From: Sinimarinibacterium arenosum
GTDB taxonomy: Bacteria; Pseudomonadota; Gammaproteobacteria; Nevskiales; Nevskiaceae
Reading direction: 5' to 3'
DNA: 64,000 bases
NCBI RefSeq assembly: GCF_005047655.1
Contig: NZ_SUKF01000003.1
Coordinates: forward strand, 248,001 to 312,000
Each line of letters starts with the position of its first letter. Positions within the stretch are counted from its first letter, which is position 1. The notes below the pieces were generated by a model that saw only the letters and a list, made by a program, of their open reading frames with translations, had not been told where the DNA came from and did not search any database. The position numbers and the translations under genes were made by a program. Below, piece by piece: positions 1-64,000 of the stretch.

Positions 1-1
1 C

Positions 2-370
2 GTCATTCTGTTTGTCCTTGCGCGACACTACGACGTCGCATTTGGACACGTGGGTCTGGCGGCATCGACGTCGATCACGGCCTGGGTCAATGCAATGCTG
101 CTGCTGCGTCGCCTGCGCCGCGATGCGGTCTACTTGCCGGGAATTGCGTGGCGCCGCTTTGGCTTGCAGTTACTGGCGGCAAATCTGGTGCTGGCGCTGG
201 TCGCATTCAGTTTTGCCGGCGCCCCGCAGTGGTGGAGCGAGGCCTCTGCTGCAATGCGTGCGTTGCGGTCTGCGGCATTGATCGGAGCGGGCATCTTCGT
301 TTATTTCGGCACGCTCGCAATGACTGGCGTACGGCCGCGACATTTCCGGCGGCAAGTGGTGGCCCAATGA
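2..370 (+). CDS. murJ: Lipid II flippase MurJ, C-terminal end (partial)
   Basis: The reading frame is open from the window edge and holds the last ~122 residues of an integral membrane protein. It contains hydrophobic helices (for example around LLAANLVLALVAFSFAG and SAALIGAGIFVYFGTLAM) separated by short Arg-rich loops. This is the typical end of MurJ/MviN, which flips the peptidoglycan precursor lipid II across the inner membrane. The stop codon overlaps the start of ribF (ATGA), so the two are probably co-transcribed; murJ beside ribF-ileS is a familiar gammaproteobacterial order. The 5' end is outside the window, so the identification rests on the C-terminus and context. Confidence 0.75.
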   Translation, partial: VILFVLARHYDVAFGHVGLAASTSITAWVNAMLLLRRLRRDAVYLPGIAWRRFGLQLLAANLVLALVAFSFAGAPQWWSEASAAMRALRSAALIGAGIFVYFGTLAMTGVRPRHFRRQVVAQ

Positions 371-1338
371 AACTGATTCGCGGCCTGCAGAACCTTCAGC
401 GTGCCGGAATCGATTCCGCGTCCGGATGCGTGCTGACCATCGGCAATTTTGACGGCGTCCATCGCGGGCATCAGGCGCTGCTGACGCGAGCTGTCGAACT
501 CGCAGAGCGCTACGGCGTTCCGGCCACGGTGCTCAGCTTCGAGCCAACACCGCGCGAGTACTTCAGCGGTGAGCGCGCGCCGGCGCGGGTCAGCAACCTG
601 TGCACCAAACTGCTCGACCTGGGCAGTTTTGGTATCGGACAGGTAGTGCTGCATCGGTTCGGCAGTGCATTTGCGCAGCTTGAGGCGACCGTATTCGTGC
701 GCGATGTTCTGGCGAGTCAGCTGGGAGTGCGCGCCATCGTGATTGGCGACGACTTCCGGTTCGGTGCCCGTCGTGCCGGTGATCTGGAGATGCTTCGAAG
801 AGAAGGTGCGCGGCTGGGATTTGAGGTCGACGGGATTGCCAGTGTCTGCGCCGAGGGTTTGCGTTGCAGTTCGACTGCACTCAGGGATGCCCTGGCGGTG
901 CCGGATCTTACGCATTGTGAGGCGTTGCTGGGGCGTCCGTACCGGCTCGTGGGGCGAGTTCGCGGGGGCCTGCGACTGGGGCGCACCTTGGGCATGCCCA
1001 CTGCCAACGTCAACTTGCGACGGCAGCCGGCGCTACGCCTGGGGGTCTATGCCGTCGAGGCGAGGGCGTTGAATAGTGATGGCACTGGCGGCGAATTTCT
1101 GCCCGGCGTGGCCAATCTTGGCGTGCGCCCGACCTTGGGGCTGACCCGCTGTCTGCTGGAGACCCATCTGATCGATCACAGCGAAGACCTGTACGGCCGG
1201 CTGCTGGAAGTACGGTTTCGGCAGTTTCTGCGCCCCGAACAACGGTTTGATGATCTCTCGGCGCTGTCGGCGCAGATGCAGCGCGACAAGAGCGACGCCG
1301 CCGCCTTTTTTGCCAGCAAAAGCACCGGACCCGCATAA
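367..1338 (+). CDS. ribF: Bifunctional riboflavin kinase / FMN adenylyltransferase RibF
   Basis: This 323-residue protein makes FMN from riboflavin and then FAD. The N-terminal nucleotidyltransferase domain carries the signature TIGNFDGVHRGHQ near residue 20. The C-terminal riboflavin kinase domain includes LGMPTANVNL and GVANLGVRPT, which bind flavin and phosphate in this family. The ATG at 367 was chosen because it overlaps the murJ stop (ATGA) and gives the usual family length; an open frame continues upstream but only antisense to sense within murJ. It is followed after ~105 bases by ileS, as in many gammaproteobacteria. Confidence 0.95.
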   Translation: MKLIRGLQNLQRAGIDSASGCVLTIGNFDGVHRGHQALLTRAVELAERYGVPATVLSFEPTPREYFSGERAPARVSNLCTKLLDLGSFGIGQVVLHRFGSAFAQLEATVFVRDVLASQLGVRAIVIGDDFRFGARRAGDLEMLRREGARLGFEVDGIASVCAEGLRCSSTALRDALAVPDLTHCEALLGRPYRLVGRVRGGLRLGRTLGMPTANVNLRRQPALRLGVYAVEARALNSDGTGGEFLPGVANLGVRPTLGLTRCLLETHLIDHSEDLYGRLLEVRFRQFLRPEQRFDDLSALSAQMQRDKSDAAAFFASKSTGPA

Positions 1339-1443
1339 TTCGAGGGCTGTGCATGGATCGACCCGCGGAACCGGCGTTGCATTGCCGCCCACAACGGATC
1401 GACCTCAATTTTGAAGAACACCGCTGCCGGGTCAGACTCCGCT

Positions 1444-4257
<2,814 letters not shown>

Positions 4258-4316
4258 ATGGATCGCTCCAACTTCTCGCGTACCCCAATAGCGTCAAGGA
4301 CGCCGGTGAGTGCCTG

Positions 4317-4850
4317 ATGTCATTCCAGTACAAGAATGTTTATCTGCTGTGGGTCTCGGTGCTGGTCATTCTGATCGATCAGATCACCAAGCAGTTGGTG
4401 GTCAGCAATCTCGAATGGTTTGAGCGGATTCCGTTGCTGCCCAGTCTCAATCTGGTGCACATGAAGAACACCGGCGCGGCATTTTCGATGCTGTCGAATG
4501 CGCCGCCGTTGTTGTTTGTCGCATTGGGCGTCAGTGTCAGCGTGGGCATCCTGTGGTGGCTGCGACGCAATCCGCGCGGTCAGACGATTCTGGCGACGGC
4601 GCTGTCGCTCATTCTGGGTGGGGCGCTGGGAAACGTCATTGACCGCGTCACGCGGGGTCACGTGGTCGACTTTGTCGACTTCTATGTTGGCAACTGGCAT
4701 TTCGCTGCATTCAACGTGGCGGACATGGCAATCTCCTGTGGCACCGCCTTGCTGCTGCTGGATATGCTGCTCGATACGCGACGTAAGGCTTCGCTTGATG
4801 CGCGCCAGGCGAGTGCCGCGCGCAAAGCACCTGATTCGGGGAAGCCGTGA
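4317..4850 (+). CDS. lspA: Lipoprotein signal peptidase (signal peptidase II)
   Basis: This 177-residue inner-membrane aspartyl protease removes signal peptides from prolipoproteins after lipidation. Four hydrophobic segments are visible. The family motifs [16 protein letters not shown] and VVDFVDFY...[12 protein letters not shown] supply the two catalytic aspartates (in NVIDR and NVADM). It starts 59 bases after ileS and its stop overlaps the ispH start (TGATG), which suggests translational coupling. The C-terminal tail is Arg/Lys/Ala-rich and somewhat longer than in E. coli. Confidence 0.96.
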
Positions 4851-5809
4851 TGGAGATCCTGCTGGCAAATCCGCGTGGATTCTGTGCCGGCGTCGATCGC
4901 GCGATCGAGATCGTGGAGCGTGCCCTGGAAGCGCTGGGCGCGCCGATCTACGTCCGGCATGAAGTGGTGCACAACCGGTTTGTGGTTGAGAAGCTGCGCG
5001 GGCAGGGGGCTGTGTTTGTCGAGGAAGTCGACGAAGTGCCGAATGGGGCGACCTGCATATTCTCCGCCCACGGTGTTTCGCAGGCGGTGCGCGAGGCAGC
5101 GGAGCAGCGGCAACTGACGGTGTTTGACGCTACCTGTCCGCTCGTGACCAAGGTACACATCGAGGTGCAGCGGTATTCGCGCGAGGGGCGCGAAGTGGTG
5201 CTGATTGGCCATACCGGGCATCCCGAAGTCGAAGGCACGATGGGGCAGTTCTCGACCGCAAATGGTGGACAGATCTACCTGGTTGAAACTCCCGAAGACG
5301 TCGCTGCGCTGCCGATTCGCGATCCTTCACGCATGGCCTATGTGACGCAGACAACGCTGTCCATGGATGATACCGCGCGAGTGATCGACGCCTTGCGTGC
5401 GCGTTTTCCCGAGATCAGTGGTCCGCGCAAGGACGACATCTGCTACGCCACTCAGAACCGGCAGGACGCGGTGAAAGAGCTGGCGAGCCGTTGTGATCTG
5501 GTGCTGGTGGTCGGTTCGCGCAACAGTTCCAATTCGAATCGGCTGCGCGAACTCGCAATGCAGCGCGGCGTGCCGTCCTATCTGATCGATGGTGCTGACG
5601 ATATCCATCCGGAGTGGCTGCAGGGCAAGCACGCAATCGGCGTGACGGCCGGCGCGTCGGCACCTGAGGTGCTGGTGCAGGGTGTGATCGAACGTCTGAA
5701 AGCACTGGGCGGCACCATGGCCACCGAATTGCAGGGGCGCGAAGAGACCATCGTGTTTTCACTGCCGCCGGCTTTGCGCCGAGCGATGCGTTCCACCGAG
5801 GCCGAGTAG
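4850..5809 (+). CDS. ispH: 4-hydroxy-3-methylbut-2-enyl diphosphate reductase IspH
   Basis: The last enzyme of the MEP isoprenoid pathway, it converts HMBPP to IPP and DMAPP using an iron-sulfur cluster. The protein is 319 residues (E. coli 316). The three cluster cysteines are recognisable: Cys12 in [13 protein letters not shown], a second in [11 protein letters not shown] and a third in [11 protein letters not shown]. The HGVS and SNSNRL motifs of the family are present. The ATG at 4850 overlaps the lspA stop. The fkpB gene often found between lspA and ispH in gammaproteobacteria is absent. Confidence 0.97.
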
Positions 5810-5858
5810 CCCGTGCGCCGGCTCAGCGCAGCATGCACACAACACAAAATGGAAGTTT

Positions 5859-6830
5859 GTGAACGCTGAAGCCGACATTGTCATCGTGGGCGCCGGCGTC
5901 GTCGGATTGTCGATTGCGTGGTCGCTGCGAGACAGCGGCGCAAAGATTGTCGTGATCGACCGGCAGCAACCGGGGCAGGGCGCGTCGTGGGCCGGCGGCG
6001 GCATCTTATGGCCCCTGCCTCCTGATCATATCGATCCGGTAATTGAGCCCTTGCTCACGCGCAGTCTTTCACTGTATCCGCGGTTCTGCGCCCAAATTCA
6101 CGAACTGACCGGAATCGATCCGCAGTACTGGGCCTGCGGTGCGCGCTATGTCGCTGATGGACGAGAGCAGGCCTTTCCTCAGATCGGACAGATTCGCAAT
6201 CCCCGCCTGCTGCAATCTCTCGCTGAAGCGGTGCGTCGCAGCGGGATAGAGATCATCGCCGATGTAGAGGCGACCGGCTGGATCAGCGCTGGAGGCAGCC
6301 TGCGGGGCATCCGTACGTCGGTCGGTGACTTTGCGTGCAGGAAAGCGGTGCTTGCAGCGGGTGCATGGTCTGCGAAGCTGCTGGATCTCCCGGTTCGACC
6401 GATCAAGGGTGAGATGGTCCTGCTGCGCGCCGCTCCGGGCGAGCTGGAGGAAATCGTGATCGGGTCGGACGTCTATCTGGTTCCGCGCCGCGACGGACTG
6501 GTCCTGGTGGGCAGCACGCTGGAGGACGTCGGATTCGATACAACGCCGACTGAGCACAATCGTGACTGGCTACTGGGGCGGGCGCGACAACTGCACGCGG
6601 GTGTCGATCGCTGGCCGATCGAACGTCATTGGGCGGGGTTGCGACCGGGCGTTGGAGAAGGCTACCCGATCATTTCGGGTGTTCCCTCGATGGCTGGGCT
6701 GTACTGTTGCACAGGGCACTATCGAATTGGTTTGACGCTGGCGCCGGCGTCCGCAGAACGGATCGCCGGCCTGATGCTGGGCACTATTCAGAGCAACCCC
6801 GCCGGGCCATTTGAATATCGGCCGCGATGA
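5859..6830 (+). CDS. thiO: FAD-dependent glycine/D-amino-acid oxidase, ThiO-like
   Basis: The 323-residue protein has an N-terminal dinucleotide-binding fold (IVGAGVVGLSIAWSLRDSG), a DAO-family middle region (ASWAGGGILWPL) and a C-terminal FAD contact (GLYCCTGHYRIGLTLAPASAE). These fit glycine oxidase ThiO, which supplies iminoglycine for the thiazole ring of thiamin, although other DAO-family oxidases are possible. The GTG start at 5859 is supported by GGAAG at 5851-5855, though the spacing is short. No other thiamin gene is nearby. A DAO-family gene also sits beside the minor-pilin cluster in Pseudomonas, so the link is positional. It converges with pilE 17 bases downstream. Confidence 0.8.
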   Translation: MNAEADIVIVGAGVVGLSIAWSLRDSGAKIVVIDRQQPGQGASWAGGGILWPLPPDHIDPVIEPLLTRSLSLYPRFCAQIHELTGIDPQYWACGARYVADGREQAFPQIGQIRNPRLLQSLAEAVRRSGIEIIADVEATGWISAGGSLRGIRTSVGDFACRKAVLAAGAWSAKLLDLPVRPIKGEMVLLRAAPGELEEIVIGSDVYLVPRRDGLVLVGSTLEDVGFDTTPTEHNRDWLLGRARQLHAGVDRWPIERHWAGLRPGVGEGYPIISGVPSMAGLYCCTGHYRIGLTLAPASAERIAGLMLGTIQSNPAGPFEYRPR

Positions 6831-6847
6831 GGTGCGGAGAACAGGCG

Positions 6848-7258
6848 CTACCAGCAATTGGCCGGTGATCGCGTTCCACTCTGATCAACCGTCAACGTTG
6901 CGCAGGACGTGCCGCTCTGGGTGTCGTTTTGCTGTCCCATGCCGGCAATGGATGCGGCTTGAACCGTAAACGTCGACGCCGTCGCAGTTGGCACCGAGAA
7001 GGTGTAGTACTTGTACACGGTCGTGGTCGATGCGGGAGCGCCCACCTGCGTCGCGTCACTGGAGTAGGTCGAATTGTTGGTTCGCCATTTTTCCTGAAGG
7101 AGCTGCATGTTCACCAACGCGGCTTGGGCATCGGCGCGACGGGTCTTGCGCATGGCGCGGTCGTAGGATGGAATCGCGATCGCAGCCAGGATGGCGACGA
7201 CTGCGGCGACGATCATGACTTCGATCAGGGTGAAGCCGGTTTGCGCTTGTCGATGCAC
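6848..7258 (-). CDS. pilE: Type IV pilus minor pilin PilE
   Basis: This is a 136-residue prepilin. The leader VHRQAQTG is followed by the mature start FTLIEVMIVAAVVAILAAIAIPSYDRAMRK, with cleavage after Gly8, Phe as first mature residue and Glu5. The remainder (RRADAQAALVNMQLLQEKWRTNNSTY and a C-terminal Cys pair) fits the PilE minor-pilin group. The GTG start at 7258 has an excellent AGGAG six bases upstream (plus-strand 7265-7269). Longer upstream starts would put 41 extra residues before the leader and cross the promoter region. It is transcribed away from fimU, instead of ending the pil operon as in Pseudomonas. Confidence 0.88.
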   Translation of the reverse strand: MHRQAQTGFTLIEVMIVAAVVAILAAIAIPSYDRAMRKTRRADAQAALVNMQLLQEKWRTNNSTYSSDATQVGAPASTTTVYKYYTFSVPTATASTFTVQAASIAGMGQQNDTQSGTSCATLTVDQSGTRSPANCW

Positions 7259-7264
7259 GGGTAA

Positions 7265-7269
7265 CTCCT
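7265..7269 (-). promoter_or_regulatory. Shine-Dalgarno site of pilE
   Basis: The minus strand reads AGGAG followed by six bases and GTG at 7258. This site decides the pilE start, because the longer open frame has no comparable signal. Confidence 0.75.
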
Positions 7270-7363
7270 GGTGGAGATGGGACTGTTGCATGATGTGAAG
7301 CAGGAAGGGGAGCTTCCATGAGTGAGTGGCGCGACGGGCGGTATGCTCAGCCAGACGGTCGGC

Positions 7364-7392
7364 TTGTATATAGGCAATCATCAGCTTATTTA
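7364..7392 (+). promoter_or_regulatory. Candidate sigma-70 promoter of the fimU-pilWXV operon
   Basis: TTGTAT (7364-7369), a 17-base spacer and TATTTA (7387-7392) lie in an AT-rich patch between the divergent pilE and fimU. The match is moderate (4 of 6 in each box at best), and no other strong promoter was seen in the 205-base gap. Divergent regulation of both transcription units from this gap is an inference. Confidence 0.3.
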
Positions 7393-7463
7393 TGTAGGAA
7401 TTTAGCCTAAGATACGGTCAGGAACTATCTTGGAGTCGTTGAGGTTCTGCCAGGAGGAGTGAA

Positions 7464-8066
7464 GTGCGCAAGGAAAGCATGCGTCGCAGAGTGAGCAAGG
7501 TCAAAGCGATCGTGCGCGGCTTCACGCTGCTTGAGCTGATGGTGACGATCACCGTGCTCGGCATTCTCGTTGCTCTGGCTGTTCCGAGCTATTCCAGCTT
7601 GATCAATCGCAACCGCGTGCGCAATGCGGCCGAGCAGATGCGCTCCGACTTCAGTCTGGCCCGCAGTGAGGCGCTGCGGCGCAGCAACAATGTCACCCTC
7701 AGCTTCACCCGCAGCGCCGACGGCGCAACGTGGTGCTACGGACTCAATACAGGCGGGAACTGCGACTGCACCGCGACCACGGGAGCCAACGTCTGCGCCC
7801 TCGATGTCGAAAGCGGTGTGCGCATCCGCCGGGTTGTGGACAGTGGTGCCTACCGCGGCGTTTCGATGACGAATCTGACGTACAGCGGCTGCTCCACCAG
7901 CTGCAACCTGACGCTGAATCCGGTGCGGCCGACCATGGCCGGCGGAACGGTGCAGTTCACGTCAATGGCGAATCAGGTTGTCAGGGTCGTGACGACGTCC
8001 ATGGGGCGTATCCGGCTGTGTTCCCCGTCCGGCGCTGGCCACGTGATCTACTTCGAGACCTGCTAA
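7464..8066 (+). CDS. fimU: Type IV minor pilin FimU/FimT-like (GspH family)
   Basis: The 200-residue prepilin has a basic leader ending in KAIVRG, then FTLLELMVTITVLGILVALAVPSYSSL with Glu5 present. The segment RVRNAAEQMRSDFSLARSEALRRSNNVTLS is typical of FimT/FimU/GspH proteins. The GTG start at 7464 follows an AGGAGGAG tract at 7452-7459. Several cysteines (WCYGLNTGGNCDC, then SGCSTSC and a C-terminal Cys) suggest disulfides in the globular domain. FimU helps prime pilus assembly at the tip in Pseudomonas. It heads the run fimU-pilW-pilX-pilV. Confidence 0.87.
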   Translation: MRKESMRRRVSKVKAIVRGFTLLELMVTITVLGILVALAVPSYSSLINRNRVRNAAEQMRSDFSLARSEALRRSNNVTLSFTRSADGATWCYGLNTGGNCDCTATTGANVCALDVESGVRIRRVVDSGAYRGVSMTNLTYSGCSTSCNLTLNPVRPTMAGGTVQFTSMANQVVRVVTTSMGRIRLCSPSGAGHVIYFETC

Positions 8067-8068
8067 TC

Positions 8069-8998
8069 GTGAAGACGCCATTGCGCATGCATATTCACCA
8101 AAGAGGCTTGTCCCTGGTCGAGCTGATGGTGGCTCTGGTCGCCGGGTTGCTGCTGGCGGGTGTCGGCACCAGCCTGCTGGTCAACAGCCTGTCGGCGGAC
8201 ACCACCAACATGCGTTACACGCGTCTGAATCAGGATTTGCGCAGCGTGCTCAATTCAATGACGCACGATATTGCCCGAGCTGGTCAGTGGGGACTGGCCG
8301 ATCAGGTCGTGCATCTGTCCAAGACCACCGAGCTGTCGTTCAGTGGGGATAGCGGAACGGTCACCGCAACCGGGCTCGATTCGGAAACATCAAGCACCAA
8401 GAATGCGTTTGCAGGTGCACTCGCCAACGGCTTGGTCGATCTGACCTTGTTCATGCTCCCATCCACGGGTACGCGGATCGACGGCACGATTGAGTCGGTA
8501 CCGGATGCAGACACGCTGTCCGTGACGATCAATGCGTCGCCTGCAGCGAATCCGGGACCCTTGCCTGAAACCAGGATCTACGCGCAGAGCTGGACCGTCC
8601 TGAATCCGTTTGGGGTCATCTTCCCAGGCAGCGCGGACCCTGATGTCGGAAGCTGCATCATCGTGTCCTACGATCTGAATGGCGACGGTCTTTACGATGA
8701 CGATCATGAGACCTTCGGCTATCGCTACGACGCTACCGACAAGGCCATCCGGATTTCGACGGGTGAAACCAGTTGTACGTCGGGCGACTGGTACAACCTG
8801 ACCGATCCTGACTTCGTCGAGATTCCTGCCGGTGGATTTCAGGTGACGCGGATCCGGACCGCGGCCACGGCGTCCAATCAACTGGTTGGCTCAGTTGATG
8901 AATATCTGATCAGTATCAGTGGCACCTTGAAGTCCGACACGGCCGTGACCCGATCGCTGTCGGCGGCGGTCAAGGTCCGCAACAACGCATTCCACTGA
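8069..8998 (+). CDS. pilW: Type IV minor pilin PilW-like
   Basis: This protein has 309 residues from the GTG at 8069, or 303 from the ATG at 8087; neither has a clear Shine-Dalgarno site. The prepilin motif is QRG/LSLVELMVALVAGLLLAGVGTSLLV, with Glu5. The following NQDLRSVLNSMTHDIARAGQWG is characteristic of PilW, a large minor pilin (GspJ-like position) in the priming complex. It begins two bases after the fimU stop, so the genes are coupled. A Ca-binding-like DLNGDGLYDDDHE stretch lies near residue 205; a metal role is an inference. Confidence 0.85.
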   Translation: MKTPLRMHIHQRGLSLVELMVALVAGLLLAGVGTSLLVNSLSADTTNMRYTRLNQDLRSVLNSMTHDIARAGQWGLADQVVHLSKTTELSFSGDSGTVTATGLDSETSSTKNAFAGALANGLVDLTLFMLPSTGTRIDGTIESVPDADTLSVTINASPAANPGPLPETRIYAQSWTVLNPFGVIFPGSADPDVGSCIIVSYDLNGDGLYDDDHETFGYRYDATDKAIRISTGETSCTSGDWYNLTDPDFVEIPAGGFQVTRIRTAATASNQLVGSVDEYLISISGTLKSDTAVTRSLSAAVKVRNNAFH

Positions 8999-9020
8999 CT
9001 CCACCAGGGCTCCGATCGAT

Positions 9021-10433
9021 ATGAACACTATGCGCAGACATCGACGAATCGGGACACCGCAGAAGGGCGTGGTGGCCTTGGCGATTGCCCTGCTGATTGT
9101 CGTGGTCACCACCGTTGTGACCGTGGGAGTCTCGCAGATCGGCGTGGGCGAACAGAAGAACATGGCCAACGAGATGCGCAACCAGGAGGCCGCTGCTGCC
9201 GCCGACGCGGGTATCGCGCGCGGCATCATGTATCTGGCGAAGAACGCCAGTCAGATTCGTCAGAGTGCGGGCAGCGGATGGATGAATGTCGCATTAACAC
9301 GCCATTGGACCGCTTGCACCAATGGCGGTACTGCGCTGCCGTGCGGAGATGGCACCGCTAACCAATTCGATAACAACTGGACCTACTACCAGGTTGAGCC
9401 ACCGCCAATTCCTTCGCCGACCCCAAGCCCTCTGCCTGAGCGTTTGTTTTTGAATGGCGAAGATCTGAAAGATCATGTATCTGTTTGGTTCGTTGCGCGC
9501 AACGGCACGGCAGGCAGCGCGCTTCCGGGGCGGACCGTCTTCTACATCGTGGCGCAGGGTACCTCCATCGACGGCTCGGGAACGGTCCTGGCGAAACAGG
9601 CTTATTCGTTTGCGCCGTTCCTGGCGCGGACGCCGGATGCCCCCTTGATTGCTGCGGGAACGATCGCGACCACCGGTGCCCTCAATGTGGTCGCCAATCC
9701 CAATGGCGGCGGCTCAGGGGTGCCTCTGTCCAGCTGGTCGAATGGGGATACCGCTTTGGCGGGCTCCATGCAGACCTGCCAGATTGAAGAGTTTCTGAGT
9801 ACGAACACGAACTACACCTATCAGGGTGATCCGGACGGCAACACGGTCACCCTGTGTCCATCCTGTTCCTGCCCAAACAACGCATCGCTGCAGATCAGCT
9901 CGTCCGGTGTCGAGGGTATCGACATCCTGGATGTAGATGGCAATACAGGCGTAAATCCGGACAGTACCAGTTTCCCTTCCGATCTTTTCCAATACGTATT
10001 TGGAGTCGCCGAAAGCGACTATCAGAAGGTCAAGGACAAGGCCAAGCTGATCAGCAACTGCGAGACCCTTGGGCCATCTTCATCCGGGTTGTACTGGCAT
10101 CCGACCGGAACAGGCGATTGCCGGATGCCTACAGGCACTAACGTGGGCAGCGTTGCCGCGCCGGTGCTGCTGGTGGTCGAGGACACTCAGTTCCGGATGA
10201 ACAACAACGGCGCGTTCTTCGGGTTGATTTTTGCATTCTCGCGAACGGCGTCTGCAGGGGTGGCCATCAATGGTGGTCCAACCCTCTATGGGTCGCTGAT
10301 CTCGAACCAGAACATCAATCTGGGCAACGGTAACTACAACGCGCGTTACGACGCGACAGTGCTCGAGAATCTGGCCAAGAGTCTCGACAACGGTGGCATG
10401 TATGCCGTGCCCGGCAGTTGGAAGGATTACTGA
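9021..10433 (+). CDS. pilX: Long PilX-like minor pilin
   Basis: This 470-residue protein has a PilX-type N-terminus: QKG, then VVALAIALLIVVVTTVVTVGVSQIGVGEQKNMANEMRNQEAAAAADAGI. Like other PilX/GspK-type proteins it lacks Glu at position 5. It is two to three times longer than usual PilX (roughly 170-200 residues). It carries a Pro-rich linker (EPPPIPSPTPSPLP, near residue 130) and a CPSCSC motif at residues 279-284. The C-terminal third (AINGGPTLYGSLISNQNINLGNGNYN) looks beta-rich. It starts 22 bases after pilW and its stop overlaps the pilV start (TGATG). Function as a pilus-tip component is inferred from family and context. Confidence 0.78.
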   Translation: MNTMRRHRRIGTPQKGVVALAIALLIVVVTTVVTVGVSQIGVGEQKNMANEMRNQEAAAAADAGIARGIMYLAKNASQIRQSAGSGWMNVALTRHWTACTNGGTALPCGDGTANQFDNNWTYYQVEPPPIPSPTPSPLPERLFLNGEDLKDHVSVWFVARNGTAGSALPGRTVFYIVAQGTSIDGSGTVLAKQAYSFAPFLARTPDAPLIAAGTIATTGALNVVANPNGGGSGVPLSSWSNGDTALAGSMQTCQIEEFLSTNTNYTYQGDPDGNTVTLCPSCSCPNNASLQISSSGVEGIDILDVDGNTGVNPDSTSFPSDLFQYVFGVAESDYQKVKDKAKLISNCETLGPSSSGLYWHPTGTGDCRMPTGTNVGSVAAPVLLVVEDTQFRMNNNGAFFGLIFAFSRTASAGVAINGGPTLYGSLISNQNINLGNGNYNARYDATVLENLAKSLDNGGMYAVPGSWKDY

Positions 10434-13400
10434 TGACGCCCCAGCGGAGCCGTACCATGAAAGATTCAGCCCGGCGAACATTCTTCTTGCGTGCTTTCTT
10501 GCGTGGAAGTTCGGGGCAGCGCGGCGTCGGCCTGATCGATGTTCTGCTGGCCGTCGTCGTGCTGGGCCTGGGCGCGGTCGGGCTGGTCAAGTTTCAGAGT
10601 GTGGTGATGCGCGAGGGTAACTCGACCAAGGCGCGCAGCGTTGCGGTGCAGATGGCCAAGGCCAAGCTGGATGATCTGCGCAGCTACAGTCAGCTGGCCG
10701 CCGGCGCCGCCGGCGTCTTCGGGTATGACGAGCTGGGTCCCACGACGGCTGCAGTCAATGCCAACGTTGGTGGAGCAGAAAAGGCCGACGGCACGCTCGA
10801 GTTGCCGAGTGGCAGTGTGACAGTTGGCGGCGTGAACTATACACGTAGCTGGACAACCACTCGGTACTATCTGTGCCGGGACAATGAAGCGGCGAAGTCG
10901 GTCAATTGTGCATCTACGCCGTGGCCCAGCGGATTGGCGGATAAGTCGCGACCGGATTTTTACGCATTGGCCGTGACGATCGCCTGGGCCGATGTTGACG
11001 GCAGTCGCCAGGTCGTCATGAACGATACTGCGGCGGCGGATGATCCGTTTACCGGAGCTCAGGGTCTGGCCAGCGCGTCCTCGGGAACCGCACCTGTGGT
11101 GACCTATGTACCGGGGGCTGCGCCGAACGTCATCGCGATCGACGTTGGCGGGGGCCAGAAGAAGGAAACCACCAATCCGACGCCGACGCTCCGGCGCCAC
11201 GGCAACACGGTCAAGAATACCGTCGCGACCTACGAGACGATCCGCTACAACGCGACAACGGACACCATCACGCGTCAGCAGTTCGTGACGCTGAACTGCT
11301 CCTGCACACAGCTGGGAACGGGCACGGGCAAGAATCTGCTCGGCGAGCAGGTACAGAAGCACACCGGAAGGCCCTCGGATGACTTCCAGGCCTTCGAGTG
11401 CAAGATCTGCTGTCGCGATCACCACGACGACGCAACCTGCGATCCGAGCAGCGATACCGGGAAGAAGAACTGCTTTGATCCCTATCGCCCGACATCGGAC
11501 TACCTGTATGACGCGGTGACGGGCGACGTGATCGACCACAAGCACTACACCGCCAATCAGCAGCTTGCGAACAGTACGGGGGACGATTACGTCGAGTCGT
11601 GCCGACTGGTGCGAACGGATGGTTATCTGCTGGTGGCGCAGGACTGGCGCATGCTCACCATCAATGCCATTCCTTCGTCGTTCTTCGGCACCGGCGGGGT
11701 GGCGAACGCGACCAACATCACCAACTACGGCACCTACGTCAAAAACTACGTATCGGCAGTCATTTCGGGCGGGACCGTGCCGTCGACAATCTGGTCGACC
11801 AGCGAGACAGTGAATCAGGATGCTACGGATCAGCTGCTGGCTCGCGGAATCTATCTCGACTACCTGGATGATGCGACCAAGACCACCTACACGGGCCGCA
11901 TCAGTGCAAATGATGCGACGGTGTGGCAGGAGATCCCCTTCTATGAGGTCAACCTGACCAAGCTGGCGCAATGGGTGTCCGGCAACAATTCAGTGGCGAC
12001 AGTGAGCAACGACGCGCTGGTCACCGAAACGGCTGGACAGGATCTGTACAGTCGCGGCCTGGTGCTGGCCAAGGCGGCCGGAACCACGGCGGCGACAGCG
12101 CGTGCGCGCGTCAGCAACACCGGCGTCATCAACGAGTTCATCACTACCGATCCGGATGATGGTGCGATCAACAAGACGTCGTCTGTGTCGATCACTGTGC
12201 CGGGCACTTCCTATACCCTCAGTGGCAGCATCAGCGGTCTGGCTGCAGGCACGGTCGTCACCGTCACCGGAACGGGCAGTGGCGGCAGCAGCAATGTGCT
12301 GTGCTCCTATTCCAGCGGTGCGGCCACGTTCAGTTGCAGCGTGCCCAGCGGATGGTCAGGCGTCATCACCGCTTCCGCCTCGGGGTATACGTTTACTCCG
12401 GGAAGCCTGACTTTGAGCAATGTCACGGCGAACAGCAGTTCGCTCAGTCTGGTGGCTGCCGCCGTCGTCAGCGTGAACTATACGATCAGCGGAACCGTGA
12501 GCCCCATTGTTGCCGGTGTCGTGTTCACGGCAAGCGGCAGCGGTTCGAATTCCGCAGGAACGTGCACCTATACGGATGCCAGTGGTGCCTATAGCTGCAC
12601 CGTGCCGAACGGTTGGTCGGGAAGCGTCATTCCGGCATTGAGCGGCTATGCATTCACGCCCGGATCCTATTCGTTCAGCAACGTCACCAGTGACCAGACC
12701 GCGAATTTTGCTGCGTCCACGACGACCAGCAGTGACTACACGATCAGCGGCACGATCGGCGCCGCACCGACGCTGTCTACGGTGACGATGTCCGCCACCG
12801 GGTCGTCCACAGGAGCCTGTACTTACGATGCGGCAACAGGTGCCTACAGCTGTATCGTTCCCAGCGGCTGGACGGGTTCGGTCACGCCGACCTCGGATCA
12901 GGGCATCATCTTCGCTCCGAGTGCCTACAACTTCACCAGTGGCGTCAGTGGCAACATTCCCAGTCAGAATTTTTCGACGTCGTACACGATGTATGGCCTG
13001 ATCAGCCAGAGCAGCGGAGTGCCGATTTCCGGGATCTCCATCACTGCCGGGGGTTCCGGCGGGAGTGCGAACGGAACCTGCGCCTATGACGGCTCGACCG
13101 GTTACTACAGCTGCGTGGTTGACGGGCTCTGGTACGGTTCAATCGTCCCAAGCCTCTCCGGTTACACGTTCTCGCCGTCGACCCGGTCTTACGCCAACGT
13201 GACCAGCACGTTCCCGTCGGAGAACTACACGGCGACGGCACAGACGTCGGCGACCTACACGATCACCGTCACCATGACCAACCTGAGCAACTCGGGAGCC
13301 AGTGGAGCGTCGGTGCAAAGCGTGAACGGACTGAGCTGCGGAAATCCGGCGACCAGTGGCAGTGGAAGCAATCGCACGGCCGTGATTGTATGCACCGTTC

Positions 13401-13543
13401 CGGCAGGCTGGAACGGGACGATTACCCCGCTGGTGCCGGTCAACGGCAATCAGACGGCAACGTTCTCGCCGGCGAGTCAGTCGTACTCGAATGTGGGCGC
13501 GAACCAGACCCGGTCGTTCAGCTGTTCTGGGAACGGATGCTGA
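10433..13543 (+). CDS. pilV: Giant PilV-like prepilin with Cys/His cluster and five C-terminal repeats
   Basis: The 1036-residue protein has a PilV-type signal: GQRG/VGLIDVLLAVVVLGLGAVGLVKFQSVVMREGNS. Ordinary PilV is about 150-200 residues. Position 1 of the mature protein is Val instead of Phe, and position 5 is Asp instead of Glu. The central part (~residues 70-590) is unfamiliar. It contains a CxC at 289-291 and the cluster C323-K-I-C-C-R-D-H-H331 with C336 and C347. Residues 594-1036 are five diverged ~82-95-residue repeats, each with a Cys pair. The ATG at 10433 has GAAGGA six bases upstream and overlaps the pilX stop. No PilY1 follows. A tip-adhesin role is an inference. Confidence 0.8.
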   Translation: MTPQRSRTMKDSARRTFFLRAFLRGSSGQRGVGLIDVLLAVVVLGLGAVGLVKFQSVVMREGNSTKARSVAVQMAKAKLDDLRSYSQLAAGAAGVFGYDELGPTTAAVNANVGGAEKADGTLELPSGSVTVGGVNYTRSWTTTRYYLCRDNEAAKSVNCASTPWPSGLADKSRPDFYALAVTIAWADVDGSRQVVMNDTAAADDPFTGAQGLASASSGTAPVVTYVPGAAPNVIAIDVGGGQKKETTNPTPTLRRHGNTVKNTVATYETIRYNATTDTITRQQFVTLNCSCTQLGTGTGKNLLGEQVQKHTGRPSDDFQAFECKICCRDHHDDATCDPSSDTGKKNCFDPYRPTSDYLYDAVTGDVIDHKHYTANQQLANSTGDDYVESCRLVRTDGYLLVAQDWRMLTINAIPSSFFGTGGVANATNITNYGTYVKNYVSAVISGGTVPSTIWSTSETVNQDATDQLLARGIYLDYLDDATKTTYTGRISANDATVWQEIPFYEVNLTKLAQWVSGNNSVATVSNDALVTETAGQDLYSRGLVLAKAAGTTAATARARVSNTGVINEFITTDPDDGAINKTSSVSITVPGTSYTLSGSISGLAAGTVVTVTGTGSGGSSNVLCSYSSGAATFSCSVPSGWSGVITASASGYTFTPGSLTLSNVTANSSSLSLVAAAVVSVNYTISGTVSPIVAGVVFTASGSGSNSAGTCTYTDASGAYSCTVPNGWSGSVIPALSGYAFTPGSYSFSNVTSDQTANFAASTTTSSDYTISGTIGAAPTLSTVTMSATGSSTGACTYDAATGAYSCIVPSGWTGSVTPTSDQGIIFAPSAYNFTSGVSGNIPSQNFSTSYTMYGLISQSSGVPISGISITAGGSGGSANGTCAYDGSTGYYSCVVDGLWYGSIVPSLSGYTFSPSTRSYANVTSTFPSENYTATAQTSATYTITVTMTNLSNSGASGASVQSVNGLSCGNPATSGSGSNRTAVIVCTVPAGWNGTITPLVPVNGNQTATFSPASQSYSNVGANQTRSFSCSGNGC
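12212..13543 (+). repeat. Five tandem protein-level repeats in PilV
   Basis: Units begin at 12212, 12479, 12737, 12983 and 13256 and encode about 89, 86, 82, 91 and 95 residues. The consensus is YTISG-T..., then GTCTY....GAYSCTVP.GWSGS..P..SGY.F.P...S..NVTS....NF. Each unit keeps two cysteines about 10-20 residues apart. The pattern resembles carboxypeptidase-regulatory or Ig-like beta-sandwich repeats of surface proteins. At DNA level the units are diverged, so this is an old duplication and not a recent expansion. Confidence 0.85.
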
Positions 13544-13576
13544 GCATGGGCCTGTGTTTGCGAAGCCTGACGGGCA

Positions 13577-13608
13577 GGCATGTCGCCAAACGTTGTCGAC
13601 GACATGCC
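13577..13608. repeat. Inverted repeat between pilV and tRNA-Thr
   Basis: GGCATGTCG (13577-13585) and CGACATGCC (13600-13608) are perfectly complementary around a 14-base loop. The right arm begins just after the -35 box of the tRNA-Thr promoter. No T-run follows, so it is not a standard intrinsic terminator. It may end pilV transcription or bind a protein. Confidence 0.55.
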
Positions 13609-13621
13609 GTGCCTCTATAAT
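13593..13621 (+). promoter_or_regulatory. Promoter of tRNA-Thr
   Basis: TTGTCG (13593-13598), a 17-base spacer and a perfect TATAAT (13616-13621) lie just upstream of the mature tRNA 5' end at 13632. A CG-rich discriminator follows the -10 box, as in stable-RNA promoters. Confidence 0.7.
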
Positions 13622-13631
13622 TCGCGCCCCC

Positions 13632-13707
<76 letters not shown>

Positions 13708-13721
13708 ATCGCGAAGTAAAC

Positions 13722-13744
13722 AGGCCCCGTCAGGGGCCTTTTTT
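13722..13744 (+). terminator. Rho-independent terminator after tRNA-Thr
   Basis: AGGCCCC (13722-13728) pairs with GGGGCCT (13733-13739) around GTCA and is followed by a run of T to 13744. Confidence 0.88.
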
Positions 13745-13845
13745 CTGCTTGTGCGTTTATCGCTGCGTCGAGCCGGGATCGGCTTGCATGAGTGCGTGTG
13801 CGCCCCGCGATCCGGCTTGCATGCAGTCAGCTATTGCGGCGGATG

Positions 13846-13933
13846 TGGCGGAGAGGGAGGGATTCGAACCCCCGGAACCTTGCGGTTCAGCGGTTTTCAA
13901 GACCGCCGCAATCGACCACTCTGCCACCTCTCC
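13846..13933 (-). tRNA. tRNA-Ser (anticodon TGA)
   Basis: The 88-base class II tRNA on the minus strand has acceptor GGAGAGG/CCTCTCC with encoded CCA and an anticodon stem GCGGT/ACCGC around loop CTTGAAA. It has the long variable arm of serine tRNAs and T loop TTCGAAT. It faces tRNA-Thr across about 140 bases and reads TCA-type codons. A TACAAT element at 13971-13966 could be its -10 box. Confidence 0.95.
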
Positions 13934-14031
13934 GAATGGGTGCATCCAGGGTCTGCTGCGGCGCGATTGTAGCGGAACTGCCGTGACAATGGCTGATCAC
14001 CGTGCCAGTTTCCGTTAAAATTCCGAGACTT

Positions 14032-14047
14032 TGCCGGTGAACCGGCA
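14032..14047 (+). other. Small hairpin in the fba 5' leader
   Basis: TGCCGG and CCGGCA close a TGAA tetraloop, 27 bases before the fba start. A TAAAAT at 14016-14021 upstream may be the -10 box. Whether the hairpin has any role is unknown. Confidence 0.3.
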
Positions 14048-14074
14048 GTCCACGATAACGATTCGGAGCGATCG

Positions 14075-15088
14075 ATGAACGAAAAGGTGTTGAATGCAAC
14101 CGCGCTGGCGATGGTCGCCGACGGTCGCGGGCTTCTCGCTGCAGATGAAAGCACCGGCACGATCGGCAAGCGCTTCGACAGCATCAAGGTCGAGAATACC
14201 GAGGCGAATCGCCGCGCCTATCGCGACATGCTGTTTACGACGGCGGGTTTTGAAAAACACACCAGCGGTGTGATTCTGTATGAGGAAACGCTGTTCCAGT
14301 CTGCGCTGGACGGCACGCCATTTGCCAAGCTGCTGGCGTCCAAGGACGTCATCCCCGGGATCAAGGTCGACACCGGTGCCAAGCCGCTGCCGGGTTCGAC
14401 GTCCGAAATGATCACCGAGGGTCTCGATGGTCTGCGCGAGCGTCTGGTGAAGTTCCACCAGGCCGGTGCGCGCTTCGCCAAGTGGCGGGCAGTGATCACT
14501 ATCGGCGACGGCATTCCCAGCGATTACTGCATCCACACCAATGCTCACGCGCTGGCGCGTTACGCGATGCTGTGTCAGGAGGCCGGTATCGTGCCGATCG
14601 TCGAGCCGGAGGTCCTGATGGATGCCGACAACAGTCTAGAGGTCTGCGAGTCGGTAACCGACCGTACGCTGGAAGCGGTGTTCCACGAGCTGTATCAGCA
14701 GCGCGTACTGCTTGAAGGCATGATTCTGAAGCCGAACATGGTCATCGCGGGCAAGAAGTGCTCAGTGCAGGCTGATCGCAAGACGGTTGCTGCGGCGACC
14801 TTGCGGACCTTGAAGCGTCGCGTGCCGAGTGCGGTGCCAGGCATTGCGTTCCTGTCGGGCGGTCAGTCGGATGTCGATGCCACGGCGCATCTGGACGAGA
14901 TGAACAAGCTCGGCCCAAGCACGTGGAAGCTGACGTTCTCCTACGGCCGCGCGTTGCAGGCGGCTGCGCTGAAGGCCTGGGGTGGTACGGATGCCGACGC
15001 CGGCCGCAAGGCGCATCTGCATCGCGCCCGCATGAACGGTCTGGCGGCGATGGGCCAGTGGAGTGCGGAGCTGGAGAAGGCGGCCTGA
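14075..15088 (+). CDS. Class I fructose-bisphosphate aldolase
   Basis: This 337-residue enzyme cleaves fructose-1,6-bisphosphate in glycolysis and forms it in gluconeogenesis. The N-terminus (GRGLLAADESTGTIGKRF) and the Schiff-base motif ILKPNMV (Lys219) identify the metal-independent class I, eukaryote-like family, not the zinc class II enzyme of most gammaproteobacteria. The ATG follows a CGGAG tract. It is a single-gene unit: a tRNA-Ser gene points away upstream and a strong terminator lies 30 bases after the stop. Confidence 0.96.
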   Translation: MNEKVLNATALAMVADGRGLLAADESTGTIGKRFDSIKVENTEANRRAYRDMLFTTAGFEKHTSGVILYEETLFQSALDGTPFAKLLASKDVIPGIKVDTGAKPLPGSTSEMITEGLDGLRERLVKFHQAGARFAKWRAVITIGDGIPSDYCIHTNAHALARYAMLCQEAGIVPIVEPEVLMDADNSLEVCESVTDRTLEAVFHELYQQRVLLEGMILKPNMVIAGKKCSVQADRKTVAAATLRTLKRRVPSAVPGIAFLSGGQSDVDATAHLDEMNKLGPSTWKLTFSYGRALQAAALKAWGGTDADAGRKAHLHRARMNGLAAMGQWSAELEKAA

Positions 15089-15117
15089 TCGCGGCTTTTT
15101 GGAGCGAAAACGTTTTC

Positions 15118-15151
15118 AATGGCTGCCCGCGATCCGCGGGCAGCCATTTTT
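15118..15151 (+). terminator. Intrinsic terminator after the aldolase gene
   Basis: A perfect 14-bp stem (15118-15131 with 15135-15148) around a three-base loop is followed by T residues. It separates the convergent aldolase and hydrolase genes. Confidence 0.9.
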
Positions 15152-15180
15152 ATGCCTGAGACGACGCGAACTCGGGATCG

Positions 15181-16191
15181 TCAGATTCCTGGGGATAGTG
15201 CCTGCTCGAACATTGCCAGTACGCGAGTTTCTGCCCAGCTTTGCAGGCCGACATTTTCGATGAAGCCGCAGTGTCCACCGTGGCGTGTGACCTCGAAGTG
15301 GCGCAGAGCACGCTCAGCACTCAGGCCGGAAAAATCGTCCAGCGGAATGACCGGATCGTCGGCCGCCGTGATGATCGCCAGTGGCGACGGTGCCTGCAGC
15401 AGCATTTCCGGCGTCAACGTGTAGGCGTCCAGATAGGGCTGCAGCGCGCCGTACTCGGTTTGTTCCTCGGCGAAGCGCGCGGTGATGTCCAGCAGGTTGT
15501 CCAGACGCAAATAGTTTTTGGCCGCTGTCGCGTACTCCGGCCACGCCGTGACCTTGGCCTCAACGGTCTTGCGCCACTTGTCCATGAAGTACCAGCGGAA
15601 CAGGCGCGAGCCGTGATCGATGGCGTCGATGGTGCTGCGTGGATTGATCGAAGGGCAGATACCGACGGTCAGCCTGGGCGTAACGCCGGCGCTGGAGCCA
15701 TAAAGCCCGACGCGCAGCGCGAAGTTTCCCCCCAGCGAAAAACCGATCACGAACATCGGCTGTGTCTGATCCATCGCTTGCACTACGCGTATGGCGCCGA
15801 GGACTTCATCGATGCGCGCAGAGTGGAACACTTCGCGGTTCAAATGGTGAGTGCCACCGTGGTCGCGCAGGTTCAGTCGAAACACGGAATAGCCGGCGTC
15901 AAACAGCGCGCAGGCCATCGAGTACAGATAAGTCGAGTCGTGACTGCCTTCCCAGCCGTGGATCAGAACCACAAGCCCACGTGCTTCCCGCTCGACACCG
16001 GCCTGCTGCGACAGGTAACCGGTCAGGCGCACATCGTTGCCAGCGTCGAGTTCGTGATACATCGCAACCGCTTCCATCCGGCAACCGCGGCGACGCCACT
16101 GGCGTTTGCGCGGACTCTTGGTCGCCAGGACCGATTGCAGCTGCGGGTTGCGCAGCAGCCACGGAGGCTGGAAGTCGGGAGCGTTGATCAC
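15181..16191 (-). CDS. YheT-family alpha/beta hydrolase
   Basis: This 336-residue protein starts PDFQPPWLLRNPQLQSVLATKSPRKRQW, typical of the YheT/ABHD1-3 hydrolases. The catalytic triad is visible as GFSLGGN (Ser nucleophile), TAADDPVIP (Asp) and RHGGHCGF (His), with an oxyanion segment LIHGWEGS. The substrate is unknown; the family acts on esters or lipids. The GTG start at 16191 overlaps the dapE stop (GTGA) and gives the normal family length; the frame upstream is only dapE antisense-free shadow. It is the last gene of map-glnD-dapD-dapE. Confidence 0.88.
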   Translation of the reverse strand: MINAPDFQPPWLLRNPQLQSVLATKSPRKRQWRRRGCRMEAVAMYHELDAGNDVRLTGYLSQQAGVEREARGLVVLIHGWEGSHDSTYLYSMACALFDAGYSVFRLNLRDHGGTHHLNREVFHSARIDEVLGAIRVVQAMDQTQPMFVIGFSLGGNFALRVGLYGSSAGVTPRLTVGICPSINPRSTIDAIDHGSRLFRWYFMDKWRKTVEAKVTAWPEYATAAKNYLRLDNLLDITARFAEEQTEYGALQPYLDAYTLTPEMLLQAPSPLAIITAADDPVIPLDDFSGLSAERALRHFEVTRHGGHCGFIENVGLQSWAETRVLAMFEQALSPGI

Positions 16192-17318
16192 AGCAACTGG
16201 TCGAGTACTGTCTCGTAGATCGCGCTGAGGCGGGGTAGGTCTGCCACCAATACGTGTTCGTTGACCTTGTGGATGCTGTCGTTGACCGGGCCAATCTCGA
16301 CCACTTCCGCGCCCCATGGCGAGATGAAACGGCCATCGGAAGTGCCACCGCCAGTGAACAGCGCCGGGGTGTGGCTGGTCACTTGCTGCACGGCTTGCGT
16401 TACGGCGTCGATCAGCTTGCCGGGGCCGGTCAGAAACGGTTCGCCGCTGTGCCACCAGTCGGCCTCGTAGCTCAGACCATGGCGATCGAGCACTTCGGTG
16501 ACGCGGGCTTTCAGATCCTCGGCGGTGGATTCGGTGCAGTAGCGGAAGTTGAAAACCAGATCGGCGTGTCCAGGAACAACATTGTTGGCGCCGGTACCGG
16601 CGTGCAGGTTGGAAATCTGGAACGATGTTGGTGGAAAGTGCGCGTTGCCTTCATCCCAGCGCGTGGCGACCAGTTCCGCGAGTGCCGGCGCCAGGCGGTG
16701 AATCGGGTTGTCGGCTTTTTCTGGGTAGGCCACATGGCCCTGCTTGCCATTGACTCGCAGATTGCAGCCCAGCGAGCCGCGGCGGCCAACCGTGACGCGG
16801 TCGCCCAGCGATTCGGCGGCAGTGGCTTCGCCGACGATGGCGTAGTCGGGCCGGACGCCCCGCTGCTTCAGTGTCTCGACCACATAACGCGTGCCGTAAC
16901 GCGCAGAGCCCTCTTCGTCACTGGTGATCAGGAACGCCAGCTGCCCCGCGATCGAGCGCCGTGCGAGCAGGCGCTCGACGGCGCAGACCATCGCGGCGAG
17001 ACCGGACTTCATGTCCGCTGCGCCACGGCCGTACAGCACGCCGTCGCGGACCGTGGGGACGAACGGGTCGCTGTGCCACTGCTCCAGCGGTCCGGTGGGA
17101 ACGACGTCCGTGTGGCCGGCAAGGATCGTCAACGGACCGTTCTCGCCCAGCGTTGCCCACAGGTTGGTGACGCCACCCGCATTGATGCGTTCCAGCGTGA
17201 AGCCCAATGCGCTCAGGCGCTCGCCGATCAGATCGCAGCAGCCCGCATCATCGGGCGTCAGCGAGCGCCTTGCGATCAGCGCGCTGCATAGATCAAGAAC
17301 AGCGGTATCGGAACTCAT
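16188..17318 (-). CDS. dapE: Succinyl-diaminopimelate desuccinylase
   Basis: The enzyme hydrolyses N-succinyl-LL-diaminopimelate in lysine and peptidoglycan precursor synthesis. The 376-residue M20-family dizinc protein shows AGHTDVVPTG (His ligand), YGRGAADMKSG (bridging Asp) and TSDEEGSARYGT (catalytic Glu and metal ligand). The dimerisation domain lies in the middle and a GGTSDGRF motif near the end. It starts five bases after the dapD stop, so the dap genes are one unit. Confidence 0.97.
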   Translation of the reverse strand: MSSDTAVLDLCSALIARRSLTPDDAGCCDLIGERLSALGFTLERINAGGVTNLWATLGENGPLTILAGHTDVVPTGPLEQWHSDPFVPTVRDGVLYGRGAADMKSGLAAMVCAVERLLARRSIAGQLAFLITSDEEGSARYGTRYVVETLKQRGVRPDYAIVGEATAAESLGDRVTVGRRGSLGCNLRVNGKQGHVAYPEKADNPIHRLAPALAELVATRWDEGNAHFPPTSFQISNLHAGTGANNVVPGHADLVFNFRYCTESTAEDLKARVTEVLDRHGLSYEADWWHSGEPFLTGPGKLIDAVTQAVQQVTSHTPALFTGGGTSDGRFISPWGAEVVEIGPVNDSIHKVNEHVLVADLPRLSAIYETVLDQLL

Positions 17319-17323
17319 TGTGT

Positions 17324-18145
17324 TCAGAGATCACGCAACAGCGCGTTGATGCCGACCTTGTTGCGTGTCTTTTCGTCGACGCGCTTGACGATGACTGCGC
17401 AGTTCAGGTTGTAGCGACCGCCGTCCTTGGGTAGCGATCCGGCGACAACGACAGCGCCGGCCGGGACACGGCCGTAGCTGATCTCACTGGTTTCGCGATC
17501 ATAGATCGGTGTGCTCTGACCGATGAAGACGCCCATCGAAATGACCGCGCCATGCTCGACAATGACGCCCTCGACGATTTCCGAGCGTGCACCGATGAAG
17601 CAGTTGTCTTCGATGATTGTCGGGTTGGCCTGCAGTGGTTCCAGTACGCCGCCGATGCCGACACCGCCGGACAGGTGGCAGTTGGCGCCGATCTGTGCGC
17701 AGGAGCCGACCGTGGCCCAGGTGTCCACCATCGTGCCACTGCCAACCCAGGCGCCAATGTTGACGTAGGACGGCATCAGGATTGCCCCCGGCGCGATATA
17801 ACTGCCGATGCGCACTGCGGCCGGAGGCACCACACGCGCACCCTGCTGGGCGAAGTGTTCGGCGGTCCAGCCATCGAACTTCAGCGGCACCTTGTCGTAT
17901 CCGCTGAGCGCGCCCATTTCGATCGGTGCATTGTCGTGAAGGCGGAAGTACAGCAGGACCGCCTTTTTCAGCCACTGGTTGACCTGCCAGCCGTCCGCAG
18001 TGGGTTCGGCGACACGGGCCTGACCCTGGTCGAGCAGGGCAATCGCCTGGGTTACCGCAGCGTGAACAGCGCTGTCGCTCTTGTTGAGCGTGTCGCGATT
18101 GTCCCATGCGGATTCGATCTGCTGCTTCAGAAGTTCAATGCTCAT
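17324..18145 (-). CDS. dapD: Tetrahydrodipicolinate N-succinyltransferase
   Basis: This 273-residue enzyme succinylates tetrahydrodipicolinate using succinyl-CoA. The N-terminal helical domain is followed by a left-handed beta-helix of hexapeptide repeats ([38 protein letters not shown]). The order glnD-dapD is as in E. coli. It starts 73 bases after the glnD stop. With dapE it covers the succinylase branch of diaminopimelate synthesis. Confidence 0.97.
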
Positions 18146-18218
18146 CGTGCTGGTTTTCTATAGGGGTCAATTTTGGGGATCGGCGGCAGCCGTCGTGTGA
18201 ACGGGGGCTCGCACCGGC

Positions 18219-20897
18219 TTACTTGAGTTCGTGCCGATCCAGTGTGCGCACCAGAACTTCACGCAGCTCGTCGAGTGTGCGTTCGTCCTTGATCGGGCGA
18301 TGCATGCGATCGGTGATGTAGAACACGTCTTCGGCACGTTCGCCGATGGTGGCGACCTTGGCGGCATTCAGCAGGATGCCGCGTTTCTGGAATACGCGAC
18401 CGATCAGTGACAACAGGCCGGGCTGATCGGCGGCGACCAGTTCCAGCGTCGTGCGGTTGCGTGCCTCGTCCTGACCGAAGTACACCTGCGTTGGCGTGTC
18501 GAAATGCTTCAGGCGCTGTGACGTGCGGCGATTGACGTCGATTGTCGACATCTCGGGGTCGCTGAGCACCCGGCGCAAAGAATCGCGAATTTCGTCCTGG
18601 CGCATCTGCGAGTCCAGCGGCGTGTTGTCGCTTTCCAGCACGATGTAGGAATCCAGTACGAAGCCGTCGTCGGTCGTGTGCAGGCGGGCGTCCAGAATGT
18701 TGAGGCCCAGGCGTGCGAGTACACCGGTGGTCAGGCCGAACAGATGGTCGCGGTCGCGGGTGTAGACAAACACGGCGGTGCCGCGCCCCGCGACGGTCTG
18801 CACCATGACCAGCGGCAGATCGGCCTCCTGCACACGGGCAATTGCCGGCAGCTGCCAGGCCAACTCTTCAGGCGAGTGACGCAGGAAGTAGTCGTGGTCG
18901 AAGCGGGCCCAGACGCTCTCGGCGGTATCCGGGTCGATGTGCTGCTCTGCGAGGAGTCCCAGTGCGATCTGGCGGGTGTCGGCAGCGCGTTCGGTTTCCA
19001 GCGTGGCCTGGTCCACCACGCCTTCGAGTAGGCGCGCGCTCTGACGATACAGATCCTTGAGGAGCGATTCGCGCCAGGAGTTCCACAATGCCGGATTGGT
19101 GCCGCGAATGTCCGCGCAGGTGAGCAGAAAGATATAGTCGAGCCGGATACGGCTGCCGACGCGCTCCGCAAATGCGGCAACCACGCTGGCGTCGCTGATG
19201 TCCTGCTTCTGCGCGGTCAGCGACATCAGCAGGTGATCCCGTACCAGCCATGCGACCAAGGCGGCGTCGGCGTGCGACAGGCCGTGAACAAGGCAGAACT
19301 GCTCGGCCTCTGCGCTGCCGATTTCCGAGTGATCGCCGTCTCGGCCCTTACCAATGTCGTGCCACAACGCGGCCAGGTAAAGCAGCTCCGGTTTGGGCAC
19401 GCGATCCATGATCTTGCTGCAGTACGGCAGTTCGTCACGGAAGCGCTGCATCGCGAAGCGTCGCGCGTTGCGCAGTACGTACAGGATGTGCTCGTCCACA
19501 GTCAGCGTGTGGAACAGGTCATACTGCATCAGGCCGACGATACGGCCGAACTCCGGCAAATACCGACCGAGCACGCCATAACGATTCATGCGACGCAGGT
19601 TGCGGGTCAGGCCGCGTCCCTCGCGGAACATTTCCATGAACAAGGCGCGTGAGCGGACGGAGTTGCGGACCTCATCGGTCATCAGCTTGCCGTCGCGCAG
19701 CACCATGCGCAGCGTCTGTGCGCGGATGCCATCGATTTTCGGGTTCTGCTGCAGCAGCAGGAACAGTTCAAGCAACGCCCAGGGCTGGCGCCGGAACACC
19801 TCGTCGTCGCGAGCTTCAAGATAACCGTTGCGGACCTGGAAGCGCGGATTCAGCGTGAGCGGCTCACCGGCGATCGGATGCACGATGGCTTCTTCAAACA
19901 GCTGCAGCAGCATATCGTTCAGGCACGACAGCGATTTGATCGTGCGGTAGTACAGCTGCATGAACTGCTCGACCGCCTTGTTCGAGCTGCTGTCGACGTA
20001 GCCAAACAGCTGTGCGACCTTGATCTGACTGTCGAACAGCAGGCGATCTTCACGTCGGCCGGTAATCATGTGCAGTGCGAAACGCACGCGCCACAGGAAA
20101 TCCTGACCGGCGAAGAGTTCGTCGCATTCCTGCTTGGTCAGAAAGCCGTGTTCACGCAGTTCGCCCAGCGTTTGCGCGCCGAAATGACGTTTGGCCACCC
20201 AGCCGATGGTGTGGATGTCGCGAAGGCCTCCGGGGCTTTCCTTGACGTTCGGCTCGAGCTTGTAGCCAGTGTCGTCGTACTTGCGATAGCGCGCCGACTG
20301 CTCAGCCTTCTTGGCTTCAAAGAAGTCCTGGATCGACCAGATGCGATCCGGAGTCAGCGCCTGCTGCATTTGCTCGAACAGACTTTCATCGCCAATCAGG
20401 ATCCGCGCTTCGAGCAGATTGGTGATGACGGTGATGTCCTTGGCCGCTTCGCTGACGCATTCGTCGACGGTGCGCACGCTCTGGCCGACTTCCAGGCCGA
20501 TGTCCCAGTTGAACGCGGTGAGCGCTTCCAGGGACTTGCGGTGAAGCTCCAGCGCGCCGTCGGCGTGCAGCAGCAGGATGTCGATGTCCGAATGCGGCAG
20601 CAGCTCGCCGCGCCCATAGCCGCCGACAGCGACCAGTGTCAGGCCTTCGGTCACTTCCGGAAGAAATTTCTGCCAGGCCGCGCGCAGGACTTCGTCCACC
20701 AGATGGGTTCGTGCATGAACCAGGGAGTCTGCCGGCACGCCGTCATCGAACAGGCCATACAGACGGTCGCGGCCCCACTGCAGGGTCTCGCGAAAGGTGC
20801 TGATCGCGTAACCGCCATTGGCCAGGCGAGAGCGAATGCGATGCGCGCTGAAAATCGAGGCGGCTTCGTCGTCGCCCAGGTCGAGTTCAGCGCCCAT
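18219..20897 (-). CDS. glnD: Bifunctional PII uridylyltransferase / uridylyl-removing enzyme
   Basis: GlnD senses glutamine and modifies PII proteins to control nitrogen metabolism. The 892 residues match the family. An N-terminal nucleotidyltransferase domain has GGYGRGELLPHSDIDILL near residue 90. An HD domain with LWHDIGKGRDGDHSEIG lies near residue 505. Two ACT domains are at the C-terminus (for example TTLELVAADQPGLLSLIGRVF). It sits between map and dapD, as in E. coli. Confidence 0.97.
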   Translation of the reverse strand: MGAELDLGDDEAASIFSAHRIRSRLANGGYAISTFRETLQWGRDRLYGLFDDGVPADSLVHARTHLVDEVLRAAWQKFLPEVTEGLTLVAVGGYGRGELLPHSDIDILLLHADGALELHRKSLEALTAFNWDIGLEVGQSVRTVDECVSEAAKDITVITNLLEARILIGDESLFEQMQQALTPDRIWSIQDFFEAKKAEQSARYRKYDDTGYKLEPNVKESPGGLRDIHTIGWVAKRHFGAQTLGELREHGFLTKQECDELFAGQDFLWRVRFALHMITGRREDRLLFDSQIKVAQLFGYVDSSSNKAVEQFMQLYYRTIKSLSCLNDMLLQLFEEAIVHPIAGEPLTLNPRFQVRNGYLEARDDEVFRRQPWALLELFLLLQQNPKIDGIRAQTLRMVLRDGKLMTDEVRNSVRSRALFMEMFREGRGLTRNLRRMNRYGVLGRYLPEFGRIVGLMQYDLFHTLTVDEHILYVLRNARRFAMQRFRDELPYCSKIMDRVPKPELLYLAALWHDIGKGRDGDHSEIGSAEAEQFCLVHGLSHADAALVAWLVRDHLLMSLTAQKQDISDASVVAAFAERVGSRIRLDYIFLLTCADIRGTNPALWNSWRESLLKDLYRQSARLLEGVVDQATLETERAADTRQIALGLLAEQHIDPDTAESVWARFDHDYFLRHSPEELAWQLPAIARVQEADLPLVMVQTVAGRGTAVFVYTRDRDHLFGLTTGVLARLGLNILDARLHTTDDGFVLDSYIVLESDNTPLDSQMRQDEIRDSLRRVLSDPEMSTIDVNRRTSQRLKHFDTPTQVYFGQDEARNRTTLELVAADQPGLLSLIGRVFQKRGILLNAAKVATIGERAEDVFYITDRMHRPIKDERTLDELREVLVRTLDRHELK

Positions 20898-20957
20898 GGC
20901 GATCGTGCCTCGGTGACAGGCATTGAGCCGTCTGCAGTTGCAAAGTCATGAAAAGCT

Positions 20958-21722
20958 TCACAGTTGGCCGTTGCGCAGGGTCAGAACTTCGTGGCCTTCC
21001 GGGGTCACCAGAATCGTGTGTTCCCACTGGGCCGAAAGGGAGTGGTCCTTGGTGACGACGGTCCAGCCGTCTGGCAGCAGTCGCACATCGGGTTTTCCAG
21101 CGTTGATCATCGGCTCGATGGTGAACGTCATGCCGGCCTGCAACTCGATGCCGGTTCCGGGGCGCCCATAGTGCAGCACCTGTGGATCTTCGTGGAAAAC
21201 CTTGCCGATGCCATGGCCGCAGTACTCACGGACGACTGAAAAGCCGCGTTGTTCGGCGTGGCGCTGGATGACGTGGCCGATATCGCCCAGACGCACTCCC
21301 GGAGCGACCAGTTTGATGCCTTCGATCATCGCTTCGTGCGTGGTTTCCGTCAGGCGTCGGGCCAGGACGCTCGGCTCGCCGATATAGAACATGCGGCTGG
21401 TGTCGCCGTGGTAGCCGTCCTTGATGACCGTGATGTCGATGTTGATGACGTCACCTTTCTTCAGCATCTTGGCGCCCGGAATGCCGTGGCAGACCACATG
21501 GTTGACCGAGGTGCAGATCGACTTGGGGAAGCCCTTGTAATTCAGCGGTGCAGGAATGCAACCCTGTGTCTGCACAATATATTCGTGGCACAGGCGGTTG
21601 AGTTCTTCGGTCGAAACCCCGGGCTTTACATGCGGTTCGATCATCACCAGCACATCGGCGGCGGCGGCGCCGGCGGCGCGCATCTTGTCCTGCTCTTCGG
21701 GGGTCTTGATGGAAATCGTCAT
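20958..21722 (-). CDS. map: Methionine aminopeptidase, type I
   Basis: This 254-residue enzyme removes the initiator methionine. The dinuclear metal ligands are visible in INIDITVIKDGYHGDTS (two Asp), CGHGIGKVFHEDP (His) and TIEPMI plus QWEHTILVT (two Glu). The ATG at 21722 starts MTISIKTPEEQDKMRAAG, the usual family N-terminus. A much longer open frame runs upstream through rpsB and tsf but is antisense and not credible. map is divergent from rpsB, as in many gammaproteobacteria. Confidence 0.97.
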   Translation of the reverse strand: MTISIKTPEEQDKMRAAGAAAADVLVMIEPHVKPGVSTEELNRLCHEYIVQTQGCIPAPLNYKGFPKSICTSVNHVVCHGIPGAKMLKKGDVINIDITVIKDGYHGDTSRMFYIGEPSVLARRLTETTHEAMIEGIKLVAPGVRLGDIGHVIQRHAEQRGFSVVREYCGHGIGKVFHEDPQVLHYGRPGTGIELQAGMTFTIEPMINAGKPDVRLLPDGWTVVTKDHSLSAQWEHTILVTPEGHEVLTLRNGQL

Positions 21723-21805
21723 TCGCTGCGCCTGAAGGCCTCGTGGGCCGTTCTCGGGGTGGTTGGGAATCCGCGGCTGCGCATTGTGCGGCGACGGGAA
21801 ACTCG

Positions 21806-21834
21806 TTGTTTTCAAAGGGGCGCTATGGTATAAA
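21806..21834 (+). promoter_or_regulatory. Promoter of rpsB-tsf
   Basis: TTGTTT (21806-21811), a 17-base spacer and TATAAA (21829-21834) with an extended TGG directly before the -10 box. It predicts a leader of about 105 bases before rpsB, room for the regulatory structure described there. Confidence 0.7.
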
Positions 21835-21884
21835 GCGCGCCCTTCAAAGGCAATGCGGAAACGTATTTGCCGTTGAAAATCCAT

Positions 21885-21937
21885 CCGCGCCCGACTTGGG
21901 TGAGCCACCTGGGCGCGGTTAGCTCTAACCCAAGGAG
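21885..21937 (+). promoter_or_regulatory. rpsB leader pseudoknot covering the ribosome binding site
   Basis: CCGCGCCC (21885-21892) pairs perfectly with GGGCGCGG (21911-21918). Inside that loop CTTGGGT (21895-21901) pairs perfectly with ACCCAAG (21928-21934), forming an H-type pseudoknot. The second strand overlaps the first three bases of the Shine-Dalgarno AAGGAG (21932-21937). In E. coli, S2 represses rpsB-tsf translation through the 5' leader, so this fits an S2 autoregulatory site. Protein binding here is an inference. Confidence 0.6.
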
Positions 21938-21944
21938 ATGCACC

Positions 21945-22766
21945 ATGGCGGAAGTTACTATGCGCCAGTTGCTGGAAGCGGGCGTCCATTTCGGACACCG
22001 CACCCGCTACTGGAACCCGAAGATGGACCAGTTCATTTTCGGCGAGCGCAATCGCATTCACATCATCAATCTGGAACAGACGCTTCCGATGCTGAAGGAC
22101 GCTTGCTCCTTCGCCGGTAAGCTCGCGGCCAGCGGTGGCCGCGTCCTGTTCGTCGGCACCAAGCGCGCAGCGCGTGAGACCGTCGAGGACGAAGCCCGTC
22201 GCGCCGGCATGCCGTTCGTCAACCAGCGTTGGTTGGGCGGCACCCTGACCAACTTCAAGACGGTCAAGGGTTCGATCAAGCGCCTGATCGAAATGGAAAA
22301 GCAGGTCGAGGACGGTTCGATCAACCGCCTGACCAAGAAGGAACAGCTGACGTTCCAGCGCGAGCTGGAGAAGCTTTCCCGTTCGCTCGGCGGCATCAAG
22401 GACATGCCGAGCCTGCCGGACTGCCTGTTCGTGATCGACACGGGCTACGAAAAGAACGCCGTGGCCGAAGCGCGCAAGCTGGGTATCCCGGTGATCGCGG
22501 TGGTCGATTCCAACAATGATCCGGCACCGGTCGATTTCGTCATTCCGGGCAACGACGACGCTACTCGTGCCATTCGTGTCTATGCGCAGTGCCTGGCGGA
22601 CGCGATCATCGAAGGCCGTGGCAGCAATACCGTGGGTCGCTCGGAAGAGTTCGTCGAAGTGTCCGACGAGCCGTCGTCGCGTCGTCCGCGTGGTCCGGCT
22701 CGTAAGGGCGGCGACGCCAAACCCGGGCGCGCGCCTCAGGCCGCTGCCGAAAAGACGGAGGAGTAA
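21945..22766 (+). CDS. rpsB: 30S ribosomal protein S2
   Basis: The 273-residue protein begins [27 protein letters not shown], the S2 signature, and contains [13 protein letters not shown]. The C-terminal ~35 residues are a basic extension beyond E. coli S2 (241 residues), ending in Arg/Gly/Pro/Ala-rich sequence. The ATG at 21945 has AAGGAG seven bases upstream. It is followed by tsf after three bases, the standard rpsB-tsf operon. Confidence 0.98.
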
Positions 22767-22769
22767 TCG

Positions 22770-23675
22770 ATGGCGCAGATTTCCGCAGCCCTGGTCAAGG
22801 AACTTCGCGAGCGCACCGGTGCGGGTATCGGTGACTGCAAGAAGGCACTGGAAGCGACCGAGGGCAATCTCGATGCGGCCGCTGAAAAGCTGCGCATGGA
22901 TGGTGCGGCCAAGGCTGACAAGAAGGCCGGCCGTACTGCAGCTGAAGGCATTCTGGCCATCGCCGAGGACGGTTCTGCGGTTGCGATCGTCGAGCTGAAC
23001 AGCGAAACCGACTTTGTTGCCAAGGCGGGCGAGTTCCGTGATCTGGCCAAGCGTGCGGCAGAAGTGGCGCTGAAGCATCGTCCGGCAAGCGTCGAAGCGC
23101 TGGTTGCGATCGAAGACGGCGGCGAGTCGCTGGATACCCAGCGCCGTACCCTGATTGCCCGTATTGGCGAGAACATGGCGATTCGCCGGTTCGAGGTTGT
23201 CGAGAAGTCGGGTGGTCCGTTGGTGACCTACATGCATCCGGGCGACAAGACCGGTGTGATCGTGGCCATGGAGTCGGGTGACGAGGCTTTGGCTCGTGAT
23301 CTGGCGATGCACATTGCGGCGATGAGCCCGATCTATCTGGACGTTGCTTCGATCCCGGCCGAGATGATCGAGGCCGAGCGTCGCGTGATCGAAGCCCAGG
23401 TTGCGGAGCAGGCTGAGGGCAAGCCGGCTGAAATCGTCGCCAAGATGGTGGACGGCAAGCTGCGCAAGTTCGCCGCCGAAATCACGCTGCTGGGTCAGCC
23501 GTTTGTGCGTAATGACGCCTACGGCATGAAGTCTGATGATGCGATTGCCAAGGTGCTCGAGAAGACCGGATCCAAGGTTGCGCGTTTCGTGCGCTTCTCG
23601 GTGGGCGAGGGCATTGAAAAGCAGAAGACGGATTTTGCAGCAGAAGTGATGGCGCAGGCGGGCATCAAGGCCTGA
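22770..23675 (+). CDS. tsf: Translation elongation factor Ts
   Basis: EF-Ts recycles EF-Tu by exchanging GDP for GTP. The 301-residue protein has the UBA-like N-terminal domain with LRERTGAGIGDCKKAL and the core motif LNSETDFVAK, followed by the coiled-coil and C-terminal module. It lies three bases after rpsB and ends before a strong terminator, so rpsB-tsf form their own unit. Confidence 0.98.
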   Translation: MAQISAALVKELRERTGAGIGDCKKALEATEGNLDAAAEKLRMDGAAKADKKAGRTAAEGILAIAEDGSAVAIVELNSETDFVAKAGEFRDLAKRAAEVALKHRPASVEALVAIEDGGESLDTQRRTLIARIGENMAIRRFEVVEKSGGPLVTYMHPGDKTGVIVAMESGDEALARDLAMHIAAMSPIYLDVASIPAEMIEAERRVIEAQVAEQAEGKPAEIVAKMVDGKLRKFAAEITLLGQPFVRNDAYGMKSDDAIAKVLEKTGSKVARFVRFSVGEGIEKQKTDFAAEVMAQAGIKA

Positions 23676-23706
23676 TTGGCGTTAGAATCCGCTGCCACGA
23701 GGTTCG

Positions 23707-23731
23707 AGGCCCCGTTCTTCGGGGCCTTTTT
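23707..23731 (+). terminator. Intrinsic terminator after tsf
   Basis: AGGCCCCG (23707-23714) and CGGGGCCT (23720-23727) pair around a five-base loop and are followed by T residues. Confidence 0.9.
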
Positions 23732-23754
23732 GCAGGTAACGTTAATAAAATCAG

Positions 23755-24483
23755 ATGCCTATGACCGCCAAGCCCGCCTATCAGAGAATCCTGCTAAAGC
23801 TCTCCGGTGAGGCCTTGATGGGCAGCGGCGAGTTCGGCATTTCGCCCGAAGTGATGAGCGGGCTGGCGCACGAAATCAAGGCGGTGATCGATTCCGGCGT
23901 TCAGGTCGCGCTGGTCGTGGGCGGCGGCAATATCTTTCGCGGCGAAGGGTTGGCGCGGGCCGGCATGGACCGCGTCACCGGCGATCACATGGGCATGTTG
24001 GCGACCGTGATCAACGCCTTGGCGCTGCAGGATGCGATTGAGCGCGTCGGCCTGCCGGTCCGGGTGCAGTCCGCCTTGCGGATTAACCAGGTCTGCGAGG
24101 ACTACATCCGCCGTCGCGCCGTGCGTCACCTGGAAAAAGGCCGTGTCGTCATCTTTTCGGCCGGCACCGGAAATCCCTTTTTCACCACCGACTCGGCAGC
24201 GGCGTTGCGCGCCGTGGAGATCAATGCCGACTTGCTGCTGAAGGCGACCAAGGTCGACGGCATCTATACCGCTGATCCCAAAAAGCATCCGGATGCGGTC
24301 AAGTACCAGGAACTGACCTACGACGAAGCCTTGTCCAAGCGCCTTGGCGTCATGGATCAGACTGCGATGGTCCTGTGTCGCGACCATGGGATCAAACTCT
24401 GTGTTTACGACATGGACCGTGCCGGGGCGCTGCAAGCCATTATTAATGGCGACGACACGATTGGAACTCGCGTTTACGCCTGA
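23755..24483 (+). CDS. pyrH: UMP kinase
   Basis: The enzyme phosphorylates UMP to UDP. The 242-residue amino-acid-kinase-fold protein has [22 protein letters not shown] and [13 protein letters not shown]. The ATG at 23755 gives the same N-terminal length as E. coli PyrH; an in-frame ATG at 23761 is also possible and no clear Shine-Dalgarno site decides. It follows the tsf terminator and begins the next run, pyrH-frr-uppS-cdsA. Confidence 0.96.
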
Positions 24484-24522
24484 GCGCCGGGTTGATCCGG
24501 CGACCGTTTTTCGGAGATCACG

Positions 24523-25080
24523 ATGTTGAATCAAATCAAGAACGAGACATCTGCTCGCATGCAGAAGTCGGTCGATTCGTTGAAGACCGAACTGATGAAG
24601 CTGCGGACCGGGCGTGCCAATGCATCGTTGCTGGATCACGTCAAAGTCGATTATTACGGCTCCGAAGTGCCGATTTCTCAGGCCGCTTCGGTCACTGTGG
24701 AAGATGCGCGCACGATCATCATCACACCCTGGGACAAGGCGCTGGTCGGGGCGATCGAAAAGGCGATCATGACCTCTGACCTGGGGTTGACGCCGAACAC
24801 CGCTGGAACAACGATTCGGATCGTCATCCCGCCATTGACCGAGGAGCGCCGCCGCGACCTGACCAAGGTCGTTCGCACCGAGGCCGAAGCGGCACGCGTT
24901 GCCGTGCGTAATGTGCGCCGTGACGCCAACCAGTCGATCAAGGATAGCGAAAAGAAGAAGGAAATCAGCGAAGACGACGTCAAACGCGGCGAGGCCGAGA
25001 TCCAGAAGCTGACCGATCAGTTCGTCGCGAAAATCGACGAAGTTGCGGCCGTGAAGGAAAAAGAGCTGTTGTCGATGTAA
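24523..25080 (+). CDS. frr: Ribosome recycling factor
   Basis: RRF splits post-termination ribosomes with EF-G. The 185-residue protein matches E. coli length exactly and shows [32 protein letters not shown] and [16 protein letters not shown] lies before the ATG at 24523. It is 39 bases after pyrH, the usual neighbour. Confidence 0.98.
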
Positions 25081-25098
25081 TGCTGCACAGGCTCGTTC

Positions 25099-25818
25099 AT
25101 GTCCCATCAAGTCCCTGAGTTGACCGACACGCGGGTGCCGCGGCATGTCGCCATCATCATGGATGGCAACGGCCGCTGGGCGGTTGCACGCGGAAAACCG
25201 CGCTCGATGGGCCATCGAGCGGGCGTGCGTGCGGTGCGCAAGGTGATTCGAGCGGCGGCGGAGGCGGGTGTCGAAGTACTCACCCTGTTTGCGTTCTCAC
25301 AGGAAAACTGGAACCGCCCCGATCTGGAGGTCAGGCTGCTGATCGAGCTGTTCAAGGCGACGTTGAAACGCGAGGCGAAGTCGCTCGACAAGAATGACAT
25401 CCGGATGCGGTTCATTGGCGATCACCGTGACTTTCCGGCTGAACTTCGCGAGCAGATGAAAAGCGCAGAGGCGCAGACCGCCAGCAATGCCGGGATGACC
25501 CTGGTGGTCGCGGTGGGCTACGGCGGGCAATGGGATATCGTGCAGGCTGCCCAGCGTCTGGCTGCGGAAGGGCGAGACATCAATGCGGACTCACTGGCCG
25601 ACGCGCTGGATACACGCGGTCTGCCGGACCCCGAGCTGCTGATTCGTACCGGGGGCGAAAGCCGGATCAGCAACTTTCTGTTGTGGCAGCTGGCCTATAC
25701 CGAGTTGTATTTCACTCCGCAGCTATGGCCGGATTTTGACGGCACCGCGTTGATGCAGGCGCTGGACTGGTATGCGGGACGACAACGTCGCTTCGGACGC
25801 GTGCCGGAAGCTGCATGA
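25099..25818 (+). CDS. uppS: Undecaprenyl diphosphate synthase
   Basis: This cis-prenyltransferase builds the C55 lipid carrier for peptidoglycan and O-antigen. In 239 residues it has HVAIIMDGNGRWA with the catalytic Asp, FAFSQENWNRP, and the C-terminal LIRTGGESRISNFLLWQLAYTEL. It is cytosolic and membrane-associated. It lies 18 bases after frr and 22 before cdsA, in the conserved order. Confidence 0.98.
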   Translation: MSHQVPELTDTRVPRHVAIIMDGNGRWAVARGKPRSMGHRAGVRAVRKVIRAAAEAGVEVLTLFAFSQENWNRPDLEVRLLIELFKATLKREAKSLDKNDIRMRFIGDHRDFPAELREQMKSAEAQTASNAGMTLVVAVGYGGQWDIVQAAQRLAAEGRDINADSLADALDTRGLPDPELLIRTGGESRISNFLLWQLAYTELYFTPQLWPDFDGTALMQALDWYAGRQRRFGRVPEAA

Positions 25819-25840
25819 CCGCCATGGGGGAGACTAGGCG

Positions 25841-26671
25841 ATGCTGATCCAGCGGGTGATTACCGCATTGGTGCTACTGCCGGGCGTGCTGGCGCTGGTC
25901 TGGTTTGCGCCGACCCAGGTGTTGTATGCGGTTTTTGCCGGTGCGGGTCTGTTGATTGCCTGGGAATGGGCGGCACTGATGCGCTGGACCGAGCCTGCAC
26001 GACGTTGGAGCTATGTCGCCATTGTTGGTGCGATGCTGCTTGCCGTAGGGGTCGTCAGTCAGGTTCCACAGAGTCTGAGCCTGCTGAATGTGCTGACGGG
26101 CTTGGCTGTGCTGTGGTGGCTGGTGGTTCCGACGATATTTCCCGGATTTCCGGGCAACCTGCAACGCAATCCTCCTTCGGCGCTGGCGCTCGGCATGCTG
26201 GGCGTGGTCTTGATCGCGTCGACGGTGAGTGCCCTCGCGCAGCTGCATGCGATGCACAACGGGCCACTGCGCCTGCTGTTTGTACTGTTCCTCGTGTTCG
26301 CAGCGGACACCGGTGCCTTTCTGGCGGGACGCAGCCTGGGGCGGCACAAGCTGGCGCCCGGTATTTCTCCTGGCAAGACAGTCGAAGGCGCCATCGGCGG
26401 CGTCGTGTTGTGTGCGCTGTGGGCGTTGACCGCCGGGGTCTATGTGTTCGAAGTCGTTGGCGCCCAGGTACTGGTCCTGGTCGGGCTTTCAATCGTCGTA
26501 GCGCTGGCATCGATTGTCGGCGATCTGACCGAATCGATGTTCAAGCGCATGGTTGGAATCAAGGACAGCGGAACACTGCTGCCGGGTCACGGCGGCATTC
26601 TGGATCGGGTCGACAGCATCCTGGCGGCGGCGCCGGTGATGTTGTGCGGTCTGTATCTGACGGGCCTGTAA
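25841..26671 (+). CDS. cdsA: Phosphatidate cytidylyltransferase
   Basis: CdsA makes CDP-diacylglycerol, the precursor of all membrane phospholipids. The 276-residue polytopic membrane protein has about eight hydrophobic segments and the family signature SMFKRMVGIKDSGTLLPGHGGILDRVDS near the C-terminus. The dxr GTG start follows its TAA directly. Confidence 0.97.
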   Translation: MLIQRVITALVLLPGVLALVWFAPTQVLYAVFAGAGLLIAWEWAALMRWTEPARRWSYVAIVGAMLLAVGVVSQVPQSLSLLNVLTGLAVLWWLVVPTIFPGFPGNLQRNPPSALALGMLGVVLIASTVSALAQLHAMHNGPLRLLFVLFLVFAADTGAFLAGRSLGRHKLAPGISPGKTVEGAIGGVVLCALWALTAGVYVFEVVGAQVLVLVGLSIVVALASIVGDLTESMFKRMVGIKDSGTLLPGHGGILDRVDSILAAAPVMLCGLYLTGL

Positions 26672-27853
26672 GTGCAGGGTCTGGTCATTCTGGGAGCGAC
26701 CGGCACGATCGGGCGCAACACGCTGGATATCGTGCGTCGTCATCCAGAGCGCATTCGGGTTTTGGCGCTGAGCGCCAATCGCGATGTCGAAGCGATGGTG
26801 GGTTTGTGTCGCGAGTTTCGACCGCGGATTGCCGCGATGGCGGACTTCGCAGCGGCGGAGCAGCTGAAAAACCGGCTCCGTGAGCTTGATTTGAGCGTTG
26901 AGGTCCTGGGCGGTCCTGACGCCGCCACAACCGTTGCGGCGCTACCGGACGCCGATCAGGTGATGTCGGCGATCGTGGGGGCGGTTGGATTGCTGCCGAC
27001 CCTGGCTGCGGTGCGTGCCGGCAAGCGTGTGCTGATTGCGAACAAGGAACCGCTGGTCATGGCGGGAGCCCTGGTGCTTGAAGAGGCGCAGCGCGCGGGA
27101 GCGCTGTTGCTCCCGATCGATTCCGAGCACAACGCCATCTTTCAATGTCTGCCGGCAGGGAGCCAGTGTGGAACGCCACCGCGTGGCGTACGCCGGTTAA
27201 CCTTGACCGCTTCCGGCGGACCGTTCCGGCAGACGCCGCTGGACCAGCTGTCGTCGGTCACGCCTGCCCAGGCTGTGCGTCACCCGAATTGGGTGATGGG
27301 GCAGAAAATTTCTGTTGACTCGGCCACGATGATGAACAAGGGCCTGGAGTTGATTGAGGCGGCGGTCCTCTACGGCGTGTCGTCATCGCAAATCGATGTC
27401 GTCATCCATCCGCAGAGCGCGATTCATTCGATCGTCGAATATGTCGACGGCTCAATGCTGGCTCAGATCGGCCAGTCCGACATGCGCGTTCCAATTGCCC
27501 ATGCGCTGGCGTGGCCCGAGCGCTGGACGTCTGGGGTTGATCCGCTTGACCTGCCGGCGCTCGGCCGCTTCGACTTCGAAGCGCCTGACCTGCGTCGCTT
27601 TCCGTGCCTGGTTTTGGCGCGCGCGGCGCTGGAGTCCGGCGGAATTGCGCCGCTGGCATTGAACGCAGCGAACGAAATCGCTGTCCAAGCGTTTCTGGAC
27701 GGGCAGCTGCCCTATTTGGGGATTGCGGAGTTGATCGAACACACGATGTCCAAGGTTCACGGCGAAGCGCTGGGCCAAGGCCGGGCGCTGGATGAAATTC
27801 TGCACGCGGACGCGCGTGTCAGGGCGATCGCACAGGAGACACTGCATGCCTGA
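26672..27853 (+). CDS. dxr: 1-deoxy-D-xylulose 5-phosphate reductoisomerase
   Basis: Dxr catalyses the committed step of the MEP pathway with NADPH. The 393-residue protein shows the nucleotide site GATGTIGRNTLDIV, the metal-binding PIDSEHNAIFQCL, and SVDSATMMNKGLE. The GTG start directly abuts the cdsA stop. Its 3' end overlaps rseP by eight bases. Confidence 0.97.
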   Translation: MQGLVILGATGTIGRNTLDIVRRHPERIRVLALSANRDVEAMVGLCREFRPRIAAMADFAAAEQLKNRLRELDLSVEVLGGPDAATTVAALPDADQVMSAIVGAVGLLPTLAAVRAGKRVLIANKEPLVMAGALVLEEAQRAGALLLPIDSEHNAIFQCLPAGSQCGTPPRGVRRLTLTASGGPFRQTPLDQLSSVTPAQAVRHPNWVMGQKISVDSATMMNKGLELIEAAVLYGVSSSQIDVVIHPQSAIHSIVEYVDGSMLAQIGQSDMRVPIAHALAWPERWTSGVDPLDLPALGRFDFEAPDLRRFPCLVLARAALESGGIAPLALNAANEIAVQAFLDGQLPYLGIAELIEHTMSKVHGEALGQGRALDEILHADARVRAIAQETLHA

Positions 27854-29201
27854 TCTTGCATGGTCTGTGGGCGGATTCGTCATCGCCATCGCGGTACTCG
27901 TGGCGTTCCATGAGTTCGGTCACTACTGGGTTGCGCGCCGCTGCGGCGTCAAAGTGCTGCGCTTTTCGATTGGATTTGGCCGGCCGTTGTGGACGCATCG
28001 CAGTCGTGATGGCGTCGAATGGGTGATTGCAGCGGTGCCGCTGGGCGGCTACGTCAAGATGCTCGACGAACGCGAGCAGGCCGTCGCCCCAGGTGACCGA
28101 CTGTTGGCGTTTAACAACGCGACGGTGGGGCGGCGCATGGCGATCGTTGCTGCGGGTCCCTTGTTCAATTTCGGCTTGGCCATTCTGTTGTACTGGGCCG
28201 TCTACGTCGTCGGCATTCAGGGCTATCGGCCGGTGCTGACGCAGCCACTCGCGCAGAGCGCTGCGGCGCAGGCTGGTCTGCAGCAGATGGACGAGGTTGT
28301 GGCTGTCGACGGCGACCCCGTTCAGACCTGGACGCAATTGCGCACCGAGCTGATCGGCCGAGCACTTGATCGAGGCCTGCTGCACCTGACGGTCAAGGCG
28401 CCGGATGGTCAGATGCGTGAGGCCGTTGTCGATCTGGACAGCGTGCGGGTCGACCCGGAATTTCTGTTTGATGATCTTGGGCTGAATCCGTACCAGCCAC
28501 CAATTCCGGCGGTGCTGGCACAAATCGTTGCGGGCGAAGCGGCCGACAAGGCCGGTTTCCAGGTAGGCGACGAATTACTGAGTGTCAACGACCAACCGAT
28601 CGAGTCATGGCAGCAGTGGGCCGACTGGGTCAAGGCGCATCCGGGCGAAGTGGCGCAGGTGCGAATCAAGCGCGACGGTGCGGAGCAGACCCGCACGACG
28701 ATCATCGGTCATCTCGGCAGCGAAGGTCATGTCTACGGCCGATTTGGCGCCAGCGTAGCGAACCCGGGGGACTTGTGGCAGGATTTGCGCGCCGTCGACC
28801 GTCTCGGGGTGTTCGAGGCGGTGCCGGAGGCTGTTGCGCAGACTTGGCGCATATCATCTCTGACGCTGCGCATGCTTGGGCGGATGGTGACCGGAGACGT
28901 GTCGGTGCGCAACGTCAGTGGTCCAATCCAGATCGCGCAAGCTGCAGGGTTCTCGGCGCAGGGTGGGTTGGTTTCATTCCTGAGCTTCATGGCGATCGTC
29001 AGTATCAGCCTGGGCGTGTTGAATCTGCTGCCCGTGCCCGTGCTGGACGGAGGACATTTGTTGTACTACGCGGTTGAGGCAGTCAAGGGCTCACCTGTTT
29101 CCGAACGAACACAGGAAGCGGGTCAACGCTTGGGGCTTACGCTGCTGGCATTGCTGATGGGGCTGGCGTTCTACAACGATATTGTGCGCCTGTTGAATTG
29201 A
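27846..29201 (+). CDS. rseP: Site-2 zinc metalloprotease RseP
   Basis: RseP cleaves the anti-sigma factor RseA in the membrane during the sigma-E envelope stress response. The 451-residue protein has the zinc motif HEFGH in its first transmembrane segment, two PDZ domains in the middle, and NLLPVPVLDGGH with the third ligand near the end. The ATG at 27846 starts MPDLAWSVGGFVIAIAVLVAF. An upstream frame exists inside dxr but would bury the N-terminal segment. It precedes bamA, as usual. Confidence 0.96.
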   Translation: MPDLAWSVGGFVIAIAVLVAFHEFGHYWVARRCGVKVLRFSIGFGRPLWTHRSRDGVEWVIAAVPLGGYVKMLDEREQAVAPGDRLLAFNNATVGRRMAIVAAGPLFNFGLAILLYWAVYVVGIQGYRPVLTQPLAQSAAAQAGLQQMDEVVAVDGDPVQTWTQLRTELIGRALDRGLLHLTVKAPDGQMREAVVDLDSVRVDPEFLFDDLGLNPYQPPIPAVLAQIVAGEAADKAGFQVGDELLSVNDQPIESWQQWADWVKAHPGEVAQVRIKRDGAEQTRTTIIGHLGSEGHVYGRFGASVANPGDLWQDLRAVDRLGVFEAVPEAVAQTWRISSLTLRMLGRMVTGDVSVRNVSGPIQIAQAAGFSAQGGLVSFLSFMAIVSISLGVLNLLPVPVLDGGHLLYYAVEAVKGSPVSERTQEAGQRLGLTLLALLMGLAFYNDIVRLLN

Positions 29202-29226
29202 TCACACTCTAGAAGTCGACGAAGCG

Positions 29227-31533
29227 GTGACAAGAAAAATCAAATTCTCAAGGACCGCTATTGCCTGCGCTGCGGCCGCGCTTGTGCTGACGGCACAGGC
29301 TTATGCATTCGATCCGTTCACCATTACCGAGATCAAGGCCGAAGGTCTGCAGCGTCTCGAAATCGGAACGGTCCTGACCTATCTGCCGCTTGCGGTCGGT
29401 GACGAGGCCAATACGGCGACGACGCGGCAGGCGATCCGATCGCTGTATGCATCAGGTTTGTTTCAGGATGTAAAGGTCGAGCGCGATGGCAGTGCGTTGA
29501 TCGTTCATCTGAAGGAACGCCCTGCAATTTCGAGTTTCAAGATCGAAGGCAACGACAAGGTTGGCGGTGACGAGCTGGACGAGTCGCTGAAGAACCTGGG
29601 ACTTGCCGACGGCGAGCTGTTCCGTCGCGACCTGCTCGATCAGGTCGAGCAGGAACTGCGCCGACAGTACTATTCAAACGGCTACTACGATGTCGCGATC
29701 GACTCGAAGGTCACCGAGGAGCCGAACAATCGGGTCAGTCTCAATATCAAAGTGACCGAGGGTCGGGTCACCAAGATCACTGACATCAACATTCTCGGCA
29801 ATACGGTTTTCAACGATCAGGAGCTGATTGATCAGTTCGAGCTGCGTTCGACCAACTGGATGCCATTTCAGCGTAGTGACCGCTACTCCAAGCAGAAGCT
29901 GGTCGGCGATCTGGAGAAGCTGCAGTCCTACTATCAGGACCGCGGTTATCTGAAGTTCAACGTCGATTCGGTTCAGGTCGCACTGACGCCGGACAAGGAG
30001 TCAATTTACGTCACCGTCAACGTCACTGAAGGGGATGTCTACACGGTCAAGGATCATCGCTTCTCGGGCGAAACGATCTTGAACGATGCGTTTCTGGAAG
30101 CACTGACGACAACGCGGTCCGGCGAGCGCTTCTCGCGCAAGGAAGCGACCGCGACGGCGGATCGCATCGAAGCTGCGCTGTCCGATGTCGGCTATGCCTT
30201 TGCCGAAGTGACGCCGTTGCCGGAGCTCGACGAAGACGGCAAGCAGGTCAGCATCAATTACTTCATCAAGCCGGGCAAGCGCGCCTACGTGCGCCGGATC
30301 AATTTCGTTGGAAACACTGGCACCAACGACGAGACTCTGCGTCGCGAAATGCGCCAGCTCGAAGCGGCGCCGTTTTCGAAATCGGCCGTCGAACGTTCGC
30401 GCGTGCGTCTGGCACGCCTGCCATTCATCGAAGAGGCTGAAGTCGATACGCGGCCGGTGCCCGGATCCGACGACCTGGTGGACGTGCAGTTCAAGGTCAA
30501 GGAACGTCCGCCGGGTTCGGTGCAGTTCGGTGTCGGCTATTCCGGTGCGCAGGGATTCCTGATCACTGGGCAGGTCACCCATACCAATTTCCTCGGGTCG
30601 GGCAATCGAATCAACGCCTCGGTCGAGAACAACACGGTTACGCGCAGCATCAATCTGGGCTGGACCGATCCGTACTTCACCGAAGACGGCATCAGTCAGA
30701 CGGTCTCGCTGTCGTACCGCGAATCCGAATCGGTGATCCGTTATTCGTCGGGCTTCAACTCCAACATTCTGGGCGCCAACCTGATCTACGGCATTCCGCT
30801 GTCGGAATACGTGGCGCTGCGCGCTGGTGTGGGTGTCGAAGAAGTGGCGCTGGAAACGTTCCCGGCGAGCACTTCCGACGAGGTGCTGGATTTTGTCGTG
30901 CGTAACGGCACGCGTTTCGCGACCTATCAGATCCGGACAGGCATCAGCTATGACTCGCGCAACCGCACGTTCTTCGCGACACGTGGCGCCTCGCACTCGC
31001 TGAACGCGGACATCGCGATTCCGGGCAGCGATATCGAGTACTTCAATCTGAGCTACCGCAGTCAGGCCTACATCCCGTTGCCGTTCAAGTTCACCGCCGA
31101 GCTGACCGGGTCGGTCGGTTACGTCGACGGCTATGGCAGTGACAGCGATGTGCCACCGTATGAGAATTTCTTCGCGGGTGGTCCGCGCACCGTGCGCGGT
31201 TTCCGCGACGGCTCGTTGGGTCCGCTGGACACGCCGTTCGGCAATCCCTATGGCGGCAAACTGCGGACTACGGCGCAGGCCGAGCTGATCATTCCGCTAC
31301 CGATCGAGAGCGACGGCAAGTCGACCCGGATGTCGGCGTTCTTCGATATCGGCAACGTCTTTGCCGAGCCTGGCGATTTCGCAGCCGGCGATTTGCGCCA
31401 ATCGGCCGGTCTGGCATTCTCTTGGTTTACGCCGTTCCTGGGGCTGCTGGACCTGAGTTATGCGTACCCGCTGAACAGTGTCGCGAGCGATCGTACCGAC
31501 CGCTTCCAGATCACCTTCGGTTCGGGCTTCTAG
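29227..31533 (+). CDS. bamA: Outer membrane protein assembly factor BamA
   Basis: BamA is the central component of the BAM complex that inserts beta-barrel proteins. The 768-residue protein has a signal peptide (cleavage after AQAYA), five POTRA domains (roughly residues 25-425) and a C-terminal 16-strand barrel. The conserved loop 6 motif VRGFRDGSLGP is present and the chain ends in Phe. A GTG at 29227 is the start, with only a weak GAAG before it. It is 25 bases after rseP and upstream of skp. Confidence 0.97.
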   Translation: MTRKIKFSRTAIACAAAALVLTAQAYAFDPFTITEIKAEGLQRLEIGTVLTYLPLAVGDEANTATTRQAIRSLYASGLFQDVKVERDGSALIVHLKERPAISSFKIEGNDKVGGDELDESLKNLGLADGELFRRDLLDQVEQELRRQYYSNGYYDVAIDSKVTEEPNNRVSLNIKVTEGRVTKITDINILGNTVFNDQELIDQFELRSTNWMPFQRSDRYSKQKLVGDLEKLQSYYQDRGYLKFNVDSVQVALTPDKESIYVTVNVTEGDVYTVKDHRFSGETILNDAFLEALTTTRSGERFSRKEATATADRIEAALSDVGYAFAEVTPLPELDEDGKQVSINYFIKPGKRAYVRRINFVGNTGTNDETLRREMRQLEAAPFSKSAVERSRVRLARLPFIEEAEVDTRPVPGSDDLVDVQFKVKERPPGSVQFGVGYSGAQGFLITGQVTHTNFLGSGNRINASVENNTVTRSINLGWTDPYFTEDGISQTVSLSYRESESVIRYSSGFNSNILGANLIYGIPLSEYVALRAGVGVEEVALETFPASTSDEVLDFVVRNGTRFATYQIRTGISYDSRNRTFFATRGASHSLNADIAIPGSDIEYFNLSYRSQAYIPLPFKFTAELTGSVGYVDGYGSDSDVPPYENFFAGGPRTVRGFRDGSLGPLDTPFGNPYGGKLRTTAQAELIIPLPIESDGKSTRMSAFFDIGNVFAEPGDFAAGDLRQSAGLAFSWFTPFLGLLDLSYAYPLNSVASDRTDRFQITFGSGF

Positions 31534-31588
31534 TCCCGAGCCTGCAGGTTGCTGCTTGACCAATAACTAAATTGAGACGAGAGAGACG

Positions 31589-32101
31589 ATGACGATGTTG
31601 AAGACCTATCTGGCTACTGCTGCAATCGCTGCTGCTGCTGTATTTGCGACCCCGTCGTTTGCACAGACCGACAAGATCGCAACGATTCGTTCCAACGAAC
31701 TGGTGCAGGCGTCGCCGCAATTCAAGGCAGGCCAGGAAAAGATGAAGCAGGAGTTCGAGCGTCGCGCGAACGATCTGCAGGCCGAAGCCAAGAAGCTGGG
31801 CGAGGATATCGAGTCCTTCAAGAAGGAAGCAGAACTGCTCTCGGCGTCCGATCGCGCGAAGAAAGAGAAGGATCTCAACACGCGCAAGATCGACTTCGAA
31901 TACAAGAGCCGCCAGTTCCAGGAAGAGCGCAGCAATCGCGAGCGTGAGCTGTTCGCTGACATGATGGCCAAGATCAAGACGGTGATCGAGCAGGTAGCCA
32001 AAGAACGCGATCTGATGGTGGTGATCGAGAATCCGGTCTACACCGTGCCGAGCATCGACATCACGGCTGAAGTGCTGAAGCGCCTGCAGGCAACCAAGTA
32101 A
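31589..32101 (+). CDS. skp: Periplasmic chaperone Skp (OmpH family)
   Basis: Skp carries unfolded outer membrane proteins across the periplasm. The 170-residue precursor has a signal peptide (AVFATPSFA cleavage) and a long Lys/Glu-rich coiled coil, the tentacle region. The C-terminal NPVYTVPSIDITAEVLKRL is typical. A second in-frame ATG is at 31595. It lies between bamA and lpxD and is followed by a terminator-like hairpin. Confidence 0.94.
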   Translation: MTMLKTYLATAAIAAAAVFATPSFAQTDKIATIRSNELVQASPQFKAGQEKMKQEFERRANDLQAEAKKLGEDIESFKKEAELLSASDRAKKEKDLNTRKIDFEYKSRQFQEERSNRERELFADMMAKIKTVIEQVAKERDLMVVIENPVYTVPSIDITAEVLKRLQATK

Positions 32102-32139
32102 TCGGAGCGCGCGACCCGCTAGGGTCGTGCGGCGCCAGG

Positions 32140-32173
32140 GGCCGGGATTGGCTATGCTGAACCCGGCCTTTTT
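32140..32173 (+). terminator. Likely intrinsic terminator between skp and lpxD
   Basis: GGCCGGG (32140-32146) and CCCGGCC (32162-32168) pair around a 15-base loop and are followed by TTTTT. The long loop makes it weaker than the others; partial read-through into lpxD is plausible. Confidence 0.6.
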
Positions 32174-32252
32174 GTTGGTGTTCAGCGACGTCGGTGAACG
32201 CCCGGATTTTTGAGCCCCGGACGCCGGACTTCGATGTCGCCAGGGAGGAAAC

Positions 32253-33329
32253 ATGACCCGTTTCAGTCTGCGGGAACTGTCTGAGCGCTTTGATCTTGGC
32301 GTGCACGGCGATGCCGCCGAACAGGTCGATGGCGTCTGTACGCTGGAACCCGGTGTTCCCGGGAAACTGGGGTTTCTGTCCAATCCGAAGTTGCGCGGGC
32401 AACTGGCACAGACCCGGGCGACTGCGGTGATCGTCACCGAAAAAGATGTCGTGGCTTTGAACGGCAGCGGCCTGATCGCGCGTGATCCGTATCTGGCATA
32501 TGCGCGCATCGCCGCCTTGTTTGATCCTGACCGCCACTTTGAGGCGGGGATCCATCCCAGCGCTACTGTGGATCCGACGGCGCGGGTGGCAGAGGGGTGC
32601 TGGGTCGGCCCCAACGCGGTCATCGAAGCGGGTGCGCAGATCGGTGCTGGCAGTTTCATCGGCCCCGGATGCGTCATTGCTCGAGACGTGCGCATCGGTG
32701 AGAGCTGCCGTCTGGTGGCGCAGGTTTACCTCGGGCCACGGGTCAGCCTTGGGGCGCGGTGCGAACTGCATCCGGGTAGCGTTGTTGGTGGGCGTGGTTT
32801 CGGTAACGCGCGCGGCCCAGAAGGCTGGGAGGCGGTTCCGCAGCTGGGCAGCGTCCGCGTCGGCAACGATGTCGAAATCGGTGCCAACACCTGTATTGAT
32901 CGCGGTGCGCTGGACGATACCGTCATCGAAGACGGCGTGCGTCTCGACAATCTGATCCAGATTGCACACAACTGCCATATTGGTGCGCACACGGCAATTG
33001 CCGCTTGCACCGGCATCGCCGGCAGCGCGCGGGTCGGTCGCCGCTGTATGATCGCAGGCGGTGTAGGAATTGCCGGGCATATCGAGATTGCCGATGACGT
33101 TGTCATCCTCGGATTTGCGATGGTGACCGGCTCGGTGGCTCAGAAGGGTGTTTATGGTTCGGGCTTGCCGCTGGACGAAGCGCGGGAGTGGCGCAAGACC
33201 GTGGCGCGCCTGCGGCGTCTGGAGCGCACCGAGCAGCGGTTGAGAGTGCTGGAGCGTCGTGTCGAAGGTGGCCCGGAGGGCGCAACCGGCACGGGGAGTC
33301 AATCAGGGGAACCCATAAACGATGTTTGA
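32253..33329 (+). CDS. lpxD: UDP-3-O-acylglucosamine N-acyltransferase
   Basis: LpxD adds the second acyl chain to UDP-acylglucosamine in lipid A synthesis. The 358-residue protein has an N-terminal uridine-binding domain, then left-handed beta-helix hexapeptides (for example [22 protein letters not shown]). The catalytic His is in [12 protein letters not shown]. The C-terminal helix is long and Arg-rich. AGGGAGG lies upstream of the ATG. Its 3' end overlaps fabZ by eight bases. Confidence 0.97.
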
Positions 33330-33768
33330 TATTCGCGACATTCTCAAGATGCTGCCGCATCGCTATCCGTTTCTGTTGATCGATCGCGTGATCGCGATGG
33401 ATCTCGAAGCGGGGCGTCTGACGGCGCTGAAGAACGTCACCTACAACGAGCCTTTTTTTCCGGGGCATTTCCCCGGCTTGCCGACGATGCCGGGCGTGAT
33501 CATTCTCGAAGCGATGGCGCAGGCCAGCGGCATCCTCGCGGTGCAGAAATCCGGCTTGCGTGCTGACACAGGGCTGATTCTCTATTTCGCGGGTATTGAC
33601 GGAGCGCGCTTCAAGCGTCCGGTGGTACCGGGCGATCAACTGCATTTCGAAGTCGAACTGGACAAGCAGAAGCGCGACCTGTGGAAGTTCAAGGTCAACG
33701 CGATGGTCGGTGCCGAGCTGGCCTGCTGCGCAGAGTTGATGTGCGTGCTCAAGCAGATTGCGGACTGA
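33322..33768 (+). CDS. fabZ: 3-hydroxyacyl-ACP dehydratase FabZ
   Basis: FabZ dehydrates 3-hydroxyacyl-ACP in fatty acid elongation. The 148-residue hot-dog-fold protein contains [13 protein letters not shown] and [20 protein letters not shown], with the catalytic His and Glu. It overlaps lpxD and lies just before lpxA, placing a fatty acid enzyme inside the lipid A operon as in most Gram-negatives. Confidence 0.98.
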
Positions 33769-33781
33769 GGTTGCGTTCATC

Positions 33782-34561
33782 ATGAGCCTGATCCATCCCA
33801 CTGCGATCGTCGATCCGTCGGCCGAACTGGACCCGACGGTCGAAGTCGGGCCTTACAGCATCATCGGTGCGGGCGTGCGCATCGGCGCGGACACTCGGGT
33901 CGGCCCGCACGTGGTCCTGCGTGGGCCGATGACGATCGGTCGCGGCAACCGTATCTTCCAGTTTTGCTCGTTGGGCGAAATCTCGCAGGACAAGTCTGCG
34001 CGCGACGACGACGCGACGCGCGTCGAAATCGGTGACCGCAATACCATTCGCGAGTACGTCACGATCCAGCGTGGCACCTTGAAAGAGCAGGGGCTGACCA
34101 AGGTAGGTGACGACAATTGGATCATGGCGCAGGCGCACATTGCCCACGATTGCATCGTCGGCTCCAACGTCATTCTGGCCAACGGGACGACACTGGCCGG
34201 CCACGTCACGATCGAAGACTACGTTGGCCTGGGCGGCTATACGTTGGTTCATCAGTTCTGTCGTGTTGGTGCCCATGCCTACACCGGCGGCGGTTCGATC
34301 GTGCTGCGTGATCTGCTGCCGTTTGTGATTGCTGAAGGCCATCCCGCACGTCCGCGCGGCATCAACGCCGAAGGACTGAAGCGACGCGGCTTTACGCCTG
34401 CCGATATTGATGCGATCAAGGACGCCTACAGGCTGATCTTCAAATCCGGCGAAGTGATCGCGGAGGTGAAGCGCAAGCTGGCCGAGTCGGCTGCCGCTTC
34501 GGTTCACGTAGCTGACATGCTGCGCTTCATCGAGGCGTCCAAGCGCGCGCTGGCGCGCTGA
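33782..34561 (+). CDS. lpxA: UDP-N-acetylglucosamine O-acyltransferase
   Basis: LpxA starts lipid A synthesis by acylating UDP-GlcNAc. The 259-residue protein is a left-handed beta-helix of hexapeptide repeats with the catalytic His in QAHIAHDCIVGSNV, and a C-terminal helical domain (GLKRRGFTPADIDAIKDAYR). The ATG at 33782 gives MSLIHPTAIV, the family start; an in-frame upstream start overlaps fabZ. Confidence 0.97.
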   Translation: MSLIHPTAIVDPSAELDPTVEVGPYSIIGAGVRIGADTRVGPHVVLRGPMTIGRGNRIFQFCSLGEISQDKSARDDDATRVEIGDRNTIREYVTIQRGTLKEQGLTKVGDDNWIMAQAHIAHDCIVGSNVILANGTTLAGHVTIEDYVGLGGYTLVHQFCRVGAHAYTGGGSIVLRDLLPFVIAEGHPARPRGINAEGLKRRGFTPADIDAIKDAYRLIFKSGEVIAEVKRKLAESAAASVHVADMLRFIEASKRALAR

Positions 34562-34569
34562 CAGTGTCA

Positions 34570-35748
34570 ATGGCGCAAGAGCCGCAACGGATCGCGCTGA
34601 TCGCCGGCGAGATTTCAGGAGACATTCTGGGTGCTGCGATCGTTGCCGCGCTCCGGCGCAAGCGGCCTGATCTGCACTGTTATGGCGTGGCCGGGCCCCG
34701 GATGATCGCGGCGGGGTGCGAGGCGATCGAATCGATCGAGGCTTTGTCGGTCATGGGGCTGGCAGAAGTCGTGCGCGAGCTGCCGCGGTTGCTGCGCCTG
34801 CGTCGAACGCTGGTCCGGCGATTTGCCGAGGAACGCCCGGATGTTGTCGTCGGAATCGACGCGCCGGACTTCAATCTGGGGCTCGAAACGCAGATGCGCC
34901 GCTGCGGTATCCGCACCGTGCATGTTGTCAGTCCGACGGTTTGGGCTTGGCGACAGGGACGGGTCAAGGGCATCGCGCGAGCGGTCGATCGCATGCTGTG
35001 CCTGTTTCCATTCGAGCCGGCGTTTTACGCCGACTACGGTGTGGCTGCCGATTACATTGGCCATCCGCTGGCGGAGGAGCTGGTGGCAGATCCCGATCCG
35101 TCGCCGTATCGCCGCGCATTGGGTCTCGCTGATACCGGGCCGGTGGTGACGGTGATGCCGGGTAGTCGCGGCGGTGAAGTCCGCTATCTGGCCGAACCCT
35201 TCGCGCAGACGGCTGCCTGGCTCGCGACGCGTATTCCCGGGATTCGTTTCATTACGCCGGTGGCCAAGCCGGCACTGCGGGCGCCGATCGAAGCTGCCAT
35301 ACGCAACTCGGCACCAGGACTCGACTGGACAGTCGTCGATGGTGAATCACGCACGGCAATGCAGGCCGCGGATGCCGTGCTGCTGGCTTCGGGAACGGCG
35401 ACGCTGGAATGTTTGCTGCTGGGGCGGCCGATGGTCGTTGCTTACAAGGCATCGGCACTGACCGCTTGGCTGATGTTGAAGCTGGGTTTGTTGAAGACGC
35501 GCTATGTCAGCCTGCCGAACCTGCTTTGTGCGCAGCCTCCAGTTACAGAATTGCTGCAGGATGCGGCAACGCCGGAAACCATGGGGAGCGAATTGCTGGC
35601 ACTGCTGCAGCAGCCGCAGCGGCGTGCGCAACAGCTGCAGCAGTTTGGCGCGGTGCACGCGGAACTGCGACGGGGGGCGGCCGAACGCGCGGCCGATGCG
35701 ATTCTGGCTGTGAGTTCCACGGCTGTGCCGCAGAGGAGGACGCGATGA
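34570..35748 (+). CDS. lpxB: Lipid A disaccharide synthase
   Basis: LpxB joins UDP-diacylglucosamine and lipid X. The 392-residue GT-B glycosyltransferase begins [16 protein letters not shown] and has [13 protein letters not shown] and the C-terminal [23 protein letters not shown]. The ATG at 34570 is chosen over an in-frame GTG at 34564; neither has a Shine-Dalgarno site. The stop overlaps the rnhB start. Confidence 0.96.
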
Positions 35749-36359
35749 TGGACGGGATGCGCGCCTGCATTGCCGGTGTCGATGAGGCTGGGCGCGGGTG
35801 TCTCGCCGGCCCGGTCTACGCTGCGGCCGTCGTGCTGGGCGCCGACGTGCCCGACGGTTTGAACGATTCGAAAAAGCTGACGCCGCTGCGGCGCGAGCGC
35901 CTGTTCGACCAGATTCGCAACAGCGCCAGCGCCTGGTGTATTGCTCGCGCCGAGGTCGAGGAGATTGATCGGATCAATATCCTGCAGGCATCGTTGCTGG
36001 CCATGCAGCGCGCAATTGCCGGGCTGTCGGTGCGGCCCGATGAGGCCTGGGTCGATGGCAATCAGGCGCCACACCTTGCATGTCGCGTACGTACGATCAT
36101 CAACGGGGACGCGCTGGAGCCTGCGATCATGGCCGCCAGCATTCTGGCGAAGGTGGCCCGAGATCGGGAACTGCTGCGGCTGGATACGGAATTTCCCGGT
36201 TATGGTTTTGCCCGGCACAAGGGCTACGGCACCGCACAGCATATTGCGGCCTTGACCGCATTGGGTCCGAGTGTGGTGCACCGGATGAGTTTTGCACCCT
36301 GCGCGCGACTGGTGTCGTGTGCGACTGACGTGCGTCTGCCGCAGGATGCAATGTCGTGA
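35745..36359 (+). CDS. rnhB: Ribonuclease HII
   Basis: RNase HII removes ribonucleotides and RNA in RNA-DNA hybrids. The 204-residue protein has the catalytic set: [13 protein letters not shown] (Asp, Glu), NDSKKLT, and VDGNQAP plus [12 protein letters not shown]. An AGGAGG at 35734-35739 supports ATG 35745 (or 35748). It overlaps the lpxB stop and its own stop overlaps the dnaE GTG. Confidence 0.97.
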
Positions 36360-39300
36360 CCGGCTTCGTTCACCTGCGCTTGCACACCGAATATTCGCTG
36401 ATCGACGGCATCGTTCGCGTCGAGCCGCCCAAGCGCAAGGGTGGCGGTGCCGGTGCGACCTTGATTTCACGCACGGCCGAACTGGGTTTTCCCGCGGTTG
36501 CCATCACTGATCGCAACAACCTGTTCGCGATGGTGAAGTTCTACAAGTCTGCTGAATCCGCCGGCATCAAGCCGATCGTCGGCGTCGATATCTGGCTGGA
36601 AGAGCGGATCGCGCAGGACAGCCCCGAGCGCCTGACGCTGCTGGTGCAGAACGAGGCCGGCTATCGCAATCTGGCCCGGCTGATTTCGCTGGGTTACACC
36701 GATGGCCAGGGCAGGGGTCAGCCGCTGATTTCCTGGGATAACCTGCGTACACATGCCGACGGCCTGCTGGCCCTCACCGGCCGTGACGGCGGTGTGTTTC
36801 GCGCAGCGCTCGCGGATCAGGTCGAGCCGGCGCTCGAAGCGCTGGACGTGCTGCATCAGATCTTTCCGCAGCGGCTGTACCTGGAGATTGCGCGTTGCAA
36901 TCGCATTGATGACGAGGACTGGGTCAGTGCCGCCTGCGCGCTTTCGCGTAAGACCACGATCCCGGTCGTCGCGACCAATGACGTGCGCTTTCTGGAGCGC
37001 TCGGAATTCGATGCGCACGAAGCCCGCGTGTGCATTTCCCAGGGGCGTGTGCTCGCCGACGAGAAGCGGCCGCGGGATTACACCCCCGAGCAGTATCTGA
37101 AATCCGATGCCGAGATGGCGGCGCTGTTTGCCGATCTCCCGGAGGCGCTAGCGAACAGTGTCGAGATTGCTCGGCGTTGTTCGCTGACCTTGAAGTTTGC
37201 GCCGCCGTACCACTTGCCGAATTTTCCGGTGCCGGACGGCTACACCACCGACACCTGGCTACGGCAGCGCGCCAACGAGGGCCTGCGGGAGCGTTTCGAT
37301 GAGCTGGCCAAGGCCAGCGGTCTGGCCGGCAGCGAGGACGACTACCGGCAACGTCTCGATTACGAGCTTGGCATCATCGAGAAGATGGGCTTTGCCGGGT
37401 ACTTCCTGGTGGTGTCGGACTTCATCCAGTGGGCCAAGACCCACGGCTGCCCGGTCGGACCGGGCCGCGGTTCGGGTGCCGGCTCGCTGGTGGCCTATGC
37501 AATCCGCATCACCGACCTCGATCCGCTGCCGTATAACCTGCTGTTCGAGCGCTTCCTGAATCCGGAGCGCGTGTCTATGCCGGACTTCGACGTCGACTTC
37601 TGCATGGATAACCGCGACCGCGTGATCGAGTACGTCACGCACAAGTACGGGCGTCCCCACGTCGGCCAGATCATCACTTACGCGACGATGGCGGCGCGCG
37701 GTGTGATCCGCGACGTCGCTCGCGTGCTCGGGCATGGCTATGGCTTTGCCGATTCGATCGCCAAGCTGGTGCCGGGAACGCCCGGCGCGACCCTGGTCGA
37801 CGCTCTGGAAACGATGCCCGAGCTCAAGCGCCGCTACGACCAGGAAGAAGACACGCGCGCGGTCATCGACATGGGGCTGGCGCTGGAAGGTGTGACCCGT
37901 GGCGTCGGCGTACATGCCGGCGGCGTTGTCATCGCGCCGCAGCCGCTGTCCGACTACACGCCGATGTATTGCGAACCCGGCGGCGGTGGTATGCGCACGC
38001 AGTTCGACATGAAGGATCTCGAGGCGGTCGGCCTGGTCAAGTTCGACTTCCTCGGCCTGAAGACCTTGACGGTCATCGAAGAGGCGATCGTCAACATCGA
38101 GAAGCGGCATGGCCTGCGGCTGGATGCGCTGCAACTGCCGCTGAACGATCCGGAAACCTACGCGCTGTACACCAGTGGCAACACCGGGGCGGTGTTCCAG
38201 ATGGAATCTCCGGGTATGCAGCGTGCGTCACGCGACCTCAAGCCGGACCGTTTCGAGGACATCATCGCGCTGGTGTCGCTATACCGACCGGGTCCTATGG
38301 ACCAGATTCCGGAGTTCTGCGCGCGCAAGCGCGGTGAGTTCCAGTTCGAGTATCAGCATCCGGACATGGAATCGGTGCTGGCGCCGACCTACGGCATCTT
38401 TGTTTACCAGGAACAGGTGATGCAGATGTCGCAGCGTCTGGCCGGCTATACGCTGGGCGGCGCCGACCTGCTGCGCCGTGCCATGGGTAAGAAGAAGGCC
38501 GAGGAAATGGCCAAGCAACGCGAAATTTTCGAGCAAGGTGCCGCTGATCGCGGCATCGCGGCGGATGTTGCGCGTGAAGTGTTTGACCTGATGGAGAAGT
38601 TTGCCAACTACGGCTTCAACAAGTCGCACGCGGCTGCTTATGCGCTGGTGTCCTACCAGACCGCGTGGCTGAAGACGCATTATCCCGCCGAGTTCATGGC
38701 GGCAGTGATGTCCTGCGAAATGGCGCATCCTGATTCAGTCGTGGTGATGCGTACCGAGTGCCTGCGCATGGGGCTCAAAGTCACCCCGCCGGATATCAAC
38801 CGTAGCCGGGTCCGCTTCACCGTGCCGGTCGACGGAGAAGTGCTGTACGGACTGGGCGCGATCAAGGGTGTCGGCGAGGCCGCTCTGGAAGACATTCTGG
38901 CGCAGCGTGACGCTGGCGGTGCGTTCACCGATCTGTTTGATTTCTGCCGACGGATCGATACGCGCAAGGCCAACAAGCGCGTGCTGGAGGCATTGATCTT
39001 CTCCGGCGCGCTGGATGCGCTCGGACTGAACCGGGCATCGTTGTTCAAGACACTGCCGCGGGCCCTGCAGGTGGCCGAAGCGGCCGCGCAGAGCGCCACC
39101 AGCGGTCAGGACGACCTGTTCGGACTGTCGACGCAAAGCGGCGCCGACTGCACAGTCAGCGTCGAGCCGGAGATCGAGCCCGAATGGACGCAGCGCGAGT
39201 TGCTGCAGCGCGAACGTGACACCCTGGGTTTCTACCAGTCCGGGCATCCGATCGAGGCCCACGCGGCCCTGATCGAGCAGATCTGCAGTGGACGGCTGGA

Positions 39301-40003
39301 TGCGCTGATCAAGGCACAGCGGCAGGCGCAGCCGGCAGCGCCGGCTCCCGCTGCGAAGAGCGGCAAGGGTGGCAAGGGCGGAAAGCAGGCGTGGCAGCCG
39401 CGGACCAAGGCACTGGTCGCGGCGTGGGTCAAGGATCTGCGATTCTTCAAGGGTGATATCAGTCAGGAGGGTCGCGGTGGTCGTGCCTCCTACAAGGTGA
39501 CACTGGAAGACGGCGACGAGGAGATCTCCTGCTGGATCGACGCCGACGCGTTTGCCAAATATCAGCCGCATGTGAAGACCGATGGCCTGATCTTCCTGAT
39601 CTGTGAAGTCGGCATGTCACCGGCACGCGACGACCGCGATCCCGAACCGCGCCTGTACGCTCCGGAGTTCTTCAGCCTCGACCAGGTGATGCGCGAGTAC
39701 GCCGTGAGCCTGGAGCTGGAGTGGGCGCGACCGCTAAGCGACGTGATGCATCTGCGCCGCCTGCTGCAGTCGCATCGGGACCCCGCCGGGGTGCCGGTGT
39801 CGATCCGTTACGCCAATGCGCGCGCAGCCTGTGTGATGGAGCTGTCCGGGGCCTGGCGTTTGCGCATGGATGACGCACTGCTGCTGGAACTGCAGCAGCT
39901 GTTGGGGGCTGAGTGCGCTAAAGTCCGCTACCGACAGTATGTGGCCCCGATTCCCGAGCGTCGCTTTGCGGCGGCATCGGGCGGGTCTTTCGACGACGAA
40001 TGA
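36356..40003 (+). CDS. dnaE: DNA polymerase III alpha subunit
   Basis: DnaE is the replicative polymerase. The 1215 residues comprise an N-terminal PHP domain ([15 protein letters not shown]), the C-family polymerase core with [19 protein letters not shown] and FDFLGLKTL, and the clamp-binding motif QDDLF near residue 917. A C-terminal OB fold follows an unusual Pro/Ala/Gly/Lys linker (near residues 985-1015, with GKGGKGGK), which makes the protein longer than E. coli DnaE (1160). The GTG start overlaps the rnhB stop. Confidence 0.97.
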
Positions 40004-40043
40004 ACGCAAGGAAGGCGCCGGATTCCGATCCGGCCCATGAGCG

Positions 40044-41006
40044 ATGAATCTGAACTATCTGGATTTCGAACAACCGATCGCCGAACTCGAACAGAAGATC
40101 GAGGAGCTGCGCTTTGCCACCTCCGGCTCCGGGGTCAATCTGACCGAGGAGATCGATCGCCTGCAGATGAAAAGCCGCGAGCTGACCGAGCAGATTTTCT
40201 CGAAGCTGACGCCGTGGCAGGTCGCCCAGTTGGCGCGTCATCCGCAACGGCCATACGCGCTGGATTACATCAAGACGCTCTTCAGCGACTGGGAAGAATT
40301 GCACGGCGACCGCCACTACGCCGACGACCCCAGCATTGTCAGCGGCTTGGCGCGCCTGGATGGGCGGGCCGTAGTTGTGGTGGGGCAGCAGAAAGGGCGC
40401 GACGCCAAGGAACGCGTCTATCGCAATTTCGGCATGCCCAAGCCCGAGGGCTACCGAAAGGCGATCCGGCTGATGAAGATGGCCGAGAAATTCAATCTGC
40501 CGGTACTGACCTTCATTGACACGCCAGGCGCGTATCCGGGGATCGGCGCTGAGGAGCGCAACCAGTCCGAGGCGATCGCACACAATCTGTTCGAACTGTC
40601 CAAGCTGCGCACACCGGTGCTGGCGACGATCATCGGCGAGGGTGGCTCTGGCGGCGCACTGGCGATCGGTGTGGCCGATCACGTGATGATGCTTCAGTAC
40701 AGCATCTATTCGGTGATCTCGCCCGAGGGCTGCGCTTCGATCCTGTTCAAGAATGCCAGTCGTGCGTCAGAGGCAGCCGAAGCCATGCGCATCACCGCCA
40801 GCAATCTGTATGAACATCGTTTGATCGACGAAATCGTTCCGGAACCGCTAGGCGGAGCACACCGCGACGCGGCGGCGATGATGAATGCGCTGAAGCAGAA
40901 GCTTGCCGGCAACCTCGAGCGCCTGTGTCGGGTGCCGATGCAGAAGTTGCTGGAAACCCGCTACCAGCGGCTGATGGATTACGGGACGTTCAACGTCACG
41001 CCATAG
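40044..41006 (+). CDS. accA: Acetyl-CoA carboxylase carboxyltransferase subunit alpha
   Basis: AccA with AccD transfers carboxyl from biotin to acetyl-CoA, making malonyl-CoA. The 320-residue protein starts [22 protein letters not shown] and has [20 protein letters not shown] and [15 protein letters not shown]. It follows dnaE by 40 bases, as in E. coli. Confidence 0.98.
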
Positions 41007-41025
41007 CAATGGTTTCGCTGTGGGC

Positions 41026-44943
<3,918 letters not shown>

Positions 44944-44965
44944 CCCTGCGGGGCGCGACAATAAA

Positions 44966-44992
44966 AAAAGGCCGGGCTATGCCCGGCCTTTT
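44966..44992. terminator. Bidirectional terminator between kdsA and the M4 protease
   Basis: AAAAGGCCGGGC (44966-44977) and GCCCGGCCTTTT (44981-44992) form a 12-bp stem around TAT. Runs of A on the left and T on the right allow termination from both sides, matching the convergent genes. Confidence 0.92.
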
Positions 44993-45007
44993 GTTTGCGC
45001 GCCTAAA

Positions 45008-49096
<4,089 letters not shown>

Positions 49097-49105
49097 TATC
49101 CGGGC

Positions 49106-49387
49106 ATGAACCGGCGCACAGCCATCATTGCGGGTCTGGTCCTGGTGTTGCTGGGATTGCAGTGGCGGCTGTGGATTGCTGACGGTGGTGTGTCGCATAC
49201 CCATCGCTTGAAGCAGCAGGTCGCGAAATTCAGCGACCAGAACGAGCAGCTGCGCGTGCGCAATGCGGCACTGGATGCCGAGGTCCGTGATCTCGGCACC
49301 GGCACCGCGGCGATCGAGGCGCGGGCGCGGACGACGCTGGGCATGATCAAGCAAGGCGAGACGTTCTATCTGGTTGTCCATCGCTGA
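49106..49387 (+). CDS. ftsB: Cell division protein FtsB
   Basis: FtsB is a small bitopic membrane protein of the divisome that works with FtsL and FtsQ. The 93 residues have one N-terminal transmembrane helix (TAIIAGLVLVLLGLQWRLWI), a coiled coil (LKQQVAKFSDQNEQLRVRNAALDAEVRDL) and the conserved IEARARTTLGMIKQGETFYLVV. It is nine bases after eno and three before ispD, the standard order. Confidence 0.95.
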   Translation: MNRRTAIIAGLVLVLLGLQWRLWIADGGVSHTHRLKQQVAKFSDQNEQLRVRNAALDAEVRDLGTGTAAIEARARTTLGMIKQGETFYLVVHR

Positions 49388-49390
49388 TCC

Positions 49391-50101
49391 GTGCCGCTCG
49401 CTTGCCGCTATTGGGCTGTGATCCCTGCCGCGGGTGGCGGCAGTCGCATGGGCGTTGCCCGACCCAAGCAGTACCTGCCCCTGCGCGGGCGGGCGTTGCT
49501 GGAATGGAGCGTGGCTCCATTTCTCGATCTGGAATGGATCGATGGTGTGGTGGTGGTGCTGGCGCGCAATGACACCGAGTTCGGGAAATTGCCTCTGGCC
49601 CGACACCCGCGCCTGACCACGATCGTCGGCGGCAGCGCGCGGGCGGATTCGGTGCTTGCCGGACTCGCGTTGGTGGCTGAGCGCAGCATCGCCGGCGCCG
49701 AGGTTCGGGTGCTGGTTCATGATGCGGCGCGGCCATGTGTCAGCTGGGCCGACGTCGAACGTCTGCGCGACGAAGCCAGTGATCGCGACGGGGGGCTGTT
49801 GGCGTTACCCGTTGCCGACACGCTGAAGCGTGCTCATCAGGGGCGTGTTGCCGAGACCGTTGATCGTGCGCAGTACTGGCGCGCGCAGACGCCGCAGCTG
49901 TTTCGGCTTGATCTACTGCTGGCGGCGCTGCGGGCGGCGGCGGCCCGCAAGACCGAAGTCACCGACGAGGCCAGTGCGATGGAGCAGGCGGGCTACGCCC
50001 CCCGGTTGGTCCGCGGTCGTGAATCGAATATCAAGGTCACATTTCCTGAGGACCTCAAGCTGGCGGAGTTCTGGCTGGCGCAACAGCAGTATCTGTCGTG
50101 A
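49391..50101 (+). CDS. ispD: 2-C-methyl-D-erythritol 4-phosphate cytidylyltransferase
   Basis: IspD forms CDP-ME in the MEP pathway. The 236-residue protein has the nucleotide-binding VIPAAGGGSRMGVARPKQYLPL and VLVHDAARPCVS, and ends in ESNIKVTFPEDLKLAEFWL. The start is GTG 49391, three bases after ftsB. It lies just upstream of ispF. Confidence 0.95.
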   Translation: MPLACRYWAVIPAAGGGSRMGVARPKQYLPLRGRALLEWSVAPFLDLEWIDGVVVVLARNDTEFGKLPLARHPRLTTIVGGSARADSVLAGLALVAERSIAGAEVRVLVHDAARPCVSWADVERLRDEASDRDGGLLALPVADTLKRAHQGRVAETVDRAQYWRAQTPQLFRLDLLLAALRAAAARKTEVTDEASAMEQAGYAPRLVRGRESNIKVTFPEDLKLAEFWLAQQQYLS

Positions 50102-50143
50102 GCGCCGCTCCCTGATGTTCGCAATGTATGCCAGTCTAGGACG

Positions 50144-50665
50144 ATGAGTTCGCACGAATCAGAAGCGACGCCTCCGTCGCGGCGCGCCCTTCGCATCGGT
50201 CAGGGCTATGACATCCACAGGCTCGAGCCTGGCAACGGTGTCACCCTGGGTGGAGTCTTCATCGCCTGCGAGTACCGCATCGTTGCGCACTCGGATGGCG
50301 ATGTTCTGATTCATGCGTTGTGTGATGCCCTGCTGGGCGCCATTGCGGGCGGCGATATCGGACATCTGTTTCCGGACTCCGACCCGCGCTTCGCCGGAGT
50401 CGATAGTCGCCGGTTGCTCGCCGAAGTGATGCAGCGGGTGCGCGTAGCGGGTTACGCAGTTGGTAACGTCGATCTGTGTCTGATCGCGCAGGCGCCGCGG
50501 GTTGCGGCGCATGTCAATGCCATGCGCGCGGTGCTGGCGGCCGATCTGGGCGTGCCGCCTGACTGCGTCAATGTCAAGGCGACGACCAACGAGGCGCTCG
50601 ACGCGATCGGGCGCCGCGAAGGTCTGGCCGCCCAGGCGGTGGTGCTGCTTGAGGCTCACCCCTGA
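50144..50665 (+). CDS. ispF: 2-C-methyl-D-erythritol 2,4-cyclodiphosphate synthase
   Basis: IspF cyclises CDP-ME2P in the MEP pathway. The 173-residue protein has RIGQGYDIHRLEPG, AHSDGDVLIHALCDALLGA and VKATTNEALDAIGRREGLAAQAV. The N-terminal ~18 residues before RIGQGYD are longer than usual, so a later start cannot be ruled out; no strong ribosome site precedes 50144. It closes the ftsB-ispD-ispF group. Confidence 0.95.
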   Translation: MSSHESEATPPSRRALRIGQGYDIHRLEPGNGVTLGGVFIACEYRIVAHSDGDVLIHALCDALLGAIAGGDIGHLFPDSDPRFAGVDSRRLLAEVMQRVRVAGYAVGNVDLCLIAQAPRVAAHVNAMRAVLAADLGVPPDCVNVKATTNEALDAIGRREGLAAQAVVLLEAHP

Positions 50666-50708
50666 TACGCCGATTGCATCAAGCCGCTGATTAACCTAAG
50701 ATTCGCGC

Positions 50709-50809
50709 CCCGCGCACGTTGCTGCGTGGGATTTTGTTGTTCCCACTTGCCCCACGACGTTTTAGATGATCGGGGGCCATGCGACAGAAATTCGCATGTT
50801 CACAAGGAG
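50709..50809 (+). promoter_or_regulatory. rpsF leader with mutually exclusive hairpins
   Basis: CCCGCGCA (50709-50716) can pair with TGCGTGGG (50723-50730) and is followed by ATTTTG, a weak terminator-like form. The same GTGGG can instead pair with TCCCAC (50741-50746) or CCCACG (50751-50756). Just upstream of the Shine-Dalgarno AAGGAGA (50803-50809) a perfect 7-bp hairpin CATGCGA/TCGCATG (50778-50784, 50792-50798) has a seven-base loop. S6-S18 autoregulation is known for rpsF leaders in bacteria; a match to that motif was not established here. Confidence 0.45.
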
Positions 50810-50814
50810 ATACG

Positions 50815-51264
50815 ATGCGTCACTACGAAATCGTGGTCATGGTGCACCCGGACCAGAGTGATCAGGTTCCGGCCATGATCGAACGCTACAAGGGCATGGT
50901 CGAGGCCGGCAACGGCAAGGTCCATCGCCTCGAAGATTGGGGCCGCCGCCAGTTGGCGTATCCGATCGCCAAGGCGCACAAGGCGCACTACGTTCTGATG
51001 AACGTGGAAATCGGTCCGGAGACGCTCGACGAGTTCGAAAACGCGTTCCGTTTCAACGACGCGGTGATCCGTCGCCTCGTGGTGAAGACCGACAAGGCCG
51101 TGACGGCGCAATCGGCGCTGTTCAAGGTTCCCGAGGAAGAGAAGAAGCCTGGCGAGTATCGCAATCGCCGCGACGATTCCGATGAAGGGACCGACGGTAG
51201 CGATGACAATGTGGATAACGGCAGCGCGGACAACAGCCCCGCTGCAGAAGAGACAGGAGCCTAA
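50815..51264 (+). CDS. rpsF: 30S ribosomal protein S6
   Basis: The 149-residue S6 begins [25 protein letters not shown] and contains [24 protein letters not shown]. The ATG at 50815 is fixed by AAGGAGA six bases upstream; an in-frame ATG at 50779 lies inside the leader hairpin. The C-terminal tail is acidic ([17 protein letters not shown]), as in other gammaproteobacterial S6, where glutamate residues are also added post-translationally by RimK. Confidence 0.97.
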
Positions 51265-51267
51265 GCC

Positions 51268-51495
51268 ATGGCGCAGTTTTTCCGTCGCAAGAAGTCGTGC
51301 CGGTTCAGCGCCGAGGGCGCCCCGGAGATCGACTACAAGGATCTCAACGTGCTGAAGCAGTACGTTGGTGAGAATGGCAAGATCGTGCCGGCCCGCATTA
51401 CGGGGACCAAGTCGCGCTATCAGCGTGAACTGGCGCTCGCGATCAAGCGCGCCCGCTTCCTGGCGCTGTTGCCGTACAGCGACAGCCACGGCTAA
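51268..51495 (+). CDS. rpsR: 30S ribosomal protein S18
   Basis: The 75-residue protein has [38 protein letters not shown] and [19 protein letters not shown], the family signature. It begins three bases after rpsF; the priB gene found between them in E. coli is absent. Confidence 0.98.
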
Positions 51496-51506
51496 GGGGA
51501 AGCTCA

Positions 51507-51968
51507 ATGCAAGTCATTCTGCTCGAGAAGATCAAGAAGCTTGGCGATCTCGGTGATACGGTCGAGGTCAAAGCCGGTTTCGGACGTAACTACCTGCTGC
51601 CGCAGGGCAAGGCGCTGCCGGCGACCGAGAGCAACCGCGCAGTGTTTGAAGCGCGCAAGGCCGAGCTGCTGAAGAAGGCGCAGGACAGCGTCAAGGCGGC
51701 CAAGCTGCGTGCCGAGAAGATTGCCGGTCTGACCTTGACGATCAAAGCGCTGTCCAGCGAAGAAGGCAAGCTCTACGGTTCGGTCGGTCCGGCTGAAATC
51801 GTCGATGCCGCCGCTGCGGTCGGTGTGGATCTGCACAAGAACGAAATCGACATGGTCAGCGGCCCGATCCGCGCGACCGGCAGCTTCGACGTCGAAGTGC
51901 AGCTGCACTCTGAGGTTATTGTCGGCCTGACGGTTCTGGTCCAGGACAGCAAGGGTCCGGTTGCCTGA
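51507..51968 (+). CDS. rplI: 50S ribosomal protein L9
   Basis: The 153-residue protein starts MQVILLEKIKKLGDLGDTVEVKAGFGRNYLLPQGKA, the N-terminal L9 domain, then a long connecting helix and the C-terminal domain. It follows rpsR by 11 bases and ends before an intrinsic terminator, defining an rpsF-rpsR-rplI operon. Confidence 0.98.
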   Translation: MQVILLEKIKKLGDLGDTVEVKAGFGRNYLLPQGKALPATESNRAVFEARKAELLKKAQDSVKAAKLRAEKIAGLTLTIKALSSEEGKLYGSVGPAEIVDAAAAVGVDLHKNEIDMVSGPIRATGSFDVEVQLHSEVIVGLTVLVQDSKGPVA

Positions 51969-51992
51969 TCGCGCTGCGTTCATGTGCTGTGA

Positions 51993-52028
51993 AAAGTGGC
52001 CCGCCTCCAGTGCGGGCCACTTTGTTTT
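51993..52028 (+). terminator. Intrinsic terminator after rplI
   Basis: AAAGTGGCCCGC (51993-52004) and GCGGGCCACTTT (52012-52023) pair over 12 bp around a seven-base loop, followed by GTTTTT. Confidence 0.92.
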
Positions 52029-52075
52029 TACCGCTGTATGCGTCCGAGCTGCCGCGGTAACATGCCTCTTCTGCA

Positions 52076-53476
52076 ATGGCTGATCGCGATCCTACCTTGA
52101 GCATTCCTGCTGCCAAGCTGCAAGCGCAACCCAAGTTGCCGCCGTATTCGATCGAGGCGGAACAGTCGGTCCTGGGCGGTCTGATGCTGGACAACCGTGT
52201 CTGGCCCGATCTTGCCGGGTACCTTTCACCCGAGCATTTCTATCGCGAAGATCATCAGCTGATTTACCGCGCGATCTGCGAGCTGGTGGGTGGCAATCGC
52301 CCCTGTGACTTTGTGACCCTGTCCGAGCATCTCAAGGCGCAGGGCAAGCTTGAGGAGGCTGGCGGCCTCGGCTATCTCGGCAGCATCGCCAATGAAACCC
52401 CGAACGCGGCCAATGTGCAGGCCTACGCGGAGATCGTGCGCGAGCGCGCGGTGTTGCGTGGGCTGGTCCAGGTCGGCGGCAACGTGGCCGAGCTCGGTTA
52501 TCGGCCGGAGGGCAGACACTACTCCGAGCTGCTGGATGTCGCCGAGCAACAGGTCCAGGGTTTGAGGTCGCGCGCCGAAAATGCGCGGTCGACCTACTTC
52601 GACATGCCCGAGCTGATGAACAAGCTCGAACGCAAGATCGAGCATCTGCGCCAGAATCCAGGCGGTCTCGCCGGATTGTCCACCGGTCTTACGGATCTCG
52701 ATGCCAAGACCACAGGTCTGCATCCAGGGGATCTGGTGATCCTCGCTGGTCGTCCGGCGATGGGTAAAACCAGTCTCGCGCTGGGCATCGCAGAGCATGT
52801 GGTGCTGTACGAGCGCAAATCAGTCGCAGTGTTCAGCATGGAAATGCCGGCCGAGCAGCTGGCAATGCGTATGGTGTCATCGTTTGCCCGAATTCCAATG
52901 GGCAAGCTGCGCAGCGGCGAGCTTGAGGATCGCGACTGGGATCGCCTGATTTCCCAGGGCAGCCTGATCCGGGATGCGCCGCTGTATATCGATGAGACCG
53001 GCGGCTTGTCGCCGTTGGAAATCCGTGCGCGCGCGCGCCGGATCAAATCACGGCATGGTCTCGGCCTGATTGTGGTCGACTACCTGCAGCTGATGCAGGT
53101 GCCGGGCACCAAGGACAATCGTACCGGTGAGATCGCCGAGATTTCGCGCAGTCTCAAGGCGATGGCCAAGGAATTGGAAGTGCCGGTGATTGCGCTGTCG
53201 CAGCTGAATCGCGGCGTCGAGCAGCGTGACAACAAGCGGCCGCGGATGTCCGACTTGCGCGAGTCCGGCGGTATCGAACAGGACGCTGACCTTGTTGCGA
53301 TGATCTACCGGGACGAGGTTTACAACGAGAACACCCCGGACAAGGGCATCGCCGAGATCATCATTACCAAGCAGCGCAATGGTGAGCTGGGCACGGTGAG
53401 GGTGTCGTTCCTCGGGCAGTACACCCGGTTCGAGAATCTCGCGCAGGGTTACGCCGACTACGATCATTCCGAATGA
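52076..53476 (+). CDS. dnaB: Replicative DNA helicase DnaB
   Basis: DnaB unwinds the replication fork as a hexamer. The 466-residue protein has the N-terminal domain (PPYSIEAEQSVLGGLMLDN) and the RecA-like domain with Walker A AGRPAMGKTSLALG, Walker B LIVVDYLQLM and the family motif LSQLNRGVEQR...LRESGGIEQDAD. No intein insertion is present. Its stop overlaps the alr start (ATGA). Confidence 0.98.
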   Translation: MADRDPTLSIPAAKLQAQPKLPPYSIEAEQSVLGGLMLDNRVWPDLAGYLSPEHFYREDHQLIYRAICELVGGNRPCDFVTLSEHLKAQGKLEEAGGLGYLGSIANETPNAANVQAYAEIVRERAVLRGLVQVGGNVAELGYRPEGRHYSELLDVAEQQVQGLRSRAENARSTYFDMPELMNKLERKIEHLRQNPGGLAGLSTGLTDLDAKTTGLHPGDLVILAGRPAMGKTSLALGIAEHVVLYERKSVAVFSMEMPAEQLAMRMVSSFARIPMGKLRSGELEDRDWDRLISQGSLIRDAPLYIDETGGLSPLEIRARARRIKSRHGLGLIVVDYLQLMQVPGTKDNRTGEIAEISRSLKAMAKELEVPVIALSQLNRGVEQRDNKRPRMSDLRESGGIEQDADLVAMIYRDEVYNENTPDKGIAEIIITKQRNGELGTVRVSFLGQYTRFENLAQGYADYDHSE

Positions 53477-54570
53477 TTCCGCGCGTTACAGCGACGATCG
53501 ATCTGGCAGCGATCCGCAACAATCTGGCGGTAATCCGGCGGCTAGCGCCGAAATCCCGCGTTATGGCTGCGGTCAAGGCCGATGCCTACGGCCACGGCGC
53601 GGTTGCAGTGGCGCGTACTCTCGAGGCAGCATCAGTGGACGCCTTGGCGGTGGCCTGCCTCGAGGAGGCGATGACCTTGCGTCAGGCGCATATCCAGGCG
53701 CCGATTGCTCTGTTGGAGGGAGTGATTTCGATCGAGGAGGCAGCGCTCGCTGTGTACGAGCGTCTGCAGGTCGTTGTCCATGATCACTGGCAGATCGCCC
53801 TGCTGGAGCAGCTCCCGCAAACCGCGCGTTTGTCGCTTTGGTTCAAGCTGGATAGCGGAATGCATCGGCTGGGCTTTCCGTTGAGCGACGTGCCGCGTCT
53901 GGCTGAAGTCTTGCGGCGTCATCCAGGATGGCAGTTCGAGGGTTGGATGACGCATCTGGCCTGCGCCGATGAGCCGGACAATCCGTTCACAGCGACACAG
54001 ATCGAAGCGTTCGACACCGCGTTGCGCGGCGTGCCCGGTCACCGTTCGATTGCCAATTCCGCTGGGATCATCGGCTGGCCGCAGGCGCGCGTTGATTGGG
54101 TGCGGCCGGGCTTGGCAATCTATGGCTGCTCGCCAATGCCGGACGCCGATGCGCGCAGTCTCGGACTGCAGCCAGCGATGCGTCTGGAGGCGAGGGTGCT
54201 CGCGGTGCGCCGATTTGCTGCTGGCGAAAGTATCGGCTACGGGCGCAAATTTATTTGCACCGAGGAAATGCCGATTGCGGTGGCATCGATCGGTTATGCC
54301 GATGGAATGCATCGAGCGTTTCGTGACGGTACGCCGGTTCGAGTGCGAAATCGCACCGCAGTACTGGCGGGGCGGATATCGATGGACATGATCACGATCG
54401 ACGTGCGTGCGGTTCCGGACGTCCAGGTTGGTGATCCGGTTCTGCTATGGGGCGGCGACCTGCCGGCCGAAGAGGTTGCCCGCTATGCCGGGACCCTGTC
54501 GTACGAACTGTTCTGCGGCCTGACCCAGCGTGTCAAGTTTCGGCACATCAACGGCGCCGGTATCGCTTGA
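53473..54570 (+). CDS. alr: Alanine racemase
   Basis: This PLP enzyme makes D-alanine for peptidoglycan. The 365-residue protein has the PLP lysine Lys35 in AVKADAYGHGAVAVA, and the C-terminal SYELFCGLTQRV plus SIGYADGMHRAF, where the catalytic Tyr lies. It overlaps dnaB by four bases, as in many proteobacteria. Confidence 0.97.
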   Translation: MIPRVTATIDLAAIRNNLAVIRRLAPKSRVMAAVKADAYGHGAVAVARTLEAASVDALAVACLEEAMTLRQAHIQAPIALLEGVISIEEAALAVYERLQVVVHDHWQIALLEQLPQTARLSLWFKLDSGMHRLGFPLSDVPRLAEVLRRHPGWQFEGWMTHLACADEPDNPFTATQIEAFDTALRGVPGHRSIANSAGIIGWPQARVDWVRPGLAIYGCSPMPDADARSLGLQPAMRLEARVLAVRRFAAGESIGYGRKFICTEEMPIAVASIGYADGMHRAFRDGTPVRVRNRTAVLAGRISMDMITIDVRAVPDVQVGDPVLLWGGDLPAEEVARYAGTLSYELFCGLTQRVKFRHINGAGIA

Positions 54571-54604
54571 TGCCGCGGCAGCGGCGCAAGAAGGTCCGCC
54601 TGGA

Positions 54605-54898
54605 TTAACGAACGGCTGGGGATAGCTTGCGCAGGGCGTCTGCGGTCGTGGCGGCACCGCTGCGGTCAATCTGCTCACGGGTAATGACCTGGCCGGGAGC
54701 ATTGACACAAGGGTGTTTGGCATCGCGTTGCAGATGGCTGCCCGTCTGGGTCAAACAGTTTTCCGTTTCCGCGGGGGCAGTGGCGGATTCCTGTTGTTCA
54801 GACTCTGCTGTAGCGGACTGTACATCGGCCGCATATAGGGCTACGGGGGCAAGCGCGATTGCGCTGACGGCCACCAGTTGTAGAATCCGGAATTGCAT
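54605..54898 (-). CDS. Small secreted protein with TonB-receptor plug-like motif
   Basis: The 97-residue precursor has a signal peptide (VAVSAIALAPVALYA), a Gln/Glu/Ser-rich stretch, and two cysteines (Cys in ENCLTQTGSHLQRD and KHPCVNAPG). The end, GQVITREQIDRSGAATTADALRKLSP, resembles the start of the plug domain of TonB-dependent receptors (ITRE-I-RSGA-T-ADALR). No barrel follows, and the frame ends cleanly. The ATG at 54898 has GGAG eight bases upstream. It follows the FHA gene by ~100 bases on the same strand. Function is unknown; it may be a relic or a deliberate small protein. Confidence 0.6.
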   Translation of the reverse strand: MQFRILQLVAVSAIALAPVALYAADVQSATAESEQQESATAPAETENCLTQTGSHLQRDAKHPCVNAPGQVITREQIDRSGAATTADALRKLSPAVR

Positions 54899-54999
54899 GG
54901 CCAAGGCTCCAGACCAAGTCGATTACCAAAGTATGCGCTTTCGCGGCTGGTGACTGCCAGCGCGAAAACCGTGTCCGAATGCAGCGCGCGGGTGCAGTG

Positions 55000-55695
55000 T
55001 TACTTGAGCAGCATGAAGGTCATTTGAGTGCCGACCAGTTCCACACTGTCGCCATCGCTGAGCTTGCGAGCGGTTGACTCGACGGGGGCGCCATTGTGCA
55101 AAGGCTTGGCGCCGCCGCTCTCGCCGCCGACGTGGACGATGTAGTAGCCGTCGGCGCGTCTAGTAATTGCGGCCACTTGCACGCCAGGCTTGCCGATCGT
55201 GGTCAGTGCCTTGGACAGCTCCAGTTCCTTGCCTTGGTTGGGGCCACTGGTAACACGGAGTTTGCCCAGCAGCGGGCGCGCCGTGGTTGGCGGAGGCGAC
55301 CCCGGAATACTGCCTGCTTCTGTTGCAGCGCCGATGTGCCGGTCGAACGCGGCGCCCAATTGCCCCGGCTTGAGGATCATGGTCTTTTCGAAGTCGTCGT
55401 CTGCAGCGGCTTCGCCTTCGTACTTCAGTGTGTTGCGTCCGATGCTGATCAGATCGCCATCAGAAAGCGGATGCTTGGCGATTGCTTTGCCATTGACCTG
55501 GGTGCCGTTGGTCGAGTCGAGATCTTCGAGAAACGAATCCTGCAGGATCGTGATCACCACCGCGTGATGCCCGGACACGGCCTTGTCGTTGAGCGGGATG
55601 TCGTTGTCCGGGTGCCGTCCGATCGTGACCCGTTCCTTGGTCAGCGGAAAATCCTGCGACTGGCCGGTGCTGTCGGTGATGATGAGCTTGCCCAT
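55000..55695 (-). CDS. FHA-domain protein
   Basis: The 231-residue cytosolic protein has an N-terminal forkhead-associated domain that binds phosphothreonine: VTIGRHPDNDIPLNDKAVSGHHA, then DLDSTNGTQVNGK. A Thr-rich linker with EKTMILKPGQ follows. The C-terminal half (LRVTSGPNQGKELELSKALTTIGKPGVQVAAIT) is a second, degenerate FHA-like fold that has lost the GR and SxxH residues. It starts directly after the PP2C gene stop, so it belongs to the kinase-phosphatase cassette. Partner proteins are unknown. Confidence 0.85.
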   Translation of the reverse strand: MGKLIITDSTGQSQDFPLTKERVTIGRHPDNDIPLNDKAVSGHHAVVITILQDSFLEDLDSTNGTQVNGKAIAKHPLSDGDLISIGRNTLKYEGEAAADDDFEKTMILKPGQLGAAFDRHIGAATEAGSIPGSPPPTTARPLLGKLRVTSGPNQGKELELSKALTTIGKPGVQVAAITRRADGYYIVHVGGESGGAKPLHNGAPVESTARKLSDGDSVELVGTQMTFMLLK

Positions 55696-56517
55696 TTAGA
55701 ACCATTCCATTAGACGTTCGTACCAACGCCGGCCCCGTGCGAATGATGAGTCGATTCGCGCGAGTACGACGGAAACATTGTCCTTGCCACCATTCTGGTT
55801 GGCGATCTCGACCAGCGCTGCCGCCATTTTCTCCAGATTATCAGCATACTTTCCGACAGTTGCGCTAATGATTTCATCCGCGACCATGTCGGTCAAACCA
55901 TCTGAGCACAGCAGCAGGATGTCACCAACCTCGACGGGTTCTTCGATGATGTCGACCAGCACGTCGGGTTCGACCCCCAGCGCCCGCGTGACAATGTTCT
56001 TCCGCACCAGCCGGGAGGCCTCTTCGCGGCTGTAGTGCCCGCGGGCGATCAGTTCTTCGAGCAGGGAATGATCGCGGGTGATTTGCTCCAGATGTCCGCT
56101 GCGATAGCGATACAGGCGAGAATCGCCGACGTACGCGATCGAGGCGCGGTCATCGTGCAGGACGCACACGACGATGGTAGTGCCCATTCCTGCGCATTGC
56201 GGCTGGCTGATGGACGCGCCATGAATGGCGCGGTGAGCCTGCTCAACCGCATCCTTGATGATCAGCGCTTCACCGCTGTAGCCACTTTCTGCATCAATGT
56301 GTCCTGTGCGGCGTTCGCTCCAGCGGCGCTGTGTCACGTCGAGAACGGTGGCGACTGCGATCCCGCTGGCAATCTCGCCGGCGTTATAACCCCCCATGCC
56401 GTCCGCAAGCACCAGCAGTCCGATATCTGGCACTTCTCCGACCGCGTCCTCGTTGTTGTTGCGTACGAGACCTGTATGGGTCATCGACGCCGAGGCCACC
56501 TTGCCGTTCAGAGCCAT
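55696..56517 (-). CDS. PP2C-family Ser/Thr phosphatase
   Basis: The 273-residue protein has the PP2C motifs in order: TGLVRNNNEDAV, LADGMGGYNAGEIAS, AYVGDSRLYRY, LLCSDGLTDMVADE and GGKDNVSVVL, giving the metal-binding aspartates. It resembles bacterial Stp/PrpC phosphatases that reverse Ser/Thr kinase action. It begins three bases after the kinase stop and its stop abuts the FHA gene. Reversal of the neighbouring kinase is the natural inference. Confidence 0.92.
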   Translation of the reverse strand: MALNGKVASASMTHTGLVRNNNEDAVGEVPDIGLLVLADGMGGYNAGEIASGIAVATVLDVTQRRWSERRTGHIDAESGYSGEALIIKDAVEQAHRAIHGASISQPQCAGMGTTIVVCVLHDDRASIAYVGDSRLYRYRSGHLEQITRDHSLLEELIARGHYSREEASRLVRKNIVTRALGVEPDVLVDIIEEPVEVGDILLLCSDGLTDMVADEIISATVGKYADNLEKMAAALVEIANQNGGKDNVSVVLARIDSSFARGRRWYERLMEWF

Positions 56518-56520
56518 CGG

Positions 56521-59184
56521 TCAGGCCGTGCCGAGTGTTGCCAGCACACCGCGAAGGTCGCGCGCAAACTCAGCGCCGCGCTGATAACGCGCATCTGCAT
56601 TTTTCTGCAACGCGCGATCAATGATCGGGTCGAGACCGGGCGGCAGGTCGGGACGCAGCATTGACAGCGGTGCGTGCGGTTCGTTGGTGATTTTCATCAT
56701 CAGCGCCGCCATCGATTCGGCCTGGAACGGCAACGATCCACACAACAGCTGGTAGAGCGTGACGCCGAGTGAGAACAGATCCGAACGTCCGTCGACCTTC
56801 TTGCCGGCGAGCTGCTCAGGTGACATATAGCTGGGAGAGCCCAGTACCATGCCGGTCTTTGTTTTGCTTGAATCCGTGATCCGGGCGATGCCGAAGTCCA
56901 TTAGCTTGAGTGTGCTGGTGGCTTCTATCAGCATCATGTTTGCCGGCTTGATGTCACGGTGCACGATGCCATTGCCGTGAGCGTAGTCGAGTGCATCCGC
57001 AGCGTCAGAAATCAGACGCAGCACGTCGCCGACCGGCAGCAGATTATTTGCCTTCACATGACGGGTCAGATCATGACCGCGGATGAACTCCATCGCGATG
57101 AATGCCAAATCGTGTTCCTCGCCGGCGTCGAAGATTGACACGATGTTCGGATGCGTCAGGCGGCCGGCAGTTTCAGCTTCCCGGAAGAAGCGTTCCTTCA
57201 CACTTTGCAGTTCGTCTGGCTCGAACTCCTGGGACAGTGCCATGGTCTTGATGGCAACCTGACGCCCGATCTTCGGATCCTTGCCCATGTAGACGATGCC
57301 CATGGCGCCCTTGCCCAACTCTCTCTCGACCTGGTAGCGGCCGAGCATGGGCTTCTCCAGTTGCTGGGTCGCATCCAGCACCATCGTGCCCCCGGGATGC
57401 GATCCGCTACCGCCCAGAATCACTGTTTCCGACAGCTTCTTCGCGCGGCTGAGCTTCTGCTGGATATCGCGGAAATCGCGATTGAATCCGGCGATGTATT
57501 GATACGCTGATTCGGCTTTGTTGAATTGGCGCTTGCGCTCGAAGTCCAGCGCCAAGTTGTAGATCAGATCAAGCAGCTTGTCATCGACCGGCTGCACGCG
57601 GCGGAATTTCTCGAACGCCATGTCGAGCTGTCCCTGACCTTGAAACGCAAGGCCGAGCATTCGGTTGGACTCGGCGCCTTCGGTTTCGCTGCTGAGTTTG
57701 AGGCGTTCGGTGATATTGAATTTCTTGACCGTCATGAACGCATGACCGCTGAGCAGCAGCAGCGTGGCGACGGTGAGCTTGATCCACATGGCCTCGCCGG
57801 CCATCAAGCCAATTTGTGCGGCCAGCAGGCTGATGGCAAGAGCGACGGTCAGAATGGCGGCAGCGGTCGCCTTCAGGCGGGGCAGCAGCAGCGCGAGATA
57901 CAGGCCGATCGCGAGCAGCACGCCCAGTTCCGCCCACGCGGCCCAGGCCGGGCGGACGAAGAAGTCCTGCTGCAGTAGGCTGGACACGCTGTGGGCAAGC
58001 GTGATGACCGGGGAGGTTGATGCAGATACCGGGGTCGCGAAAGTGTCACCAGTGCCGATCGCGGTTGTCCCGATCAGCACAATCTTGCCCTTGTATTTTT
58101 CCAGCGGAAGCTTGCCGCTGAGCAGGTCGTAGGCTGAATCCACGGGGAATGGCGGCTGGCCGTCGGCGCCTGCATAGAAATGCGTATACATACGCAGCGC
58201 CGGGCTGGTGGCGATGCTCAGTCCGCCCAGATTGACGCCTTCGCCCAGGCGCACTTCGATGTCAGCGGGTGTCAGGTTTAGCGCGCGGGCTGCGATCATC
58301 AGCGACAGCGAGGGATAGAACTCATCGAAGTACTGCAGTACCAGCGGTTCGAAGCGCACTGCGCCGTCGACGTCGGGGGTTGCGTTCAGGTGTCCGACGG
58401 CGACCGCTGCTGCGCCCAGCTCGGCGATCGGTGCCTGGAGGCCGCGGACAGGGATGGGCAGTGCTCCACGGGTGCGGGCATCCACGCGATCGGCGATGTT
58501 AGTCAGCGCATCACGTCGAATGTAGTCCGGCAACGGGGCGTCAGGTCGGCCTTGCGGGCGCCCGATTTCGAACACCATGGGCAGCACCACATCACCACTG
58601 GAGGTGATTGACTCGGCCAGTGCTTTGTCCGGTGCGCCAATGCGGTCTGCTGCCTCCGATAGGCGCTGCAACAGCGCGGTCATCAGTGACCGATAGTCGC
58701 GGCTCAGCGCCGACTCATGAAATGCCTGGGCGACGCCTGCAATGACGGGTGCGGATTTCGCGGTTTCCTCCAGCATCAGATTGAAAGTGTCGATTTCAAC
58801 CGGAATCTGCTGTGTGAGGGGTGACGCTGCCAATTCATCGGCAGTCTGCTGTAAGACAGCGGCGCCCTCACTCTGCTCGGGCTCGAGATATAGCGCTGTG
58901 CTGCCGATGACCTTGGCACCGCCTTGATGCAGTCGGTCGATCAGTTGCGCCTGTAGCTTACGCGGCCATGGCCAGCGACCCAGATTGCGGATCGATTCGT
59001 CATCGATCGCGACCACCGCGATGCGATCCGACGGCGTGCGTTCACGAGTGCGCACGCCGAGGTCGTAGCTGTAGCGCTCGATCGACTGGAAGGTGTCGCT
59101 GAACACGCCGTATGCCAACGCGAGAAAAATGACAGTGAATATGGACGCCGCGAGCCAGTCCTTTGACCAGATCTTATTGTTCAC
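56521..59184 (-). CDS. CHASE2-domain Ser/Thr protein kinase
   Basis: The 887-residue membrane kinase has an N-terminal membrane helix (WLAASIFTVIFLALAYGVF), a periplasmic CHASE2 sensor (roughly 30-400, with VVAIDDESIRNLGRWPWPR and KIVLIGTTAIGTGDTFATPV), three membrane helices (~410-500) and a TPR-like stretch (~525-590). The cytosolic kinase domain has GKGAMGIVY, Lys646, HRDIKPAN (Asp744) and DFGIAR (Asp763). The GTG start at 59184 has GGGGGAG six bases upstream; a longer frame to 59259 lacks one. It heads a kinase-PP2C-FHA run and is divergent from radA. Confidence 0.92.
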   Translation of the reverse strand: MNNKIWSKDWLAASIFTVIFLALAYGVFSDTFQSIERYSYDLGVRTRERTPSDRIAVVAIDDESIRNLGRWPWPRKLQAQLIDRLHQGGAKVIGSTALYLEPEQSEGAAVLQQTADELAASPLTQQIPVEIDTFNLMLEETAKSAPVIAGVAQAFHESALSRDYRSLMTALLQRLSEAADRIGAPDKALAESITSSGDVVLPMVFEIGRPQGRPDAPLPDYIRRDALTNIADRVDARTRGALPIPVRGLQAPIAELGAAAVAVGHLNATPDVDGAVRFEPLVLQYFDEFYPSLSLMIAARALNLTPADIEVRLGEGVNLGGLSIATSPALRMYTHFYAGADGQPPFPVDSAYDLLSGKLPLEKYKGKIVLIGTTAIGTGDTFATPVSASTSPVITLAHSVSSLLQQDFFVRPAWAAWAELGVLLAIGLYLALLLPRLKATAAAILTVALAISLLAAQIGLMAGEAMWIKLTVATLLLLSGHAFMTVKKFNITERLKLSSETEGAESNRMLGLAFQGQGQLDMAFEKFRRVQPVDDKLLDLIYNLALDFERKRQFNKAESAYQYIAGFNRDFRDIQQKLSRAKKLSETVILGGSGSHPGGTMVLDATQQLEKPMLGRYQVERELGKGAMGIVYMGKDPKIGRQVAIKTMALSQEFEPDELQSVKERFFREAETAGRLTHPNIVSIFDAGEEHDLAFIAMEFIRGHDLTRHVKANNLLPVGDVLRLISDAADALDYAHGNGIVHRDIKPANMMLIEATSTLKLMDFGIARITDSSKTKTGMVLGSPSYMSPEQLAGKKVDGRSDLFSLGVTLYQLLCGSLPFQAESMAALMMKITNEPHAPLSMLRPDLPPGLDPIIDRALQKNADARYQRGAEFARDLRGVLATLGTA

Positions 59185-59190
59185 CGGCAG

Positions 59191-59197
59191 CTCCCCC
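59191..59197 (-). promoter_or_regulatory. Shine-Dalgarno site of the CHASE2 kinase
   Basis: The minus strand reads GGGGGAG followed by six bases and GTG at 59184. It decides the start over the 25-residue longer frame. Confidence 0.7.
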
Positions 59198-59291
59198 TGA
59201 GCGATTGGGCTAATCTGATAGTACCGGTTTTCGGGCGCGGAATATGTCGAGCAGCGCACGTCGTTGCTGCCGACTCAAGGGATGATCGTTG

Positions 59292-60650
59292 ATGGCCAAG
59301 TCGCGTAGCGAGTATGTCTGCCAGAGTTGTGGCGGAGTTCAGCCCAAGTGGGCCGGGCAATGTCCGGAATGTGGCAGCTGGAACAGTCTGGTCGAGGTTG
59401 CGGCCGCGGGGCCGCGTACGTCGCGCAGCGGCGGCATGACCGGTGCCGCATCGACAAGGATCCAGATGCTGTCAGAGGTTGCGGTGGATGAAGCGCCGCG
59501 TGCTGCCACCGGTATGCCGGAAATTGATCGTGTACTCGGGGGTGGCGTGGTCCCCGGAGCAGTGATTCTGATTGGTGGGGATCCGGGCATTGGCAAGTCC
59601 ACCCTGCTGCTACAGGTACTGTCAGCGCTGCAGGGGCGCTTGTCGACGTTGTATGTGACGGGTGAAGAGTCGCTGGCGCAGGTGCACCTCAGGGCACAAC
59701 GTCTGGGACTGGTGGATCTCGACTTGCCGGTGTTGGCAGAAACCTCAGTCGAACAGATCCTCGCGCAACTGTCGCGGTCGAATCCCGGCTTCGTGGTCAT
59801 TGATTCTATTCAGACGCTGTACACCGAGACGCTGGATTCGGCGCCGGGATCAGTGTCGCAGCTGCGCGAAACCGCAGCACAGCTTGTGCGATACGCAAAA
59901 TCAACGCGCACCGCAATCGTGTTGGTGGGGCATGTCACCAAGGACGGCGCAATCGCTGGTCCTCGGGTTTTGGAGCATATGGTCGACACCGTGCTGTATT
60001 TCGAGCACGACCCCGGTTCACGCTTCCGCATCATCCGAGCGATCAAGAACCGCTTCGGCGCCGTCAATGAGCTTGGCGTGTTTGCGATGACGGACGGAGG
60101 CCTGAAGGAGGTCAGCAATCCTTCCGCGTTGTTTCTGTCACGCCACGCCGAGCCGGTGCCGGGTAGCGTGGTGACGGTGGCCCGTCAGGGCAGCCGCCCG
60201 CTGTTGGTCGAAGTCCAGGCTTTGGTGGATCGTTCCATGGTCGGGACACCCCGGCGTGTAACGTTGGGCCTCGAAGGCAATCGCCTGAACATGCTGATGG
60301 CGGTGCTCCACCGGCATGGTGGTATCGCGCTGGGCGATCAGGATGTGTTTGCGAACGTCGTTGGCGGTATGCGCATCCAGGAGACCGCGGCTGATCTGCC
60401 GTTGCTGCTTGCGGTGCTATCGAGCTTTCGTTCACGTCCCTGGCCGGGAGACTGGGTCGTGTTCGGCGAGATTGGTCTGGCCGGGGAGGTGCGGCCGGTG
60501 GCTGGTGGCGAGGAGCGCCTGATCGAGGCGGCCAAGCATGGATTCAAGCGCGCCATTGTGCCCGCGGGCAACAAGCCGCGACGCAGCCTCAGTTCAGCGT
60601 TGGAGATCGTTGCTGTGGGGCGACTGTCCGAGGCAATCGAACAGTTCTAG
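59292..60650 (+). CDS. radA: DNA repair protein RadA
   Basis: RadA promotes branch migration in homologous recombination. The 452-residue protein has the N-terminal zinc finger CQSCGGVQPKWAGQCPECGSW, a RecA-like domain with Walker A GGDPGIGKSTLLLQ, the RadA-specific KNRFGAVNELGVF, and a C-terminal Lon-like domain. The ATG at 59292 is preferred to an in-frame TTG at 59289. It is divergent from the kinase. Confidence 0.97.
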   Translation: MAKSRSEYVCQSCGGVQPKWAGQCPECGSWNSLVEVAAAGPRTSRSGGMTGAASTRIQMLSEVAVDEAPRAATGMPEIDRVLGGGVVPGAVILIGGDPGIGKSTLLLQVLSALQGRLSTLYVTGEESLAQVHLRAQRLGLVDLDLPVLAETSVEQILAQLSRSNPGFVVIDSIQTLYTETLDSAPGSVSQLRETAAQLVRYAKSTRTAIVLVGHVTKDGAIAGPRVLEHMVDTVLYFEHDPGSRFRIIRAIKNRFGAVNELGVFAMTDGGLKEVSNPSALFLSRHAEPVPGSVVTVARQGSRPLLVEVQALVDRSMVGTPRRVTLGLEGNRLNMLMAVLHRHGGIALGDQDVFANVVGGMRIQETAADLPLLLAVLSSFRSRPWPGDWVVFGEIGLAGEVRPVAGGEERLIEAAKHGFKRAIVPAGNKPRRSLSSALEIVAVGRLSEAIEQF

Positions 60651-60690
60651 CTTTTAGCTGGCCGCTGTGCGCGACGGTGCGAGGCAAGGC

Positions 60691-61992
60691 TCAGGCACGC
60701 GCGGCCTTCGCGGCTTTGCCGAGCAGATTGGCGGCTGCAGGTGGCCAGATCCGAGTGCCCTTGATCGCGTTTGCGCGCATTTCGGTGATCTCGAACTGGT
60801 ATCCGCCGATGGCGACTTTGGCGCCAGGCTGCGGCAGGCTTTCAAGCTTCTCCAGCAGCAGGCCATTGATGGTCTTGGGGCCGTTGGTGGGCAGCTTCCA
60901 GCTGAGATTCTTGTTCAGGCTGCGGATCGTCACAGAGCCCGTTACCCGATAGCTGCCGTCCGGATCTGCATACACGTTCTTGATGCGGGTGGCGGGATCC
61001 GAGGTGAACTCGCCGATGACTTCTTCGAGGATGTCCTCGAGCGTGACCAGGCCCTGGATGTCACCGTATTCGTCAACCACGAAGCCGATGCGACGCTTCT
61101 GGTTCTGAAAATTCAGCAACTGCTGATTCAGCGGTGTTCCTTCGGGGACAAAGTAGGGTTCACGCGCTAGCCCCTGCAATTCGGAGACATCGAGTTTGCC
61201 TTCGGAGACCAGCCCGACAACGCGACGCAGATGGACCACACCCTTGAGATTGTCGATCGAACCGTCAAACAACGGCAGCCGCGTGTGCTGACTGCTGATG
61301 ACGGATTCGAGTAGGGTTTCCCAAGGTTCCGAGATATCGATGCCGATGATTTCGTTACGCGGCACCATGATGTCCTCGACCGTTGCCTTCTCGAGGTCGA
61401 GAATCGACAGCAGCATCTTTTGGTGGCGCTGAGGAATCATTGCGCCGGCTTCGGCGACCACAGTGCGCAGCTCTTCGGTGCTCAGGCTGTGCTGTGCCGC
61501 ATCTTCGGGCGTCACCCCGATCAGTCGCAGCAAGCCATTGCTGATCAGGTTTACAGCCCAGACCAACGGATAAATCAGTCGCAGCAAAGGCCACAACACA
61601 TACGCAGCAGGAACGCCGATGCGTTCAGGGTGTAGTGCGGCGAGGGTCTTGGGTGTGACTTCGGCAAAAATCAGCAGCAGCAGCGTGGTTGCGGCCGTGG
61701 CAACGGCGATGCCGGTGTCGCCTGGGAAAATACGCAGACCAATTATGGTTGCGACCGAGGCAGCGAGCGTATTGATGAAGTTGTTGCCGAGCAGAATCGT
61801 GCCGATCAATCGATCCGGACGTTGCAGCAGACTGTGCGCAAGTTTGGCGCCGCGCTCGCCTTTCTGCGCCCGGGTCTTGATTCGATACCGGTTCAGCGTC
61901 ATCAGCCCCGTTTCGGAGCCAGAGAAAAAGGCAGAGCAGGCTAGCAGTACCAGCAGCAACCCGAAGAGGGCAGGTAACGGAATATCGTCCAA
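60691..61992 (-). CDS. CNNM/CorC-type transporter-associated protein (YfjD-like)
   Basis: The 433-residue membrane protein has an N-terminal DUF21/CNNM transmembrane domain (SAFFSGSETGLMTLNRYRI, ILLGNNFINTLAAS), two CBS domains (VEDIMVPRNEIIGID, GFVVDEYGDIQGLVTLEDILEEVIGEF) and a C-terminal CorC_HlyC domain. The family is linked to magnesium and cobalt efflux, but this member's ion is unknown. It lies next to ypjD and ffh, as yfjD does in E. coli. Confidence 0.9.
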   Translation of the reverse strand: MDDIPLPALFGLLLVLLACSAFFSGSETGLMTLNRYRIKTRAQKGERGAKLAHSLLQRPDRLIGTILLGNNFINTLAASVATIIGLRIFPGDTGIAVATAATTLLLLIFAEVTPKTLAALHPERIGVPAAYVLWPLLRLIYPLVWAVNLISNGLLRLIGVTPEDAAQHSLSTEELRTVVAEAGAMIPQRHQKMLLSILDLEKATVEDIMVPRNEIIGIDISEPWETLLESVISSQHTRLPLFDGSIDNLKGVVHLRRVVGLVSEGKLDVSELQGLAREPYFVPEGTPLNQQLLNFQNQKRRIGFVVDEYGDIQGLVTLEDILEEVIGEFTSDPATRIKNVYADPDGSYRVTGSVTIRSLNKNLSWKLPTNGPKTINGLLLEKLESLPQPGAKVAIGGYQFEITEMRANAIKGTRIWPPAAANLLGKAAKAARA

Positions 61993-62079
61993 GAGCGCGG
62001 TCAGCGGTGGCCGTGTCGAATCTGCTAGTTATCGAAAGCAGAGGGGGTCTGTCAACTGGGGCTACATTAAGAAGCTGCG

Positions 62080-62865
62080 CTAACTCCAGTGCTCACCAAG
62101 AATTTGTTCTAAAACCAGCTTGCTGCCGAAGTATGCCAGGACCAGGACAAGATAGCCTGTCAGCGTCCAGCGGATCGCGGCGCGGCCGCGCCATCCGTGG
62201 CGCAGGCGCCCCCACAGCAGGACCCCAAAGATTAGCCAGGCGGTGATCGACAGGACGGTTTTGTGAGCCAGATGCTGAGCCATCCAGTCGCGGATGAACC
62301 AGAGTCCCGACAGTAACGTCAGAGACAGCAGGACAAAACCAATGCCGATCAGCTGGAATAACAGGCGTTCCATCGTCTGCAGGGGCGGCAGGGCACGTGC
62401 CATCGGTGTGACGCGGCGTCCGTGCAGCAGGCGATCCTGCACCGCCAGCAGTCCTGCTTGAACCGCAGCAAGCGTCAACAGGCCGGCCGACAGCAGGGAC
62501 AGCACGATATGAGTCCGTGCCTTCCAGTCGACGCTTTCGATATTGCTGATCGGTGAGGGGAAGGCGCTGGCGATCATCGCTGCGAGGCCGGCGATGGGGT
62601 AGATCGCGGCGCCCATCATTTTCAAGGGTTCACGGAAACACAGTGCCCACAGCAGCAGTGCGGACTGCCAGGTGAACAGCGAGATGGCTTCGTTGATCCC
62701 GATCGTGACCGCGCCACCATGGAATACATGATGTCCGAGGGTCCAGCCGTGCAGGGCCAACGCCAGTGGCGGTAGCCAGTGGTCGAGCGCCTGGTAGGTA
62801 TTGCGGCGTGCCACCAGGGCGGCCGCAACCAGGTAGATAATGAGAGCAATCGCACTGAATATCAT
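62080..62865 (-). CDS. ypjD: Inner membrane protein YpjD (cytochrome c assembly-type)
   Basis: The 261-residue protein has about eight membrane helices and resembles the CcsA/CcmC-type cytochrome c assembly family, with His residues in LHGWTLGHHVFHGG and AQHLAHKTVLSITAWLIFGVLL. The cellular role in gammaproteobacteria is not firmly known. It is 87 bases upstream (in transcription) of the yfjD-like gene and near ffh, as in E. coli. Confidence 0.85.
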   Translation of the reverse strand: MIFSAIALIIYLVAAALVARRNTYQALDHWLPPLALALHGWTLGHHVFHGGAVTIGINEAISLFTWQSALLLWALCFREPLKMMGAAIYPIAGLAAMIASAFPSPISNIESVDWKARTHIVLSLLSAGLLTLAAVQAGLLAVQDRLLHGRRVTPMARALPPLQTMERLLFQLIGIGFVLLSLTLLSGLWFIRDWMAQHLAHKTVLSITAWLIFGVLLWGRLRHGWRGRAAIRWTLTGYLVLVLAYFGSKLVLEQILGEHWS

Positions 62866-62961
62866 GGGGGTCGCAGCATATCATTGGCGCTCGGTGGCGT
62901 TGCCGGATTGCTGACGACGCTGTGCTAGCATGCGTAAAACGCGAATGAGGGCCCCTGGTGC

Positions 62962-63732
62962 ATGCGGATCAAGGTGCTCGGATGTAGTGGTGGCGTCGGG
63001 CCTGGACTTCGGACGACCAGCCTGCTGGTCGATGACGATTATCTGATCGATGCTGGCACGGGCGTCGGCGATCTTTCGCTTGCGCAGCAGCAGCGCATCA
63101 AGCGGGTATTCCTGACGCACAGCCACCTGGACCACATCTGTGGACTGGCGTTTATGGCAGACAACTTGTTTGGACTGATCGATCGGCCGCTGGAGGTCTA
63201 TGCCACCTCTGAAACGCTGGCAGCGATTCGCGAACACATCTTCAACTGGCAGATTTGGCCGGATTTTTCGATGCTTCCGGATGAAACCACGCCGTTGCTG
63301 AAGTGGTGCGAGCTGGGCGTCGGGCAGACTTTCGAGCTGGACGAGCAGCGACGTCTGACAGCGTTTCGTGTTTTGCACACGGTTCCGGCGGTGGGCTACG
63401 CCATCGAAGGGCGCCGAGGCATCTTTGCCTTCAGCGGCGACACCTACGCGGACGACCAGCTGTGGGCATTTCTCAACTCCCTGCCTCAACTCGACAAGCT
63501 GATCATCGAAATCGCGTTCCCGGACGAGCAGGCTGCGCTGGGGTACGCGTCCAAGCATTTCACGCCGTCACTGCTGGCGGCTGAGCTGCAGAAGCTGAAC
63601 CATCGACCGCGTTTGTACCTGACCCATGCCAAGCCGGGCTGCGAGGCGGTCATCGAGCGACAGTGCAAACAGGCCTTGCGGGGATGGGATTACGATCACC
63701 TTCGCCGCGGTGACACCATCAGTTTCGATTAA
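62962..63732 (+). CDS. Metallo-beta-lactamase-fold hydrolase, class II cyclic-nucleotide phosphodiesterase-like
   Basis: The 256-residue protein shows LIDAGTGVGDL, the metal motif THSHLDHICGL, FSGDTYADD (bridging Asp) and LTHAKPG, in the order of PDEase_II proteins. It could hydrolyse cyclic nucleotides, but related members act on other substrates, so the function is not certain. It is divergent from ypjD and lies upstream of ffh. The ATG at 62962 has GAGGG about 13 bases upstream only. Confidence 0.75.
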   Translation: MRIKVLGCSGGVGPGLRTTSLLVDDDYLIDAGTGVGDLSLAQQQRIKRVFLTHSHLDHICGLAFMADNLFGLIDRPLEVYATSETLAAIREHIFNWQIWPDFSMLPDETTPLLKWCELGVGQTFELDEQRRLTAFRVLHTVPAVGYAIEGRRGIFAFSGDTYADDQLWAFLNSLPQLDKLIIEIAFPDEQAALGYASKHFTPSLLAAELQKLNHRPRLYLTHAKPGCEAVIERQCKQALRGWDYDHLRRGDTISFD

Positions 63733-63804
63733 ATGCAGCGCTGAAACGGGCGGTTACAACGGCAGACCGCTACAATCGGCGCCTTTCCATGTGTGTCGAA
63801 ATCC

Positions 63805-64000
63805 ATGTTTGAAAATCTCACAACGCGCCTTTCGCGGGTGCTCGACAGCATTCGGGGCCAGGGACGGCTGACCGAAGACCAGATTAACGCCGCCGCACGT
63901 GAGCTGCGTATGGCGTTGCTGGAAGCGGATGTTGCGCTACCTGTCGTCAAGGACTTCATCGAGCAGATCAAGCAGAAAGCGTTGGGTGTCGAGATCACCC
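63805..64000 (+). CDS. ffh: Signal recognition particle protein Ffh, N-terminal part (partial)
   Basis: The first 65 residues run into the window edge: MFENLTTRLSRVLDSIRGQG, then LTEDQINAAARELRMALLEADVALPVVKDFIEQIK. This is the four-helix N domain of the SRP54 GTPase, which targets nascent membrane proteins. A TACAAT at 63771-63776 may be its -10 box. The GTPase domain is outside the window. Confidence 0.95.
   Translation, partial: MFENLTTRLSRVLDSIRGQGRLTEDQINAAARELRMALLEADVALPVVKDFIEQIKQKALGVEIT

Follow-up and report, generated by a model that had tools for sequence, protein, structure and literature searches.

The question raised by this 64,000-nucleotide window (the whole stretch of DNA analysed, from Sinimarinibacterium arenosum) is what a minor pilin of 1036 amino acids might do, and where in a pilus it would sit. 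Our analysis confirms that positions 10433..13543 on the plus strand hold an intact gene, composed of a prepilin leader, a PilV/GspI-type head, a 375-residue body and five diverged repeats. The gene is a single uninterrupted frame of 1036 codons that starts with ATG and overlaps the stop of pilX by one base. An earlier note on this DNA had proposed a giant PilV-type minor pilin ending in five repeat units, a proposal borne out here; the gene shares its operon with those of the three remaining tip minor pilins. The enlargement is several-fold: the protein is about seven times as long as the second PilV of the same genome (152 aa). The GC content of head, body and repeats is 0.60-0.63, near the 0.617 of the window, and GC3 is alike across the parts (0.72-0.79); first- and second-position GC differ among them with amino-acid make-up. 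The similar GC and GC3 give no sign of a recent foreign insert. Directly after the gene, genes for tRNA-Thr(CGT) and tRNA-Ser(TGA) lie on opposite strands at 13632-13933.

The predicted leader comprises residues 1-31 (10433..10525, plus strand; residues 9-31 if an inner Met is the start) and ends in Gly31, which is invariant in 12 of 12 members of the family. A class III prepilin signal is present, Gly31 being followed by VGLIDVLLAVVVLGLG, with the glycine, a hydrophobic stretch and an acidic residue at +5, and the mature N-terminus predicted after Gly31 is VGLIDVLLAVVVLGLGAVGLV. The motif is G followed by VGLID, with Asp at +5 where Glu is usual; the prepilin signal claimed for this protein is thus real, but calling it canonical was slightly too strong. 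Asp is also found at +5 in two enlarged relatives (L041 and L042) and in the short PilV-type proteins of G018 and G029, and the remaining nine large relatives have Glu. Pfam N_methyl did not match the giant pilin at E <= 1, probably because Asp replaces the usual Glu at this position. The NCBIfam PilV model TIGR02523 matched residues 29-90 (E 2e-6) at 28.3 bits, and since this lies below the cut-off of 52.2 we name the protein PilV-type and not a PilV equivalog. The heads of six relatives match the same model, one of them over the cut-off (L045, 54.9 bits) and the other five at 31-48 bits. The head (about residues 32-215, 10526..11077, plus strand), which begins V-G-L-I-D once mature, is modelled as a pilin fold with a long alpha1 helix and a four-stranded sheet, and the model structurally matches the GspI pseudopilin XcpV.

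The body that follows has two parts. The Cys/His-rich part (about residues 220-404, 11090..11644, plus strand) carries the motifs CxC, CxxCCRDHHD, HxH and ExCR, and in the 12-member alignment six Cys and four His are invariant across proteins whose identity to the window protein is otherwise 25-48%. In the window protein and the six of eleven relatives scanned, this part matched no Pfam or NCBIfam family, and a profile of the body found four weak matches among PDB sequences (best E 0.41, a CRISPR protein). The matches listed in a structure search with the whole model fell to its Big_2 part. That no family matched does not argue for a new fold. The end of the body (about residues 405-592, 11645..12208, plus strand) is modelled as a degenerate Big_2-like domain of the Ig type (the PF02368 sequence cut-off is 22.8). 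It is tempting to speculate that the Cys/His part, some 185 residues long, acts as a receptor module of a kind not yet described, metal-binding or knotted by disulfides, at the tip of a PilY1-less, DNA-uptake-type pilus, an idea to which we give a low probability. If it were true, capture by the pilus would be linked to metal sensing, or to gripping that depends on metal, in several orders of Gammaproteobacteria. The invariant Cys and His residues offer targets for point mutations.

The repeats fill the C-terminal part of the protein, all on the plus strand: R1 (residues 593-681, 12209..12475), R2 (682-767, 12476..12733), R3 (768-850, 12734..12982), R4 (851-940, 12983..13252) and R5 (941-1036, 13253..13540), the last being the most diverged. 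Their kinship is clear, as each of the ten pairs scores higher than any of 300 shuffles (z 6.0 to 20.7). A conserved Cys pair had been claimed for every repeat; it is present, spaced by exactly 11 residues, in R1-R4, but the Cys of R5 are displaced. R2 modelled alone gave a beta-sandwich of eight strands (pLDDT 92.4), a result that agrees with the predicted Ig-like or beta-sandwich units, offers no contrary fold and covers one repeat of the five. The model suggests a transthyretin/CnaB-like sandwich for this repeat; its nearest folds include domains of SdrD, UafA and SpaA among others, with middling Z scores that unrelated arrangements reach likewise. A CnaB/TTL fold typifies stalks no less than adhesive tips. 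The structure-search matches, too, show TTL/CnaB and Big_2 domains in pilus shafts and S-layers. A search of 61 genomes within the order, the window genome among them, located the repeats in the window gene and in G016, with one marginal match in G060 (E 1.8e-4, in a frame with three stops). The window and G016 copies are both fused to a prepilin head, and repeats without a prepilin signal, which would have spoken against the fusion, were absent from these 61 genomes.

Relatives of the giant gene fall into a stepwise series. A relative from another genus (L041 in G016) has the same order of head, body and repeats, with four repeats, and is 47% identical over residues 27-935. Ten further gammaproteobacterial loci (L042-L051) encode head and body in one frame of 524-805 aa. 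The shortest, in Hydrocarboniphaga sp. YM.9 (L042 in G062), has 524 aa with head and body and no tail; this genome shares its family label with the window genome, Hydrocarboniphaga belonging to the Nevskiaceae, Nevskiales. Seven loci encode 650-709 aa with tails of 87-120 residues, while L047 encodes 775 aa with a tail of 180 residues and L050 encodes 805 aa with a tail of 196. At the other end of the series, G018 and G029 have PilV-type proteins of 198 and 189 aa, head only, in operons of the same type, and G026 has a head match with an internal stop. Among the tail matches listed against the repeat profile, which do not include L047 and L050, those of L045 (11.9) and L049 (11.5) beat the best of 240 shuffled tails (6.0) in full-sequence score. 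The tail of L051 is doubtful, its full-sequence score of 8.9 lying above the shuffles and its best-domain score of 7.3 below the shuffle value of 8.7, and the tails of L046, L043, L044 and L048 were not distinct from shuffled tails in these scores. Repeat homology of the relatives' tails is therefore rejected as a general rule, with two of nine supported and a third doubtful. Because nine of the eleven relatives consist of head, body and a tail of 87-196 residues, and few of these tails are repeat-like, the body is the part that evolution keeps, and the family's conserved core does not include the five repeats.

Genomes with the body number 3 among the 85 from the order and 5 among the 369 of the class sample (the window genome counted in both). 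The body is conserved in 12 members, whose genera, Alteromonas and Lysobacter among them, are spread over Nevskiales, Alteromonadales, Thiotrichales and Lysobacterales. Other large PilV-type frames also occur. G143 has three PilV-type matches (C22, C171 and C187) in frames of 721, 724 and 792 aa, of which only C22 matched the body profile, and PilV-type heads lie in frames of 779 and 581 aa at G331:C1:520875-521174 and G300:C14:90142-90429, in genomes with no match to that profile; the latter two are possibly other modular PilV architectures. The series of head only, head and body, added short tail, and added four or five repeats is a natural test set for the function of modules at a pilus tip.

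The company that the gene keeps bears on its role. Upstream on the same strand lie genes for a FimT/PpdA-like protein (H subunit, 7464..8066; GspH over cut-off, PRK10506 at E 2.1e-17 and below cut-off), a PilW/PpdB-like protein of 303 aa (J subunit, 8087..8998; N_methyl just over cut-off, PRK10557 at E 6.6e-18 and below cut-off) and a PilX of 470 aa (K subunit, 9021..10433; PilX_N, PF14341, at 33.3 bits over 25.5), whose mature N-terminus has no Glu at +5. The window FimT scored 63.4 of 158 bits with the PpdA model, most of which is covered, and the window PilW 64.7 of 120 bits with the PpdB model, both short of the equivalog cut-offs. FimT carries GRIRLC close to its C-terminus, with 14 residues after it and GRIR at position 181 of 200. 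A PilE-like pilin gene (6848..7381, minus strand; ComP_DUS match to PF16732, E 2.1e-20, over cut-off) is divergent from these genes and is preceded by ispH and thiO, which were read by eye. The order fimT-pilW-pilX-pilV (H-J-K-I) recurs in ten of the eleven relatives; L042 shows pilW-pilX-pilV and then the contig end. The operon adjoins ispH, again recognised by eye, in L041, L043, L044, L046 and L048, and has other flanks in L045, L047 and L049-L051. Judged by gene order and model matches, the window operon is of the PilY1-less ppd/competence type and not of the PilY1 type. The neighbouring pilins have features of their own: PilX is 371-599 aa in the eleven relatives, PilX_N is the sole domain over the Pfam cut-off in the 470-aa window PilX, and the PilX of the genome's other operon, at 189 aa, is about two to three times smaller. 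In Alteromonas lipolytica (L046), whose genome has no PilY1 match, the enlarged pilV is followed at 9057-12135 by frames for a divergent FimT (GRVRIC), PilV, PilW, a PilX-like and a PilE-like protein.

The earlier comparison with the Pseudomonas FimU-PilV-PilW-PilX-PilY1 complex fits a different locus of this genome. A second minor-pilin operon, fimT-pilV(152 aa)-pilW-pilX-pilY1-pilE, lies at C18:523.8-530.1 kb (3805-10108 of locus L029, G000:C18:520000-539000). Its FimT has no PpdA match at E 0.001 and no GRxR, its PilW matches PpdB over the N-terminal part only, and its PilX, with no NCBIfam match, is named by its N-terminus. PF05567, the PilY1 domain, is absent from the giant gene and has its sole match in the genome at C18:524697-525734.

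It might be supposed that the giant PilV replaces PilY1, as a set of 16 body-bearing genomes at first suggested: PilQ is over cut-off in all 16 but PilY1 in three (the window genome, G243 and Lysobacter telluris), with G143 below cut-off. However, the set includes three Pseudidiomarina and three Methylophaga, so that its members are not independent samples, and at least two of them are incomplete MAGs (79% and 86%). In the four genomes with a PilY1 match, that match is never beside the enlarged pilV: the two are 265 kb apart in the window genome and lie on different contigs in G143 and G243, and the 15.6 kb of the L. telluris locus (L050) contain no frame of PilY1 size. In the class sample of 369 genomes, PilY1 was matched in 223 (207 over cut-off) and PilQ in 349 (306 over cut-off). 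A PilY1 match is found in 3 of 5 body-bearing genomes (one below cut-off) and in 212 of 300 strong-PilQ genomes (Fisher p 0.63), the 300 having been obtained by hand-transcribed exclusion of the weak-PilQ list, against a computed count of 306 over cut-off. Replacement of PilY1 by the giant PilV is rejected as a general rule on these figures, and the window genome itself has pilY1. A broader trend towards PilV enlargement in PilY1-less pili likewise finds no enrichment: frames of more than 400 aa with a PilV head occurred in four of the first 80 of 88 PilY1-less strong-PilQ genomes (G344, G086, G153 and, as a partial match, G286) and in at least seven of 80 selected from the 223 PilY1-match genomes (G143 three times, G331, G300, G319, G294, G252 and G229). 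The operon is PilY1-less; that its giant protein stands in for PilY1 is not supported statistically.

Taken together, these observations make it probable, in our judgement, that the giant protein is the I-type subunit, in the PilV/PpdC position, of a complete PilY1-less FimT-PilW-PilX-PilV set, enlarged into a modular pilin that presents a binding arm at the tip. Prepilin peptidase would cleave after Gly31, and the head, to judge from its fold and homology, would pack as the I subunit beside PilX in a priming complex destined for the pilus tip. Presumably too bulky for the shaft, the body and the array of repeats would project as a flexible arm of beads, a reach that we extrapolate from one modelled repeat. 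This tip placement is predicted by analogy, because bulky modules hardly fit a shaft, as has been argued for PilB/PilC and ComZ. The missing Glu5 of the window PilX is consistent with it, since the V. cholerae capping pilin is also described as lacking Glu5 (PMC12040237). Processing and packing are harder to take for granted, given Asp at +5 and the length of the leader. The arm might grip as PilY1 does in the genome's other operon, with the conserved body providing the core binding or folding function of the family and the number of repeats setting reach or avidity. The predicted ligand is most likely an extracellular surface or polymer, with DNA second.

Adhesion is one of two candidate roles, and DNA capture is the other; the operon's kinship to the ppd/competence set leads us to weight DNA capture more than the earlier note did. 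The arm could be a DNA-capture device of a competence-type set, with the giant PilV helping FimT to hold DNA at the tip for uptake, as proposed for Thermus ComZ, a minority reading that we nevertheless take seriously. The operon order equals that of E. coli ppdAB-ygdB-ppdC, of H. influenzae comNOPQ, reported with the same organisation and as required for DNA uptake (PMC12616744), and, by locus numbers, of the V. cholerae competence set VC0858-0861. The GRIRLC of the window FimT carries GRxR, reported as the DNA-binding motif of FimT in L. pneumophila (PMC8897410) and of FimT3 in Xylella (PMC9956873), and the FimT of the PilY1 operon does not. However, of the 11 loci that have an enlarged PilV and a visible FimT in the operon, 5 carry GRxR near the FimT C-terminus (the window, L041 and three Pseudidiomarina), L045 having GRTK and the other five neither. 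It is also present in the operon FimT of three head-only relatives (one with an internal stop), so that DNA uptake would need no giant PilV. ComEC is present in the window genome, but it is near-universal (10 of 14 control genomes), and although ComZ binds DNA, its DNA module has a different fold.

Other explanations fare less well. The added domains might have no ligand of their own and a purely structural role, holding the tip complex stable or gating the secretin as a spacer or cap. The shafts and S-layers in which TTL/CnaB and Big_2 domains also occur, and a tail length free to vary among relatives, would suit such a role, but Cys/His motifs invariant in 12 members at 25-48% identity go beyond a spacer's need, and we regard it as improbable. 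That the operon serves a type II secretion pseudopilus is suggested by the match of FimT to GspH, by sub-threshold GspI matches of some relatives' heads and by the likeness of the modelled head to XcpV. Yet inspection of the ORF listings by eye revealed no gsp machinery gene, gene order and models fit ppd/T4P minor pilins better, and PilQ and a pilE-like gene are present; we reject this reading as very unlikely. As for a frameshift or assembly error joining two genes, an artefact that the earlier note had itself raised, the same fusion in L041/G016, 47% identical over residues 27-935, together with the head-body frames of L042-L051, refutes it; nothing turned up in its favour, and we give it next to no credit.

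To our knowledge, how type IV pili without PilY1 grip is little understood. A built-in covalent arm at the PilV position, conserved over several orders, would bear on that question, and because one genome holds both a PilY1 set and a giant-pilin set, a division of labour between two tip types could be tested in a single strain. Three things look new: how the protein is built, its membership of a competence-type operon, and its conserved Cys/His part; among the results listed by our literature searches, in which the motif CCRDHHD was not searched by name, no title or abstract opening describes such a protein.

The protein nevertheless belongs to a known kind. Modular type IV pilins are described as widespread, with over 1,200 proteins in 264 architectures, and the giant pilin is longer than the example singled out there, an 860-residue protein with 12 repeats (Raynaud et al. 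2021, PMC8179133). A tip position has been argued for the large modular minor pilins PilB and PilC of Streptococcus sanguinis (PMC8179133, PMC9934059). These share with the giant pilin a pilin module followed by C-terminal functional modules, whereas here the pilin belongs, as I/PilV subunit, to the competence-type set of a diderm, and its added modules are a Cys/His part with no family name, a Big_2-like domain and the five repeats, in a protein of 1036 residues. ComZ of Thermus thermophilus is likewise a large minor pilin with a bulky beta module, reported to bind DNA and argued to fit the tip only (PMC6561018), but its solenoid is inserted in the pilin sheet, whereas the modules of the giant pilin follow the head and the modelled repeat is a sandwich. 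Compared with the PilY1/PilC tip adhesins, the giant gene has no PilY1 domain match, and the genome's pilY1 is in a separate operon. The closest parallels to the operon are the four-gene minor-pilin sets of V. cholerae (VC0858-0861) and H. influenzae (comNOPQ), in the same H-J-K-I order. In V. cholerae, FimT, PilW, PilX and PilV are given as VC0858, 0859, 0860 and 0861, FimT has the motif G-[R/K]-X-[R/K], and the modelled order of the minor pilins is PilX, PilV, PilW, FimT (PMC12040237). The ppdA-ppdB-ygdB-ppdC genes of E. coli K-12 have the H-J-K-I order as well, with no pilY1 beside either operon, but PpdC has 107 aa where the window protein has 1036, and the window PilX is also large.
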